Shown piece after piece: positions 1-64,000 of a stretch of 64,000 nt of DNA. Origin of the DNA: Prorocentrum cordatum (Eukaryota; Sar; Dinophyceae; Prorocentrales; Prorocentraceae); NCBI GenBank assembly GCA_963575745.1, contig CAUYUJ010014271.1, positions 331,320 through 395,319 of the forward strand. The letters are read 5' to 3'. The stretch's first letter is position 1; every line of letters begins with the position of its first letter. Under the pieces are notes generated by a model. The model had not been told where the DNA came from and searched no databases. It saw only the letters and a list, made by a program, of their open reading frames with translations. The translations under genes and the position numbers were made by a program.

Positions 1-139
1 GTCCCATCGCCATCTGTCGTCCAGAGTGCCGTGCTCCCTCTTGGTCGTTGTCATTGCCGTTCTTGTGGTCGCTGTCGTCGTTGCTCGGCGCGGGCCCCGT
101 CGTGCGCATCTGTCTGTGCTGATGTCGCCGTTCGTCGTT

Positions 140-2800
140 TCATGTTGGCGGTCGTCGCTGAGGGGGCCGGTGGCCCGTCGGCGCGCGGCTGTCCGTTGTC
201 CGCTGCTGGTTCGCGTTCTCTCGAGCTGGTCGCGCGGCCTCATCTTCGCGGCACCCCTGGCACTCTGCTTGCTGTCCTGGGCCCGCAGCTCCCCGACCTG
301 CGCGATACTTAGTGGGTCTATGTGTTGCATGTAGTAGTTGAGACAGCCCGTCCTCCTGTGCCTGAGGTGACTGGGCACTCTCTCCCGCGCGCGGAAATCG
401 GTGCTGCGTGCTTCGCGCGCGGGTTCTTTGGCGCAGAACTGCACGTCGGTGGCAGGAAGGTGCACTCGTGTTCTGCGCCGTTTGAGAGTCGCCTCCGAAG
501 TGAATTCCGCGCCGCAGTCGCAATGCAAGTGCATGGTGACGCTGTCGCGTTGTGCGTCGCCGTCTCTGCTCTGCGTGCTGCTCTGCTCGGCGTGGCCCTT
601 TTCCTCCGTCTCGCGTTTCCACCCGTCGCAGGCGCGCCTGTCCTTCGAGGCCAGCCTGTAGTTTGCGCAGGCGTTCTCGACGATCGTCGAGAGCAGGTGC
701 GGAGATCTGGAGCACATGTGGGTCCACTCTTGGAGGTATCTTTTCCTGCTGGGGTCTTGTAGTTGCCCTTGAACTCGTTCAGCCACTTCAGGTCACGGCG
801 GAGCCCTGCTCGCCATCCGCCCTGGTTTTCAAAATCTAACTTCAGCAGGTATCGGAGCGAGCGAGGCGCCTGCTTGGCGATGGAGTTGAAATACCTTAGC
901 CTCCTAGTTGCCGTCGTTGCTCGGAGGTCTGCTCGATCCGCTTCATGGTATACATGCGCGTCGGTGATGCGCTCCTCCTTCTTAGTAGATTGCGCCCTGG
1001 CTGCGGCCCTGTAACCCCTCGCGCGCGCTGCTCTAGCTTCGCGTGCTCGTGCGTGGCCGGCGCGTTCCGCGCCTCTGATTGATAGCCCAGTCGGGAGTTG
1101 GACATGGCGCACACGTGGATTGCATCCCGCGCGGTGGAGATGCCCGTTTTGATGACCTTTCTGCGCGTCGGGGTTAGGGCCTCCCTGCGGGCTTAAACTC
1201 TGGCGTAAACTCTGGTCTACGCCCCCGAGGCCCATGAAGCATCTCTCGCCAGTATTTCGCCCATATGCTTGTCCGTCAGCATCAAGCCCACGCTCGCGTT
1301 GTACTCCGTCGAGGCTGTCTTCGCGAAGTCGCTGTAGAGGTACGATGCTATCTTCTTCGTCTTCGCTCCGCGAAGGCGCGCCATAACCGCTGTCTTGTTT
1401 GTTTCGCCCGGAGTCCATGGTCATGGAGTGCACCGTGAATGCGTGGTATACGGTGTCAGTAAGCCTTTCTATTTTCTCGATCGTCTGCGTCAGGCCTGTC
1501 GGTGTGACGGCGAAAGTCATGTCGTCCGCGCATGCGATCTCTTACATGGTCTGGGCGCTCCCGCGGCTGGCAAATACCTCCTCCGAGTTTGGGTTGAGGT
1601 GCTGGCCGAGTTCTATCCCTGGGTTGGCCCGCTGCACCTCATTGCGGATCGTCTTCAGCGGAAGAGCGCGGATGTCATATTGAATCGTGCATCAGCAGGT
1701 GGAGCCCAAAGTCGCGCTCCTCGTTTCGCAATGGCTGCTCCGTTTCCTCCGCTCATCTCAAACCACGCCATTCGCTGCGCCTCCGCGACGATCTCGCAAA
1801 GGCGCGTGCTTCCACAGAAGCCTTGCAGCAGCCCAGGTGGCCGAAGTACTTCCTCCAGAATCGGCTGGAGGACGGCTGGCACTGCATCGTCATTCGCAAG
1901 ATCTTCGATCGCATCCACACGTTGAGGTACGCTGACCAGCAACTGCCGAACCACTCTGCAGAAGGCGGCTTTCAAATCCACGAAAAGGAAGGACACGGTC
2001 TGTCTCGTCCATTTTCCGACGTGTTGCAGTGCTCGGACCTGATGTGTCGCCATGCTCGCGCCGCGCCCCGTGCGTCCCCCGACCTGCGAATCCAGAAATA
2101 ATGCCGCTGCGATCTCTGTCAGGCGCCCTCTCATGTACGCGTAGTGGGTCTTGGCGATGGTATTGCGTAGGGCTATCGAACGATAACTGTCTTGCACTGC
2201 TGTCCCCTTTTCCTTCTGGTATTTCTGCCAGGCGCGCATGTTTGAATCCAAGGGGCTCTTGCAGCTGCAGCGCGACCTTGGTGTACAGAAGGTGGACAGC
2301 TGAGACGTCGGCTGCACGCGCCGCGGCTAATACGTCGTAGGATCTGGCGTCGTCTCCTGGTGCTTGGCGTCGTTCCGCGTGGGCGAAACTGAGCTGCGCG
2401 CCCAGGCGGGCCGGGATGTTCCGTATGTCCATCGATCTTGGATGCGTCGTAGTCGTTGTGTATTCGAGCGACCTCTGCCCTGTCACACATTGCCTCGTTT
2501 TCCAACTTGGCGCAGCGTTCGATCTATACCTGCGCTAACCTATCCGCGCTGTCAATCACCTCTCCCTGTAGGTCAGCCCGGTGTGGTAGTACGTCGCCGT
2601 TGCGGAATTTGTTTGGTACTCTCCCTCCGCGTCGCAGCATCTTCTTTAGCCAATGCCCACTCCGCCTGTGTATCTGGGCCCCCGATCGCCTTGCTGCGGT
2701 TGCCCGTTGTTTCCTCGAACTTCTTTGTCTTATCTTGCATGATCGCTTTCTTGAGTTCCGCCGTGGTGTCCCTGAGGTACTGCTTGGCATGTGCTGCGAC
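140..2800 (-). pseudogene. LINE-type retrotransposon A (reverse transcriptase and C-terminal region), decayed
   Basis: Read on the minus strand from about 2.8 kb downward. A pre-RT linker (about 2570-2790) is followed by the fingers/palm of a non-LTR reverse transcriptase: YRSIALRNTIAKTHYAYMRG, then a Q..GGRTGRGAS region and motif A in FLFVDLKAAF (about 1950-2200). The catalytic motif C is IACADDMTF at about 1510-1535, in a different frame and just after an in-frame TAA. Downstream come the thumb-like stretch RLRYFNSIAKQAPRSLRYLL (about 800-900) and a C-terminal finger, CDCGAEFTSEATL...RVH (about 480-530). At least three frame changes and several stops make it non-functional. No endonuclease domain is visible, because the GGA/TCC repeat and minisatellite begin where it should lie, so the copy is probably 5' truncated. 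The family is known to copy its own RNA at a nicked target; this copy cannot. Confidence 0.8.
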
Positions 2801-2811
2801 CTGCTCTGCTG

Positions 2812-2962
2812 CTCCTCCTCCGCTTCCTCCTCTTCCTCCTCTTCCCCCTCGCCCTCCTCGTCTTCCTCCTCCTCCTCCTCCTCCTCCTCCTCCTCCTCCT
2901 TCCTCCTCCTCCTCCTCCTCCTCCTCCTCCTCCTCCTCCTCTTCCTCCTCCTCCTCCTCCCT
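2812..2962. repeat. (TCC)n microsatellite
   Basis: Nearly pure CCT/TCC triplets on the plus strand with a few CTT and CCC interruptions, abutting the 5' side of LINE A. It opens long poly-Ser, poly-Leu or poly-Pro frames on one strand and poly-Glu or poly-Gly frames on the other; these are artefacts of the repeat. Confidence 0.95.
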
Positions 2963-3004
2963 TTTTCCCATCGCCATCATCACCCCCATTGCCGCCATCA
3001 CCAC

Positions 3005-4775
3005 ACATGTTGGCGCACCCTTCACACGGTTTGTGGCCCCGTGGGGAGTTCCACCTGACGTTCCACTGGCGACGTTCCCATGCGTCCCCGCCACCCATTT
3101 TGGCACAACCGTGGCACGGTTCGTGGCCCCATAGGAAGCTCCACCTAAAGTTCAAGTGGCGACGTTCCACTGCGCCCCCGCCACCAATTTCAGCACACCC
3201 CGCACACGGGTCGTGGCCCCATAGGGAGCTCCATCGAAGGTCTCCGTGGCGACGTTCGCATGCGTCCCCGCCACCCTTTTTGGCACACCCCTCACCCGAC
3301 CCGTGGCCCCATAGGGAGGTTCACCGAAGACTCCAATGGCGACGTTCCCATGCGTCCCCGCCATAAATTCCGGCACGCCCCTCACACTGTTCGCAGCCCC
3401 ATCGGGAAACGATCCCATGCGTCCCCGCCACCAGTTTTGGCACGCCCCTCACACGGTCCGTGGCCCCATAGGGACTCCAACCAAAGGCCCGAATGGCGGC
3501 GCTCCCATGCGTCCCCGCCGCCCCTTCTGGCACACCCATCACACGTTCCGTGGCCCCATACGTAGCTCCACCGAACGCTCCAGCGGCGACGTTCCCATGC
3601 GTCCCCGCCACATTTTGGCACACCCCTCACACGGTTCGTGGCCCCACAAGGAGCTCCATCTACGGCTCCAGTGGCGACGTTCCCGTGCGTCCCCGCCACC
3701 CATTCTGGTACACCCCGTGGCCCCATAGGGAGCTCCATCGAAGGTCTCCGTGGCGACGTTCACATGCGTCCCCGCCACCCATTTTGGCACACACGGCTCG
3801 TAGCCCCATAGGGAGCTCCACCGAACACTCCAGTGGCGACGTTCCGATGCGTCCCCGCCACCTATTTCGGCACCCCTCACACGGTTCGTGGCCCCATAGG
3901 GAGTTCCACTTAAGGCTCCACCGACGACGTTCCCATACGTCGCCGCCACCCATTTTGCCCTCCTTCCCCCCCCCCACACCCCCACGGGAACACCACCTAA
4001 GGCCCCAGGGGTGACGTTTCCATGCGTCCCCGCCGCCCAATTTGGCACAACCCTCACACGGCAAGTGGCTTCATAGGGAGCTCCACCGGAAGCCCCAGTG
4101 GCGGCGTTCCCGTGCGTCCTTTCCACTCATTTCCAGCACGCCCCACACACTGCTTGTGGCACCATAGGGAGCTGCACCCCAGGTCCCAGTGGCGACGTTC
4201 CCATGCGATTTTGGCACACGCCTCACACGGTTCGTGGCCCCATAGGGAGCTCCACCTAAAGCCCCAGGGGCGACGTTCCCATGCTTCCCCACCGCCCATT
4301 TCGGCACACCCCTCACACGGTCCGTGGCCCCACAATGAGCTCCACCGAACATTCCAATGGCGACTTCCGATGCGTCCCCGCCACCGATTTTGGCAACCCC
4401 CTCACACGGTTCGTGGCCCCACAGGGAGCTCCACCTAAGGCCCCAGCGACGACGTTCCGATGCGCCCCCGCCGCCCATTTTGGCACGCCCCTCATAGGGT
4501 TAGTGGCCCCATAAGGCGCTCCACCGAACACCCAGTGGCGACGTTCCCATGCGTCCTCCAGCACGCTCCCCACACTGCTTGTGACATCATAGGGAGGTGC
4601 ACCTCAGGCCCCAATGGCGACGTTCCCATGCTTCCCCGCCGCCCATTGCGGCACACGCCTGGCACGGTTCGTGACCCCATAGGGAGCTCCACCTTCGCCT
4701 CCAATGGCGACGATCCCATGCGTCCCCGCCACCAATTCTGGCACACGCCATCACACGGTTCGTGGCCCTATCCAC
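3005..4775. repeat. 90-bp tandem minisatellite, array A (about 20 units)
   Basis: Units of 79-91 bp, most often 90, repeat the order GGCGACGTTCCCATGCGTCC, CGCCACCCATTTTGGCACAC, CCCTCACACGGTTCGTGG, CCCCATAGGGAGCTCCACC. The GACGTTC landmark falls at 3071, 3161, 3251 and 3341, exactly 90 bp apart, and then less regularly. Because 90 is a multiple of three, open frames of 75-195 codons appear in several frames on both strands; none looks like a protein. Each unit contains a possible hairpin, GTGG-CCC-CATA-GGG-AGCT-CCAC. A second array of the same family lies at 52.0-53.1 kb. Confidence 0.92.
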
Positions 4776-5609
4776 AATTGCGGTACTCACATCTGCGAAT
4801 GATTGTGTCTTTCGCCAGACCGTGGCTTCGTGATCTGGGTGAGGCGTGCGTCCAGTTTTCACAGATTCTCCAAAGCGAAACTGCCAAACAAATCGCGAAC
4901 GGAAGCACGTAATTTCATCTGAGCTCTACTCCTTTGGAGAAGTGCATTTCTATTCAGTTGACCTACGGGGGTGTTTTCCAGGCCTTCGGGGCCATCAAGC
5001 TTGTGTGAAGGGCGCCATCCAGGCCGACGTTCGGACGCAGAGCTTTCCCAGACCCAGGTTCAGCCTCAGACTGAGATCCGCCTGGACCTCCGCCGATATG
5101 TTTTTGGTGGTACGTTTCTATTACGGATTGCGCCCTGGGCTGCATTCTGTGTGGTGCGTTGCCCTACAGGGGCAGCCCCAAAAACCAATAACATCTGCCG
5201 TCCTATTTGCTTCAGGACACCAGGTCTCCAACGTCATTATTCGACCCGACGTAGCTCCGAGGTGTGGGCCACTTCCCCCAGACAGTTCAGTTCATCCCGG
5301 AGAGCTTTCTTACGGCCCCCAGGCCCAGTGAGGGCCCCTGGAGGCCGAACATTGCCACCAAAAGCCTCCCGTCGAGTCTTCTTCGCAGCGCGATGAACGC
5401 CTGAGCCATGCACAAAAACAAAATCAGCTGCGCTGGAGCCAAGCGGACAACGTGAATCATGGGCCGTTGCTGCCCGGGGGAAGGTGCGCCGCCCCACAAG
5501 AGGAGTTCGGGGCCACTGAAGCCACAGCACAACGGACTGCATCACTGCATCACGAGGGGGGCCGTCCATGTGATGATGGAGCGGGGATGCTCGGTGGGGG
5601 GAGTACGGC

Positions 5610-5610
<1 letters not shown>
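4776..5610. other. No gene recognised
   Basis: Unique-looking moderately GC-rich DNA between the minisatellite and the CAG repeat. The longest frame (4846-5331, plus) matches nothing I recognise and lacks any domain-like pattern. Confidence 0.5.

Positions 5611-5655
<45 letters not shown>
5611..5655 (+). repeat. (CAG)15 microsatellite
   Basis: Fifteen uninterrupted CAG triplets. A frame starting at 5452 would read them as polyglutamine and another as polyserine, but the flanking peptide is Arg/Pro/Ala-rich translation of GC-rich DNA with no support as a protein. Confidence 0.95.
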
Positions 5656-5657
<2 letters not shown>

Positions 5658-7150
5658 CCGACGTGCTTCGACATCGAGAGCCAGCGCGCCCACGAGCGAG
5701 TGCGCAGCACGAGCCCTCGCCGACAGGGCGAGGCGACTGCGCCCGGCCCGGCGCTGCGGACGCCTCCGTGCCGTGCGGGCGTCGGGTCGGGGAGAGCCGC
5801 CGTGGTCTCGACGGGCCCTCCGCCGAGGCAGGCGGGGAAGCACGGCATCTGGTGGCCAGCCTCTCCCCCCCCCCCCCGCACGCTGAGCCGGGCCGGCGCG
5901 GGCGGCAGGCAGAGCTCGCTGCCCCCCTCCGACCCGTCGCCGCGGGGCGTTGCCCGTCGGCGGGGTTCGGGCACGAAGGGAGCGGGCCCGGGAGGAAGCG
6001 AGGGCCCCGGACTCGCAGCTCTCGGGCCCTTTCTGGGGCCCTGGGGTCGTCAACAGAAGTTGTCAGGGAGAGGGGCTGGTCCTGGGCAGGGTCCCAGGGT
6101 CTGGGACCCATTGCGATCAGGACCCCCTTCTTTCCTGGCGAAAGGCGGCAAGTGGGCGTGCACAAGTGATGAGAGCGTCGAGGAAGGGCGCCGCAAGAGT
6201 TGAGGCGGCAAGGGAAGAAGGGAAGACGTTCGCCGAAGGCGACAGGCTCGCTCGCGGACTGACCCTTTCCGGCTGCCGTGGAGGTCTTATCGAAGGGTGC
6301 CAGTCCAAATTGGAGCTTCCGGGGGCCGTGAGGGGTGAGGGGTCAGAGGGAGGCGGGAGGAGGGAGAGATGGAGGAGCGAGGGGGGAGGAGGGATGGAGA
6401 GAGGGGACCATCATTCTTGCTCGATGGATGTGTGGTGTGTGTGTGTGTGTGCGTGTGGACCACATGCAACACCTGATGGAATTTGGTATGCTCGAGCGTG
6501 ACCCGTTCTTGCACTCGCGATAGTGCAATAACCTTGCTAGAGGAGGACAAATCGTGTGTGCGTGTGTATGTGTGTGCGTGTGTGCAGTCATGCTACCGCC
6601 CTTGTCTTTCATGGCAACTTAGAAAGGGAACGAATGTCAACGTAAAGCTGAGCTGGGCCAACCTCAGCTACGGAGGGGGAGGGAGGCAAGAGGGAAGGAG
6701 GGAGGGAGGAGAGGGGATGGCCTGGGGGGGGAGGGAGAGGGAGGGGAGGACGGAGGGGAGGAGGGAAGAGAGGGAGGAGAGAGGGAGGAGGGGCGAGAAG
6801 CAGGGGGAGGGATGGATGGAGGGGGGGAGGGAGACAGAAGCAGCGAGAGGGCAGGACACCTGGCTCCGTCGGAGCACGAGCCGGGGCTCCCCGACGCCGC
6901 CGCCGCCGGCCTCTCGGCCGCCGGCGAGGCGGCAGGCCGCGGGCGCCGCGGGCGCGCGGGGCGCGCTGCCCCCGCCCAGGGCGAGCAGCGCCGCAGCCAC
7001 CTCCGGGGTTGTCGGCCAGCTTCGCGCCGCCGACGTCGACTGCGCGCGGCTCGAGGAGGAGGAGGAGGAGGAGGAGGGGGAATAGGAGGCAGGAGGAGGA
7101 GGAGGAGGAAAAGGAGGAGGAGGAGGAGGAGGAGGAGTGGCCCCTGGTAA
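5656..7150. repeat. GC-rich spacer with GT microsatellites and GGA purine tracts
   Basis: There are TG-rich runs at about 6430-6458 and 6555-6585, purine-only stretches at 6331-6410 and 6665-6845, and (GAG)n at about 7040-7140. Long frames here on both strands are low-complexity translations of these tracts. I see no gene. Confidence 0.75.
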
Positions 7151-7152
7151 AA

Positions 7153-7278
7153 GAGTGACCTTTGGTGCGCGGCTTTTTGGGGGCCGCCGGGGGGGCCAGA
7201 CGCAGGCGCGCAAGACGCCACTGCCGCCTCGCGTTCGGCGATCGGGGGACCCCATGGGGCCCGCACCGAAGGTCACTC
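7153..7278. repeat. Short inverted-repeat element (MITE-like)
   Basis: The left arm GAGTGACCTTTGGTGCGCGG and the inverted right arm GAGTGACCTTCGGTGCGGGC are imperfect inverted repeats about 126 bp apart end to end. A second inverted copy of AAGAGTGACCT lies just outside at 7286-7296. The element sits 67 bp upstream of the 5' LTR of copia-2. No convincing target duplication is visible. Confidence 0.5.
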
Positions 7279-7344
7279 CGGAGAGAGGTCACTCTTACAT
7301 CTAGCCGAGGACACCCAGACACGATGTCATTTGTTCAATCCCGG

Positions 7345-7562
7345 TGCTGATCTCACATGTAATTACTGGGCTAGGCTGAGCACTACTGTAAGTAGCCACT
7401 TCGACCAAAAGGTCTCTAAGGGCTCATAAGCTGATAGCCCTGAGCTGATAGCCCTGATGGGCTGGCGGTAGTTGAATGGCCCCACGAGGGCCCAGAGACA
7501 GAGAAGGAGGCGAGTGCTGTGCCGCCGCTTTGGCTGAAGGGAAAAAGGATCTTCACACTCCA
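7345..7562 (+). repeat. 5' LTR of copia-2
   Basis: Begins TGCTGATCTCACATGTA and ends CTTCACACTCCA. It aligns throughout with 34794-35132, sharing GGCT.GGCTGA..ACTACTGTAA near the start, CCACGAGGGCCC.GAGAC in the middle and GATCT.CAC.CTCC at the end, once the 125-bp MITE is removed from the other copy. It contains GCCGCTTTGGCTGAAG (7524-7539), which resembles the dinoflagellate spliced leader. Confidence 0.8.
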
Positions 7563-7586
7563 CTCATAAGTATATCAAGCCTTGCA

Positions 7587-7600
7587 TGGTAACGCAGAGC
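7587..7600 (+). other. Possible tRNA primer-binding site of copia-2
   Basis: TGGTAACGCAGAGC lies 25 bp after the 5' LTR. It resembles TGGTATCAGAGC, the initiator-Met primer site of many copia elements, with a short insertion. The spacing from the LTR is larger than usual, so this is tentative. Confidence 0.35.
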
Positions 7601-7659
7601 TGAGTCATATATGTCACGGGATTGTTTCTCGTTGTTCTTGACGGCAGCTGCTGGTCGTG

Positions 7660-8457
7660 CGGGTAGAACAGCTCATCGGACGACCACGAGCGTACGGCGG
7701 CAACTCACAACATGCCTGGCGGCAGTGGATACAGAACTTGCCAAAAACATTGCAAGCAGTTCTCAGGCTCAGCAGCCTTACTGTCGAGGAGCAACCGGCA
7801 GCCACCACATTTATGTATATTCTAGCCAATGTCCTGCAGGTAAGGGCCCTCACTCTCATCATGACGGCAGAGGAGAACAATGCCTTGGAAGCTTGGCGTT
7901 TCCTGTGCAAGAGGGAGGAACCGACGGAGTGAACTACACAGGTGGCGGTGCTTCAGGCTCGTCTCAACACTCAGTCCTCGGGCAAGCCCGAGAGCATGAT
8001 GAACGATATGACGAAGCTTCTGGAGAAGATCAAGCAGTACGAGGGCCGCTGTGGGGAGGTGTTCAGCGACACATTGCACCAAGCGATTCTCAAGAAGATG
8101 ACACCAGAAGGCATCAAGTAACAGGTCAAGATCACGAGTTTCAATAATGCAATGCAGTTGAAGGACACGATCGAGCAGTATGCGATATGAAAGTCCTTTG
8201 CCAGCATGAGCCTTGGGAACCCTGGATGCCATCAGTTGTCGCCCATGGACGTTGGTAACATCATCGATCGCAAGGGTCCGCAGCAAAGGGTGGTCATCCC
8301 AAAGGCGGTCAACCCAAGGGCGGACAATCCAAAGGTGCAAAGAAGAAAAGCAAAGACGGCGGCAACGGAAAGAACAAAGGACAGAAGCTCGACGGCAACT
8401 GCAACCACTGTAGGACATACGGACATCGAATCAAAGACTGCTAGATCAAGTCGGTAG
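7660..8457 (+). pseudogene. copia-2 gag with CCHC zinc knuckle
   Basis: The frames read ALTLIMTAEENNALEAWRFL (about 7850-7910) then ARLNTQSSGKPESMMNDM and TLHQAILKKMTPEGIK (about 7950-8120), the usual helical gag pattern in which hydrophobic residues alternate with charged ones around a central W. The knuckle CNHCRTYGHRIKDC, spaced C-x2-C-x4-H-x4-C, lies at about 8400-8443 and should bind RNA in the particle. A frameshift near 7930 and in-frame stops at about 8119 and 8188 break it, and a stop follows the last knuckle cysteine directly. Confidence 0.75.
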
Positions 8458-8639
8458 TGTAGGAGGTGGGTCAAAACCAAAAGTGTGATGGATCAGATCA
8501 ACAGTCGACGAGAGGAGCCTCGAGTACGACGTCGACGGGACCGCTCAGTCAAGCCTCGACAAGGATGGTTTGAGCCATCAACGAGATTTGAATCATGTGA
8601 TGTCCATCGAACGCCATATCGCATCGGTGGGGCTGCTTC

Positions 8640-8700
8640 AAGAACCTTTGTTGGATAGTGGAGCTCACAAAAATGTATGCTCCCCTGGGTAAACAAAATC
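8640..8700 (+). pseudogene. copia-2 aspartic protease active-site fragment
   Basis: LLDSGAHKNVCSPG is encoded at about 8646-8687 and matches the retroviral-type aspartic protease motif D-S/T-G-A. It lies between gag and integrase as expected. A TAA follows almost at once, and the rest of the domain is not recognisable. Confidence 0.65.
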
Positions 8701-9193
8701 ACACACGTGCCCATCACGCCTGCATGTACCGTGGACCTGTATCTACTCGGTGAGCGACAAGAAACTGGACATCAGAAAAATGCGCCAAATTGAACAATAA
8801 GAAATTTGACGAATTAACGGTACTGTGCATCCAGTCGGAGCCCAATCTTCCGTTTGCAATGTGAGGCGTCCAACTCTTTCTGTGGCTGACAAAACATGGA
8901 TGAGGGATACACGATATGCTCAGGGAAACGGAGCTGGACTGCCGATGGAGTTGACGAACTGATTCCACCCTCGGCCATTGCCATTGAGAGTGTCGACAAC
9001 CGGTCCGTTTGGACAGAGAGCTCTGGAGGTGTGCCGGTCGACGTCGGCTGAGAAGGAGCGGACGTGCAGGACGACTCCCAAACCTCAGGTTCGAGCCGCG
9101 CCTCTGCGGGTGCCTGCCGATCCAGAAATGCAAGAGGATCCAGCTGCACGGGGGACGCCCGAAATAGTTTCACAGCCGAATCGGCCTCTCGCC

Positions 9194-9309
9194 ATCGCTC
9201 GGACGTCCATTGCATGTTTTTTTTGTTACGTGCGTGGTTTTTTCGCCAAATGATCAAGGATGGTCCTCGATGGTCCTCGCCGAAGGAAAAATGCACACGT
9301 CCGAGCGAT
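9194..9309. mobile_element. MITE copy 1 (116 bp)
   Basis: Terminal inverted repeats ATCGCTCGGACGT enclose a core with TTTTTTCGCCAAATGATCA and CGATGGTCCTCGCCGAAGGA. GCC directly precedes (9191-9193) and follows (9310-9312) it, consistent with a 3-bp target duplication. The second copy is at 34880-35004. There is no coding capacity, so it must move with a transposase supplied elsewhere. Confidence 0.82.
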
Positions 9310-9344
9310 GCCAAGGCCTAGGCCACCCTTGCTGCACATAGTGG

Positions 9345-10310
9345 CGGCGCACAACGCGGCCCACCTGCCGTTTCAGCCGCGGTGCTGTTTCTGCGTCATG
9401 GGAAGAAGGTCCCTTCCACCCCACAGGGGGACAGGCGAATCACAGCGAGGATGCAGATCCACTTGTGTGCTTGGATGGCGCTTCATCTGCAGCGGAAGAC
9501 AAGCAAAGATCAGAAGCAACACCTTGCCTTCTTGGATACGCTTGCAACTCAGGATGCGAACGTACCGTCATGTTCAAGAAAACCGGAGTTGATCAGTACT
9601 CCGTGGCAGTGGTAGTTTCGTTCCTCGACGAGCTAGGGCATCCGAGGCTCACAATTCAAACAGATGGACAGCCGTCTTTGGTAGCCCTGCTTGAATCAGT
9701 AATCCAGAAGGTTGCGACCAAACGCGAGCCTAAAGGAACCTCGCGCAGCAATATAACCAAGCGCATTCCCATAAACAATTTACCACTAGCACCACATGCA
9801 CCAACCGGAGCAGCAGAGCAAACAATACACATGCAACAAGGAGCGGTCAAGACTTACAAAATAGCATCCGAGAAGGTTTTCGAGACGAATATTTGTACTC
9901 AATCGGCAATATTACCCTGGATGGTCCTTCATTGCGCGGTCGTTAACAACAACTGTAGCAGACGGCCGAACGGAACGACCCCGTTCGAGGAGATACACAT
10001 GTCCGTGTACAACAGGGAGATGCTACAGTTTGGCGAGTGTGTTCCCACTCGAGCTAGAGGATAGCATGCGCATGCTCTTGGTTCCTGTTGGCCAGAGTCT
10101 TGTGTCGGAGAGATTGACTGTGAGTATGGAACACTTGGTTGGCACCCAGACGGGCGTCCTCAAGACCAGGGCTGTGAGGAGAGACGCACACGACCCGAAG
10201 TGGGAGCAGAAGTGTCTCAGGGACACGGTTCAACTATGCTGGCATCTAGGCGAAGCTGGAGACATCAATGAGGGAACCTCTCGAGGCTCGACTACGGAGG
10301 GATGAATGGC
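9345..10310 (+). pseudogene. copia-2 integrase
   Basis: The pre-integrase zinc-binding motif HNAAHLPFQPRCCFCVMGRR (about 9349-9410, H-x3-H then C-x2-C) is followed by the catalytic core. LGYACNSGCERTVMF precedes the second catalytic Asp in PRLTIQTDGQPSLVALL (about 9640-9690), and the catalytic Glu lies in PHAPTGAAEQTIHMQ (about 9790-9835). The family tail LKTRAVRRDAHDPKWEQKCL appears at 10163-10220. The reading frame shifts between the core and the tail near 10050. The first catalytic Asp is not obvious. A MITE is inserted just upstream. Confidence 0.8.
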
Positions 10311-10619
10311 ATGCGGGGGGAAGCTTAAACCAGCGCGACGACGAGGTAGACCAAGCAATCACACAGCAGCATGCCGACAGCGAGGGGCATAGGAAAGGAT
10401 GAGAGCGAACAAAGAGGAACACCACCCCTAGCTCTAGCTCCACAGCTAGACGTACTGGTACCAGCCGGGGGAGGACCTCAAGAGCCTCCTGCAGCCCCAC
10501 TGAACGTTCCAGTAAGAGAATCAGCTGGGGCCCAAGTAAGTAGCTCCAGAAACCCCGAAAACAACCCAACCGTCTGCGGGTCAAGCGTGCTCCTACCGAA
10601 GCCGACGTATATCGAGCTC

Positions 10620-11275
10620 GGACGTGTCACGCTTATGGTCAGGGGGCAGCAGCTCCAGAGGCCCCAGCTACATCTCGGCCCTGGCTGCTGGGCACCAGCG
10701 ACCAGGTTTACAGTATGCGAACAAAGAGGTTCCTCGTGGAATGTCGAATCCCAGTACTGGAGATCTTGTGCGACTCAAGCGTGCTGTAAGATACGTGGTC
10801 CACACCATGGACTGGGAGTAGTTTGTGGAGCCCGACCTGCAGCTCGAGAGCGAGCTGGAAGGCGAGGTGGGCTGAGAGTGGGCATCAGATCGGGTCGATC
10901 GCAAGAGTACCACATATGTTCATATCTAGCATGCTGGAGTTATGCCTGCGATTTACAACCGCACGCAAGGGGCGATGGCAACGCCAAGAGCGGACGCGGA
11001 AGGATATGCATTGACCAGTAGAGCTTCGGAGGCGCTGTGTTTTTTTTTGTTTTAACGATTATTTGAGACTCCGGCGCCTACGTGACGGTGGCGATCCAAA
11101 ATGACAAGTCAACGGGAACCAACAACAGCCGACTCGGACACGGTAAGCTGACGAAGCATGCGCAGATCAGGTTTTTGGTCATTCAGGAGGTCGTGGACAA
11201 TAAGTGGATTACAATCACGAAGATAGGGGCGACATCGAATCGACCAGATCTTGGCACCAAGTAGCTGGACAAGGC
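10620..11275 (+). pseudogene. copia-2 reverse transcriptase tail and RNase H
   Basis: LQYANKEVPRGMSNPSTGDL and VRLKRAVRYVVHTMDWE (about 10705-10820) match the end of copia RT. RNase H follows, with ADAEGYALTSRASEAL in the SAEAEYYAL position (about 10990-11035) and the C-terminal SRLGHGKLTKHAQIRFLVIQE...NRPDLGTK (about 11120-11263). The fingers and palm, including the YVDD motif, are absent, so the element lost roughly 1 kb of RT. Stops interrupt the remainder. Confidence 0.75.
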
Positions 11276-11544
11276 GCGGCACCCCCTCGGATGCGGATTG
11301 TGTGGCCGCGCTGCCGAGGCCGCGGATATCGGGACGAACCAGAACCAAGAAGGCGCATCCATGCTAGTCGACGGTAATAGCAGGTGCCTGATTGGAGCTA
11401 CTCTTACTTTGTAGTTCAACGGGGCTCGTGGAGACTATGGGCCGACGTGGCGGAAGGTTGGTAAGGGGCAGCTGGTCATGGCTAGTTTCGGGCGCACGAA
11501 CTCGATGAGTGTCATGCCATCATGAGTGGCGCGATTTTGTCATT
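11276..11544. other. copia-2 sequence downstream of RNase H, up to the copia-1 insertion
   Basis: No coding region is recognised after the LGTK end of RNase H. The segment should continue across the copia-1 insertion into 34409-34793, where the copia-2 polypurine tract is found. Confidence 0.5.
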
Positions 11545-11774
11545 GTGTGAACTATACCCTTCTGCAGCAACACCGTTGTGACAAGCGTCCCCGCCACGCA
11601 GCGCCACTGATGGATGAGATGGATACCCCGCGATTCTTGTCTGATCATGCGAGGCGGTCGCGCTGTAGCAGTACTCAAAGGGGCCCCCCTGTGGGTATAC
11701 AAAGATCCAGAATCAGTCGCGGCACGCTTGCATCACGCTAGCACAGGGCATCCACGAGCGTGAGAGTGCCTTGC
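11545..11774 (-). repeat. 3' LTR of copia-1
   Basis: Direct repeat of 34116-34408. Shared blocks include ACACCGTTGTGA, AGCGTCCCCGCCAC.CAGCGC, TCATGCGAGGCGGTCGCG, CTGTAGCAGT.CTCAAA, GGGGCCCCCTGTGGGTA and GCTAGCACAG.GCATCCACGA. Ends are approximate; GTGTGA and CCTTGC mark the last aligned bases. Confidence 0.75.
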
Positions 11775-11844
11775 ATGGGTTCTGCCGCATGCGAAACTCA
11801 ACTCCCAGCTGGCGTGAAGAAATGTAAAGAAACAGCGCAAGAAC

Positions 11845-13545
11845 TTAAATCTGAGTCAACGTCTCACTGACGTGGCCTCCTGCTCTCCGCCTGAGCTCGC
11901 ATGCTGCTTTGTCTCGACTCCGGCTGGCTGAGTCTGCCTTGCGCCTCATCTTCGAGTCCCGCCTCATCGCCGCCTGACGGTCCTTGAACTCCTTCATCTC
12001 CGCGCTGGCGCTGATGTTGTACTTGTTGCTGTACACCGCCCGCCCGAGGACCTCGTCGTCCAGCGCATCTCCCGTGGTCAAAGGGTCTGCCAGCATCACG
12101 CTGGCGCCCGCCCAACGTAGCTCATCTCCACCCTTCGCCAGTAGCTGCTTCGGCGCCGCGAGCTCAGCGCCCGGGCGCTTGTCTTGGGGCGTGACCACGT
12201 CCTTGCTCAGGTGGTCCACCACGCTCTTGGCATCGCGCATCCACAGTGCGCGCGTGGATCTCCTTCGTCCGACTCTCCCACTCGGCAACGTGGAACTCGG
12301 GATCTCGACTCGAGCAACGCCGCCCTGAGCCAATCCGCCATCTCGGTGCTCTTGGCCAGCGCATGCGTCTCCGCAGCCAGGGTGCTCCGGCAAACGCGCT
12401 TCTCGACCTGTCTCTTCCGCTCCATGACGTACGTCTCCGCGTTGACGTTCTCGTCCAGTGGGGTCGTCAGACCAACCGCTCGCCCTTACTGGCCGCGGAA
12501 GGGCTCCGCCTCGAGGCCTGTCGTCCTCGCCGTGCTGCAGCGCGACGTCCTGGACATTCGCGCGCGCCGAGTCCTTGCTCGCGAACGCGCGTGCACTCTG
12601 CCAGTCCACATACCCTCGGCGACATATGACTTTCCAATCCGCAAGCCCGCGCGCCTGCTTCACTGCCTCGTTGCGCGGGAACAAGTCGCTCACGGCCGGC
12701 GACGCGAAAGATAGATCCAGTCTTGTCTGTCTCTGCAACTATGATCGACTTCCGTAGCGCCCATGTAGCATGGAAATCTCGGCTGGCGTACATGCTGCAT
12801 CCCGTTGTCGCTTCCTGTTCGGTGCGATCTGGATATGGGTGATGTTCTTGGCGCGCTACTTCTGCTCAATCTCCACGGTTCTGTCGCTGCTCTGCTCGAT
12901 CGTCTTGCCAACGTGCTGGCGCTTCAGCACCGCGTCCTTTTCAAATTCCACGAGGCTCTTGAGAGTCTCGAGGCTATCCTCGCAGTGCTCGCCGTAGCCC
13001 GCCATCAAAATGTCGTCGACGCACATCGTGCACATGCCGACCAGCTCTCCTTCATGCCACGGGTAGAACAGCGCCTGGCCCAAGGTACTCATCTTCCAAT
13101 TGCTGGTGAGAAGACTCTTGCACGCCTTCTTCCACCACCCGCGCGCGGCGTCGCCCCCGCGATTGATCGGGGCATTCGCACGCAGCAGCGATCCTTCAGG
13201 AAGAGAAGTGCCGGGTATGCCACCAGACGGTGGCCTAAGGTATAGCTCGCGATCGGTGACGCCCCCCTGCAAGTAGGCGCTCTTGGCGCCCATCTTCCGT
13301 GCCGCGCGAGCTGGCCCATCGCGACCTCCTCCACCTGATGCTGCCCAGTCCAGTGCCCTGCGCTGGGCCAGGAGGCCCCCAGTTGGCGCGCCTCGCCGGT
13401 AGTTGGAGTCCTTCTCCAGATTACCCAGCACTAAAAGTCTCGCCTTCAACTTGACGGGGAGGTTGTTCTCGTCCGTGCGCATCGCCTCGCTCTTGTCTGT
13501 GAGTACGAATCGCGTCGGCACCGCCTGCGCATGCCGCGGCAATCC
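11845..13545 (-). pseudogene. copia-1 reverse transcriptase and RNase H
   Basis: RT frame 13542-12856: KLKARLLVLGNLEKDSNYRR, APTGG, GAKSAYLQGGVTDRELYLRP, STLGQALFYPW and the catalytic MCVDDILMAGYG, the copia form of YVDD (about 13000-13030). RNase H then follows in other frames, with CRSTLAAETHALAKSTEMAD (about 12330-12400), AKSVVDHLSKDVVTPQDKR (about 12170-12230) and MLADPLTT near its end. It is interrupted by at least two frameshifts. The known role is copying element RNA into DNA in the cytoplasmic particle; this copy is broken. Confidence 0.82.
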
Positions 13546-14560
13546 CCAGGCCTGCTTCGCGCTGAGGATCTCAATTTCTGCTTCTTGGCCTCATCGAGCG
13601 CTTCCTTCAAATTCTTCGGGATCTCTCGCTCCTCGAGCTCGCGCCGTCCAGGCTTGCACTTGCGTGTCCCGAGCTGCTTCTCCAGAGTCTTGCTAAAGGG
13701 CATGCCTTCAGCCTTCGCCGCGCGCGCCATCTCGATATGTTCGCTGCGCTCGGTCAAGACACGGATCCGCGGCTGGTCGCGCGCCTCGTAATTCGGGCCC
13801 TCCGAGACGGGCGCCGTCTTGGCCTCCAGTTCTTCCTGGCGCCGCGCATGTAAGCGTCGACGCCGCGCCAGCCAGCGCGCGTCCGCATCGAAGGAAATCT
13901 GCCTCTTCTGACCACCGACCTCGCCCAGCAATAGAGGACGCATCTTGCCCTCACCGGTCGAGCTCCCGCCCCCTGTCGTCGGTCGCGTCGGCGCCTGGAT
14001 CCTCCTGTCCGCTCGGTTGCTTGTCCTCGCTCTCGTTCCTGTCATCAATATCCACTGGTGCCGCCGCGATCGGTGCATCCGACTTCTCCGACTTATCTTC
14101 GGCGTCCGTCTGCTCCTCCCTCTCCTTGGTCTCCACGGGGAACGTCGGCCTCCAACGTAAAACCGCGTAGGTGACCCATGTGCGATGCTCTGCGCCGACC
14201 TCATTCGCCACGTCCCCTGGGAGATTCCAGGCGAGGATCTCTTCCGGCGTCGCCCAGCAAAGCTGCTCCGTCGCCGCGAGGATCTGCTGCCCCTGGTAAT
14301 TCAACCAGATGCTGTGGCCCTGAGGCCGCCCAGCGTCGCCGCCTGGAACGTCGTGGCCAATCGCCCTGCGCGCGCCGTGCCAGCGGCCAACCGCTGGGCG
14401 CTGACTCTTTAGTGGGCGCTGCTTGCGGTAAAAGTGCACGAGGCTTTCTGGTTGCCACGGTCCTCTCACCGGCCGACTGCGGGCCAACATCGCTCGCCCA
14501 ATGCGGTCGCCGCTGTCCACTTCGATAAGCGTCTTGCGCGCCGCATCTCTCAGCGCCACC
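13546..14560 (-). pseudogene. copia-1 integrase C-terminal domain and linker to RT
   Basis: The frame from 14559 begins VALRDAARKTLIEVDSGDRI and continues through PWQPESLVHFYRKQ, GRWHGARRAIGHDVPGGD and LAATEQLCWATPEEILAW, the SH3-like integrase tail of this copia lineage, then an acidic linker (EDKSEKSD, SEDKQPSGQED). The 5' side is cut exactly at the DNA-transposon terminus; the missing upstream half is at 29438-30415. Reading across the excised insert keeps the frame. Confidence 0.8.
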
Positions 14561-14562
14561 TA

Positions 14563-14632
14563 CCCTGAGGTCCAACCGGACTATTTTTTAGTCCCGACCC
14601 TCAACATAACAACCGGACTATTTTTCTAGTCC
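14563..14632 (+). repeat. Left terminal inverted repeat with two subterminal hairpins
   Basis: The outer 11 bp CCCTGAGGTCC is followed by hairpin 1 GGACTATTTTTTAGTCC (14578-14594) and hairpin 2 GGACTATTTTTCTAGTCC (14615-14632). Over the first 32 bp, 27 positions match the inverted right end. These are candidate transposase-binding sites. Confidence 0.85.
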
Positions 14633-14985
14633 CCGACATGTGAAATATACCAAACATGTTGTTTTAGGCTAGTTCTAGAACTTGAGCGCCCGCCAAGCGC
14701 GTCGACTTATACCTGGATGCGTTTTCTCGTTTCGATATCACAAAACATCATCAATGGCACTCAACATCATCATGATCACCCTCCTCCTCCTCCTCCTCCC
14801 CCTCCTCCTCCCCACCCTCCTCCTCCGGTTCTGCGCAGCTCTCGCCCTGGCGCCGCGCATTCGTTTTAAACAGATGCAACAGTCTCAAAAGAAACGCGGA
14901 TACGATCGCGCCAGGATGCGCATCCTTGTTCATTATCTCGTTGATAGCCGTTTTGGTTTCGAGTTCTTGTGGCGTGGCACGGAGG

Positions 14986-17808
14986 ATGCCCAAGAAAGGC
15001 GCCACGGCCGCGAAGCGGCCCCCGTCCGACGCCAATGCCGACGCGCTGCTCTCCATATGGAATCGGCATATGACGGTGGATGGGTTGCCCAGGGGATTAT
15101 CCAAAGGACGGCGAGAGAAGGAGGGAGAGGAGGAGGAGGAGGAGGAGGAGGAGGAGGAGGAAGAGGGGGAAGAGGAGGATGAGGAGGAGAATGAGGAGGA
15201 GGAGGACGAGGAGAGGGAGGAGGTGGAGGAGGAGAGATGGGAGGGGGAGGAGGAGGAGGAGGAGGAGGAGGAGGAGGAGAGGAGGAGGAGGAGGAGGAGG
15301 AGGAGGAGAGAGGAGGGAGGAGGAGGAGGAGGAAAGGAGGAGGAGGATGAGGAGGAGAATGAGGAGGAGGAGGACGAGGAGAGGGAGGAGGTGGAGGAGG
15401 AGAGAGGAGGGAGGAGGGAAAGCAGGTGGGAGGGGGAGGAGGAGGAGGAGGAGGAGGAGGAGGAGGAGGAGGAGGAGGAGGAGGAGGAGGAAGAGGGGAA
15501 GAAGGAGGAGGGAGAAAAGGAGGAGGATCAGCCCAGGTTGGAGTACACAACCAACTTGCAGGAGGACATGGACAAGGAGAAGCTCGTGAAATGGCAGGCC
15601 ATGCTTTCGGAGACCATGAAGACGCTCAAGGCTGGCGGGGTCTCGCAGAGCATGGCCGAGGACCCCCCGTTCCAAACCCTTTATCTCTGACCAGAAGGCG
15701 GAGGAGGAGGAGGAGGCGGAGGAGAAGGAGGAGGAGGATGAAGAGGAGGAGGAGGAGGAGGAGGAGGAGGAGGAGGGAGGAGGAGGAGGAGGAGGAGGAG
15801 GAGGAGAGGAGGATAAGGATAAGAGAGGAGGAGGAAGAGGAGGAACAGGAGGGGCCTTTGGGTTTGACCATCTTTGGATCGCGCCCCAAAGGAAGTGATG
15901 CTCCGCGTCGCGACCATGCGCGAAGACGCGTGGAAGCTCGCGGACGCCAAGGTCGACTGGGCGCACGAACAGTCCTGGATGATTCGAGCGATGATTCGGC
16001 ATTGCTCCAAGGCGTTGTCGAGGCCGTGTGGCATGAAACGTGATGAGGAAGGAAGAGGAAGGGAGGAGGAGGAGGAGGAGGAGGAAGAGGAGGAGGAGGA
16101 GGGCGGGAGGGGGAAAGGATGAGGGAGGAGGAGGATAGGATGAGGGAGGAAGGAAGAAGGGAGGAGGAGGAGGGAGGAAGGGAGGAAGGAGGAATGGAGG
16201 ACCTGACCTCACCAGGGATCCGCCTCCGAAGTGGGCGGCGGACGCGTTCGGTGATGAGGATGGCGAGGACATGGGGCAAACTGGACGGCCTCATGTCCCT
16301 TCCCGTCATAACGCCGACCTCTTTGTCCTCGTCTGCCCCGTCCTTGGTCAAGGCCAGGACGAGGAAGACAGGGCGAAGAGGTCGACGAATGGCGGGTGGG
16401 GATGGGGAGGAGGAACGGATGAGCCCGACCCCCAGGAGGAACCGTGCCCGAAGAGAGCTCGGCCAGCGGCGGCGGCATCCTCGGCTGGTTCATCGAGTCG
16501 GCTCGCGCACGTCGACGTCAAGGAGGGTTGGAAACTCGGCTTTGAGAAAGAGCTCCAGGCGCCGACGCTCAAAACTGTCAGCACGCTGCCCATCCCGTCT
16601 GCCCTGCCCCCCCCCTCCCCTGGATCCAGGACCGCCCAAGACCGTGGGGCAAAGCAGACCAAATGGGCACCGTGCTGAAAGTGTTACGCGTCGGCGCAAG
16701 GCTGCCTGGAGAATCAAGGATTCCGACGGCACGAACGCCCAACCAGAATACGCCACCATCAAGAAAACTGCCGACGGTCCCGTGGCAACATGGCCAGACG
16801 GTTTCCTGTGGAAGGTCGGGGGCCAACGCATGCATCCATGGGCCAATAACCGAACCCAACAGTAAACTGAATGTCGAATGACACAGTGTAGATGCAGGAC
16901 TGGCGAGGGGTGTGGGGAAGGAGAAGAGGGGAGGGAGACGAGGGGAGGGAGGATCGGAAGGATGCTGGAGGAAGGAATGAGGATGAGGTTTTTCGCACTT
17001 CTCGAAGGTTGCGGGCCTCGAGGCTGACGATGCGAGCCTTGCCGATGCTGCAGTTCCAGCCGCAGCTACGCTCTTGTGGGAGGGCTCCAAAGGCGACGCG
17101 AAGGTCAAGGTGACCGTCGTGAACAACCACAAGCAGGCCAAGCAGTGGATTGTGATCTGGGAGGGGTCCTCGCAGCGTTCTCAGCTCGTCGTGAAGGGGC
17201 CCGAGGAGATTCAGAAGTACAAGGACTTCTTCGTCTCGCAGGCCAAGTTGTTCGCGGCGGGCTCCATCGACAAAGATGGCATCGAGGACAGCAAACGGAA
17301 ATGGGTCAAGGAGAACACGAAGGCGATGGCGACCCTGAAGCGTCCAGCAGCAGCAAAGCCCGCTGGTGGTGCAGGCGATGCCGACGCTGAGGTCCCTGCG
17401 AACGACCCTCAGGAAGATCAGGATGATGAGGAGGACTCCCAGGGTTCCGGTTCTGGAGATGATGGCGAACACGACGGTGAAACTGAAGACGGCGGCGACG
17501 CAGGTGATGAGCACACCGTCCTGCGAAGGCCTGCCGCTGTGACGCCACCGACGCCAGCGCCCAACGCCCCGAGTGTGCCCGCAGAGAGCCCGAAGGCTGA
17601 GTCTGCAGCGATCCCGAAGGCTCAGTCTGCAGCGATCCCGAAGGCTCAGTCTGCAGCGATCCCGAAGGCTCAGTCTGCGATCCCGAAAGCTGCGAAGTCT
17701 GTACCGTCGACTCCGCCGCCGAGGGCTCCGAGGGAGCTCGTGCAGGATGCGCCGTCACCGACGCATATCCCCGAGTGTGATCCCATCCCAGAGTCCGCGT
17801 TCGGGTGA
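14986..17808 (+). CDS. Transposon gene A: multi-exon acidic, KRPAA-rich protein
   Basis: I do not recognise a named family. The proposed first exon starts at the ATG at 14986 (MPKKGATAAKRPPSDANADA) and runs to about 15110. Further exon-like blocks are 15536-15670 (LEYTTNLQEDMDKEKLVKWQ), about 15895-16040 (VMLRVATMREDAWKLADAKV, DWAHEQSWMIRAMIRHCSKA), about 16216-16580 (DPPPKWAADAFGDEDGED, PCPKRARPAAAASSAGSSSR), about 16690-16820 (RRRKAAWRIKDSDGTNAQPE) and 17005-17808 (WEGSKGDAKVKVTVVNNHKQ, MATLKRPAAAKPAGG), ending in TGA. The C-terminal part has basic KRPAA nuclear-signal-like motifs, an acidic D/E tract and about four AIPKAQS repeats. The spaces between blocks are GGA-rich introns; exact splice sites are uncertain. 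A DNA-binding or partner role in transposition is only a guess from context. Confidence 0.5.
15115..15530 (+). repeat. GGA/GAG purine tract forming intron 1 of gene A
   Basis: About 400 bp of almost pure purine, with a 60-70-bp block (GAGGAGGAGGACGAGGAGAG) repeated near 15200 and 15370. Similar but shorter tracts fill the gaps at 15700-15850, 16050-16200 and 16905-16980, so they appear confined to introns of this gene. Confidence 0.85.
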
Positions 17809-18570
17809 AATATTCAGCCGAATGCACGTGGCTGGTCAGGCCAATGTGACCCGTCAGCGCTGCCGTCCTGGCCGCGCGCACACGGCCGAGCCCCTGCGCT
17901 CGCTGTTTTGATGCTTTCTCGTGGCGGTCACGTGGCGGCCCTCTTACCTCATTAATTGGTGGGCGGCCCCATGGAGGGGCGCAGGGTAGGGGGGGAGGAG
18001 ATGAGGGGACAGGCGCAGGAGGAGGAGCAGGAGCAGGAGAAGGAGGAGGAGCAGGAGGAGGAGGAAGCAATATTGTTTCAGACATGCATGGCGCATCTGT
18101 CTCACGCTCGGTGAGATCGAGCGGCCGATCTGGCCTCGCCTATTCGGCTGTCCGAGCTGCGCGACAGAGGCGGCGGGCTATTGCGCCAAGCAGTGCCTTT
18201 TTTCGCGAACGCCTGTGGAGTCAGAAGCAACGAGCTGAAACACACCCTGTCATGGCGAATGTTCGAATCAAACGACCCGTGGTGTTAGTCACCGAGCCAT
18301 GGAAACTCGAGCAGCCAACGAATGCAAGTATCAGTGATAGTATGTTTGATGTCGGTTTAAACCTCCTCGTCGCAACACGATGTCGTGAATGTTAGCGGTG
18401 CTTCGCAAGGGGAAACAACATATATGCTCGCCCCTGCCCCCTCCCCACAGAGCCAAACCAGACCTCCAGATATCGGTTCTCCGTGTAGAATTCTGGCTCG
18501 AGCGCGCCATCTGTTCGGACTCGCGAGAGGGGTCTTCGCCAGTGCGTCCTGAAGCATTCGCAGTGGAGCG

Positions 18571-21500
18571 ATGTCCGCATCCGACGCCGCTGCAGGCGAT
18601 CACGCTGGATCCACGGAGGTGGACGCGCTCACGCAGGCGACGCAGCATTCACATCGTCCCATCGAGCTCGATGGGAGCGGCTCGCAGTCAGCGTCTGTGG
18701 ACACCGCCGCGGCCACCATTCCCGCGGCCCTGCCGAACCTGAACGGTGGGAACTGCTTGCAGGTCTCAGCTCAGCCGTTGTCGCAAGACACACTCATGGA
18801 GATCATCCGCAAGCAAGAGGAGGCGCTCCGCCAGATGAAGGAGCAGATGGCCCAGGGGCAGCGAGACCAGCAGTCTCAGCCGCCCATGCAGATTGAGGGC
18901 TCGGCGAACGTTGCCCACCAAGCCCCCCCGCAGCCACCTTCGCCTCTGCAGCAGGTCGAGGTCGTCGAAGTGCAGGACTCCAGCCCCGAGAGCAACGGTG
19001 TCGAGCAGAACTTACCGACCGATGACGAGGAGCTGCTGCGGGCGATGGACGAGTCTGCCAAGAGCGAGGCCGAGAAGGTTGAGCAGGAGGAGAAGCTCCG
19101 TCAGGACATGAATATGGCTATCAAGCTCTCGGAGGAGGATGCGAGGAAGAAGGGGATCGAGGTGCCAGCAGACCGCGACCCAGAGGCAGCCGCGTCCACG
19201 GACCCGCAGGGGAGCAAGGTCTCACGCTTGCCGCAGCCAGAGCCAGCTAGCTCGGCAGGTTCGAGTGCGTCAGGCCAGTGCCAGGACGCTCAGGGGCCGC
19301 CGACGGCGAGCCAGGTCGAGGAGCTGCTGCAGAAGGCGGTCGCCGAGCAGAGGGAGCGCCAGCTGGAGGCCCAGGAGCAGGTGAGCGCGGGCGGCTCCAA
19401 GCGGGAGCGGCAGCCCGTGACCCCGCCACCAGCGCCCCAGAAGGATCGATGGGAAATAATGCAACACTCTGATGTCAGGGAAAGGCGAAGGAAGGAGGAT
19501 ATGAGGAGGAAATTGCCGCCTCACCGAACCTCACCGCCCAGCGGTGAGGTTCGGTGAGGTCCAGCGGTGAGGTTCGGTGAGGCGGTGAGCCAGCAGTTTT
19601 TGGGCGACCCCCAGAAAGGAGATCCCCCCGGCAGATTTGGAGACGTTGCCGTTCGAGACGCCGCCCAAGACCAGGAAGGATCACTTCTTGGCGCTGCAAG
19701 CTCGGATGAACAAGGTCGAGGACCGCCAGGTAGGATCAACTATCCCACCGACGCTGACAATTAAGCTCACTGCCAGCGGTGAGGCGTGGTGATGTGGCGA
19801 GGCTGCCGTCAGAACGGAGCTCGCAACCATCAGTCTCCAACGTCTCGCCGCTGTCGGTAGGCTTCGGTATGAGTGAGAATGCATGATCCCCCCTTTTGTA
19901 ATGTGTAGGGAGCTCAGGGGGGTGCACGAATGCGTTCATTGGCATTTGGATCTCGAGAGGACCAGCTGACACTCTCGGGCAAGGTCGACGAGCTGGCGAC
20001 CCACGCCATGCTGATGGAGTGCCTCCATTCCGACGAGCTCGGCAGCCTTGTCGAGGAGAGAGGCTTCACCGTCGAGAGCATGGATGCCAAGCACTGCGCC
20101 GTGAAGTTCGGCAGCGACGCGAAGGTCGACATGCCAGGCCAGGAGGAGGCAGTGGATGCAGCCATGGACAAGGCGCTCGACGAGCTTGACACCAGCCAGT
20201 GGAACCCGAAGGCCCAAGCAGAACACCAACTGTGGCAGCGGACTCGGGCTTCAGGTTTCAACTTCAACGCGAATGGGGCCAAGGGGAACCCGATGGCCAG
20301 TCGTTTCAGGCGGGCGTGCGAGAAGGATCCTGACGGCCTCGGCGCTGACTACAAGGCGAAGGAGGGGGACACTGATGAGGCCGCGGCGTTCCGTGCCAAG
20401 TGGGCCCGCGAGAAGTACGGCAACTACCGCGAGGGCAAGATCAAGAGGGAGACGTACACCAAGACGTCGTGGAAGCAGGGCCAATACATCCCAATTGGTA
20501 GAGTTGCGCATCTGGAAGGAGGTGGAGTTCTGGGATGGTTGCAGGCCACCGCTACAGGAGAATGGGGGAGGAGGAGGAGGACGAGGAGGAGGAGGATGAG
20601 GAGGAGGAGGAAGAGAAGGAGGAGGAGGAGGAGGAGAAGGAGGAGGAGGAGGAGGATAATATAAGATAAGACACGCTTGCGACCCATGTGCTTGTGACCT
20701 CTCTACACAGTGCAAAAAAGAAGAGCGGCCTTGTACTGCAAGAGGATCTGCGTCCGCTGTCTGTCGACATCGGTAGTCGGTCGCTCTGCAGGGGGATTCC
20801 ACTGGCCACATGCGGGGACCCCTGATGGGAGAACCTTGGGGCCCCGCCGAGGCACCATCTGTCCTGCAAAGCACTGAGAGGCGACGAGTAAACCCCTCAA
20901 AGAGTAAGTGAAGCAACGCAAAGTCGAAGCCCGTCGTGGTCTGGGCTATGTCCTGCAGACGGTCATACGAACTCGCCGACATTGGATTGTACTGCAACGC
21001 TGAAACTCCTTGAAGCCTGCTCATGATAACGCTGCTGATGGCCAGCAGCGACCGCGAGTACCACTTCACCCAAGACGATTCAATCATCAAGAGAAGGACA
21101 TTGGGGCTGCGAGGGCTACAGTGAGGCATTCGAGCAGGCGTGGATCAAGTAGCAAGAGTGGGCATCGGACGATGTGGAGTCTGCGGTCACGAAGAGGCGC
21201 CGCCTGGAAGGGCGCATGGGCACGCAGGCTGAGGGTCCAGCGCTCGCTGCGTCGGCACCCGTGGAGGACAAGGGCAATGCTGCAGTCGCGGGAGCTGGAG
21301 TGGACAAGTCGAAGACCGTCCCCATCGAGGAGGAAGCACGCACGAGCACGAAGCGGCACGCAAGTAGCAAGGAGACGGGTAGCGGCGCACCTGAGCCAGA
21401 GCCTGCAACCAAGAAGCCAAAGAGAGCAACTAAAGGTCAACATGCTCAGGCTCCACCAGAACCCAGAGCGGCGGACTCGATCAAGGAGCTCATGGTTGCC

Positions 21501-21839
21501 GCCAAGAAGACGATCAGCAAGTACCAGCAGTGCTTGAGCCAGTGTATCACGATCGAGAGGAGCATCAACAAGGACCCGAAGTGGAAGTGGGGCTCGACCG
21601 ACAGCGACGCCCAGAATCTCCTCGCTGACTACGACAAGATGAACGAGTTCCTGGCCCAGGAGAGCAACGTGAATCGGCTCATCACCGAGGACCTCGGCAA
21701 GGTGCGCAAGAGCCTCGGCGACCTCGACTTCTCGGCGGCGCTCCAGAAGCTCCAGACATTGGACGTAATGGTTCAGGGCCTGATGACTCTCTCGGGAACG
21801 GTGCAGGAGATCTTTGCTGTGAAGTGCAGCAAGCACTAA
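18571..21839 (+). CDS. Transposon gene B: multi-exon protein with two UIM-like motifs
   Basis: Exon 1 starts at ATG 18571 (MSASDAAAGDHAGSTEVDAL) and runs to about 19460. Residues 72-100 are predicted to form a helix or coil (DTLMEIIRKQEEALRQMKEQ). Residues 152-167 (DEELLRAMDESAKSE) and 171-191 (QEEKLRQDMNMAIKLSEEDA) fit the ubiquitin-interacting motif pattern of acidic, Leu, Ala, Ser, Glu. Exon 2 is about 19635-19732 (LETLPFETPPKTRKDHFLAL), ending at a CAG|GTAGG donor. Exon 3, about 19960-20520, ends with FRAKWAREKYGNYREGKIKR and QGQYIPIGRVAHLEGG. A further exon-like stretch at about 21045-21839 ends in KWKWGSTDSDAQNLLADYDK and EIFAVKCSKH, then TAA. A TAG at about 21149 in that stretch may be real damage or lie in an intron. 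I recall this protein type as common in dinoflagellates, with no assigned function. Confidence 0.55.
19519..19559. repeat. Perfect 19-bp hairpin in an intron of gene B
   Basis: CCTCACCGAACCTCACCGC, a CCA loop, then the exact inverse GCGGTGAGGTTCGGTGAGG. The right arm is repeated once more downstream (19563-19581). It belongs to the CTCACCG hairpin family also seen at 22158-22340 and 26349-26387. Confidence 0.9.
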
Positions 21840-23073
21840 TGAAGTGGCCAGCGCTGGCTACTTCGTTTTCAAGAGGCGCCGACGAGAGTCTGCGCTAGTG
21901 CTCGAGCCATCTTCTCTTTGACAATGGGGGAGGGAGGAGGGAGAGGGAAGAGGGAGGAGAGGAGGTGGTGGAGGAGAGGGAAGGGAGGAAAAGAGGAGAG
22001 AGTAGGGAAATCCAATGCAGGGTGAGGGTGCTAGGGGAGGGGAAGGGTCGGGCAGAGTCGATTGAGCCGAAGCGGAGGTGGAAATCAGACTTTTTTGAAA
22101 TTCGGGCTGCGCGCACACAGAATCAACGAAATCTCGCTGAAATCTGGACCGTCCGAAGGCTCACCGCTACCGGTGAGCCCCCCCCCCCTCACCGCCTACC
22201 GGTGAGGTTCGGTGACCCGGTGAGCCAACCACAAAACCTGTAAAAACACATGGTTTCCTGCAACCGGTGAGCCGGTGAGCCCCCCCCCAACCCCACTCAG
22301 AGGGCTCACCGCTGAGCGGTGAGATCCGGTGAGCCTCGGGATTTTCGGGGATCTTTGAAAATTTCTCGAGATTTCAATTTGTTTCTTGCGTTTTCTGGAC
22401 ATTCGCTTGAAATCTTCAGGTTTTCCAAGGTAGAGGCGTGCCCGAGGTCTGATTACATCAGCCGTAGTGCGAATCATCCTTGTCGAGCTTCCGCACGGCC
22501 GTTGTTTTCGCGCGGCAACTTGTGCATCTCGCGCTGTCACGCTTCTTTTCTTAGCTGGACATCTGCCAGGGGCTGGCTGTCATGTGACGCCCAGAGTCAC
22601 GCAGGTTGAAGGCCCGAGGAGGGAAGCAGAGTTGAACTTTAGGGAAGGGGAGGGGCACGAGATTGCTCGAACAGATGTCTGGCAACTCGATCACACGCGT
22701 TGCAGGCTGATTCTGCGTGGCGCTTATAATTTGTACGTTTGTTCACGGCGCAAGAGTGCCACGAGCGGCTAGTTCAGTTCGGGGTTCCTAGAAGTGAATC
22801 TAGGATTGGCGCTACACTATTGGCCAAACACAATAGATCGTTGTGCACCGAGTCACGTCGTTTAAAGTTCGGGGGGACGTTGCAAAAAAAACAGCAATTG
22901 TTCGGTAGGTCACGCTAGAGGGGGGTCGGGCAGGCACAGACACGCCAAACATATTTAACATCAAACAGACTGGTGATGTCGATCTGTCGTCGGCGGCCCG
23001 TCGCAACACCGAAAGGAGTGTCGGCCCAAGCGTTGCTAATTGTAGGCGCCATATTTTTTTGGCATCGTAATAC
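21840..23073. other. Spacer between transposon genes B and C, with purine tract and CTCACCG hairpins
   Basis: No gene is seen. It holds a GGGA-rich tract (21925-22040), a cluster of CTCACCG/CGGTGAG palindromes (22158-22345) and about 700 bp of mixed sequence that should include the gene C promoter. No TATA-like element stands out, as is usual in dinoflagellates. Confidence 0.6.
22158..22345. repeat. Cluster of CTCACCG / CGGTGAG hairpins
   Basis: GGCTCACCG-CTAC-CGGTGAGCC (22158-22179) is a perfect 9-bp stem. CTCACCGC-TGA-GCGGTGAG (about 22304-22322) is a perfect 8-bp stem. Further CGGTGAG words lie between them, separated by two C-runs. Confidence 0.85.
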
Positions 23074-25555
23074 ATGAAGCGGGCACGGCATTGCTTCAGG
23101 GTTGGGCGCGGCCGAGGCCGAGGCCAAGGCATATCCATCGGCACCCAGAGCGCCAGGGATGCAGGCGCTGAGCTTCTGTCTTTGATGATACGCATGTATG
23201 CAACTTGTAAATTGTCGGCAAAAGAATTTTGTTTGATGTGTCATTGGGCTCACAATGCTGGGACCCCTGGGGCCGACTTCCAACAATACGCTGTACAGCC
23301 AGACCAGCAAAGTGGTAAGTACCAAAAACACCTATCACAAGTTCTTCCTCATGCCCCCTTCATGTTCAACATCGATACGCCAGTGAATCTCAATAGGCGC
23401 CCCCGAAGGACCATCAGACAAACGCCAGTGTGTGCTGTATTTGAATCTTTAGAAGACGAACTTCAGAACGACCAAACTACCCTGGATATGCTGAATGCCG
23501 ACCCTGATGATCGAAAAGAATGTATCTTGGATTTGCCGTGCTATCAGAACCACCCCGCAGTCGCCAGTGCGATATCTAGTGGTAAGCAGTTGCCCGTGCC
23601 TCTCGCCTTCTACCTCGACGGCGTTTCGTACATGTCTTCTGCCGCTGGGCGTAATGACTCCACGCTTGGCATGTGGATTGTGAACTTGTGCTCGGGCAAA
23701 CGCCACCTCCTCTCGGTCACTAGATCGTCTGATTCCTGTCAGTGCGGCTGCCGCGGCTGGTGTACCATATTCCCCCACCTCCTAAATGCAAAGTGGCAAT
23801 TCCTCGCTATGCAACGGGGATGTCGTCCTGAGTTTCGTCACGATGGTAGTTCGTTTGAAGATGGGCATGTCTTTAAAGATCCTAAAGTTTTTGGGTATAC
23901 AGCAGCGCTCATATGGGTCAAGGGGGACTGGGCCGAACATAGCAAATCATTGGGCTTGCAATCTTGGAGTGCGGTGTTCAATCCATGCATGATGTGTGAT
24001 CTATGCGGTACCGACTTGCACTCGTGTTACGATGGGTTTGACACGAACGTGACTTGGCCTATGAGAAACGAAAACTATTATAATGACGCGTGCGTAAGGT
24101 GTGAAGTGACCGTGCTTCTGAATACTCAAGAGCACCGCAGACAGCTCTTGCGTGTACTAGCATTTCCAAAAGGTGGTAAGGGGATTCGGGGCAGACTAGC
24201 GATGAAGTCGGCAGTTGTCAATGGGGTGGAGATCCAAACAGGGGACAGACTTGAACCGTCAGAATATCTTGTAGACACGTTTCAACTCGAGACGACAGAG
24301 CTGCCAGTACTAGTTACGCTGTGGAGATCACGCCTTTCACACGATAAGAAAATAATGGATCCGATGGTACACCGTTGCCCACTTTTTTCGGATGAGTTGT
24401 CGTGCAACCCAGTTCGAAGCATCGCGATCGATAGCCTCCATATTTTCTACTTCGGGCCGGTCATGCGGTACGTGAGTGCGAGTTTATGGAGAACGGTACT
24501 GTCGAATCCATGGGGCGTCCCAGGAGGTCTTGACGATGTTGTAGAGGCAGGGGGTCGCAGGCTTCAAGGTGAATTTCTGTTTTGGCAGCAATCTCAAGGC
24601 ATACCACCTCAACAGCGAATGGGGGCCCTGACGACGAAGATGCTCGGCAAACGCAAGGGCTACACCTTGCAGGAACCATTTTTTTATACTTGCGTCTTAG
24701 TTCCTGTTCTGGGGGGAGTGGCAATGCTGGGCCGCAAAATCCAATGTTTTCGGAGATCGGGGCCGGTAAATTCTCAAGGTATTCGATGGTTCGGTGTGTT
24801 GGCGGCCATCCCCCCCCACCTCCCTTTGTCGTGATAAAATTCGGCTGTCAGAAGACGAAGCACCCTGGGAGCTCAATGTCACTGAAGGCGGCCGAAGTCG
24901 GGCACGTGCTGCCATTTGCCATCCACATTCTGCGTCAACATGGGGGTGCTCGCGTCTTTGGGCCCGAAATGATACACGGTGGAGAGACACTACAGACTCT
25001 TCTTAACCTCGTGCGCGAGCACACGTGTGTTGTTCCTCGTGCGTCGCACCAGCTGATGTTATCGTCTTACGCTGTCCACTTAAGATGCTGTAAGTTAGCA
25101 GGGATTTCCTTCGTCCCGAAACACCACCTCTCTGGGCATTTGTTTCTCAGGTTGGCAGGGTGGAGCAAACGGGCCCAAACCTCGAGCCAGGAGCTGTCAG
25201 GGGGGATGCGGAGGAAGGAGGTGGAGGGAGGATGACGGACGGAGAGAGGAGGGATGGCTGGAGGGATGGAGAGAGGGAGGGAGGGAGGGAGGGAAGGAGG
25301 GAGGCAGCGGAGGAGGAGGAGGAGGAGGATGTAGTCTTCAGCGCACTCAGGGTGGATATCCACGGAAGTCCAAAGATGTACAACTGTTTTATCGACGAGA
25401 GCTTGAACGCATCGCTCCGAGACGTCGCAAAGTACTCGCACAGGATGACATTTGAGGTTCGAGTATTTGGGCTGCTTCACCTTCAGTCGCTACTTCGAAT
25501 ATGTCCGTTCTGGCCAGTCGGGCACAACATGGTGCTCATTGCAGGTGGCAGCTAG
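23074..25555 (+). CDS. Transposon gene C: probable DDE-type transposase (about 688 residues, 3 exons)
   Basis: Exon 1 is 23074-24672 (533 codons), exon 2 24888-25150, exon 3 25351-25555, ending in TAG. Both splices keep the frame: intron 1 (215 bp) is GA-AG after CAG, and intron 2 (200 bp) is GT-AG and contains a GGA tract. Candidate acidic catalytic residues are D182 in LAFYLDGVSY, D285 in LIWVKGDWAEHS and D453 in IAIDSLHIFYFG. Cysteine clusters that may bind metal are CQCGCRGWC (about 222-230) and CMMCDLC (about 305-311). Exon 2 holds FVPKHHLSGHLFLR and exon 3 HGSPKMYNCFIDESLNASLR, the conserved end of this family as I recall it from dinoflagellate genomes. The family is abundant there and usually unnamed. 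The transposase role is inferred from the D-rich core and from lying between inverted repeats. No internal stop or frameshift is seen once the introns are removed. Confidence 0.7.
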
Positions 25556-25559
25556 TTGG

Positions 25560-26908
25560 CATCATTATCATCACCAAGTTGCTGTTGCCAGCACTCGGCG
25601 GGCTACCTCATCATGAGGCTGGGGCAGAGTGGGCTCGGAGCAGAGCCCAGATTCTCCGAGAGTCTGGCTTGGATGATGACATCGTTTCACAGGGGAGCGG
25701 CCGTGCTGTGCTCTCGCGTTCGATTGCGTTTCTCATTGAGAGCATCGCTGACATCGAGAGGACCACTGCATTCGTCGAGATATGCTCTGGCATCGGGCAC
25801 ACTGCAAGCATGATATCGGGATCACGCTTCAGAGCATTTACTTTTGATCGCAGGGATGCACCTATGTTTGAAGACATATGCTACTCGGTTCTCGGGGTGA
25901 GGAAAAATCAAGCCTAGAGTTGTTTCGGTTTTCCAGGGCTGGCAACCCTTCGAATTGATCTCGAAGGGATTGATGGGGTCATTTTCCTGTTGGTCGAGGG
26001 TGGTGTCTGTTGGCAGGGGACTGTTGTTGGCAATTTCCAGTGAAGGTTGGGCTCCTGTACTGCCTCTACCTCGTGGCTACGGTGGCCCCCAGCGGGTCCA
26101 TTCACATCTCACCCTCCAGTGTACTTCGGAGCTCTGCGTCATGTGCGCGCGCAGCGGCTGAGGCTGCGCACATGTCCCAAGTTGTGTCGGGAGGGTTTTG
26201 AACAAATCTAAACACAATGTTAGTTTTCCAGGCCTCGGGTCCAGATCAACGCATGCTTGACTCAAGAGCCATGCATCAATCGAACCGGTTTTGGATGGGA
26301 GTTGGCATTCCAGGATTACGTGAGTCTGGTGTGTAGCCCGATGAACAGCTCACCGAATCTCACCGCCAAGCGGTGAGCTTCGGTGAGCCGTCGATGGGAT
26401 CTACGCCAGACTCGCGTTCTGAGCCTCCACCCCCGAAATGTCTGATGATCCCAGGTCGTACTTGCTGTTTTTTGCCAACTTGAGGAGCGTGTTTTTCACT
26501 TTCGAGCAGCCGTCGCGCAGCTTGCTACTCAAGACAGACGTTGTCCAAGCCGTGCTCGGGCAGGTGCGAGCCGTGAGCCAATCTCTGTGGATGGGCGGAT
26601 GGGGCGGGCTGCGGCTACAACACACGGTGATCTGGAGTACGATGCCGCAGGAATTGCTGTCACAATTGCACAAAACCAAGCAGGAGGCGCTAGCTAGGGT
26701 CGGTCCTCGCAACCGTGGCCCTACCCCTCGTGCTGATGACGACTCCGATGCCGCGACAAGTCCACGTGGCGAGAGCATCACCTTGGGAGAGATTTACCCG
26801 TCCGAGTTTAGTATCAAGCTTTCTCAGCTGATTGAGAGCCTCCTGTCAGCAGATGCGCGTGGAGCGACCGCTGTCCACGCGCGTGAGATCGCAGTCCATC
26901 CCCAATAA
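25560..26908 (+). CDS. Transposon gene D: methyltransferase-like protein, multi-exon
   Basis: The first block (to about 25905) ends IADIERTTAFVEICSGIGHT, then ASMISGSRFRAFTFDRRDAP and MFEDICYSVLG. FVEICSGIGH resembles the glycine-rich SAM-binding motif I of DNA cytosine methyltransferases (DLFSGIGG-like), and FTFDRRD sits where the ribose-binding acidic residue would be. After a short putative intron, LATLRIDLEGIDGVIFLLVE continues at about 25941. The last exon, about 26438-26908, reads YLLFFANLRSVFFTFEQPSR, SLLLKTDVVQAVLGQVRAVS and ITLGEIYPSEFSIKLSQLIE before TAA. I recall this domain order (SAM-like motif, PCSS-type segment, EQP segment) from many dinoflagellate proteins. The middle PCSS-like segment is not clear here, so exons may be missed or damaged. 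Function unproven. Confidence 0.5.
26349..26387. repeat. CTCACCG-family hairpin within gene D
   Basis: CTCACCGAATCTCACCGC, CAA loop, GCGGTGAGCTTCGGTGAG: an 18-bp stem with one mismatch, the same layout as the hairpin at 19519-19559. It lies just upstream of the last exon of gene D, probably in an intron. Confidence 0.85.
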
Positions 26909-28034
26909 ACATCGGTCAATGAGAAACGGATGCAAATAACATCCCTGGGGCCCGTGCTAAATTATACTCAGCTCCGCCGCGCGTGTGCAAACACGCGCTT
27001 GCACTGGGGATGGCAAGCGAGTCAGAACAATGAATTTTTCACTCTGTTCCTCTGCGCGCTGAGATCGCGTGGAAGCACGCGCTGGCTCTGCTCTTTTTGG
27101 GTGAGCGTCGCCGCCACTCGCAACGACGCTAGCGGACAAACGAGCCTGGAGGGGAGGCGTTCGAGTAGGTGCAATATCCTCAACGAGAGGGCGCCCACTC
27201 TAGCACGTTCCCTTCCGCGCGCGTTTGTCCTTCAGCGCTGGCAATCGCCCGATTGCTCTTTGCGGAAGCCTCCAGCTACGGCCATTTTGGCCCTGGGGCA
27301 GGTAGAATATGAGAAACGAGGTGGGAAGGGAGGTTGAGGACAGGATGAGGAAGGTGAGGAGGCAGGCTGAGGATGGGTTGGATGAGGGTGGATGGCGAGG
27401 GATGACAGGCGAGGAGGGGGAGGCGACAGGAACAGGAAGAGGATGAGGAATGACGTGGGACGAGAACAGGTGAAGAGGCGGAAAGGACGATTATGGGGTT
27501 GAGTGGAAGGGTGGGGCGGGAGCCCAAACGCAAACGAACGACAAACGCTACACTGCTCGAGGATCGAGAAGCAGGCCCCAGGGCCCGACAATGCACCCGA
27601 GCCATGGCGGCTGATCAGGCCGAAGAGCGGGTCGCTCGTCGCAAACGGATCGCCTGGGACGCAGCCTACAAGGTGGTCTTTCCTACTCCTCCTCCACCTC
27701 CTGCTCCCTGCTCCTCCTTGTCATCCTGTTTCTTCTCCACTCCTTCGCTCCAGTCTGTTACCCGTCGCATGTCCTCCACCTCTGCCATATCCTTCTGCAC
27801 CGCCCTCCTCCTCCTCGGACGCAAGCCTCGTCGGCTACGGGCTCCGCAACCATGCCAATACCTGCTGGAAGTTCAATCTAAAAAGCATGGTTGCGGAGCC
27901 CGTACGCGACGAAGTTTGGTTGCCACGAATTCCTTAAGGTAAAGATGTGAAACGAGGTTCGCGACAGATGAGGCCTCGCGAAACTAGTTGCACATCTATT
28001 CCCCCTAAGACAAAACAAAACAAAACACACGTGC

Positions 28035-28065
<31 letters not shown>

Positions 28066-28815
28066 TCCTCCTCCTCCACATGGGACCCGCCAGGCACAAT
28101 GGAAGCACCTCCTAAGCCCTCTGAGGGGGGGGGGCTGAACTATTACATTAAGGAACGGCGTTGCGACAACGCCAATATGTTTTCCAGCAGCACGGGATGT
28201 CGCATGATAGTGACTGGGTTTCGCACATGTCGGAACCCGCGGGGCCCCGTGCTGACCGCATGGCCGAAGAAGAGGACCCCTAGGAAGTCATGGTGGGCTG
28301 ATTCGGTATCGCCGTCGTCATCGTCATCGTCATCGCATCGCGTTTTTTCCCTTCTCTCACGTCCTCCCCCCCATGCGACATTACATACAAAACCCACACA
28401 ACATGTCCAGGAGAGCCCACGCACACGTTTGGGGTTACGACTCCCAGCAGACACAAAAAACCCTTTAGATTACAACCTCCAAAAAACAAACGTGCCGAGC
28501 CGCGTCTCCTTCCTCACTCGCCTTGTCGCCTTTGCGTCCTGCGATGCCCTGCTCACCATTATTGTCGGTCCTGTCCGTCTGCTGTCGTCCCCTCCTCATT
28601 CTCTTCCTCCCGAGCTCCTTAGTGGTCCTGGGGCCGTCTTCTCCCCCTTCTCGTTCCTCCCTCCCTGGTCTGGTCTTCTCGCCCTCCTCTGCTCCTCCGC
28701 TTTGCGAGCCTTTCTTCTCCCCTTGCCCTTGGCTCGGCACGAATCGGCGTCTGCGGCGGGCTATAAGGAGAGGAGCGCTCGGGGAGCGGAGCAAGCGAAC
28801 GAGCGCCCTCCGCGC
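26909..28815. other. Gene-free 3' part of the DNA transposon
   Basis: No protein-like frame. It contains short palindromes (GCGCGTGT-GCAA-ACACGCGC, about 26973-26992), a purine/pyrimidine patchwork, a (CCT)n run at 28031-28075 and a long hairpin at 27836-27904. Confidence 0.6.
27836..27904. repeat. Perfect 20-bp inverted repeat with 29-nt loop
   Basis: TACGGGCTCCGCAACCATGC (27836-27855) is exactly inverted at 27885-27904. Beyond the perfect stem the flanks GCAAGCCTCGTCG and CGACGAAGTTTG still pair with mismatches, giving arms of about 35-40 nt. The shape resembles a small-RNA precursor or a foldback relic. Confidence 0.85.
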
Positions 28816-29200
28816 GCCGCCGCCGCCGCCCCCGCCGCCGCGACCTCGACGTGGTGTACGCGAAGGCTCGCCCAAGGGTTCCCCGCTTCTCTCTGCTCGC
28901 TTCTTTTCTCCTTCGCTCCCCTCATCCTCCTCCCCCCGTCTTCCTGCCCCTCCTTTCCTCCTCTCCCCCACTTTCTTCCCTCTCTCCCTTCCCTTTTCCT
29001 ATACCTCCTGTCCTCCATCCCTCCTTCACTCCTCCTCCTCCTTTTCCTCCTCCTCCTCCTCCTCCTCCCCTCCTCCTCCTCCTCCTCCTCCTCCTCCTCC
29101 TCCTCCTACTCCTCATCCCCCCTCCTCCTCCTCCTCCTCCTCCTCCTCCTCCTCCTCCTCCTCCTCCTCCTCCTCCTCCTCCTCCTCCTCCTCCCCCTTC
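28816..29200. repeat. (CCT)n pyrimidine tract near the right end of the transposon
   Basis: A CGCCGC run is followed by C/T-only sequence and about 150 bp of nearly pure CCT triplets (29035-29195). Open frames across it (poly-Ser, poly-Leu, poly-Pro, or poly-Gly on the other strand) are artefacts. Confidence 0.9.
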
Positions 29201-29364
29201 TAGCCGCTGTATACGTCTCGAGAAGCCTGAACCGTAGCGAATACCTAAGAAATCCATTGATCATCAAGCAGCGCGAAGGCATAAACAGAAAACGTCGGCA
29301 ACATACAGCCGACGTGCGACTTTTGCAGAATTTACGGAATCTAGCAAATTTCACTATTTCACCC

Positions 29365-29435
29365 GGACTAAAAAAATAGTCCCGAAGATGTAACATATCA
29401 CCCGGACTAAAAAACAGTCCCTCAGGACCTCAGGG
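29365..29435 (-). repeat. Right terminal inverted repeat with two subterminal hairpins
   Basis: Read inward on the minus strand: CCCTGAGGTCC, then GGACTGTTTTTTAGTCC (29404-29420), a 21-bp spacer, then GGACTATTTTTTTAGTCC (29365-29382). It mirrors the left end in order, spacing and sequence. Confidence 0.85.
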
Positions 29436-29437
29436 TA

Positions 29438-30415
29438 CTGGGCCATCACGTTCCCAAGTGTCAAAATGGCCTTGTGCCCGCCCATGCGGATCGCTCCCAT
29501 GGGATCAACAGGACTGCCCGGGATCCGCACGTCACGTCCGAGTACCCACTGCACTGGCGCGAAGTCGCCTCTCCGCATCTTGGAATTATTCGCCTCGTTC
29601 GTCTCGGTCGCGCCGATCTCCGCGTCGCCCTCGGCGACGAGCTGCTGGTCGTAGCGCGCGCGTCTCCAGAGCTCCCCCCAAACGCCGCCAGCTCGCTCGC
29701 ATCGCCCGAGGTGGTGGTGCTGCTCTACGCCGGTGAACACACAGTGCACTCCGCGCGAGATCAGCTGCTCCAAGACGCAGGCCATGTCGTTGCTGTAGGG
29801 CGTGCCCGCCCACGACACCCACCTGGACATGTTCGCCTCAAATGCCTCCAAGACTGTGGGGCCCCTCCACCATAGCGTGGCGGTGTTACTTGCTGGCGCC
29901 CTGTCCCGTGGCACACCACACTGATGAACGAGACTCGAGTGCCGTTGGCCGTGTACTCCTCGAGGACTTCGATCTCGATGACATAGTTGAACTCGTGCGG
30001 CATCACCAGCAGCTTGGTAGGTCCCGACGTAGTTGGCCTCACCAGACTGGCGCGCACGCTGCGCCGTGAATGCCCAGTGGCCTTGACGGCCTTGGGCGTG
30101 GCACGTCCGAGCCGCAGCAACCTCTGGGGCGCCTCGTTCGACGGGTGCCCTGCTGTCGTGCGTAGGCGAAATAGTGCTCAATCTAGGCCTGTATCCACTG
30201 CCTTCCAGGCCTTGCGTGACTCGTCGCTTTATGTCGTCGTAGTTCGTCGCGTGGTGGAGGTGGCGTCGGCGCTGGCATCTCATCGCGCCGACGTCTGGCG
30301 AGGCAGACCCTCCTGGAAGGAATGCCGTTGCCGGCTCGCCCTCAGCGCGAAATGGTTTCCCCGTGCCAGCGGGACATGGGCGGAGCAAGGTTGGTCTTCC
30401 AGTCGTCCTGCTCAT
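29438..30415 (-). pseudogene. copia-1 integrase core (upstream half)
   Basis: Minus-strand frame with YSNDMACVLEQLISRGVHCV, FTGVEQHHHLGRCERAGGVW (the catalytic-Glu region) and FAPVQWVLGRDVRIPG, ending LGNVMAQ exactly at the transposon junction. It continues at 14560 as VALRDAARK. The far N-terminal part is in other frames, and the DDE residues are not all traceable. Confidence 0.8.
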
Positions 30416-32060
30416 GGATGCTCTCTCCGTTGTCGTCGGTGCCCGCAGTCTCGCGATCTTCTGTCAGTCGTGCCTGTGTCTCATGGGGGAGACTCCTCGG
30501 GTCGAACTAGGCGTCCATCCACGCGTTGTGAGTCGCGAAGATGTAGCTCCCAGACTCGTCGGCGCACTCGCGCGCCGCGTCGACGCTGCCGGAGCCTCCG
30601 CGCATCGGCCTCCGCCGGGCCTCGTCGTCGAGCTCCTGGACCTCCGCGGGAAACGCGAGCTGCTCGCAGTGCCTCTCGAATGGCTCCTCGTGTGCGCCCA
30701 GCGAGATGTCCTCTGCCGGCTCCAGCGGGTACCGTCCTGCTTGCTCACTCCGGGCTCCGTTTGCACTGTGACCCACGATCATTCCGTGTCGACGTCGCGC
30801 ATCGCATCTCCGCGTGAGCCTTTCCGCGGGCGCGCCCTTGTTCACCGCGAGCCCACTGGGCTTCAGGTGGGGCCGTCCGCTCTCGGTGTCTCTGAGGTTC
30901 CACTGGCGCATATCTCCGCGGACGAAATCCATCTCCGGGTCCATCGGCACTTCCTCCAGCGCGGGGCCCTCCCAGGCGTCGCTCGCTTACGGGTTCTCCA
31001 TCATAACAAGCCCCCCGCGCTCCAAGCGGTGCTCAGCGACCCGCGCGCCTGGCTCCAACAGGGGCCGCGCCCTTCCCCGCTTCTCCTCCGCGCGTGCCGC
31101 GAGTGAGCCTCCGCGCGCGATCTGGAAGCGGGGCCGGCCGCCCCGCGGTCCACGCGGCCACGGGGCGATCGCCAACCGCGGGTCGCCACGGTCCAACTGC
31201 TCGAGCACCCGCTCCTGGTTCGACGGGTCGAAGTAGTCGAAGCCGTTCAGAATGTCGCCCGGCTGGGGCACGAGCACGCCCGCGACCGCGGCGGCGTGCC
31301 GCGTGGCTCCCAGCATCCCACATAACAGGTCCTTGACGCGGGCCTGGCCAGGCCCGAGACAGCTCCGCGCGCCCCCGACGACGCGCCCCCTGGGCCATCG
31401 TCCTCGCCGATCGCCGCGTGCCGCGGCCCAGGCGCTCTCCTCGTCAATGAACATATCCGCTCGTTCCTGTCGGATGCTCTTACCCTCGCCTGCCGCCGAG
31501 GTCCGTCGAAGCAACTCGTGAATGGGCAGATTGCCCACTGATGCCTTCCTGTCGACGTCCATCACGGCCTCGCAGCGCCCGGACTTCGTGCCGCGGCGGT
31601 CTCCTTCTCCAGCCGCTCCGGCTGGTCAAAACCCGCGTTGGCGATGTCAATGGTCTTCGCGCCCCAGCGCCCCGCGCCCGTCCTCCGGCCGAGCTCCCTG
31701 AAGTCCGCCACCCCCTCGACTAGGTCGATGATCATGCCCGGCGCCTTCTGCGTCTTGAGCGACAGCAGCATCTTCGCGGGTGGCCCTGGGATCCGATTCG
31801 AGCTGACCTCCCCATTCTCTCCACCGATGCCGATCGGTAGTGCATCTCTGAACTTCGCCGCTTTGCGCCCTCCGCCGCCAAACCGGCGCTTCGCCGCGCG
31901 CGGGCGAGCCTCAATGCACAACCCGTATTTCTCGATCAACTTCGCCGGGCACCGCTCCAATCGCTCGTCGCCGTGCACGGCGCTCGTGCACATCGTGCCC
32001 AAACGAGCGGTCTCGTCGTCGTCGCACTCGCTCTGGTCGCCCGCGACGCCAGCCACGGCC
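30416..32060 (-). pseudogene. copia-1 protease-to-integrase region, including a lineage-specific linker
   Basis: The frames read PMDPEMDFVRGDMRQWNLRD then PHLKPSGLAVNKGAPAERL (about 30950-30830), a zinc-less linker typical of this copia lineage. NGFDYFDPSNQERVLEQLDR and GDPRLAIAPWP (about 31240-31140) resemble a methyltransferase-like insert. FRDALPIGIGGENGEVSS with MLLSLKTQKAPGMIIDLVEG (about 31860-31720) matches the flap-to-end part of the aspartic protease. The frames are interrupted, and the D-T/S-G active site itself was not located. Confidence 0.6.
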
Positions 32061-32639
32061 GCGAACTCCTCGGAATCCTGATCGTCGGACTCCTCGATCG
32101 ACGTGTAACTGAAACGCCTCTCGATCTGCCTGTGATGGCACTTCTTGCTCGTCGGAAGCTACCTCTCTGCCGCTCGCGTGCCGCAGTCGCACTTCCGCAC
32201 GATGGCGCACAGGTTCCTGCAACCTTGTACCATTCCGCGATCGGGGCACCTCTGGCACCGTCAGGGGTCGCCAGGTGGCCACTTCTGCTTGATAACCAAG
32301 GCCTGATCTCACTTTCTGGCACGTCACACTTGCCGCCCGTATTCGGCGCCCCCGGTTCACTGACCTTTGGGGTCGCTGGCGCCTGGCGGTCATCCTCGAC
32401 CGAAATTCACACTCCTCCAGCTCGTATGTGGGTAGTCGTCCCCCCTCCACTTGCAATCCACGCTCTGCTTGCTTGCGACCGCTGCCGCTCGCTCCACTGG
32501 GCGCCGCCGCGGCTGCGACAGCTCCAGGCGCGGCCCTCTCGTCGAACCCGCACTCCGAAACCCTCGCACGCGCAATCCGCGACAGCGCAGGGCATGCCGT
32601 ATCTCTCCAGGACCTCCGTGCCTGACTGGCCCCCGCTGC

Positions 32640-33990
32640 TCTCCTACGGCGCCTCGACGTTGCCCGTGCCCTTGCCGCCCGCGGTTTTTCGTCGGGCTCG
32701 GCGTCGGGGATGCTGGCGCCGCCGCCGCCGCCACGGACCAAGCGCGCTGTGCCCGGGCGTCTCGTCGACCATCCAGTAGTGCTCCGGTGACATGGAACGC
32801 TTCTTGTCCTTGTCCTTGTCCTGCTCTACGCTGGCCACGAAGCGCGCCTCCTCGGCGTCGTCGTCCGCGTCGCCCCTAACGATGAAGAAGCTCTTCTGGG
32901 TCCTTCCGCCGCCTCGCCCTTTGTTTTTCCCGCCGCCGCCCTCGCCGCCGCGTGGCTGGAATCGACCTCGATGTCCTCGCGGTGGCAGCGAACGATCCGA
33001 CTCGGCGCAGCCAGGATCTCCTGCCCAGAGACCGAGAGCTCCGCGCACTCGGCATCGGGTCATCTTCTTAGATTCCTCGATTCGCTTCTTCCTATATTCC
33101 GCCGTCTCCTCCTTGTTGTTCATCAGTTTCCCATGGCGACTGTGCCCTCGGGCCTGGTCTTTCAGCTCGCGCAAGTCCCTTCGGGCGATATGCGCAGCCT
33201 GCTCCGCCACGAGGCACTCGCTAAGCGCCGCCAGCTGTTGTTCTGCGTCCTCGTCGCCCGCCTCGGCCCCCTCCTGTCGCTCATTCAACTTGTCCTCGAT
33301 ATCCGTCATGCCTTCGCCGTAGTCGCCGTCGTCTCCATATTTATCGTCTGGCTCTGGCTCTGCTTCGTCTTCAACCTGTCTCTCTGTGGAATAGGCGTAC
33401 CTTTTTCGTGCTTCCCTTCTCGGCGATCGCGCCCGCGTCGCGGACGTCCTTCAGCCTTGTGTAGATCGGCGAACTGCACTCTGATGGCCTCCGCCAGCTT
33501 CTTCGGGTCGTAGACGTCGCCGCAACTCGCGAGCAACTGGGATCGCTGAGCCTTGGTCAAACCGCTCAGTACCAACAGGAAGTACGCCTCGATGTTGTCG
33601 CTCAACTGCGTTGCCCTGTCGGCCACCAGTAGCTGCTGTCGAATCTCGCTTCGCCTTGTCAGCCACGAACCCACTGCCTCCGCGCTGCGTCGGCTCGAGC
33701 CGTCGACGTACCTGTCGAAGAGTTCGCCCACGCGGTTCGGACCGATGCCTTGGATGGCCGCCTTCAGCGCCACCACGATTGCTTCTATCCCTCAGTCCGT
33801 GCCCAAATCCAGATTGCCGATGTTAGCGGCTTTGGCAGCAGCGTAAGCTTCGCCTTGCAAGACATTACAGAGCCTCGGGCCTAGCGGCCCCGTCTTCTTG
33901 ACCACGTCCTCCGTAATGCCGACGCGCAGCGCTGCGTCGATCCGATCCAGGTATTATTCCAACAACTCCGGCGTGCCGTTGTGCACTAGG
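32640..33990 (-). pseudogene. copia-1 gag
   Basis: The minus-strand frames read YLDRIDAALRVGITEDVVKK, TGPLGPRLCNVLQGEAYAAA (about 33955-33840), then VALKAAIQGIGPNRVGELFD and AYFLLVLSGLTKAQRSQLLA (33776-33500), a copia gag of the UBN2 type. A degenerate knuckle CRVRGALGLWAGDPGC lies at about 33050, followed by a Gly/Arg-rich tail. In-frame TAA and TGA codons occur near 33950 and 33790. The region 32061-32640 was not resolved. Confidence 0.75.
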
Positions 33991-34115
33991 ATTCCCTGCA
34001 CGAAAAACAACGTCGGCGGCATGACGAGGGCACTGAAAGCCAGGGAGACGATCGTCAGTGTCGTCGTGAATAAACACTGATAGCGGTGCCGTGGACCGCA
34101 ACTCCGACTACACCA

Positions 34116-34146
34116 GTGTGATATATGTATATATATATATGTGTGT

Positions 34147-34188
<42 letters not shown>

Positions 34189-34408
34189 CTATGTAACAGC
34201 ACCGTTGTGATTAGCGCCCCCGCCACACAGCGCCACCGATAGATGAGATGGATGCCCCGCGATCCTTGCTTGATCATGCGAGGCGGTCGCGCCGCTGTAG
34301 CAGTTCTCAAATGGGGCCCCCTGTGGGTACCTACAGAAAGCCAGAAAAAGCAGCGGCACGCCTGCATCAGCTAGCACAGAGCATCCACGATCGTAAGAAG
34401 TCCTTGCG
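34116..34408 (-). repeat. 5' LTR of copia-1, containing an AT microsatellite
   Basis: Direct repeat of 11545-11774, about 60 bp longer because of an AT-rich expansion at 34121-34187. Similarity resumes at ACAGCACCGTTGTGATTAGC and continues to CATCCACGATCGTAAGAAGT. Confidence 0.75.
34121..34187. repeat. (AT)n microsatellite inside the copia-1 5' LTR
   Basis: Alternating AT with a GTGTGTATAC interruption. The corresponding place in the other LTR (about 11550) has only ACTATACC, so the expansion arose after insertion. Confidence 0.95.
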
Positions 34409-34782
34409 TTCTTAAACACGGCTGTTAGTTCAAACATGGTTCGTGCTGGACTTGGTCAAAGCATTCGAGACTGGTGCGACGGATCAGGAGCTGTGTGCAC
34501 CACGGAGGCCATGCACACCTCCGAATCCTTCGAGACGCTCAACTACAATAGGATTAAGATGCCTGTAGATCTTAAGCTGTGCTTCGGATGTTCACGATCA
34601 ATGCGATTGGAGAGATGATTTTACATATGGAAGGCAACACGAATGGTAATACGGAGGAGCTGGTGACGAGGCTTAGTGAGATGAGGAAGTAGGGCAGCAA
34701 TGGCATGTTGTACAATGTGCATTTGCAAGGGCCAGCCCCTGACGCATCTTACTTGCAAGTAGTTGCTTCTGCCACTCCTGGC
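34409..34782 (+). other. copia-2 3' untranslated region, downstream of the copia-1 insertion
   Basis: No coding region is recognised. It lies between the copia-1 LTR and the copia-2 polypurine tract and is presumed to continue 11276-11544. Confidence 0.5.
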
Positions 34783-34793
34783 AAGAGGAGGGG
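34783..34793 (+). other. Polypurine tract of copia-2
   Basis: AAGAGGAGGGG lies directly before TGCTAAC, the start of the 3' LTR. This is the usual plus-strand primer position in LTR retrotransposons and fixes the LTR start. Confidence 0.75.
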
Positions 34794-35132
34794 TGCTAAC
34801 ATCTGATGTATTTAGGGGGCTCGGCTGAAAACTACTGTAAAGAGCTACCCAGGCTAAACTATCTCAGGGCTCACTGGCCATCGCTCGGACGTGACGTCCA
34901 TTCCCTGTGTTTTTTTCGGTGTCGTGCGTGTTTTTTTCGCCAAAAGGTCAAGGATGCTCCTCGATGGTCCTCGCCGAAGGAAAAAATGCACACGTCCGAG
35001 CGATGCCAGGACAAGCATGATGGCCTTGACGGCTGGTAACAGAAGCCCCCACGAGGGCCCCGAGACGGAGACGAAGGCGAGCGCAGCGCTCGCCGATTTG
35101 GCTCAGAGACAAGAAGATCTCCACCCTCCGCA
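34794..35132 (+). repeat. 3' LTR of copia-2, carrying a MITE
   Basis: Starts TGCTAACATCTGATGTA and ends CCACCCTCCGCA. It equals the 5' LTR (7345-7562) apart from divergence and the MITE at 34880-35004. It contains GCCGATTTGGCTCAGA (35092-35107). Confidence 0.8.
34880..35004. mobile_element. MITE copy 2 (125 bp) in the copia-2 3' LTR
   Basis: Same ATCGCTCGGACGT terminal inverted repeats and core as copy 1 (9194-9309). GCC on both sides (34877-34879 and 35005-35007). The 5' LTR lacks it at the matching place, giving a natural empty site. Confidence 0.85.
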
Positions 35133-36009
35133 GGAGAGCCCAAGATCGGATCGACAAGTCGGATCGGCGATCGACATGAACCGGATCGTCGGAAATCGGC
35201 AGCTGAGTCGGGAAAAGTCGGATCGGCAGAAATCGGCAGGCTAGTATGCCTCCAATAAGAAATCGGAGCTCAAATCGGAATCCCAGATCGAATCGAATCG
35301 GAATCGGAAACCATCGAAATCGAATCGAATCGAATCGGAGGAATCGAAACGAGCCCTGCTCCGCCACCCGTGTCGTCGAATGCCTGCGCTCGCGTCGTGG
35401 AGTGACCGAGGCGGCACGTCTTCGGCCACTCTGGGCCTCCCTGTGGCCCTCGCCGGGCCCCGCAGCGCCGTCCCGCGACGGCTCGCGTGAGAAACTGGCC
35501 CCCGGGGAGGAGGGCCAGACCTCCGGGGGCCCACGCTGCGCAGGGGTCACGACCTGAAGGGGCCCCAGGACACACAAAGAGAAATACACACACATTAGAT
35601 ATTCCCTATATTTTCCTATATTTTCTGTGTTTCTGTCTTCCCCCCCACTTCCCATATTTTCCCATATTTTCTGGGGAATCGAAGATTAATTGTGTCTGTG
35701 TGTTTTTTCCCGATGTTCCACGATGTTGTGCTCTTGTCGCGACGTCGGGTCTCAGGGGACAGGGGGGAACTGGCTTCAGGGCAGGAGAGCCCCTAATCGA
35801 ATCGACGAGTCGGATCGGCGATCGACATGAACCGGATCGGCGGAAATCGGCAGCCCCGTCGGGAGACGTCGAAACGGCAGAAATCGGAAGGCTAGTAGGC
35901 CTCCATTGCTGAATCAGAGTCCAAATCGGAACCCGAAGTCGAATCGAATCGGAATCGGAGGTCATCGAAATCGAATCGAATCGAATCGGAGGAATCGAAA
36001 TGAGCCCTG
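35130..36009. repeat. Pair of 229-bp direct repeats, 651 bp apart
   Basis: 35130-35358 and 35781-36009 both begin GCAGGAGAGCCC and end GAGCCCTG. They share CGGATCGGCGATCGACATGA and AATCGAATCGAATCGGAGGA, and are built of short ATCGG/AATCG words. The 422 bp between them is GC-rich, then AT-rich (TATTTTCC repeats near 35600-35680). This could be a small terminal-repeat retrotransposon, or a tandem duplication starting at the copia-2 LTR edge. Confidence 0.8.
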
Positions 36010-36188
36010 TCAGGGGGGAGCGTTCACTTGGAGTCGGCGAGGCATCAACGGCAGATCGGCGACAGGCCCCCGACAGCGAAACGGCACGTGTTCCTTTGCG
36101 GGTTGGGGCACCCAGGCCCCGACTGGCGATGAAGAAGCGATTGGGGGTCGATGCTCCCCGCCTGGCCAATCCCCCCTGACGTTGCCCC

Positions 36189-36275
36189 CCCTCCTCCTCC
36201 TCCTCCTCCTCCTCCTCCTCCTCCTCCTCCTCCTCCTCCTCCTCCTCCTCCTCCTCCTCCTCCTCCTCCTCCTCC
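36189..36275. repeat. (CCT)n microsatellite
   Basis: About 29 uninterrupted triplets. It faces an (AGG)n tract of similar length and opposite sense at 37258-37344. Confidence 0.95.
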
Positions 36276-37257
36276 GTCCCCTCCCTGACGCCTGGCTGGC
36301 TCCGGAAACCTGGGACCCTGGATCAACAAATATTGGCAACTCCATTTCAGTTCCGCCGCCTTCCTTCGAACTTCCGCTAACCTCCGCCGGCGGAGCCGCC
36401 GGCATTCGACTCCCGCCGACTTTCGCCGAAGGCGAGGATGCGAAGACCGTCAAGCCTTTTCTGCAATGCGGACCAGGGGACTTCCTGGATCCCCTCGCGC
36501 CTCGAAAAGGCATAGCAAGACGGGCAGCTACACGTCGTTCATTTCCAATCGTGTTCATTTCTAATGGTGCTCGTTCCCAATTGTTCCTGACTTCGTACCA
36601 GGAAGAGGCCCAGGATAGAAGAATTAAACATGAAAGGATCTCGGCCCCCAGAAAATGAAAGAACTTTCGAATACTTAAAAATGAACAATGGGTAAACCCA
36701 CCCACCCCGCTCGAGGATAGATGGGTCGTGAACCGAAGTTCGCGGGCGTTTCTGGGGCCCTCGTCTTCACGGCCGGGAGCAGCTCGAGAAGGCGGCCAGG
36801 ATGGACCCCAGGAAGGGCCTGGGGGCCGATGTGGCACTTTGGTCGACACGCTCGCGTCGCGAACAAACAGACCAAAAAACAGACGTTCGGGCTCTGGGGT
36901 GAGCATCGAGGCTGTAGGTTGGCGGGTCGAGGATCGCGGCTCGATGGGTCCATGGTCCAGGATTGAGGCTCGAAGATCAAGGGCCGAGGCTCGAGGTTCG
37001 CCAGATCGAGGCTCGAAGTCTGTCGGATGTCGGACTCTGGGTGCCCTTGCTGGACCCCAGGACTGCCAGAGAACGGCTCCGGATGACAAGCCGCCGTCCA
37101 GGGAGCTGGGGCGAGAGACCTTTGAGAGAGACCGCGACGAGCGACACACCGCGACGCCGCGAGCACGTCTGTGCCCTTAGGGCGCCATCCTGCTGACCCT
37201 GGACGGCGGCGACGGCCACGAGAATAGGACGAGAACGATGCCACAATGAGGACGAGA
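36276..37257. other. No gene recognised; includes a dispersed repeat copy
   Basis: 36556-36690 is related to 58975-59125, sharing AATTGTTCCTG, CCAGGAAGAGGCCCAGGA and AATGAACAATG. The remainder includes an imperfect GAGGCTCGA tandem near 36960-37015. No protein-like frame is seen. Confidence 0.6.
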
Positions 37258-37344
37258 AGGGGGAGGAGGAGGAGGAGGAGGAGGAGGAGGAGGAGGAGGA
37301 GGAGGAGGAGGAGGAGGAGGAGGAGGAGGAGGAGGAGGAGGAGG
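37258..37344. repeat. (AGG)n microsatellite
   Basis: About 28 triplets, then four ACAAG pentamers (ACAAGACAAGACAAGACAAG). Confidence 0.95.
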
Positions 37345-38238
37345 ACAAGACAAGACAAGACAAGACAATCACCATGAGCTCCAACCGATGTCTCTGGAGA
37401 GAGCTGAATGCACTATGCAATCCAGCTATATCAAAATCATCACTGGGCAGAACAACGAATTGAACGCCAAATGACTCTGGAGCGGCGAGCCTGATCAAGC
37501 CAGGAACGTGCCTAGAGGCTGGGCCTCGAGGCGACAGGACGGCACCCTACGGAGCCACGGTGGCTCCAGGGTACGTCCCCACGATCTCCGACGGGTGAGG
37601 GGACCGCGAGGGGCACTCCTGGATTTATCCCAGGGCAAGACCGAAGCCCGAGGAAGAGAAGCATGGGCTTGCAAACGCCGACGCAGTCGCTACACGACGG
37701 AGCCCACAGGGCCAGAACCCGCCTTGCAACAACCGAGATGGGCCCTTGCCAGCACAGTCGGCGACAAAAAGTTCAATGTGGAAAACGAATGCGGCTGCTT
37801 CACTACTCCCTCACTGCGCTCCGCTGCTGCTGCTGCTCTGCTGATTATACCATTGCGTTGCCATCCCATACACCCGATCACTGTTCATCATCGTCTGGAA
37901 CTGCTGAGTACCAGGGAAGATATGACGAGAAACCAAAAAATCTGTTACAAGTCGGAGCCTGGATGGGAGAGAGACGGGGCCTGGCCGAACAACGCCAGCA
38001 GGGCCAACAGCTGGACGAGCGCGAAACACCGCCCGATCCGCACCAGCTGCAAGTAGCGGTAGCCACGAAGTATTACCAGCTTCGCGAGTAATTTCAAAAT
38101 CGCCATGTTTTCCATCATCAGGAGCTTTGCTAACTGTGCCGTCCCAGAAGACGATGCCTCGCGGCCTGTCAGAAGGGGGCCCACCATGACGCCGAGCAAG
38201 GGACTGCGTGCGTGGGTCTATGGCCTCGGTACTAGCGC
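37345..38238. other. No certain gene
   Basis: A minus-strand frame (38199-37945) contains a hydrophobic stretch LQLVRIGRCFALVQLLALLA that could be membrane-embedded, and another frame runs to 37811. Neither is convincing, and the overlap of both frames argues against coding. Confidence 0.4.
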
Positions 38239-38922
38239 TCAAGCCGTCTCCAGCTGCTCCACCATCTGCTGAAGCTCGCGCTCCATGAACGTTGGAGGGG
38301 CTCGTCCTTGTTTCAGCTGCCAGTCCTGCAACCCCTCGAAGGCCTCCATCATCATCTGGCGGAAGTGGGGGTCCCTGTGCGCAAACGTTACCTTCTTCAT
38401 GCCCCGCTGGAACACCTTCTCCACCTTGCAGCACAAGATCAGCTCGCACTTCTTCTTCACCGTCCAACTGCTGTACTCGTCGTACGCGCTCTTGAGCTTG
38501 ACGTGGAGCTCCTTGGTCAGGGACACCCCCTGCGTGGGAGTATCGGGTTGCTGTTCCTTCAGCCACTCCAACGCTCCTCCGAAGGCCCAGATCAGTGGCG
38601 GGCCGTACTCGTGATCTTTCTTGCCTTTCACCAGCTCGCTGTACGTGGAGGTTTGCTCCCCCATGCGCAAGATGATGGGATGGTTCTCTGGGCCGAGGTA
38701 CACGTCGAAGAGCGTGGCCATGACCTCGCGCTGCTGCTGGGAGTTGCGGAGGATCTGGCGCATCATCATGCCGTGCACCTGCTTCTGTCCCGACTTCCAC
38801 GTCTTCACCTCCTTGAGCCCGTCGGCGCGCTTGCCGTCGTCCTCGCCCTGGCGCGACCGCACCGCGCGGACGTGCGCTGCTGGAGCGCCCCCGGCGCCCG
38901 CTGCCGTCAGCGTCGCCGGCAT
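38239..38922 (-). CDS. Unnamed dinoflagellate-type protein (about 227 residues)
   Basis: I do not know the function. The frame is open from 39015, but the first ATG is at 38920-38922 (MPATLTAAGAGGAP), so that start is chosen. It reads KEVKTWKSGQKQVHGMMMRQ, ILRNSQQQREVMATLFDVYL, GPPLIWAFGGALEWLKEQ, KKKCELILCCKVEKVFQRGM and RAPPTFMERELQQMVEQLET before TGA. I recall the pattern, a helical block, a GPPxxxxFGGL segment, a CxxEKV segment and a closing GxAPPxxMEREL, from many dinoflagellate proteins, often next to transposons. It lies directly downstream of LINE B but in another frame, so it may be a host exon, cargo or a remnant. No stop interrupts it. Fairly sure it is coding. Confidence 0.6.
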   Translation of the reverse strand: MPATLTAAGAGGAPAAHVRAVRSRQGEDDGKRADGLKEVKTWKSGQKQVHGMMMRQILRNSQQQREVMATLFDVYLGPENHPIILRMGEQTSTYSELVKGKKDHEYGPPLIWAFGGALEWLKEQQPDTPTQGVSLTKELHVKLKSAYDEYSSWTVKKKCELILCCKVEKVFQRGMKKVTFAHRDPHFRQMMMEAFEGLQDWQLKQGRAPPTFMERELQQMVEQLETA

Positions 38923-38979
38923 GAACTGCCCGCCTCGGATGGGCGGGACGAGGAACAACAAGCCGCGGAAGCGGCAAGG

Positions 38980-41900
38980 GTAAGTGCACGCGTCGAAGGT
39001 GTTCGTGCAGTTCACTCACTGAGCCAAAAACCGCTACGTCGCATAGTCCGCATCTAAGTTCAGAAGGTGTCCGAATCTCCCAAGACATGTGGGCCCTGCC
39101 AAGTTGACAACGTCCATTAGCGTAAGCCCGTTTGAGATGATGTTGGGTAGATTGCCGATCCCGAAAGACAGAGCAGCAGTTAGGGCACTGATTTAATATC
39201 ACTCCAGAGTTTAGGATAGAACGGATACCATGATGCGCCGTTGGATGTGCTAGAAGCTGCTGATAAGTAGCAAAGCCAAGATCACAACTCTGATGGGTAG
39301 AATCTAAGAGCTTACATACATGTTCTTGACCAGACTGTGGGACCTGAAATTGAATAAGACGAAATAGTCGGTCCCAATGCCTTCTATCCGTAAAGACTGC
39401 AGAGCGTAAAAGGCTGGGGTCTATCTTCAAAAACTCATGAGCCGAATCTGAGTTCTCCTGGAATAGCTCTTTCCACGAATCGCCTGAAGCCCCCCATACT
39501 TCAAAGAACGTCTCTGTACCACTAATATCACGATAACAGTCGAGGTCACGAGCAAACTGACGTATCCACGGATTGGCCGTGCTGCTTAATGTGCCAGATG
39601 GTGCGAGTGTGGATTCCTCGTTCAGGATGTGTCCTAAGAGGACCGAGACGGTCTGAGCGTGAGCGTGCCTATGCTGAACCATACTCTGGAGCCAACGAAC
39701 CCGTCGAACCGCGAGCTCGCCCGCGCTCGGCAGGATGCGCCACTCACGCAGGACCTCGTCGTTGCTCAACGATGCGGCGTGGGATCCCTCCCAGTTCGTC
39801 GCTGAGCCTTTCATCAGTACACGAAGCACGAAGGTAGCGGACGATGATAACGTCGATACGAGCGTGCTCCGACGAGGTGAGAACGAACGCCTCGAGCCCC
39901 GTAAGGCCCTTTTCCACGACAGTGCTGAGATAGAGTTCCCGCTTAAGTCGTCGTAGTCCCCTTTCATGCCAGAAGAGACCCATCATACTCCACCCTCCTC
40001 TCATCCCCTGGATACGTAGCTCCACCTCCACACCGTTGTTCCCTTTCATCGTGTAGCGTGCGCCTAGATGCCGTGCATGTGCTTTAACTGCGCCGTGTTT
40101 AGCAGGACAAAGTTCTTGCAATTGTCGATTAGTTAGGGTGGAGCCAAGATGTGGTATAATGTCTTTCTTGTCCGTATTCTGAGAGAAACACCACTTCTGG
40201 AGAATGCGATTCATAGCTGCATCACTGGCTGAGATATTCTGAATAACTTCCTGAACATTCAGATTACGAGGTACAAGACGCTTACGGAAGATGTCGTCAG
40301 CAAAGCCCGAGAGGGAGACGTCAATGCTAGATTCACTGCCAACTTCGCAATGAGCAAGAATGGGAGTATGCGTAGGATCAGCACGCAATTCCTCAATTGT
40401 CTCATGGAAGACCCCGACGAATTGTTTAGGCATCTCGCAAGACCCCTGGAAACCCCCGTTCTTCGTAAGAAAGACGCTCCTGATGCAACTTGAAACTCAC
40501 GACGCCATTCCGAATACGCTGTTCTGCAAAGACCTGGAACTCTGGCTTCACAACTCGATCACCCACAGCCGCTAAAGATGAGGAGGATGGGCACATGAAC
40601 GCATTGCTAAGATCGTGGAGCTCATTCAAGTGAGGGAGGGCAAGACGACGAAGAGCGAAGCCGACGCGCTGTTGGACAAGGATTGCCCCCTCCCTCCGCC
40701 GATGCCTTAAGAACCCATGCCACCACCCAGGGAAACTTGAGTCGTAATGCTTAGCTTCCTCCCCCCAGCTATAGATAACGGCATACCAGAATTTCCAAAA
40801 CGTGTCCAGCAGGTGGATAACTCTAACGCTTTGCATCTTGTCCTTGTTATTGCTCTTGTCTAAGAATACACCCTCAGTAGTGTTGGCCTTCGTAGGGAGT
40901 TGCTCCACTTGCATTGCATGAATAATAATATCTATAAATGCTCTACGAGCGCGTAACAGCCCAGCTGAAACCAGGAAACGGTTCTCACGGCCATCTTCAG
41001 CCCTAGCACCGCCATGGGCACCAGGGGTTTCACTCCGGAACAGACTCGGTGCGGGAGAACCAGCAATGCGCGCATCAAGGTCGTCGTCTGCCTGGCCCAC
41101 CGCTGGAAAGAATTCATCATCAGCTCGTGGCACAAACTGTCCAGGTACGGGCGCAGGATCAGGTGTAGCACTTGCATAGCCTAAACCAAAACCTTGAAAA
41201 CGGGTTTTAGACAGATGACCAGGGTCGAGAACCATGAGGGCGACTTCGACGGGGACGCTCCAGCTGACTGTGGCACGACGTTTCTTTGCCCGACGTAGCT
41301 GATAGAGTAGCCTAGTCACCGACGTCTCCGCCAGCACTTCCATGTGATAAGTTCGGGTGAGACTGCCAGCAATGGGGGGAACCGCCAAAAACTCGGCCAA
41401 CTTAGTCTTATAGTCCTCCAGATAAGTCGCCCCCATTCCTCCATCAGCTCCTTTACACGTGATAGCCTCCTTCAGCTCAGAGAAATCGGGGGTAAATCCA
41501 GATATGTGGTTATATTTACGGTGCTTAACCCCCGTGGACCTCCCAGCTAAGACACGTGCTAATCGGTGAACCTCGGCCTGGTGGCCCAGGCGGCGGGCCT
41601 CATGGAGGTCCTCGAGCGCAGCAGCCCGCCGTCGAGCGCGAGTCCTGCGGAAGAGACGACGGAGCAGACCACCAAGGTGACGGATTCTCCTGCGGCACTC
41701 CAAGTGTTCCTCCGAATAGCAGGGGAGATGGCCATAGGTAGTCCAATAATGATGGAACTCCCAACGATGCTGATGGCGTTCACGGACGAGAGATAAGCGC
41801 TCACGACGTAAAACACGATACACATCATGCTGAGGGATAGGTGCGAGTGCAAAGTGCTTGCGCGCCGTGTCCTGTACTATGCTAATCCAGTGATCATGCT

Positions 41901-42981
41901 CACGATCTGTGTGCGTGTCCTGCTGGTACTCAGAGAAGGTAGGTTCCGCAGACGCAAAACTTGCCTCCAATTCTTCGTGAAACTCTTTCCGATGCAAACC
42001 AGACTGCAGAGCTGCTGCAAGTTTTTGAAAGTCCCAGCGGGAGAAATTCGGGTCCCGAAAAAAGTGAGGCATGGCATACTGGACTTCCAAAAGTACTGGC
42101 ATATGGTCGCGCGGTCGCCCGCTCGGAATCAGCTGAAGCTCTCGCCCGCTCCTCCAGGCCACCTGGCACCTCTTTACCCCGGGAAGAAGACCACGAGGAA
42201 CTACAAACATGTCGATGGTGCTGGTCTCCCCCTTATTGCCATAGAATGTCGGACCAGCATGGGGGTAGAAAGTGCACGGGGCCGCCATATCTAAATCGAG
42301 GACGAGATCGCCAACCATCGTGCCCCCGAGTCCCTGGCGACCGACATGATGAGGACCGATCTGTTCACCAGCCTCATCTCGACGCAAACCATCACTTCCC
42401 AGACCAAGACTAGAGTTGAGATCCATGCCTACGACTACTGTACTGCGTGTCGCGGCTCGTTCAACACGTGCTCTAAGATGCTCATGTGTGCTCTTCATTG
42501 CTTTTATTTGGGCTCGGCGCTTCCCCCCAGATTCATACAAGGGCGGCGGGTACACCGTGATCAGCGTAAGATCTAGACCAGGACCCTTGATGCGGACTTC
42601 GCCATAACGTCCAGGGATGTTCGAAGGACCTGCGTGCACGTGCTTGATGTAGTTAGGGTGTAGACGCCTCCCCAATATGATGCAACATCCCGCGCTAGAA
42701 TTCGAGTGAGGGGCCCGACTCCAGCCGAAGTGTAGTGCGATCCTGCGAGAACTCAAACGCTCCACGTGATACGTACGGCCTACCCATTCCCGAACACGCG
42801 TGCCCTGGAGGAAGATCACATCCACGTTAAGCCGACAAGCAATCTCATCTACTCTTCCTGCAGATACCAGGCTCAAAGGGTTGTACGTGACAAACTTCAG
42901 AGACATGCTACTTCTGAAAACAACTGCACTTCTGAAAGCCACTGGGAAAAATATGTTGCCCCCCACGAACGTCACCTGCAC
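38980..42981 (-). pseudogene. LINE B: non-LTR retrotransposon with endonuclease, reverse transcriptase and zinc fingers
   Basis: The best preserved LINE. Frame 42981-40426 (851 codons) opens with an AP-type endonuclease: FVTYNPLSLVSAGRVDEIAC, VVVGMDLNSSLGLGSDG, STIDMFVVPRGLL and RDHMPVLLEV, with the D, N and H residues of the family present. The linker and RT fingers follow (KANTTEGVFLDKSNNKDKMQ, SVRVIHLLDTFWKFWYAVIY) and motif A NELHDLSNAFM. After a frameshift near 40430 comes motif C in LSGFADDIF (about 40296). After another near 39970 come the thumb region, DEVLREWRILPSAGELAVRR, and two C2H2-like fingers, CPNCCSVFRDRQSTQHHLKR and CGLCDVAVFGSVSELHEHLR (about 39190-39000). Two frameshifts inactivate it. 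Confidence 0.85.
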
Positions 42982-43627
42982 GCATCAGAGATAGGCCCAG
43001 CCATGGACAGGCGCAACGCTGGGGTGTGGAAGTGTGTGCGATCGCCCCTGAAAAAGAGGAAGCTCGATGGGGAAGGGGCTAGGAGGAGGAGGAGGAGGAG
43101 GAGGAGGAGGAGGAGGAGGGAGGGGGAGGAGGGAGGAGGGAGGAGGGAGGAGGGAGGAGGAGGGGGAGGGAGGAGGGAGGAGGGAGGGAGGAGTCCGGAG
43201 TCCGAGGAGGAAGGGACCAGCCCGAAACAAAACTGGGGGGAGAGGTGCACCATCAACGGGGAATTTCGCGACAGGCGCACCCTCTCCCAAACTTAGGCCT
43301 CCCACGGGCCTCCTCGCGCGCTCGAACTCGCTGGTGGAGACGGGCCAGTCTGGCTTCATACGGGACAGCGCTGTCCAAGGCACAACTGGCGCTACTGACG
43401 AATGGACATCCCGAGCGGAAGCGACGCTGAGACCGACCCGGGGGGCGGGGACAGCTCGCTCGATCAACGCACGAATTCGCGGATGGGGGGCCAGCCCTCG
43501 CTGAAATCTGGACAAAATCATTACACCTGTGCGGGTGGGAAGAGCACATACTTTGGCCAACTGACTGGCTTTCTCCTGACCCCACCCCCCGCGAGTCAGA
43601 CACAGCAGGGACCCACGCCTAGCCTCC
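42982..43627. repeat. Spacer between LINE B and LINE C with GGA/GGGA tract
   Basis: 43080-43200 is almost pure purine: GGA triplets then GGGAGGA heptamers. No gene is seen in the rest. Confidence 0.75.
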
Positions 43628-46600
43628 TCACTCTCGGCGCTGCATCGCACGGCACGCACGGAGCAAGACGAAAGCCTGAAACGGCGACCAACTGATGCCC
43701 CAGAGGATCGACCGTGAGGGGCTCCCAAAACGACGGGGTCCCCAGACAACCATGCATTGGCAGGTTACGGCTTGACGACGCAACCTTAAAGCAGAAAACA
43801 CACTGCCAGCCAAACTCACTCCACCCCCAAGAGTGCCACCCCGTCCAGCTAGAGAGCTTATGTTACGCCGCCGCACGGCTGGCCGACGCCAGCGCTGAAG
43901 GTTGTACTCGTAGAAGCACGGAAGGACAGCACCTGCGAGAGCAACGGAATCGGCAGCCCGACCCCTCGCGAGTGCGAGCGTGGCCAAGAACTCTGGCAAG
44001 GGAGAAGGGTGGAGGCCGGCAGTTACCTTAGCATGATGGTCGGAGTACCTGTTTGCCTCAGCCCAATGACGTTCCACAGGCTCGAGACTATCGATCTGCT
44101 CAGTCGAGCGGTGTGCCTTCACATGACGAGCAGAAATGCATTGGTGGCCCTCGAGGCCACGACCAAGCTTGAGGACGCCAACAACCTGATTGGAAACGCG
44201 CAATTGTTCTGAAACGGGTTGCTGGAATCGACGCGCCACGGCCGTATGATCGCTGCCGGCCAAGATCTCGCGGTCGGCGATCTGGCAAATCGAGCAGAGA
44301 GCGACACTCTCGGCGATGCTCGGCATCTGAGGAAGGTAGCCAGCCACTGGTCCTCGCAGAAATGCCAAAGGCACGTCTGAGGCAGAAGAGAAACCAGCGA
44401 TGGACCAGGACGCGCGCTCCAGCTCTACGAAACCAGGCCGCGTGCAAGATCCATCAGGCGCAGCATCGAGGCGAGGGCCCTGCACAATGGAAGCAACGCC
44501 TCCCACTTCCACGTCCAAAGCTTCCCCGTCGGGGCCTTCAAGGACCACCTGGTCTGCGCGGGACGGGGGAGGCACCTCCTTTTCACGGTCAGTGATCCAC
44601 ACTGGCACAGGTCGTGAACTTGCCCACAACTTCTTGTAGAGCTCGGCCTCGCGCCGCACAACGTCGTGAACATGCGTGGGGGGCCCGTGGACAGTGCCAA
44701 CTGCCGTAGGCTGCACAACGACGCGGAACTTGGTGGCGCGGCGATGGGCTCGCGACCCCCTCGGCGCCGCCATCGCGCATGAGTCTTTCCACTTCTGGTA
44801 GTCCTCCTTGGGCGCGCCGTTGGAAGCCAGCATGATGTCAGGCTCGATGTCGTCCAAGAACTCGCGGTCGGCCCCCTCGTCGCGCCCTGCACGAGAGCCC
44901 GCGCCTGCTGGACCGAGCGGTCGAGGCGCGCCGACAGGCCGTGCCCGTGGAAGACCGCCGTGGAGAACGCGAGGGCCTCCTCTGCGCACTGCGCCAGCTC
45001 CTGCGCCGACAGGTTTGGAGGCCGCTTGAGCGTCAGGAGACAGAGGAGGGAATCCTGCAGCCGTTGCCAGCCCCCAACAACTGCCTGCAAGTCGGGCTGA
45101 ACTCTTTGATCGCGTAGCTGGTGCCAGTCCATATGGGCCGAAGTGGCCGTGCAAAAGCTTGAACGTTGCAATCTTGGTGGCCAGCCGTGGCCGCGATCGA
45201 CTCGGCAGCTCGCACAGCAACGTGGCCCCAGGCAGCGGACAGCAGGGTTCAGCCATCGCCGAGAGCCACCCTCTCGCCGGCGCAGGCCGCCACCGCGGCC
45301 TCGGCCACGTGGCGCGCGCCGTCGCAGGGCGGCGGAGGCAGCTGGGGGCCAACCGTGACCTGGGTGCCCATCCTCGGCGCGACGGTGTACACCAGCGTCT
45401 TGACGTGCTCGGCGTCGCCCTTCAGCAGGATCTAAACTGGGCGATGGCCTTTCTTGGACCACTTGGCGTCGATGCTGATGCTGGCGTACATCCTCATGGC
45501 AGCCGAGTTGGCGAGGAAATAATCGATGGCCGAGTTGCCCGTGCCTCCTCTGAATGTAATCGCAAATGTGTTCACAGTCGAACACCCAACATGGGCAGGA
45601 GGCTGGCTTGCCTCGAGCTCGCCTGGAGGCATGTTCCAGTCGCCGCCGATGATAAGTGGACCGTCCAGCGTCTCGGCAGCCGAGCCCAGTTCCTGCAGCA
45701 GCCCAGCCTGCCATTGCGCCCACCTGCTCCCTCGCCAATGACAAGGTAGACACTGAACAAGTGGAGGCCCGACCGCAGGCCTGGCAGATCGATAACAGCA
45801 TGCTGAATCCTGCTCGGGATCAGCTCGTGCTCACCAAGGGCAGGGGGCCTGACGCACAGGCTGTCGCGCACGGCGCTCGCGACGCCTGCAGACGGCACCG
45901 TGCCCACCGTGTGCACGCTCGGGAGTGCCATCAGGCGCCACCCTCTGCCAGCTAACCAAGAGCCCAGGGCCTCGGCATGATCACTGATGTGCCCGAACTC
46001 CTGCAGGAAGGTCACGCTCGCCGCGGTGCTGGCGAACCGCTTCTTGACAGACGCCTTGCCGCCGCTGGCGTTGTACGTCTCGATGCTGAACTCAGCACCC
46101 TGTGTCGGCCGCGCCACGAGCGGAGGCGCACGTCCACGGCCAGGCAGCCCGCACACGTCAGGCCAGGCACGGCGCTGGACGACAGCAGCGCCAGGGCTAA
46201 ACCTGGTGCCGTGCACGCTTGGCCGCGACCTCGGACCACATGGCGTCGAAGGCCTGCTTGGAGGCATCGATGCCGCCAAGCTCGCGGGCATGGAAGGTGC
46301 TTCTTCTGCTCATCGGTGGGGGCCGCCATGGTTGCGTCGGCGGGAGCCTCAACGGCAGCAGCCCCATCATCGCTACTAGCAGCGCCAGTCCGAGCAGCAC
46401 ACTTGGCCGAGAAAGCGGACTTGAGCTTGGCCTACGCCTCGGACTTAATGAACGCAACGAGCTCGGGCTGGTCGGCCAAACTCGAAGCCGTCAGTGGCGG
46501 CGGCGGTGGCACCCGTGACGCTTGTGGCAGACTCAGTGAGGGCCGTGTCCAACGCGGCGATCTACAGCTTCTTCGCCTCGATCGCCTCCTTGCGGTACGG

Positions 46601-46929
46601 TACTCGATACCCTTCGATAACTCAACGTACTGGGTCTGCTTCTCCAGCAGCTCCTTCTCCATCTTCTCCAGGCTGGAAAAGCATGTCCTGCTGCGCACGT
46701 CGATGTAGAGCCTGGGGGGACAGCAGCGCGCGCTTCTCCGCACGCAGGTCCTCCTCCTCCGGAGGAGGAGGAGGGTGAACGTTCGGGGGAGACCGGCTCC
46801 GGGGGGGGAACGTCGAGCTGAACTCGGCGACACACGGCCGGTAGAGCGGTAATGAGCGCCCGACAGCAAAGCCGCAAGCCCCGGGTCGGGGTGGCCTATT
46901 GGGCCCCTGCCGTCGGGGCGTTGACCCAA
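43628..46929 (-). pseudogene. LINE C: endonuclease and RNase H, no reverse transcriptase core seen
   Basis: The minus strand starts with a coiled-coil-like segment (LEKMEKELLEKQTQYVELSK, about 46670-46615). The endonuclease is spread over frames: FSIETYNASGGKASVKKRF, SVTFLQEFGHISDH (about 46110-45970), IIGGDWNMPPGELEASQ (about 45655-45605), GNSAIDYFLANSAAM and SKKGHRPV (about 45540-45435). A pre-RT linker follows (RATKFRVVVQPTAVGTVHGP, about 44730). Then, with no visible RT palm, an RNase H: DAAPDGSCTRPGFVELERAS (about 44470-44410), SIAESVALCSICQ, SARHVKAHRSTEQ and ANRYSDHHAKVTAG (about 44080-44020). Several stops and shifts occur. An internal deletion removing RT is the simplest reading. Confidence 0.72.
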
Positions 46930-47225
46930 GGAACACTCAATAGGGAAAAAAGCCCCTTCATCCCATTATCCCATAAGGTAAACTTCGATGTCCCATCGAA
47001 GACCTATGTAAGGGAAGCCTGAGGCAAGCTGCGAAACAATTAAGGAGCACGGAGCCCCTCCCCAACAGTCGGGGCGCTGACCAAAGGAATCCTGAACAAG
47101 GAACGAGACCCCTTTGTTTGTTCCATAGGTCAAACTTCGACCTCTCATCGAAGACCAACGGAAAACCTGAGGCAAGCTGCGAAACAAGTAAGAAACACGG
47201 AGCCCCTCCCAAACGACAGGGGTGC
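46905..47225. repeat. Tandem repeat of about 150 bp, two units
   Basis: GTCGGGGCG.TGACC.AAGGAA, TCAAACTTCGA with CATCGAAGACC, and CCTGAGGCAAGCTGCGAAAC, then CACGGAGCCCCTCCC recur at about 46912-47070 and 47070-47213. Each unit has a CTTCGATG...CATCGAAG hairpin. Confidence 0.85.
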
Positions 47226-47392
47226 CTTCTTCAGCGCCCCGAATGTAAGACGAGAGCGATGCTACGATGCGATTGGCTCCAGAGGCGTTGCGGGATTGCT
47301 GGAGCTTCTGGCGGCCCTCGCTTCTGCAGCCCGTGCGGAACAATTAAGGGGCCCTGGCAGTCCCGGGAACGACTGGCTTTTCCTCGTTCATC

Positions 47393-47590
47393 ATTCGGGT
47401 CGGGCGAAAGGGGGGGATAGCAAAGGGAGGGTTTGAGAATCAGCTCACGGAGCTGATTTTTCCGGCGCCCCCCGGCGCCGGAGGCGACGATGTATCGAGG
47501 AATGGGCCCCTCGGTGAGGCCGACACCAGCTGCATGCAGCAAATTTCGTACCCCCCCTTTCCCAATCCCCCCCTTTCGTCCGGCCCGAAT
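47393..47590. mobile_element. MITE-like element (198 bp) with 4-bp target duplication
   Basis: Terminal inverted repeats of about 40 bp, mostly matching, begin ATTCGGGTCGGGCGAAAGGG on the left and ATTCGGGCCGGACGAAAGGG on the inverted right. CATC flanks both sides (47389-47392 and 47591-47594). The interior carries CGGCGCC-CCC-CGGCGCCGG. A diverged relative is at 58230-58395. Confidence 0.8.
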
Positions 47591-47594
47591 CATC

Positions 47595-48144
47595 AGGACC
47601 CCTCGCTGCTCGGAGAGATCTGATGCTCCAGGGCGTCGGGGCCTGCTGTGGACGACCTCCGCTCCGAGCCCTCTGGGCGCGCCCCTCTCCCTGCCCTCGG
47701 GGAGCCCTCGGGGAGCGCTCCCTCGCCGCCATGGCTGGACGCGGACGGGGCAAGACGCCGACCAAAAAGAGGCCCTCAGGCCTCAGAGGTCGTGGCTTTT
47801 TCTTCGCAACGCTGCTCTGCGAGAACGGCGCCCATGCACCGTACCCTATTTGGACTCCCTTTGGGTCCCACTCCAATGCGGCAGTGTTCAATGCATGTCG
47901 ACCCTGATGGCAGAACGGCCATGCACCGCACCTTTCCTGGGTTGAGGATCGGCGGCGCCTCGGGAGACGCCATCGCGATACGAATGCGCAAGAGTCAACC
48001 GAAGCTCCCCTGAAGTCTGGCCCACTTCCCAGGGACCGGCTTTTCATCCCAAGCCGCTTGTTGACGGCCCCCAGGGCCTGGCAAGAGCCCCGGGAGCCGA
48101 AAACGGGCAAGCCATCAGTCTCGCCGCAGTTTCCGCTAACGACG
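47595..48144. other. No gene recognised
   Basis: GC-rich mixed sequence. Three overlapping frames of 94-151 codons translate it without any domain-like pattern. Confidence 0.5.
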
Positions 48145-48336
48145 TACGGCAGGTTCGTGTCGTGCCGACCCCAGCGTTGGTTTCTGTCACCTCGGGGATC
48201 GTTCAACCTTGAACGATCGGCCCTTTCCGAGACGTGCGATCCTTCAACATCGACCCATTCTGGGTCGCCGGCGGCGTTCAACCTTGAACGCCCACGCTGG
48301 GGTCGCCGCCGGTCGACACGACACGAACCTACCGTA
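48145..48336. mobile_element. Foldback/MITE-like element (192 bp)
   Basis: TACGGCAGGTTCGTGTCGTG...CGACC (48145-48170) is inverted at 48311-48336 with 24 of 26 bases matching. CCAGCG(T)TGG also pairs inward. The interior has two copies of the palindrome GTTCAACCTTGAAC. Confidence 0.78.
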
Positions 48337-48414
48337 GGGGGCCTGGCTGTGGGGCTGATCTTTACGGCATGTTGGGAGGATCCCCGTCTTCCAGGCGTCG
48401 TAACAAACCACGAC

Positions 48415-48650
48415 GGGGGGAGGGAGCCCGGGAGGAGGAGGGGGAGGGAAAAGGGGGAGGGGTGGAGGAGGAGGGGGAGGAGGAGGAGGAGGAGGAGGAG
48501 GAGGAGGAGGAGGAGGAGGAGGAGGCGGAGGAGGAGGAGGAAGCGGAGGAGGAGGAGGCGGAGGAGGAGGAGGAGAAGAGCGGAGGAGGAGGAGGCGGAG
48601 GAGGAGGAGGAGGAGGGAGGAGGAGGAGGAGGCGGAGGAGGAGGAGGTAC
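48415..48650. repeat. GGA-rich microsatellite
   Basis: Purine tract of GGA and GAGGCG units (GCGGAGGAGGAGGAGG) on the plus strand. Confidence 0.95.
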
Positions 48651-49349
48651 TTTTCCCACAAACGCTGAGATCCGGACGCTTTCCTTTTTTCCTCACACCA
48701 GTCTTCGCTCGGTTCCGGGCCCCAAGGCCATAACAGATCGATCTGGCTCGGGAAGTGCCGCAGAGGTATTGGGTCGCCACAGCAAGATGGGGGCAACATC
48801 CTCGGCACGATCACAAAATCGGCCCTGTTCACCCTGGTCTTCGCATCCGCCAGCTTCCGCAGGCCTTCCGCCTGCGTTCGTGGGACCTTTTCCTTGCAGG
48901 CCCTGGCACAGCTCGCCCCGCGAACCGGTCGAGCCGAGCAGAAGGGGTCTGAGCCAGCTAGACGGCGGGTGAACAAAAAAGAGAGGAGCAAACAGCCCAA
49001 GGGACGAGAAGCTCGAGCGATGCCGCCACCACCCTGCCCCGTCGAGGAGCTGGAGGACTCCCATATGGGGCCTGACAGATAGGTCGGAGGATCGCACCGC
49101 ATCGCCGATGCATCGGCGACGTCGGCGATGCATCGGCGACGTCGGCGTGGAGGAGTCGGGCTCCACATCGAGCTGCATCACCGATGCATCGGCGATGCGG
49201 CACGATCATCCGACCCCATCTGCTCTGACCTCACCTGGGAGGCCTGGAGAAGCGGGGGAGGAGGAGGAATCTGATGATGATGATGATGAGGATGATGATG
49301 CTGATGATGATGATGATGCTGCTGATGATGACGATGGTGATGGTGATGG

Positions 49350-49385
<36 letters not shown>

Positions 49386-49455
49386 GGAGGAGGAGGAGGA
49401 GGAGGAGGAGGAGGAGGAGGAGGAGGAGGAGGAGGAGGAGGAGGAGGAGGAACAG
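48651..49455. repeat. Spacer with a 20-bp palindromic tandem repeat and a GAT/GAG microsatellite
   Basis: At about 49096-49150 the unit GATGCATCGGCGACGTCGGC is repeated, with further GATGCATCGGCGATGC at 49182-49199. 49270-49380 is GATGAT-rich, passing into (GAG)n to 49455. No gene is seen. Confidence 0.8.
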
Positions 49456-52029
49456 CAGGGGGAAGAGGCACCCTCCATCCCCTCCGCACCGCCCTCTGCC
49501 CCTCCCGCCCGACACCCTCTTGCAGGCCCCCGCGGCCACCGCGAGGCCGCCGGTGGCAGCCGCCCCCGCCGCCGCAGCCGAGCCGGTGGCGCGGGGCCTG
49601 CCAGGCCAACCACCTCGGGCGGGCACCCGCCAGAGATGGGGGGGCTCTGCCTAAGCATTCTCTGAGGGTGGAGGGCTCAGGGCGAAATCCACATCTTCTC
49701 TCGCACCTCGAAAATCCATCCGTCTTGTGATTCGCCTCTTGCAGATTCCCTCGGAAATCCACCAAAACGGCATTCTCGATTTCACCCCTTGCCCTCCGCC
49801 CGGAGAAGATGCTCGGCCTGCTCCGATGGCGTGCAAGAGCGGCCCCCAGTGGGAGGCCGGGGAGCGCCGACGCTGCGATCGCTTCCGCCGCGCTGCGTCT
49901 TTCGTCGCCTTGGGCCTCCTGGCCCGTTGATGTCGGGCCCGGGGAGCCCGAACAGTGCCGCCGGGCCACGACGCTGCCCCCGAGGGCAAGGGGTCGGGAC
50001 CTCTGCAGACCTCCTGGGAAAAGCTCGGGTCGGCGGCCCTCCATCGGAGAGAGAGAGTCCGAAGGGTGGAGGTCCCAGACCTCTTCGCGCCGTGGAGGCG
50101 TCGCGACGGGAGACCTCTGGGCGAGTGTCGGCTTCGGGGGGCCCTCGCCGTGCCTCAGAGCTGGTCAAACAACTCCCCGGGATGAAGCACCGGTCCCCCG
50201 GAAGGGGTCGAGACCCCTGAGGTCACGCTACATATGTCGTCGGAATCCAGGGAGGCAGACGAGCATGTCCGCCTCAGCCAGGGCCGCAGGCAACGAACGC
50301 CTTGGGCTGGGAGCCGCCTGAGGATCTCTGGGACTTTGGAAACACCCGTCTGCTTCCTCCATTCTTCCCGCCCTCCCCTCGGCCTTCTTTCTTCTCATGG
50401 GGAAATCCGTTCTCCCCCTACACTTTCTGTGCATCATTTCTCGACCACTGTTTGAGTTTTGGATCCGTGCGTGCACCCGTACACCGTCCTTGTTCGTCGC
50501 CTTTGGCGCCCTCTTTTATCTCCCTCGAGCTCTTGGCGAGACTCGATCTTTGCCCCGTGCGGGGATCGCCTCGAACGGCTCAGCGCTGCTCGATGCGAGA
50601 CAGACGCCAAAAAGCTGCTGGCGTGAAGCACATGGGTTCCCCAAGGCAAATGTGTCGCCCTGCATAGATCCATGTTTGGTGGTCCTGGGCCCAGCAGTAA
50701 GCCCCGGAGGCCCAAATCGAGGAAAAGTCACTGCAGGCATATTGTCGGAGCTCTGAACAACTTCATGGCGATAAAGCATGTCGCCCCAAGGCTTCGAGCT
50801 CGCTAAGCCCACATGCGCACGGCCTGTATTTGGCGCCCCCCTGGGCGACCCTTTCTAGAGGACTCATCCTGGGAGGTCCCGGAGGGGCGACCCCGTTCTG
50901 GACTTAGCTATCTCCCGCTGCACTGCTTCCACTCATAGGAGCTACTACTTCTGATGGTAAAGCATTGGCTGGGTCCGCCGAGGTTTCGCCGGATGCCTGG
51001 TCGTTGGCGGCGCGCAGACGGGGGTAGGGAGGGAGGGGGAAAGGCTTCCTAGAAGCCTGCTTCTTAGAACGCGCGCCAGCCCTACCTCTACAGACGAGGC
51101 CCGCGCCTTCTAAGATGCAGGGGCACTCCTAAGAAACCTTCCCCCCTCCCCCTGCCCCCCTCCTCGGCGCGTGGGCCGAGGTTGGCGACTGGTCGCAGGC
51201 GCTTTGTGCGCGCCTCGTGCGGGTCCGCCGAGTTTCCGCCTGCTGGCCAGCTGTCTTGGCCAGTCCGGGGCGCCTCGCGGGCGCCCCCCTTCGCTGGGGT
51301 GGGTCTGGGGGCCCATGCGGGCCTCGGGTCAGGGAGGGCCTGGGCTGGTTACGGCGGGGCCGGGGGGCCTGGACCGGTGTCGGAGCCGTACTGGGCCAGC
51401 TTTGGGGGGGGGGGTAGTAATTCAGATACTTTAGCATTTGTTGCTTCCGACACAAAGAAAATAACGATTCCGAATTTTCAAGAGTAGCTAACAACAATTA
51501 ACACACATTTCCGGTTTTTGAATACAAAACTTGGTTTTTGAGCTGTTCACATTTTCCGTTCCTGCACCCCTCTGAAATTGACTGGGGCCGCTCCGAAACT
51601 TCTTCGGGGGCCCCGGGCCGCCCCGAAAATGGCTGTGGCCCCCCGCATCTGGCCCGCCCCCCTGTCCTTCCGAAGCCGGCGCGGCGGCTGGGGAGCTCGC
51701 GCGGCCCAGTGCGCCGAGCGCCCTGGCGGCTGCGCCCCTGTAGCGGTGCCAAGCGCCCCTGCGGCGTGACACGCTTTTCCTAATGCCTCCCCCTTCGCTC
51801 GCCCACCCTCTTCCCCTTGCCTCTGCTTAGTTCCTTCCCTTGCTCCCTGCCCCCCCTGCGTTGACACTTGTGCTCGGGCCCCGGCTTCCTAGGTGATTTC
51901 CCAACCATCCTGTGGTGTTAGGTCGTCGTTTTGAAAGGACAGCGCCCAGCATCTCCTCTCCTTTCTTTTCCTCTCCTCCGTCCTGCTCCTCCTCCTCCTC
52001 CTCCTCCTCCTCCTTTCACCTCCCATCCG
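49456..52029. other. No gene recognised in 2.6 kb of GC-rich sequence
   Basis: There are many short frames on both strands with Pro/Arg/Gly/Ala composition, none with a recognisable motif. CTCCTCCTC at about 51985-52013 marks the edge of the next repeat array. Confidence 0.5.
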
Positions 52030-53100
52030 TGTCCACCATTTTAGCACGCCCCTTACGACCCATAGAAAGTGGCAGCGCCCGCGAGCGTTCCAGCCGCCCA
52101 TGCCGGCACCCCCCTCACATGTTTCATGGCCCCAAAGGAGGGCTCCACCGAAGGCTCTAACGGCGCCGCCCGCATGCGTCCGAGTCGCTAATTTCGGCGC
52201 GCCTCTCACACGTTTCGTCGCCCTACAAAGGGGGTCTCACCGAAGTCCCCAGTGGCGCAGCCCGCGTGCGTCCCAGGCACTTCTGTCAGCACACCCCTCA
52301 CACGTTCCGCGGCCCCCCAGGGAGGTCCACCGAAGGCCCCAGAGGCGCCGCCCGTATGCGTCCCAGCCGCACATTTCGGCACACACAATTCATACGCTTC
52401 GTTGCCCCGTACGAAGCTCCACCGAAGGCTCCAGTGGCACCGCCCGCATGCGTCTCAGCCGCTAATTTTCGGCACGCCCCTCACATGTTTCGTGGCCCCA
52501 TCGGCTCCACCGAAGGCCCCAGTGGCGCTGCCCGCGTGCGTCCCAGCCGTGCATATCGGCACGACTCTCACATGTTTCGTGGCCCCATAGAGAGCTCCAC
52601 CGAAGGCCAAAACTAATTCCAACCCCGCATGCGTCCCAGCCGTTTATTTCGGCACACTCCTCACGCGTTCGTGGCCCTATTGGGAGCCCCACCGAAGGCC
52701 CCAGTGGCGCCGCCCGCATGCGTCCCAACCGTTCATTTTGGCGCACCCCTCACACGTTTCGCGGCCCCTTAGGGAGGTCGTCCACCGAAGGCCTGTGTGG
52801 CGCCGCGCGCATGCGTCCCAGCCGCATATGTCGGCACCCCCACACACGCTTCGTTGCCCCATCGGGATTTCCACGTAAGGTGTCAGTGGCGCCGCCCGCC
52901 CGCGTCCCAGCCGGCAATTTCGGGACACCCTTCGCACGATTCGTGGCTCCTTAGGGAGCTCCACCGAACGCCCCAGTGGGTGTGGCCACATGCGTGCTCG
53001 CCACCACCGACTTTCCCAGTGGGGAGGGTCACGCGCGTCCGCCACACTCATGTCGGCACACCCCCCACACGTTTCGTGATCCCATCTGTGGAAGCGGGGC
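52030..53100. repeat. 90-bp tandem minisatellite, array B (about 12 units)
   Basis: Same family as 3005-4775. GGCGC.GCCCGCATGCGTCCC, AGCCGC.ATTTCGGCACACC, CCTCACACGTTTCGTGGCCC, then CATAGGGAGCTCCACCGAAG. Units at 52251, 52341, 52432 and 52522 are 90-91 bp apart. It differs from array A by GCCGCCC for ACGTTCC and AGCCG for CGCCACC. Confidence 0.92.
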
Positions 53101-54589
53101 GGTCGCCGACGGACACAGCGGGCGCGTTCGCACGCGACCCAGGAGGCCTCACGCAGCCTTGCGAGAGGTCCAGGGGCCGTTACGACAGGTCCAGTGTCCT
53201 GATGGTTTTGCCCCCGCGCGGATTTTCGACGTCGCGAAAAACGCGACGAGAGGAGGCCTGGGCGAAGGACGAGCCGCGAGAGGCATCCTGAATGCGAATC
53301 CGAAGTTCGAGTTTCCTGGGGACCTTCTCGCCGCCACGGTCGGGCTCTGGTGAAATCCTGCCAGCCCTGAAAGGCGTGAGTGGTTTGGGTCGCCCCCCTT
53401 CCTTCCAATCTTCTTCTCCCGTACCTCTGAGGCGGTCGGCGCAGGGGTTTGCTTGAGGTCGCCCTGTTCTGTCTGAGCAGCTCCGCGCCCATCCGTGCTT
53501 GCACTTAGGGGTTTGGGCTCTCCTGGGGTGTGCGCGATCTTCTCCTCCCTCTTCGGGGAAGGGTTTGCCCCTTCCGGCGACGCTCTGCCCCGCGACGCTC
53601 TGCCCCGGGGCCAGGACCTGGCCCGATGTCGGCCAGCCAGTCCGCTATTTTTTACTCCGCGCAGCGGACGACCCGCGCGCGCCGCCTGGACCCCTGCGGG
53701 CCAGCCGGCGCGCGTCGCGGGGTCTCCCGGTTGCGCTCTGCCCAGAGCCGCGGCCACCAGGGCGCGAAACATCTGAGAGCCCACCCTCCCGCTCTGCTCC
53801 TCGCCCCCCCCCCTCCCTCCTCCACACCCCTGCCCGCACTGCCCCGCGCCTCGTTCTTCCTGCGACGCGCTGCCTGTGAGAATGTTCTTCGTCTCGTCTC
53901 CCTCGCGGCACTCGCAGCTGCATACGGTTGGGTCCTTCGTCAGGCTAGCGGTTTATCTCCTCATCGTTAACCAGGCCGGGCCTCTTCCCAGAGTAACGGT
54001 AGCGACCGTGCCCGGGAGGGCCGCCTGAATCCCCTCGACATGCTGGGGGTCGCCCCCACCCCGCAGGTGTGGCGCCGTGCTCACTGGTATGGCGTGGTTT
54101 TTGAATTGGCGCTCGCAAGCGACATGCGGCGTTCGCGGCGCCGTTTTCACCGGCGCAGCGCGGTGCTGAGTGACCATGCTTCGGTGCTCGTACGCGTGCC
54201 GCGGCGTTTGCAGGCCAATGCGGCGCGCATAGGTCAGGCGGACGCGGGGATGATATTGCGCTGATAATCATGATGGCGATTGCGAGAAGTGGGAACAGGA
54301 CTACTTAGTGCTGGGGTGCCCCACTGACTATTCGGAGGGCGGCGGAATTAACCCCCCGCCCCCACGTGCGCTGATCGGAAAACGCGGGGCCTGCTGAGAC
54401 ATCGACGGGTTCCTGGCCTTCGTGTGCCCTCCCCGTCGCCACGGCTGAGCGCAAGTCGGGAAACTTGTCGGCCAGGACGTCCGCAAGGGTCCGGTGACCG
54501 ATGTCGGACGGGTTTCGGCTGGGCGGTTGGGCCGCCTGTCTCTGGGGGATGGTCGCCGCCGCCGCTGGCGCCCTTTCGCAGATCGCCGC
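53101..54589. other. No gene recognised
   Basis: GC-rich sequence with long Arg/Pro/Ala-rich frames on both strands (for example 53149-53784). No domain, splice pattern or RNA gene could be supported. Confidence 0.5.
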
Positions 54590-54809
54590 CGCGGCCGTCG
54601 CCGCCGCTGTCGTCGTCCTGGTCGTTTGTCGTCGTCGTCGTCGTCGTTGCCGCCGGTGCCGCCGCCGCCATCGTTGTCTTCGTTCTCGTTGTCGTGGTTG
54701 TCGTCGTTGTTGTCGTAACGTATTGATAGAGGTGCCAATTCAAAACCAAACGATTTCGAACGCCCCTCTCAGATTCGGTCTTTGGTTCAAGTGAGCCCCC
54801 TGGACCCAA

Positions 54810-54847
<38 letters not shown>

Positions 54848-55020
54848 AGGTGAGGCATTGTGGAGCACTCAGGCGTTGTGGTGCACGCAGACGGTGTGGT
54901 ACGCGTTCTCGTCGTCCCCTTGCCCTTCGTCGTCGTCGTAGCCGTCGTCGTCGTCATCCTCCTCGTTCTCCCTGTCGTCGTCGTCTTGTCGTTGTCGGTC
55001 GTCGTCGTCATTGTCTTCGC
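54590..55020. repeat. GTC/ACG trinucleotide-rich region
   Basis: GTCGTCGTCGTCGTCG runs at 54620-54720, (ACG)n at 54809-54845 and GTCGTC again at 54910-55015: the same triplet in opposite orientations. Confidence 0.9.
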
Positions 55021-55611
55021 AGTGATGGAGCGCATTGTGGTCGCTCGCAGGCCGCTGCGGTGCCCGCAGGCATCCCGCCGGTGCTCCCAGGTTTTGCTTG
55101 CGTGGTCGAATCGTATACCACTGGTGTGTTCGCACGCACGCCGTAGTTCTCGCGCGCAAGCTATGGCGATCGCAACTCAGCCCGCCCCGACGCGCCGCGC
55201 CCCACCCAAGCGCTACCTTTACCCAGGGCCCCAAGCCCCCACCCCGGGTGACGACCATCATTGGGAATAGCACGCAGCTACATGCAGGCGCGCCCGCAGC
55301 TGCCTGCCAGTTTCGCGCGGCGGCTTGGCGGACTGGAAGCGAGGACCCCCCGGCCACGCGACAGTTGGGACTGAGTAAGGCAACCAATTGTACAGTTACT
55401 ATTTGAATGATAATTAAAGTTGAAGAAGCACAGAACATATTTGAGTAACAAGAATGAATAAAACGAGTAAATGGACAAAACGAATAAGCGGTGGAAGCAA
55501 TGAACAAAACTTAGAATCGGTGAAAAAGAAACGACGTTGGGGTGATTTTCTGTCCTGGATCGATGTCACAACAGTGTGGAGATACGTGAATCATCCTAGA
55601 AACATGTTTTA
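55021..55611. other. No gene recognised
   Basis: Mixed sequence turning AT-rich at 55380-55560 (TGAATGATAATTAAAGTTGA, AACAAGAATGAATAAAACGA). Nothing recognisable. Confidence 0.5.
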
Positions 55612-55910
55612 AAGAGAATGTGTGAGAATGTGCGCGGCGCTACAGCGAGAGCCACATTTTGCAAACGGCCCTCTCTCAATCTGTGCAAATCTTGTAAACA
55701 GTTCAAAAGGAGTGTGAGCGGTGTTAAGGCGAGAGCCACCCTTTGAAAGCCACCCGCCCCCCATATGTGAAAGTGTTGTCAATTTGTGAATTTCCGGGTC
55801 ATAAGTGGTGAGGAAGGTTCGAGCGAAACGCCCAGACCGCCCTAAGAACTGGCCTCGGGGCGAGGGAGGGAGACATGATTAGTAAGTAGAAGGAATGGAT
55901 GAGGATGATG
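55612..55910. repeat. 82-bp repeat module, copy 1
   Basis: Two degenerate units (GAATGTGCGCGGCGCTACAG, then GAGTGTGAGCGGTGTTAAGG, each followed by GCGAGAGCCAC and TTTG) lead into GGGTCATAAGTGGTGAGGAA, CCGCCCTAAGAACTGGCCTC and AGAAGGAATGGATGAGG. Confidence 0.85.
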
Positions 55911-56030
55911 AGGAGGAGGATGAGGAGGATGAGGAGGAGGAGGAGAGGGAGGAGAAGAGGGGAGAAAAGCAGACGGATGATGATGATGATGATGATGATG
56001 AGGAGGAGGAGGAGGACCAGTGTAAACCCA
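55895..56030. repeat. GAT/GAG microsatellite
   Basis: GATGAGGATGATGAGGAGG passes into GAGGAGG, and GATGAT at about 55976-56001. It follows copy 1 of the 82-bp module. Confidence 0.9.
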
Positions 56031-56340
56031 AGAGGCATCAACGAGGTTGGAATAGACCCTCCCTCCAAGCTCCCTCTTCATAGTCTTTTTACTGAAGGAA
56101 CTGCCTCGTTGGAAGGCAACTGTTTGAAGACCCTGAAGCATGCAAAAACATGTTTCTCGGGATCCCAACGCCACGGATCAATATGACTGTTGCGTCTTGA
56201 CAATCCTGGATCGTGCCAAAACGCCATTCCGGGGACTTGGACACCGCGAGTCAGCATGACCTGTGCACCTCATAAGCCAGAACCCGTCCAAAACATCATA
56301 TCTGGTACGTTGGTCATGGGAACTGGTGAATCTCTTGTAA

Positions 56341-56790
56341 TTTGTTTAAACGAATGTGCGCGGCGCTAAAGCGAAAACCACATGCTGAAAAGGAACCACC
56401 CTCAACCCGTCAAGCTCTTGCAACGTTTTAAAACGAATGTGCGCGGCGCTATGGCGAGAACCATATTTTGAAAATGAACCACCTTCAGTCCGTGAAGCTC
56501 TTGCTAAGTTTACAACGAATGTGCGCGGCGCTAGGGCGAGAACCACACCTTGAAAACGACAAGCCCTCAATCCGCGAAGCTCTTGCAATGTTTAAAACGA
56601 ATGTGCGCGGCGCTCAAGCGATAACCACATTTTGAAAACCACCCGCCCTCAATCCGTGAAACTGTTGTCATGTTTGAAGCTCCAGGGTCGTAAATGGTGC
56701 GGAATTCTCAGGCGAAGCGCCCGGACCGCCCTAAAAACAGGCCTCGGGGTGCGACAGGGAGAAGTTATTTATAAGGAGAAGGAATGGAGG
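56341..56790. repeat. 82-bp tandem repeats and 3' module, copy 2
   Basis: Four units about 80 bp apart, each with AACGAATGTGCGCGGCGCTA, AGAACCACATTTTGAAAA, then CCTCAATCCGTGAAGCTCTTG. They lead into GGGTCGTAAATGGTGCGGAA, CCGCCCTAAAAACAGGCCTC and AGAAGGAATGGAGGAGG, matching copy 1 in the same order. Confidence 0.88.
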
Positions 56791-57808
56791 AGGACGGGGA
56801 GGGGGAGGAGGATCAGGAGGACGAGGAGGGCTGACGACGGAAGCAACGGCGGCACCGCGACGGCGGAGGCTCCTCTTCCTCCCGTTGTTGCTGCTGGAAT
56901 TCTGCTTGATGCTCCAGCTGCTCCTGGTGGCCCTCCATTTTCCCTCCTCTCTCGGCCTTCTCGTGCAAGTCCCCGAGCCTTTACGCTGCAGGCTTTCCTC
57001 TCTAGGGCATGGGCTGCCTGAGCTCGGCGGGTCGCTTGAAGAGTTGGACCCGCAGAGCCACGGCTCGGACAAAGCGCAGCGAGTCTCTCCCCCATGCGTC
57101 TATCATTGCTTCCCACATTGTGCTGGTCCTCCCCCCTCTGTCCTCCCTCCTCCCTCCCCCTGCCTCCTCTCCTCCGAATCCCAAAACGGCGCCAACAGCG
57201 AACGCGCTCGGGCCTCCGGGTCGATTCCAGAGAGCTGGCTCGACACCAAGCTCGGCACATGAGCTCCGGGATGAACCGCCTGCCCCCTTCAGATGCGCGA
57301 GTGTTCCCCCTCCTCCCCCTCCTCCCCCTCCACCCCGCACCCCGCTGTAGGCTCACGAGCTGCTCTCCCGACGCCTCCTCTGAGGCGAAGACAGGGTGAG
57401 GACATCTTCGGATGAGGGCAAATTCGGGAATCTCTGCAAGCTGGCGGGTCTGGAAGATGTATCGGGCGCAGCGGCCATTCCAGAACGCTCTGATCGCGTT
57501 CTAGACTGCTCTGGAACAATTTATCGTCATCCTGGGCCTGGCTGCTTTCTCCACGAAGACGACCACAGCTGCTATGGAACACGAAGGCTAAAACTGGTCG
57601 CGGGGCACGCATCACACGACATCCGCGGCGGGACATACCGCAAATGCAGACGTGCCGCGCGATGCTCTACTCTCGGCGCGGAAAAAGGGGCAATGCGGCG
57701 CTGGCCTGTGGATGGAGCAATGGGCCAGGCGTGGCGAGGCAAGACACGCTCTTTGCCCGAAGCAACGTGCAGTTCACCTAGGAGAAGTCAACTACACACA
57801 AATGAACT
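56791..57808. other. No gene recognised
   Basis: GC-rich, with a CCTCCTCCCCCTCC run near 57310. Frames on both strands are compositionally biased and lack motifs. Confidence 0.5.
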
Positions 57809-57853
57809 TTCGGAGGTCCGCGCGGCCGTCTTGAATCCGCGCGAACCTCCGAA
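57809..57853. repeat. 17-bp hairpin
   Basis: TTCGGAGGTCCGCGCGG and CCGCGCGAACCTCCGAA pair at 16 of 17 positions around an 11-nt loop. CGGAGGTCCGCGCGG also forms the inner arm of the foldback at 59178-59363. Confidence 0.85.
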
Positions 57854-58007
57854 TGCTTCTTTATTATTAGAGTCTACAGGCCGTCCATCGCGCATCCAGA
57901 GCTGCAGCCGATGCCAAGGATCACAAGTCTCAGGATGACGCGGCCAGGGGCGCATATGCACTGCGAGTCTGCGCAGACTCGGGCCGGACGAAAGGGATGG
58001 GAGTAAA

Positions 58008-58215
58008 ATCGGGGAGACGTAAGACCCGGGTACGGGGGACTCGGAAATCCCCGACGAGGTCGTCAAAAAAATGACGAGGCCGAGCCTGCATTTTGACGAG
58101 GCCTCCCGCTGCAGACATCCCACGAAACTCCTCCTCGTCAAAATCCGAGGCGCGGTCGTCAAAAAACGATGGCGAACCCGAGTCCTGGCAAACCCCGGTC
58201 TTACGCTCCCCCGAT
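58008..58215. mobile_element. Foldback/MITE-like element (208 bp)
   Basis: ATCGGGGAGACGTAAGACC (58008-58026) is inverted at the right end as ATCGGGGGAGCGTAAGACC, with GGACTCGG further in on both arms. The interior has repeated GACGAGG and GTCGTCAAAAAA words. Confidence 0.78.
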
Positions 58216-58229
58216 AAAAAGGGGGTAGC

Positions 58230-58395
58230 GAATCAAATGTACCCGATTTTCCTGGCGCCTTCAGGGGCCAGACGAGCCAGTGCATCGAGCGGGGAGCCTG
58301 GCGGCGGGGCCGACAGCAGCTGCAGGCGGCAAATCACACAACCCCTGCCTTCCGTGTTCCCCCCCGTTTCGCCCGACCCCAAAGACAATCCCAAA
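58230..58395. repeat. Diverged relative of the 47393 MITE
   Basis: Shares GGCGCC, GGGGCCGACAGCAGCTGCA.GC, CAAAT and CCCCCCCGTTTCGCCCGACC with 47470-47590 in the same order. The left terminal repeat was not found. Confidence 0.6.
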
Positions 58396-58974
58396 CTCTG
58401 ATGATCCGACGTCTTGTGATCTTGGAGGCCTGGAAATTGGCACCAGCACCAACACAGGGGGCTGCCTCCACAGGGGGAAGATGATCCTAGGCTTCGGCGC
58501 CGGTGGTAATCTTTCGGCCACCTTGGAAGCCAGAATATCACCACCACCACCGAGACCGGGATCTTCTTCCCTCGGTGGAGGCACGCCGCCGATCTTGGTA
58601 TTGGTGCCAGCCTCGAGGCCTGCGATAACCTCTGGCCCCTGAACTCTCGACCCTTCCTCGGGGCCGGCCGGCTCGACACCCGGAGTCGGGGATCTTCTGA
58701 CCCGGGTCAATCCAGACCCAGGTCAGCAGGAAACCAAAAACTGCAATGCAAGAACAAAAAACTGCAACGCAGGTCTTCGCAAACCCGGGTCAACCAATAT
58801 GTGCGGCCGCCTCGCGGCCACGAACGGCTCGCTAACCCGGGTCAGCCAGAGGGGATCTTCGCAGAATCCTGCAGGTTCCGGTGCCGTGGCTGACCCCCGT
58901 TTGCATTGACCCCCGTCTCAAGGCTCCCGACGGAACATTCTTGGACGGTCCCGGGTCCCAAACTCGCCCAAACG
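58396..58974. other. No gene; short direct repeats
   Basis: ACCCGGGTCA occurs at about 58698, 58792 and 58840, and AAAAACTGCAA.GCA twice (58736 and 58759). No gene is seen. Confidence 0.6.
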
Positions 58975-59125
58975 AAATGCACGTCGTTTTTGTGCTCGTT
59001 TCTAATTGTTCCTGGCACACTAGTGGCCAGGAAGAGGCCCAGGACAGAACAATTCGAAATGAGAGGATTTTGGCCCCCCAAAATCAAAGAACTCTCGAAG
59101 AATTAGAAATGAACAATGTGTACGT
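58975..59125. repeat. Dispersed repeat with imperfect inverted ends
   Basis: Copy of 36556-36690. TTTCTAATTGTTC near the left end and inverted TTTCTAATTCTTC at the right suggest a short MITE. Confidence 0.65.
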
Positions 59126-59177
59126 CGTTGCTGTTTCCCAGTCGACAGGGGTCGGTGCAGGCCTGAGCTGGATCAGC

Positions 59178-59363
59178 TCTAGGGGAGCGAACAATGACAT
59201 AAACATAAAAACTCGGAGGTCCGCGCGGATTTCTCGGATCCGCGCCGGACTCTCCTCCCTGGCGGCGCCTCCGGCGCCGCCCCCGGCGCGCTCCGCGCGC
59301 CAGGGAGGGGGATCCAGCGCGGATCTCCGAGTTTTTGTGTTTCTGTCATTGTGTCCCCCTAGA
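59178..59363. mobile_element. Foldback element (186 bp) with about 48-nt arms
   Basis: TCTAGGGGAGCGAACAATGAC with ACATAAAAACTCGGAGGTCC on the left is inverted as TCTAGGGGGACACAATGAC with ACACAAAAACTCGGAGATCC on the right. The centre is a GGCGCC-rich second hairpin between TCCCTGGCG and CGCCAGGGA. Confidence 0.85.
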
Positions 59364-61499
59364 ATTGAAGCTCAAGCCTGCCCAGAGCCCTGTCGACTCG
59401 CCCAAATCAACTATGGCGTCCAGACCCGTCCAAACGAACTGTGGCGCTGCTGTTTTCCAGTCGACAGGGGTCGGGCGTTGGCAGAACTGGGTTTAGTGGG
59501 ACCTGGCTTAGTGATCTGTACGGGGGGAGGCCCCCCCCCCCGCCCCGTTCCACTAACCGGAACTGCCGTCACCCGAAAAACACCAGCTACGGCAGACCTG
59601 ATGCTGGTGGTTTGGGCCAATTGAAGGGCTCCAGGGCCCTACTACTAACTGGGTCCCCTTACCTGGGGTCCTGACTATGCCCGAAGGAGTCTGGGCAGGC
59701 CTGAGCTGGATCGGTTCGCGGAATCCGATCCGATGGGACACGGATGGTATCGCGCCCGTATCGGCGCGAAGCATCGGCTCTGCATCGGATCTCGTCTGGG
59801 GTCGCGGACATCCGGCTCGGTCCCTGCAGGCCGCAGGAGGAAGCGGTTCGGCGCCGGCTCGCATCGAACATCGAGCTCGGAATCAGAAGGCGGGGATCGG
59901 ATCGGGTCGAGTCGGATCGTGCGCAACCCCATCTGTAGAGGGCACAAGATCCACCCCGATAACAACCACCCCGACACGCGAAGTCGTTTAGCAAACGCGC
60001 CCAAAGAAGGAATCGAACAGGGCGGGGCTGCTCAAGAAACGCCCAAGGCCGTTTAATAAACAGCAATTGTCTGGTCCGGGTCGTTCTGCCTCCCTTGAAT
60101 CTGGGTCTGCTGCGCTTCGAGCGCAATTCAGTCGAACATTCCACTGTTGGCATCAGCTGAGAGGGCGGCTCCTCGCCTGAGAGTAACGAGCAGTTTGTCG
60201 GATCACACGTGGCATCTGCTCGCTCGTGGCATCGGCCCCGAAAACAAAAGGACTGCGCGAGAAGGAACAAGAGATGAAAACAGCTGGTGTCACACTTAGG
60301 TGCCACCACCGACCCACCAATACCAAAACCCCTTCGTGGCACCGCTGGCGGCCCCCAGCCCCTGGGAGCCCCCCCCCCCAAGCACCACGAATTTCAACCT
60401 CGAAGACAAAGTTCCGCAGTTTTGGTATCGGTGAATTCTAAGCCCTTCCAGGACACTGTCGCGCTGCACTCGTCGAAGCTGGCAGCGGCCTCGCGTCAGG
60501 GGCTCACGCAGAGAACGTCTTTCGCCAAAGTGCGGCACGCGGCAAGGAGGTGTTTCGCCAGGGTGTGCGACCCGCCGGCAGAGGAATATAGAGGACGCAT
60601 GGGGTGGGGCATCGGGTGCGGCGGAGAAACGGGGCCACGAACAGTTGAACAGGAGGAGTAGCGCATCATGGTCTGAGGCATGTGCGGGGGCGGAGGGGGA
60701 GGGGGGTGGGTGGAAAACGGGTGTGTTGCAAGAAAAACCAGAGGAAGTGTGACATCTGGGAGTTTCGTGGCCCTGGCGGTGAAACCGTTCCCTGGTCCCG
60801 CCCCCCCACGAGGCCCACGAGAGGAAGAGGACAGCATTGACACCGCCATGGGCCAGGGCACCTTCGGTAACTGCAGGAGGGAGGAAGCTGGAGGATTGCG
60901 AAGACGAGGATATGCAGTATAAACATACTCTTAAACATACGGTTATCCATGTATTTGTTCAATACAATTTCGACGCCCAGGGAGGCTGGAACTGTCAATC
61001 GTGGCGCTGGTCGCCGCTGGGACCAAGACGGCGAGCACACATCGAACGCAGCCCCTAGGAATCTGCTACGCTCAACCATTCTCTGACTCCCATCAACATG
61101 CTCCTCGTCGGCAATTCCAAGATGCTCAATTTCGGCACAGCAGGGACATATACTCGATAGGCTGAGCAATGTCTTGCGCCATCCATTGTTTGAGTCACCA
61201 ATGGATTGTGCCATGAATTGCGCACGCGGTGGCCGATCTTACTCGACGCGGAGATCCCCACATGTGAATATCATATTCCCGGCGCGTCTTTTTAAGGCTG
61301 TCGGTCTTTGAACCTGGGCGCGAAAGCGAAAATCGCGGAAACAGCGGGGGCCGACAGGGACGGCGACGACTGCGACGATTTCAGTAACGCCCTCCTCCTT
61401 GGAATAATATTTGGGAGAGACGAGGGAAGCACGAGTGGAAGAGCGAAGGGGGAAGTCCGCTAGCAATGCTCACTGCGGAAGCTCAAGCATGTGCACCCG
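59364..61499. other. No gene recognised
   Basis: Contains CAGTCGACAGGGGTCGG at 59456 (also at 59137), GGCAGGCCTGAGCTGGATC at 59694 (also near 59157), an ATCGG-word-rich stretch (59720-59930) and mixed sequence. Short frames do not resemble proteins. Confidence 0.5.
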
Positions 61500-63974
61500 A
61501 CGAAAAAAGGAAAAACATGTGGCTCATTTCGCAGTCGGCGAGCCGCTGGGATTTGCCGTCGGACGAGGCCGTCTGCACTTGGCATCGGCAATCCGAATGG
61601 CTTTCCCCGCCTTCGCCCTCTTCGGCTTCTCAAAGCGTTTGGGGGCCGCCTTCACTGCCTCCGGCGGACCTCTTTCCAGCGGCGAGCGAGGCGGCAATCG
61701 CGCCGGGAGCGCGTCCGCCGTCTGGGTGGCCCGAGAGATCATCGCGTCAAGGTTCAGCCGCCATGCGTCGTCGTCAGCACCGCGTTGCTCCTGGGGCCCC
61801 CAGCGCGGGCAATCGATGGCCACTGCGCCGCGCGTCGTCCGCCCCTCTGGGGCTGTCGTCGCCTGGTAGCTTGGGGCCGAAGCGCGTCGCGCTGCGCGCC
61901 ACGGACGGCGCCTCCCAGGCGACTATGGTCTCCATCAGAGTCACGCAAAACAGGCCGCGGACAATCTTCTCCGTTGCTTGCGTGGGCCATGAAATCGCTC
62001 CACGTGGGCGCCTGCTTGAAGTCGTTGACCTGCAACCAGATGCCCGTCTGGGCACGGCGCGGCCAAAAGATCTCGCCCTGGCGCGCGTTGTTGCAGTGCC
62101 TCTTCTCGCCCGGGTGGAGCGCGAAAACCACGAATGTGGCCCGCTGCTCCTGGGCAAAGCCGCACATTTACTTGAATTTGCTGGCCAAGCGATATCGCAT
62201 TCCCACCCGGGCGGGGGTCGCGCTGCGCATCTGACCTGTCCGGTAGATATTGACCAGAATCTCAGCATCCTGGAGTACACCGCCGTGTTCTCGACGGGGA
62301 TGATCTGGCACTCGTCGGCGGCCCGCTGAGAGACCAGCGGCGCGCCGAGCGCGCGGGCTTCGCGCCGCGCCCTGGTGATCCAGCGCACGAGAGGTTCCCA
62401 GTGCATGGCCAGGCCGCTGCCCTCGAGGAAGTCCAGTTGCGGGCGCCGCGGGCCCAGCTCAGGGCGCGCGTCGGGGCAACTTTCCACGGCAAACGTCGCC
62501 TCGAGCGGCTACCGACTGGGGTCAAGGATCCGGTTGCCCTGGCGCATGCGCCCCAAGAGTTCGACGAGGGGATCGCCAGGCACAAGGCGCTTGGCCCCCG
62601 GGAGCTCGTTGGAGCAGGTGATCCTCTTGACAAGCCTGGAAGGATTCAGAATGTTTCGAATAGGCGGCTCTTTGGGCGCGCAGATGCCGCTCGCGCCCAA
62701 GGCTGAGCTGCGCAGTCGGTGTCAACAGCAGGAAGTCGCCCAGGTGGATGACGATAGGGCGCCTGCTAAATCTGCACTTTTTCCTCTTGTAGGAACTCTC
62801 CGCAGCCGCGTGGGTATTCATGCGCCCGCACATGGCGCGAAAATCCGTTATAGTTGGTGGCGAACGCCGTGCCCGACCTCTTCGACGACGAAGGCCCTCG
62901 CGTTTCTCCACCGCTCATGGAGAGCCTCCGCCTTTTCGCCTGGGCGAACCTTCGCGTTGACCATATCCTGGGCACGGGTGCTTGCAGCTATGTGCAAAGA
63001 CCGCGGTTTCCACTCGTCGGCAGAAATGTTCTTCGCCTGCGCTTTGCAAGGCGCCACACCAACATCGATGGGGACTCGGGCGTCTCGCTGGGTCAGATGT
63101 ATTCCACCGCCTTGAACCACGTGTCTTGCCAGTGCCCTCAGCGCCGAAGACAAGCATGTGGGGTGCCCCCCCGCTGCTCGGGCGGAAGCCTCTCCTCCTC
63201 GCCCCGCGCTTTGTCCCTCCGCGAACATCGCAATGAAGAGCATCTGTCGCCGAGTCAGCCGCTTGTCTGCGGGCAGCTGGTATATGAGATGCTCGACGAA
63301 ATCAACCAGTGTCTTGAAGTCGCCGTCTTTGGCAAATGAAGACGCCAGCGGCTGGTTGCCTCTGCGTCTGCGCGTTGGTCGCGCCGTTCCTGCCATCTGG
63401 TTTTCCCCTACGTTGACGTCGAACGCTTCTTCCTGAGCTTGCTCCACTGCGATCTTGTCTTCCACCGGCGCATCCCTGAATATCGAAAAACTGCACCACA
63501 GGCAGGCGCCGTCCTCCCTGCACCTCTTCACCCCGTCATCGCTCTCATCCACGTCTGTCGTGTCGCTCATGAAAGGGGAGCGCCAACAGGTCTGTCAGGA
63601 ACGACGACGGGCGGGGTTTTTGCTTCTAGACCAGAATGTCCCGCATCTCGTCCTCGTCAAAAGAGTCCCGAAATGGTGGGAACACCTCGGTCACCGTTTG
63701 AAGCGCCTGGGGGCCGCCGCCGTCTAGCTTTTCTCAGGGTTGCCGGAGCCTCCCGTTGTAGTTCGGATTTGCGGCTGTCGCTCGCGCCCGTGCTAATACC
63801 AGGCCCGCCAGGTTGGCCTGGATTCCCTGTGCGATTATGGCTCCATATTGAAGAACGGTGGCGCGAGGCCTCTCCTTTTCTGGATCTACGGCGGCTTGGG
63901 ATGCGGGGCCCATGCCCGTCGAGCATCCAAACAGACAAGTCTGGGGGGCCAAAGCGAGAAAACCCCTGGTACAT
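61500..63974 (-). pseudogene. PIF1-like DNA helicase, frameshifted and running off the window edge
   Basis: The minus-strand frames, in order, show QYGAIIAQGIQANLAGLVLA (about 63840), TLVDFVEHLIYQLPADKRLT (about 63280), Walker A MLVFGAEGTGKT (about 63150), a Walker B-like RWRNARAFVVEEVGHG (about 62900), motif III IVIHLGDFLLLTPTAQL (about 62750), then ELPGAKRLVPGDPLVELLGR and MRQGNRI (about 62600), and LAMHWEPLVRWITRARREAR (about 62400). PIF1 helicases unwind DNA 5' to 3' in nucleus and organelles; the spacing and motif wording fit the expanded dinoflagellate set I recall. At least four frame changes plus stops make this copy dead. The C-terminal part (about 62170-61760) is poorly defined. No Helitron Rep domain was seen, but the upstream end is outside the window. 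Confidence 0.7.
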
Positions 63975-64000
63975 CCTCCAATCTGAGCGCGACTCCTGGT

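Follow-up and report, generated by a model that had tools for sequence, protein, structure and literature searches.

A multi-gene DNA transposon in Prorocentrum cordatum encoding a transposase of predicted RAG1-like fold

Introduction

In vertebrates, antibody genes are assembled by the enzyme RAG1. Its relatives, Transib and ProtoRAG, are known mainly from animals, and the wider CACTA-Mirage-Chapaev-Transib (CMCT) group from plants, fungi and animals. Transib and RAG1 are associated with a 5-bp target-site duplication and CACWATG/CACAGTG ends, and in CACTA elements the ends are followed inward by subterminal repeats, short motifs that recur and are in part inverted. The CMCT clade is characterized by a DDE transposase with a C(2)C motif, an H(3–4)H motif before the E and duplications of 2–5 bp, its termini are 5'-CA..TG-3' 'in most cases', TET/JBP is an extra gene in some EnSpm, ESTA and Plavaka elements, and the group is recorded in fungi (PMC12730594). 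The element that we describe here, from a 64 kb stretch of Prorocentrum cordatum DNA (the window), resembles this clade in its DDE triad in an RNase H fold (by prediction and motif), its C(2)C and H(3–4)H motifs and its 2-bp duplication, but its termini are CCC..GGG in the copies read and not CA..TG.

Results

Borders and ends of the element

The element occupies window positions 14563–29435 (14,873 bp) and has TA on either side. Its structural features are as follows.

14561–14562, unstranded: target-site duplication, left copy (TA); one dinucleotide in six paralogous empty sites
14563–14573, plus strand: left terminal inverted repeat, CCCTGAGGTCC; related termini in other copies
14578–14594, unstranded: left subterminal palindrome 1, GGACTATTTTTTAGTCC, 15 bases from the left terminus
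14615–14632, unstranded: left subterminal palindrome 2, GGACTATTTTTCTAGTCC, 52 bases from the left terminus
28472–28770, unstranded: conserved and apparently non-coding block close to the right end, its core being 41 bases long; 76–78 % nucleotide identity to two other subfamilies
29365–29382, unstranded: right subterminal palindrome 2, 53 bases inward from the right terminus
29404–29420, unstranded: right subterminal palindrome 1, 15 bases inward from the right terminus
29425–29435, minus strand: right terminal inverted repeat, CCCTGAGGTCC, an exact copy of the left one
29436–29437, unstranded: target-site duplication, right copy (TA); one dinucleotide in six paralogous empty sites

Within the 64 kb, exact CCCTGAGGTCC was found only at the two termini of the element; with up to two mismatches its frequency was close to chance (44 matches against 35.1 expected, a number equalled by 8 of 100 shuffles). 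The subterminal palindromes, two per end, have the form GGACTA..TAGTCC, the outer right one (29404–29420) reading GGACTG..AGTCC. An earlier reading, made from the sequence alone, had described them as matched pairs at equal distances, and the distances do agree to within 1 bp (15 and 52 bases on the left, 15 and 53 on the right). Its description of the termini as 'hairpin' overstated the case: the two ends (73 and 78 nt) fold with z-scores of −1.67 and −1.35. A strong hairpin as a conserved feature was rejected, given that 13 of 200 and 22 of 200 shuffles of the two ends folded equally well or better. Mismatches between arms occur in the palindromes of several copies, and in the divergent copy L042 the inner palindrome is altered in both arms, a change which favours a putative palindromic binding site. 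For the conserved block at 28472–28770, no protein-level match to the other subfamilies was obtained in the single frame tried. No match in an Rfam scan reached the gathering score of its family, and the spliced-leader 21-mer was absent from the window with up to three mismatches allowed.

When the flanks are joined with one TA, a single frame runs across the junction, broken only by a stop codon right at the join, and this frame matches RVT_2 (Copia-type reverse transcriptase; E 2.8e-7, 30.8 bits, the Pfam cut-off being 31.6). The insert is absent from six relatives of this Copia target, which have a single dinucleotide at the insertion point and an open frame there. The interruption of a known protein frame is therefore real, and borders at 14561 and 29437, the flanking TA included, are correct as originally proposed. 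Empty sites in related strains had been suggested as a check; those found are paralogous, being relatives of 77–82 % identity rather than the same locus in another strain.

Copies in the genome

In the same genome, of 4.1 Gb, at least 21 contigs carry ends of the family. In nine copies the ends occur in pairs that bound elements of 14.4–16.6 kb; the ends are thus not unrelated single repeats, the outcome that had been named as counting against an element. All nine two-ended copies are flanked by 2-bp duplications (TA, TA, AA, AA, AA, CC, AG, GT and GA), so that TA on both flanks is true of the window copy but not as a rule, the duplication being 2 bp of mixed sequence. Excluded from the nine are C15710, C13730, C15356 and C14283, in which only the left end was found in the sequence examined (with N gaps in C15710, C13730 and C14283), and C20988, C6890, C18889, C159, C13460, C16822, C14111 and C3128, with one end each in the sequence examined. 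C13730, with insertions within gene D exon 1, and C15356, which departs from the family sequence at element position 11947, are not intact, and C14283 and C14592, which have a flank in common, are probably the same insertion. Compared copies differ by mismatches of only 0.14–0.56 %, from which the family appears to be young. The order of conserved blocks is kept among the three subfamilies compared. Protein-level matches between subfamilies also exist on the minus strand; most are overlapped by stronger plus-strand matches, the exceptions being 22176–22373 and the right terminus.

Gene content

About five conserved genes were delineated.

15529–17808, plus strand: gene A (approximate); conserved segments 15529–15663, 15886–16038, 16641–16817 and 17077–17343
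18553–20596, plus strand: gene B; exons 19459–19548, about 19615–19729, about 19777–19856, and 19909–20596
21153–21839, plus strand: gene C, one uninterrupted frame; 39–42 % identity to other subfamilies, pN/pS 0.63–0.79
23131–25555, plus strand: gene D, transposase; exons about 23131–24660, 24837–25150 and 25351–25555; 148 homologues
25500–26908, plus strand: gene E (approximate); conserved segments 25500–25893, 26016–26180 and 26447–26878

The proposal of a transposase and three further genes on one strand, all with introns, was accordingly right as to the transposase, the multiple genes and the shared strand, but the conserved genes number about five rather than four. Introns are supported for gene B by a database protein and for one intron of gene D by eye, and are presumed in genes A and E; gene C is one frame, so that the claim of introns throughout does not hold for it. 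The segments of gene A, conserved at the protein level in two other subfamilies (pN/pS 0.39–0.74), would belong to one gene with introns. Gene B exons are joined in EukProt protein P0121, which matches exactly except for one base skipped after 20562; the last exon has 60–63 % identity to other subfamilies, and the frame is open upstream from 18553, where it is weakly conserved (pN/pS 0.93 over 19018–19338). Modelling of gene B from six sequences yielded a poor structure (pLDDT 58.7), for which no known fold matched at E ≤ 0.001. Gene E, presumed to contain introns, overlaps gene D at the latter's 3' end, in a different frame, and a homologue search with its approximate splice as query was empty at E ≤ 0.001. 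A methyltransferase, suspected from a motif, is unsupported for gene E, there being no homologue and only a conserved FVExxSGxG-like stretch.

The gene D transposase

The intron of gene D at 25151–25350 has GT..AG borders, read by eye from the sequence. Putative catalytic D codons lie at 23617 and 23926 and the E codon at 25397, with a CxxC 20 and 23 residues past the second D. D164 and D271 are invariant in the homologue alignment (A1). Motifs were counted in 120 proteins examined among the 148 homologues matched: of the 109 proteins in which the second D motif was present, 107 had C(2)C between that D and the E (103 of them at +20/+23); PKxHxxxH preceded the E in 24 of the 25 proteins that also have the E motif; and the E motif, wherever found (25/25), was 20 residues past the last H, 44 proteins carrying the PKxH motif. 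The transposase frame is under purifying selection. Of the 120 homologues listed (148 matched), 56 went into the structure alignment; the tree comprised 105 sequences. The protein modelled was a relative, P0022, with 37 % identity to the window protein over 86 % of the query, and RAG1 ranked first when this model was compared with PDB structures. The gene D product is thus predicted to have a RAG1-like fold and active site layout. Few relatives are known to have solved structures, so that the first rank of RAG1 may partly mirror the content of the PDB. In a profile search of PDB sequences, neither RAG1 nor Transib matched at the sequence level.

Discussion

We conclude, with a probability of about 0.9, that the element is an autonomous, apparently young DNA transposon whose DDE transposase has a predicted fold of the RAG1/Transib/CACTA (CMCT) kind. 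That a multi-gene DNA transposon with a transposase lies between these borders, as first claimed, is supported by the paired ends, the kept order of blocks and the paralogous empty sites. In our working model, the gene D product would bind both the 11-bp ends and the pair of subterminal palindromes and bring the element ends together; its D-D-E site would cut them, and the released element would be joined to the target at positions staggered by 2 bp, repair of which would yield the 2-bp duplication. Genes A, B, C and E, segments of which are conserved across the three subfamilies compared, probably help in end binding, regulation or escape from silencing.

The TA at both flanks of the window copy might suggest an element that targets TA, such as Tc1/mariner or a relative of Harbinger, but seven of the nine copies duplicate other dinucleotides, so that TA is not required and TA-specific insertion is ruled out; the predicted fold also matches RAG1, and we give this explanation almost no weight. 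A viral insertion or self-synthesizing (Maverick-like) element would account for the large size and several genes, and is just as improbable: nine element frames scanned had no Pfam match above cut-off, no viral fold match was found at E ≤ 0.001, searching with one peptide pattern confirmed no transposase relative in viral contigs, and the duplications are 2 bp. A search of prokaryote genome contigs with one peptide pattern likewise confirmed none. Three of ten copies examined contain a 100-N gap, one of them seemingly duplicated at its gap, as might be expected of an assembly artefact, or the genes might be a host cluster lying by chance between short repeats. Both notions are refuted by the uninterrupted relatives of the target and by copies that are complete, free of gaps and nearly identical yet lie in unrelated places, each with its own 2-bp duplication.

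The closer question is whether the transposon represents a lineage of its own. The sequence-only reading knew of no such combination of features; by predicted fold and motifs the element falls in or near the CACTA/RAG1/Transib kind, yet the searches gave no match to a named lineage. A literature search of open-licence papers found no description of it, which is weak evidence of absence. It may be a divergent member of EnSpm/CACTA, Mirage, ESTA, Plavaka or Lanisha, and two of the nine copies duplicate TA, which is reminiscent of ESTA. Against this, the ends are CCC..GGG where CA..TG is usual, the 2-bp duplications are mixed where EnSpm has 3 bp and ESTA has TA, and none of the 56 family members scanned had a Pfam transposase hit at E ≤ 1, the lineages being compared by description; we consider such membership a serious contender at roughly one chance in three. 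A more far-reaching possibility, to which we give a little under even odds, is that these eukaryotic cut-and-paste elements form a new lineage at superfamily level, widespread in metagenomes and probably borne by microbial eukaryotes, with a transposase closer to the RAG1 core than to any other solved enzyme, about four co-conserved accessory genes, units of 14–17 kb and 2-bp duplications. If true, a large RAG1-fold family in microbial eukaryotes would widen the pool for studying the origin of the recombinase fold. The genome gains a defined, young and probably autonomous element, from which it seems that such a transposon can retain about five genes, of which some at least are spliced.

Comparison with known systems

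The C(2)C and H(3–4)H motifs and duplications of 2–5 bp are common to this family and the CMCT lineages CACTA/EnSpm, Mirage, Chapaev, Plavaka, ESTA and Lanisha, from which it differs in its CCC..GGG ends, mixed 2-bp duplication, lack of a Pfam match and about four accessory genes without a named family. The CAC..GTG ends and 3-bp duplication of EnSpm/CACTA are both absent, and where ESTA duplicates TA, seven of nine copies here have other dinucleotides. As in CACTA subterminal repeats, short, partly inverted motifs lie near the ends, but here there are only two palindromes per end and their spacing is nearly fixed. The family has neither the 5-bp duplication nor the CACWATG/CACAGTG ends of Transib and RAG1, and with RAG1 the gene D family would share its predicted fold and a nearly equal spacing of zinc and catalytic residues.

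Borders, insertion site and target duplication

The borders that a sequence-only reading had drawn around this DNA transposon (window 14563–29435) hold: exact 11-bp inverted termini lie at 14563–14573 and 29425–29435, these are the sole exact matches to the terminal 11-mer in a search of the 64 kb window, and TA is present at either border, as had been reported. Each end carries two palindromes, 15 and 52 bases inside the terminus on the left and 15 and 53 on the right, in agreement with the equal distances noted earlier. The outermost right palindrome is GGACTG..AGTCC, as against GGACTA..TAGTCC elsewhere, and this left/right difference recurs in the other two subfamilies described below.

The host of the window copy is a retrotransposon of the Copia type, with a match to RVT_2 (E 2.8e-7) whose 30.8 bits fall just short of the 31.6 cut-off, and the joined flanks read openly through the junction but for one TAG codon exactly there, which bears out the proposed interruption of a protein frame. 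When the two flanks, joined by one TA, were queried against the genome, ten matches were obtained, two being the window's own flanks and eight lying elsewhere; all eight span the junction, seven extending to query position 183–184 and one to 136. The six of these that were read carry no insert: across the junction their alignment is gapless, and where the query has TA each has a single dinucleotide, which is TG in five cases and AG in one; their junction codon, read by eye from the alignment, is CAG in five and CTC in one. Empty sites, named in the earlier reading as a check, were thus found as paralogues (77–82% identical) at loci different from that of the window insertion.

In the nine copies with both ends in hand, the border dinucleotides match in every case (TA, CC, AA, AA, TA, AA, AG, GT, GA), the third base agrees in one of the nine only, and mismatched left/right pairs agree in 8/72. 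TA is duplicated in the window copy and one other; the remaining seven of the nine copies have other dinucleotides.

Copies in the genome

Searching the genome (4,128,499,153 bases, 21,875 contigs) with each element end yielded at least 14 matches to the left 139 bp (six full-length at 94–100%, eight over the terminal ~72 bp at 82–86%) and at least 21 to the right 188 bp (16 right ends and 5 left ends of relatives). Together the ends lie on at least 21 contigs. The search by both ends suggested earlier did recover a family; the transposon first noticed from the sequence alone is real. The insertions on contigs C14283 and C14592 are probably the same. An excerpt of PMC10666404 gives the P. cordatum genome as 4.15 Gbp in 22,724 scaffolds, with a GC content of 59.7%.

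Full-length elements were read for three subfamilies: A (terminus CCCTGAGGTCC, 14.4–14.9 kb), B (CCCAGAGGTCC, 16.6 kb) and C (CCCAGAGGTCT, 15.6 kb). One subfamily A copy, on C13727, has CCCAGAGGTCC as its right end, and C16822 carries a further, more divergent terminus. Mismatches were summed over aligned pieces, excluding insertions and deletions, many of which fall in simple repeats. The window copy differs from that on C14531 at 51 of 14,532 columns and from that on C13727 at 80 of 14,255, these two differ from each other at 80 of 14,478, and subfamily B copies differ among themselves at 24–27 of about 16,575. Transposase exons D1–D3 are stop-free in all four copies compared (C14531, C13727, C13807 and C14592). 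Other copies are damaged: that on C13730 carries insertions in exon 1 of gene D, and at element position 11947 the copy on C15356 departs from the family sequence. Against C13727, a short segment of gene A that adjoins a low-complexity stretch matches at only 60%, and its best alignment contains a stop; the gene may be damaged there, or simply misaligned. On C15710 an internal part of the element appears twice beside a 100-N gap, probably an assembly artefact.

Genes, expression and non-coding features

When the window copy was compared at the protein level with those of subfamilies B and C, conservation emerged in five groups (genes A–E, gene D being the transposase), chiefly on the + strand; the number of genes is about five, not four. 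The pN/pS ratios, which are rough because several of the comparisons approach saturation at synonymous sites, were 0.21–0.24, 0.40–0.42 and 0.22–0.37 for exons 1, 2 and 3 of gene D, 0.39–0.74 for gene A, 0.52–0.53 for the main exon of gene B, 0.63–0.79 for gene C and 0.26–0.62 for segments 2 and 3 of gene E; the upstream segment of gene B (0.93) is under no evident constraint. Minus-strand matches between subfamilies also occur, most of them under stronger + matches. Genes D and E apparently overlap at 25456–25555, the 3' end of the former and the start of the latter being read in different frames.

No Pfam match above cut-off was found in the nine element frames scanned, no homologue of gene E with an approximate protein as query, and no spliced leader in a search of the window. 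Gene B gave four homologues, all in the EukProt set labelled Pyramimonas sp. One of these proteins, P0121, matches gene B exactly over four exon segments, with introns removed and one base skipped near the end; P0122 fits gene B of subfamily C at 99.5%, P0123 that of subfamily B at 96–100%, and gene D of subfamily C corresponds at 95.8% to P0001, which continues after exon 2 in other sequence to its end without the splice to exon 3. EukProt proteins are usually transcript-derived; if these are, the three subfamilies would be expressed. P0001 and P0121–P0123 are near-identical to products of the three subfamilies, yet bear the label of a green alga, likely through mislabelling or contamination. 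Further relatives under the same label (P0010, P0016, P0032 and P0124, about 37–48% identical) suggest several older transposon families of the same kind in one organism.

The following were also recorded:

15115–15527, 15696–15852 and 29029–29198: extended tracts of (GGA)n and (CCT)n close to the two element ends
16311–16388 and 16578–16678: inverted repeats within the region of gene A, with miRNA-like matches below threshold
22176–22373: match at the protein level, on the minus strand, to each of the other two subfamilies, with repeated GGTGAG-type motifs
28472–28770: conserved block near the right end, 76–78% identical between subfamilies, with a 41-base core almost unchanged

Alignment offsets suggest that the left tracts vary in length among copies. 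The inverted repeats probably sit in introns and may be introner-type introns, a class reported from P. cordatum in an excerpt of PMC10666404. The block at 28472–28770 is apparently non-coding and possibly a promoter or regulatory site.

Transposase motifs and classification

Among 120 transposase homologues examined, the second D motif was present in 109, followed by CxxC in 107 of those and at +20/+23 in 103, as against +19/+22 in RAG1. A PKxH histidine motif was present in 44 proteins, of which 25 also had an E motif downstream. The E of these 25 invariably lies 20 residues past the last position of PKxHxxxH, which is H in 24; the window protein shows this distance only once an intron (25151–25350, GT..AG, read by eye) is removed. 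The histidine motif is H(3)H. A further H directly precedes it in 16/25 only, so the H(4)H spacing of RAG1 is not invariably retained. A tree built from 105 sequences unites the three subfamilies with P0001 (support 1.0); their nearest neighbours in it are P0002, P0003 and P0024 (0.86).

The element has precise ends, a 2-bp duplication, a single dinucleotide in its empty relatives and a conserved transposase, whose fold and active site are predicted ones. We infer that the ends would be paired through the termini and palindromes, cleaved by DDE chemistry at the element ends and joined to the target with a 2-bp stagger, and that the products of genes A, B, C and E may assist. RAG1 itself acts through a hairpin intermediate. 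In that protein, according to an excerpt of PMC4914335, the catalytic residues are D600, D708 and E962 and the zinc ligands C727, C730, H937 and H942; the distance from H942 to E962 is the same 20 residues. According to PMC12730594, the CACTA-Mirage-Chapaev-Transib clade is marked by DDE, C(2)C and H(3–4)H motifs, a 2–5 bp duplication and mostly CA..TG ends; our element fits it in motifs and duplication length, but its ends differ. It is best classed with the RAG1/CACTA transposons, as a new variant, and the chance that it represents a new lineage is fair.
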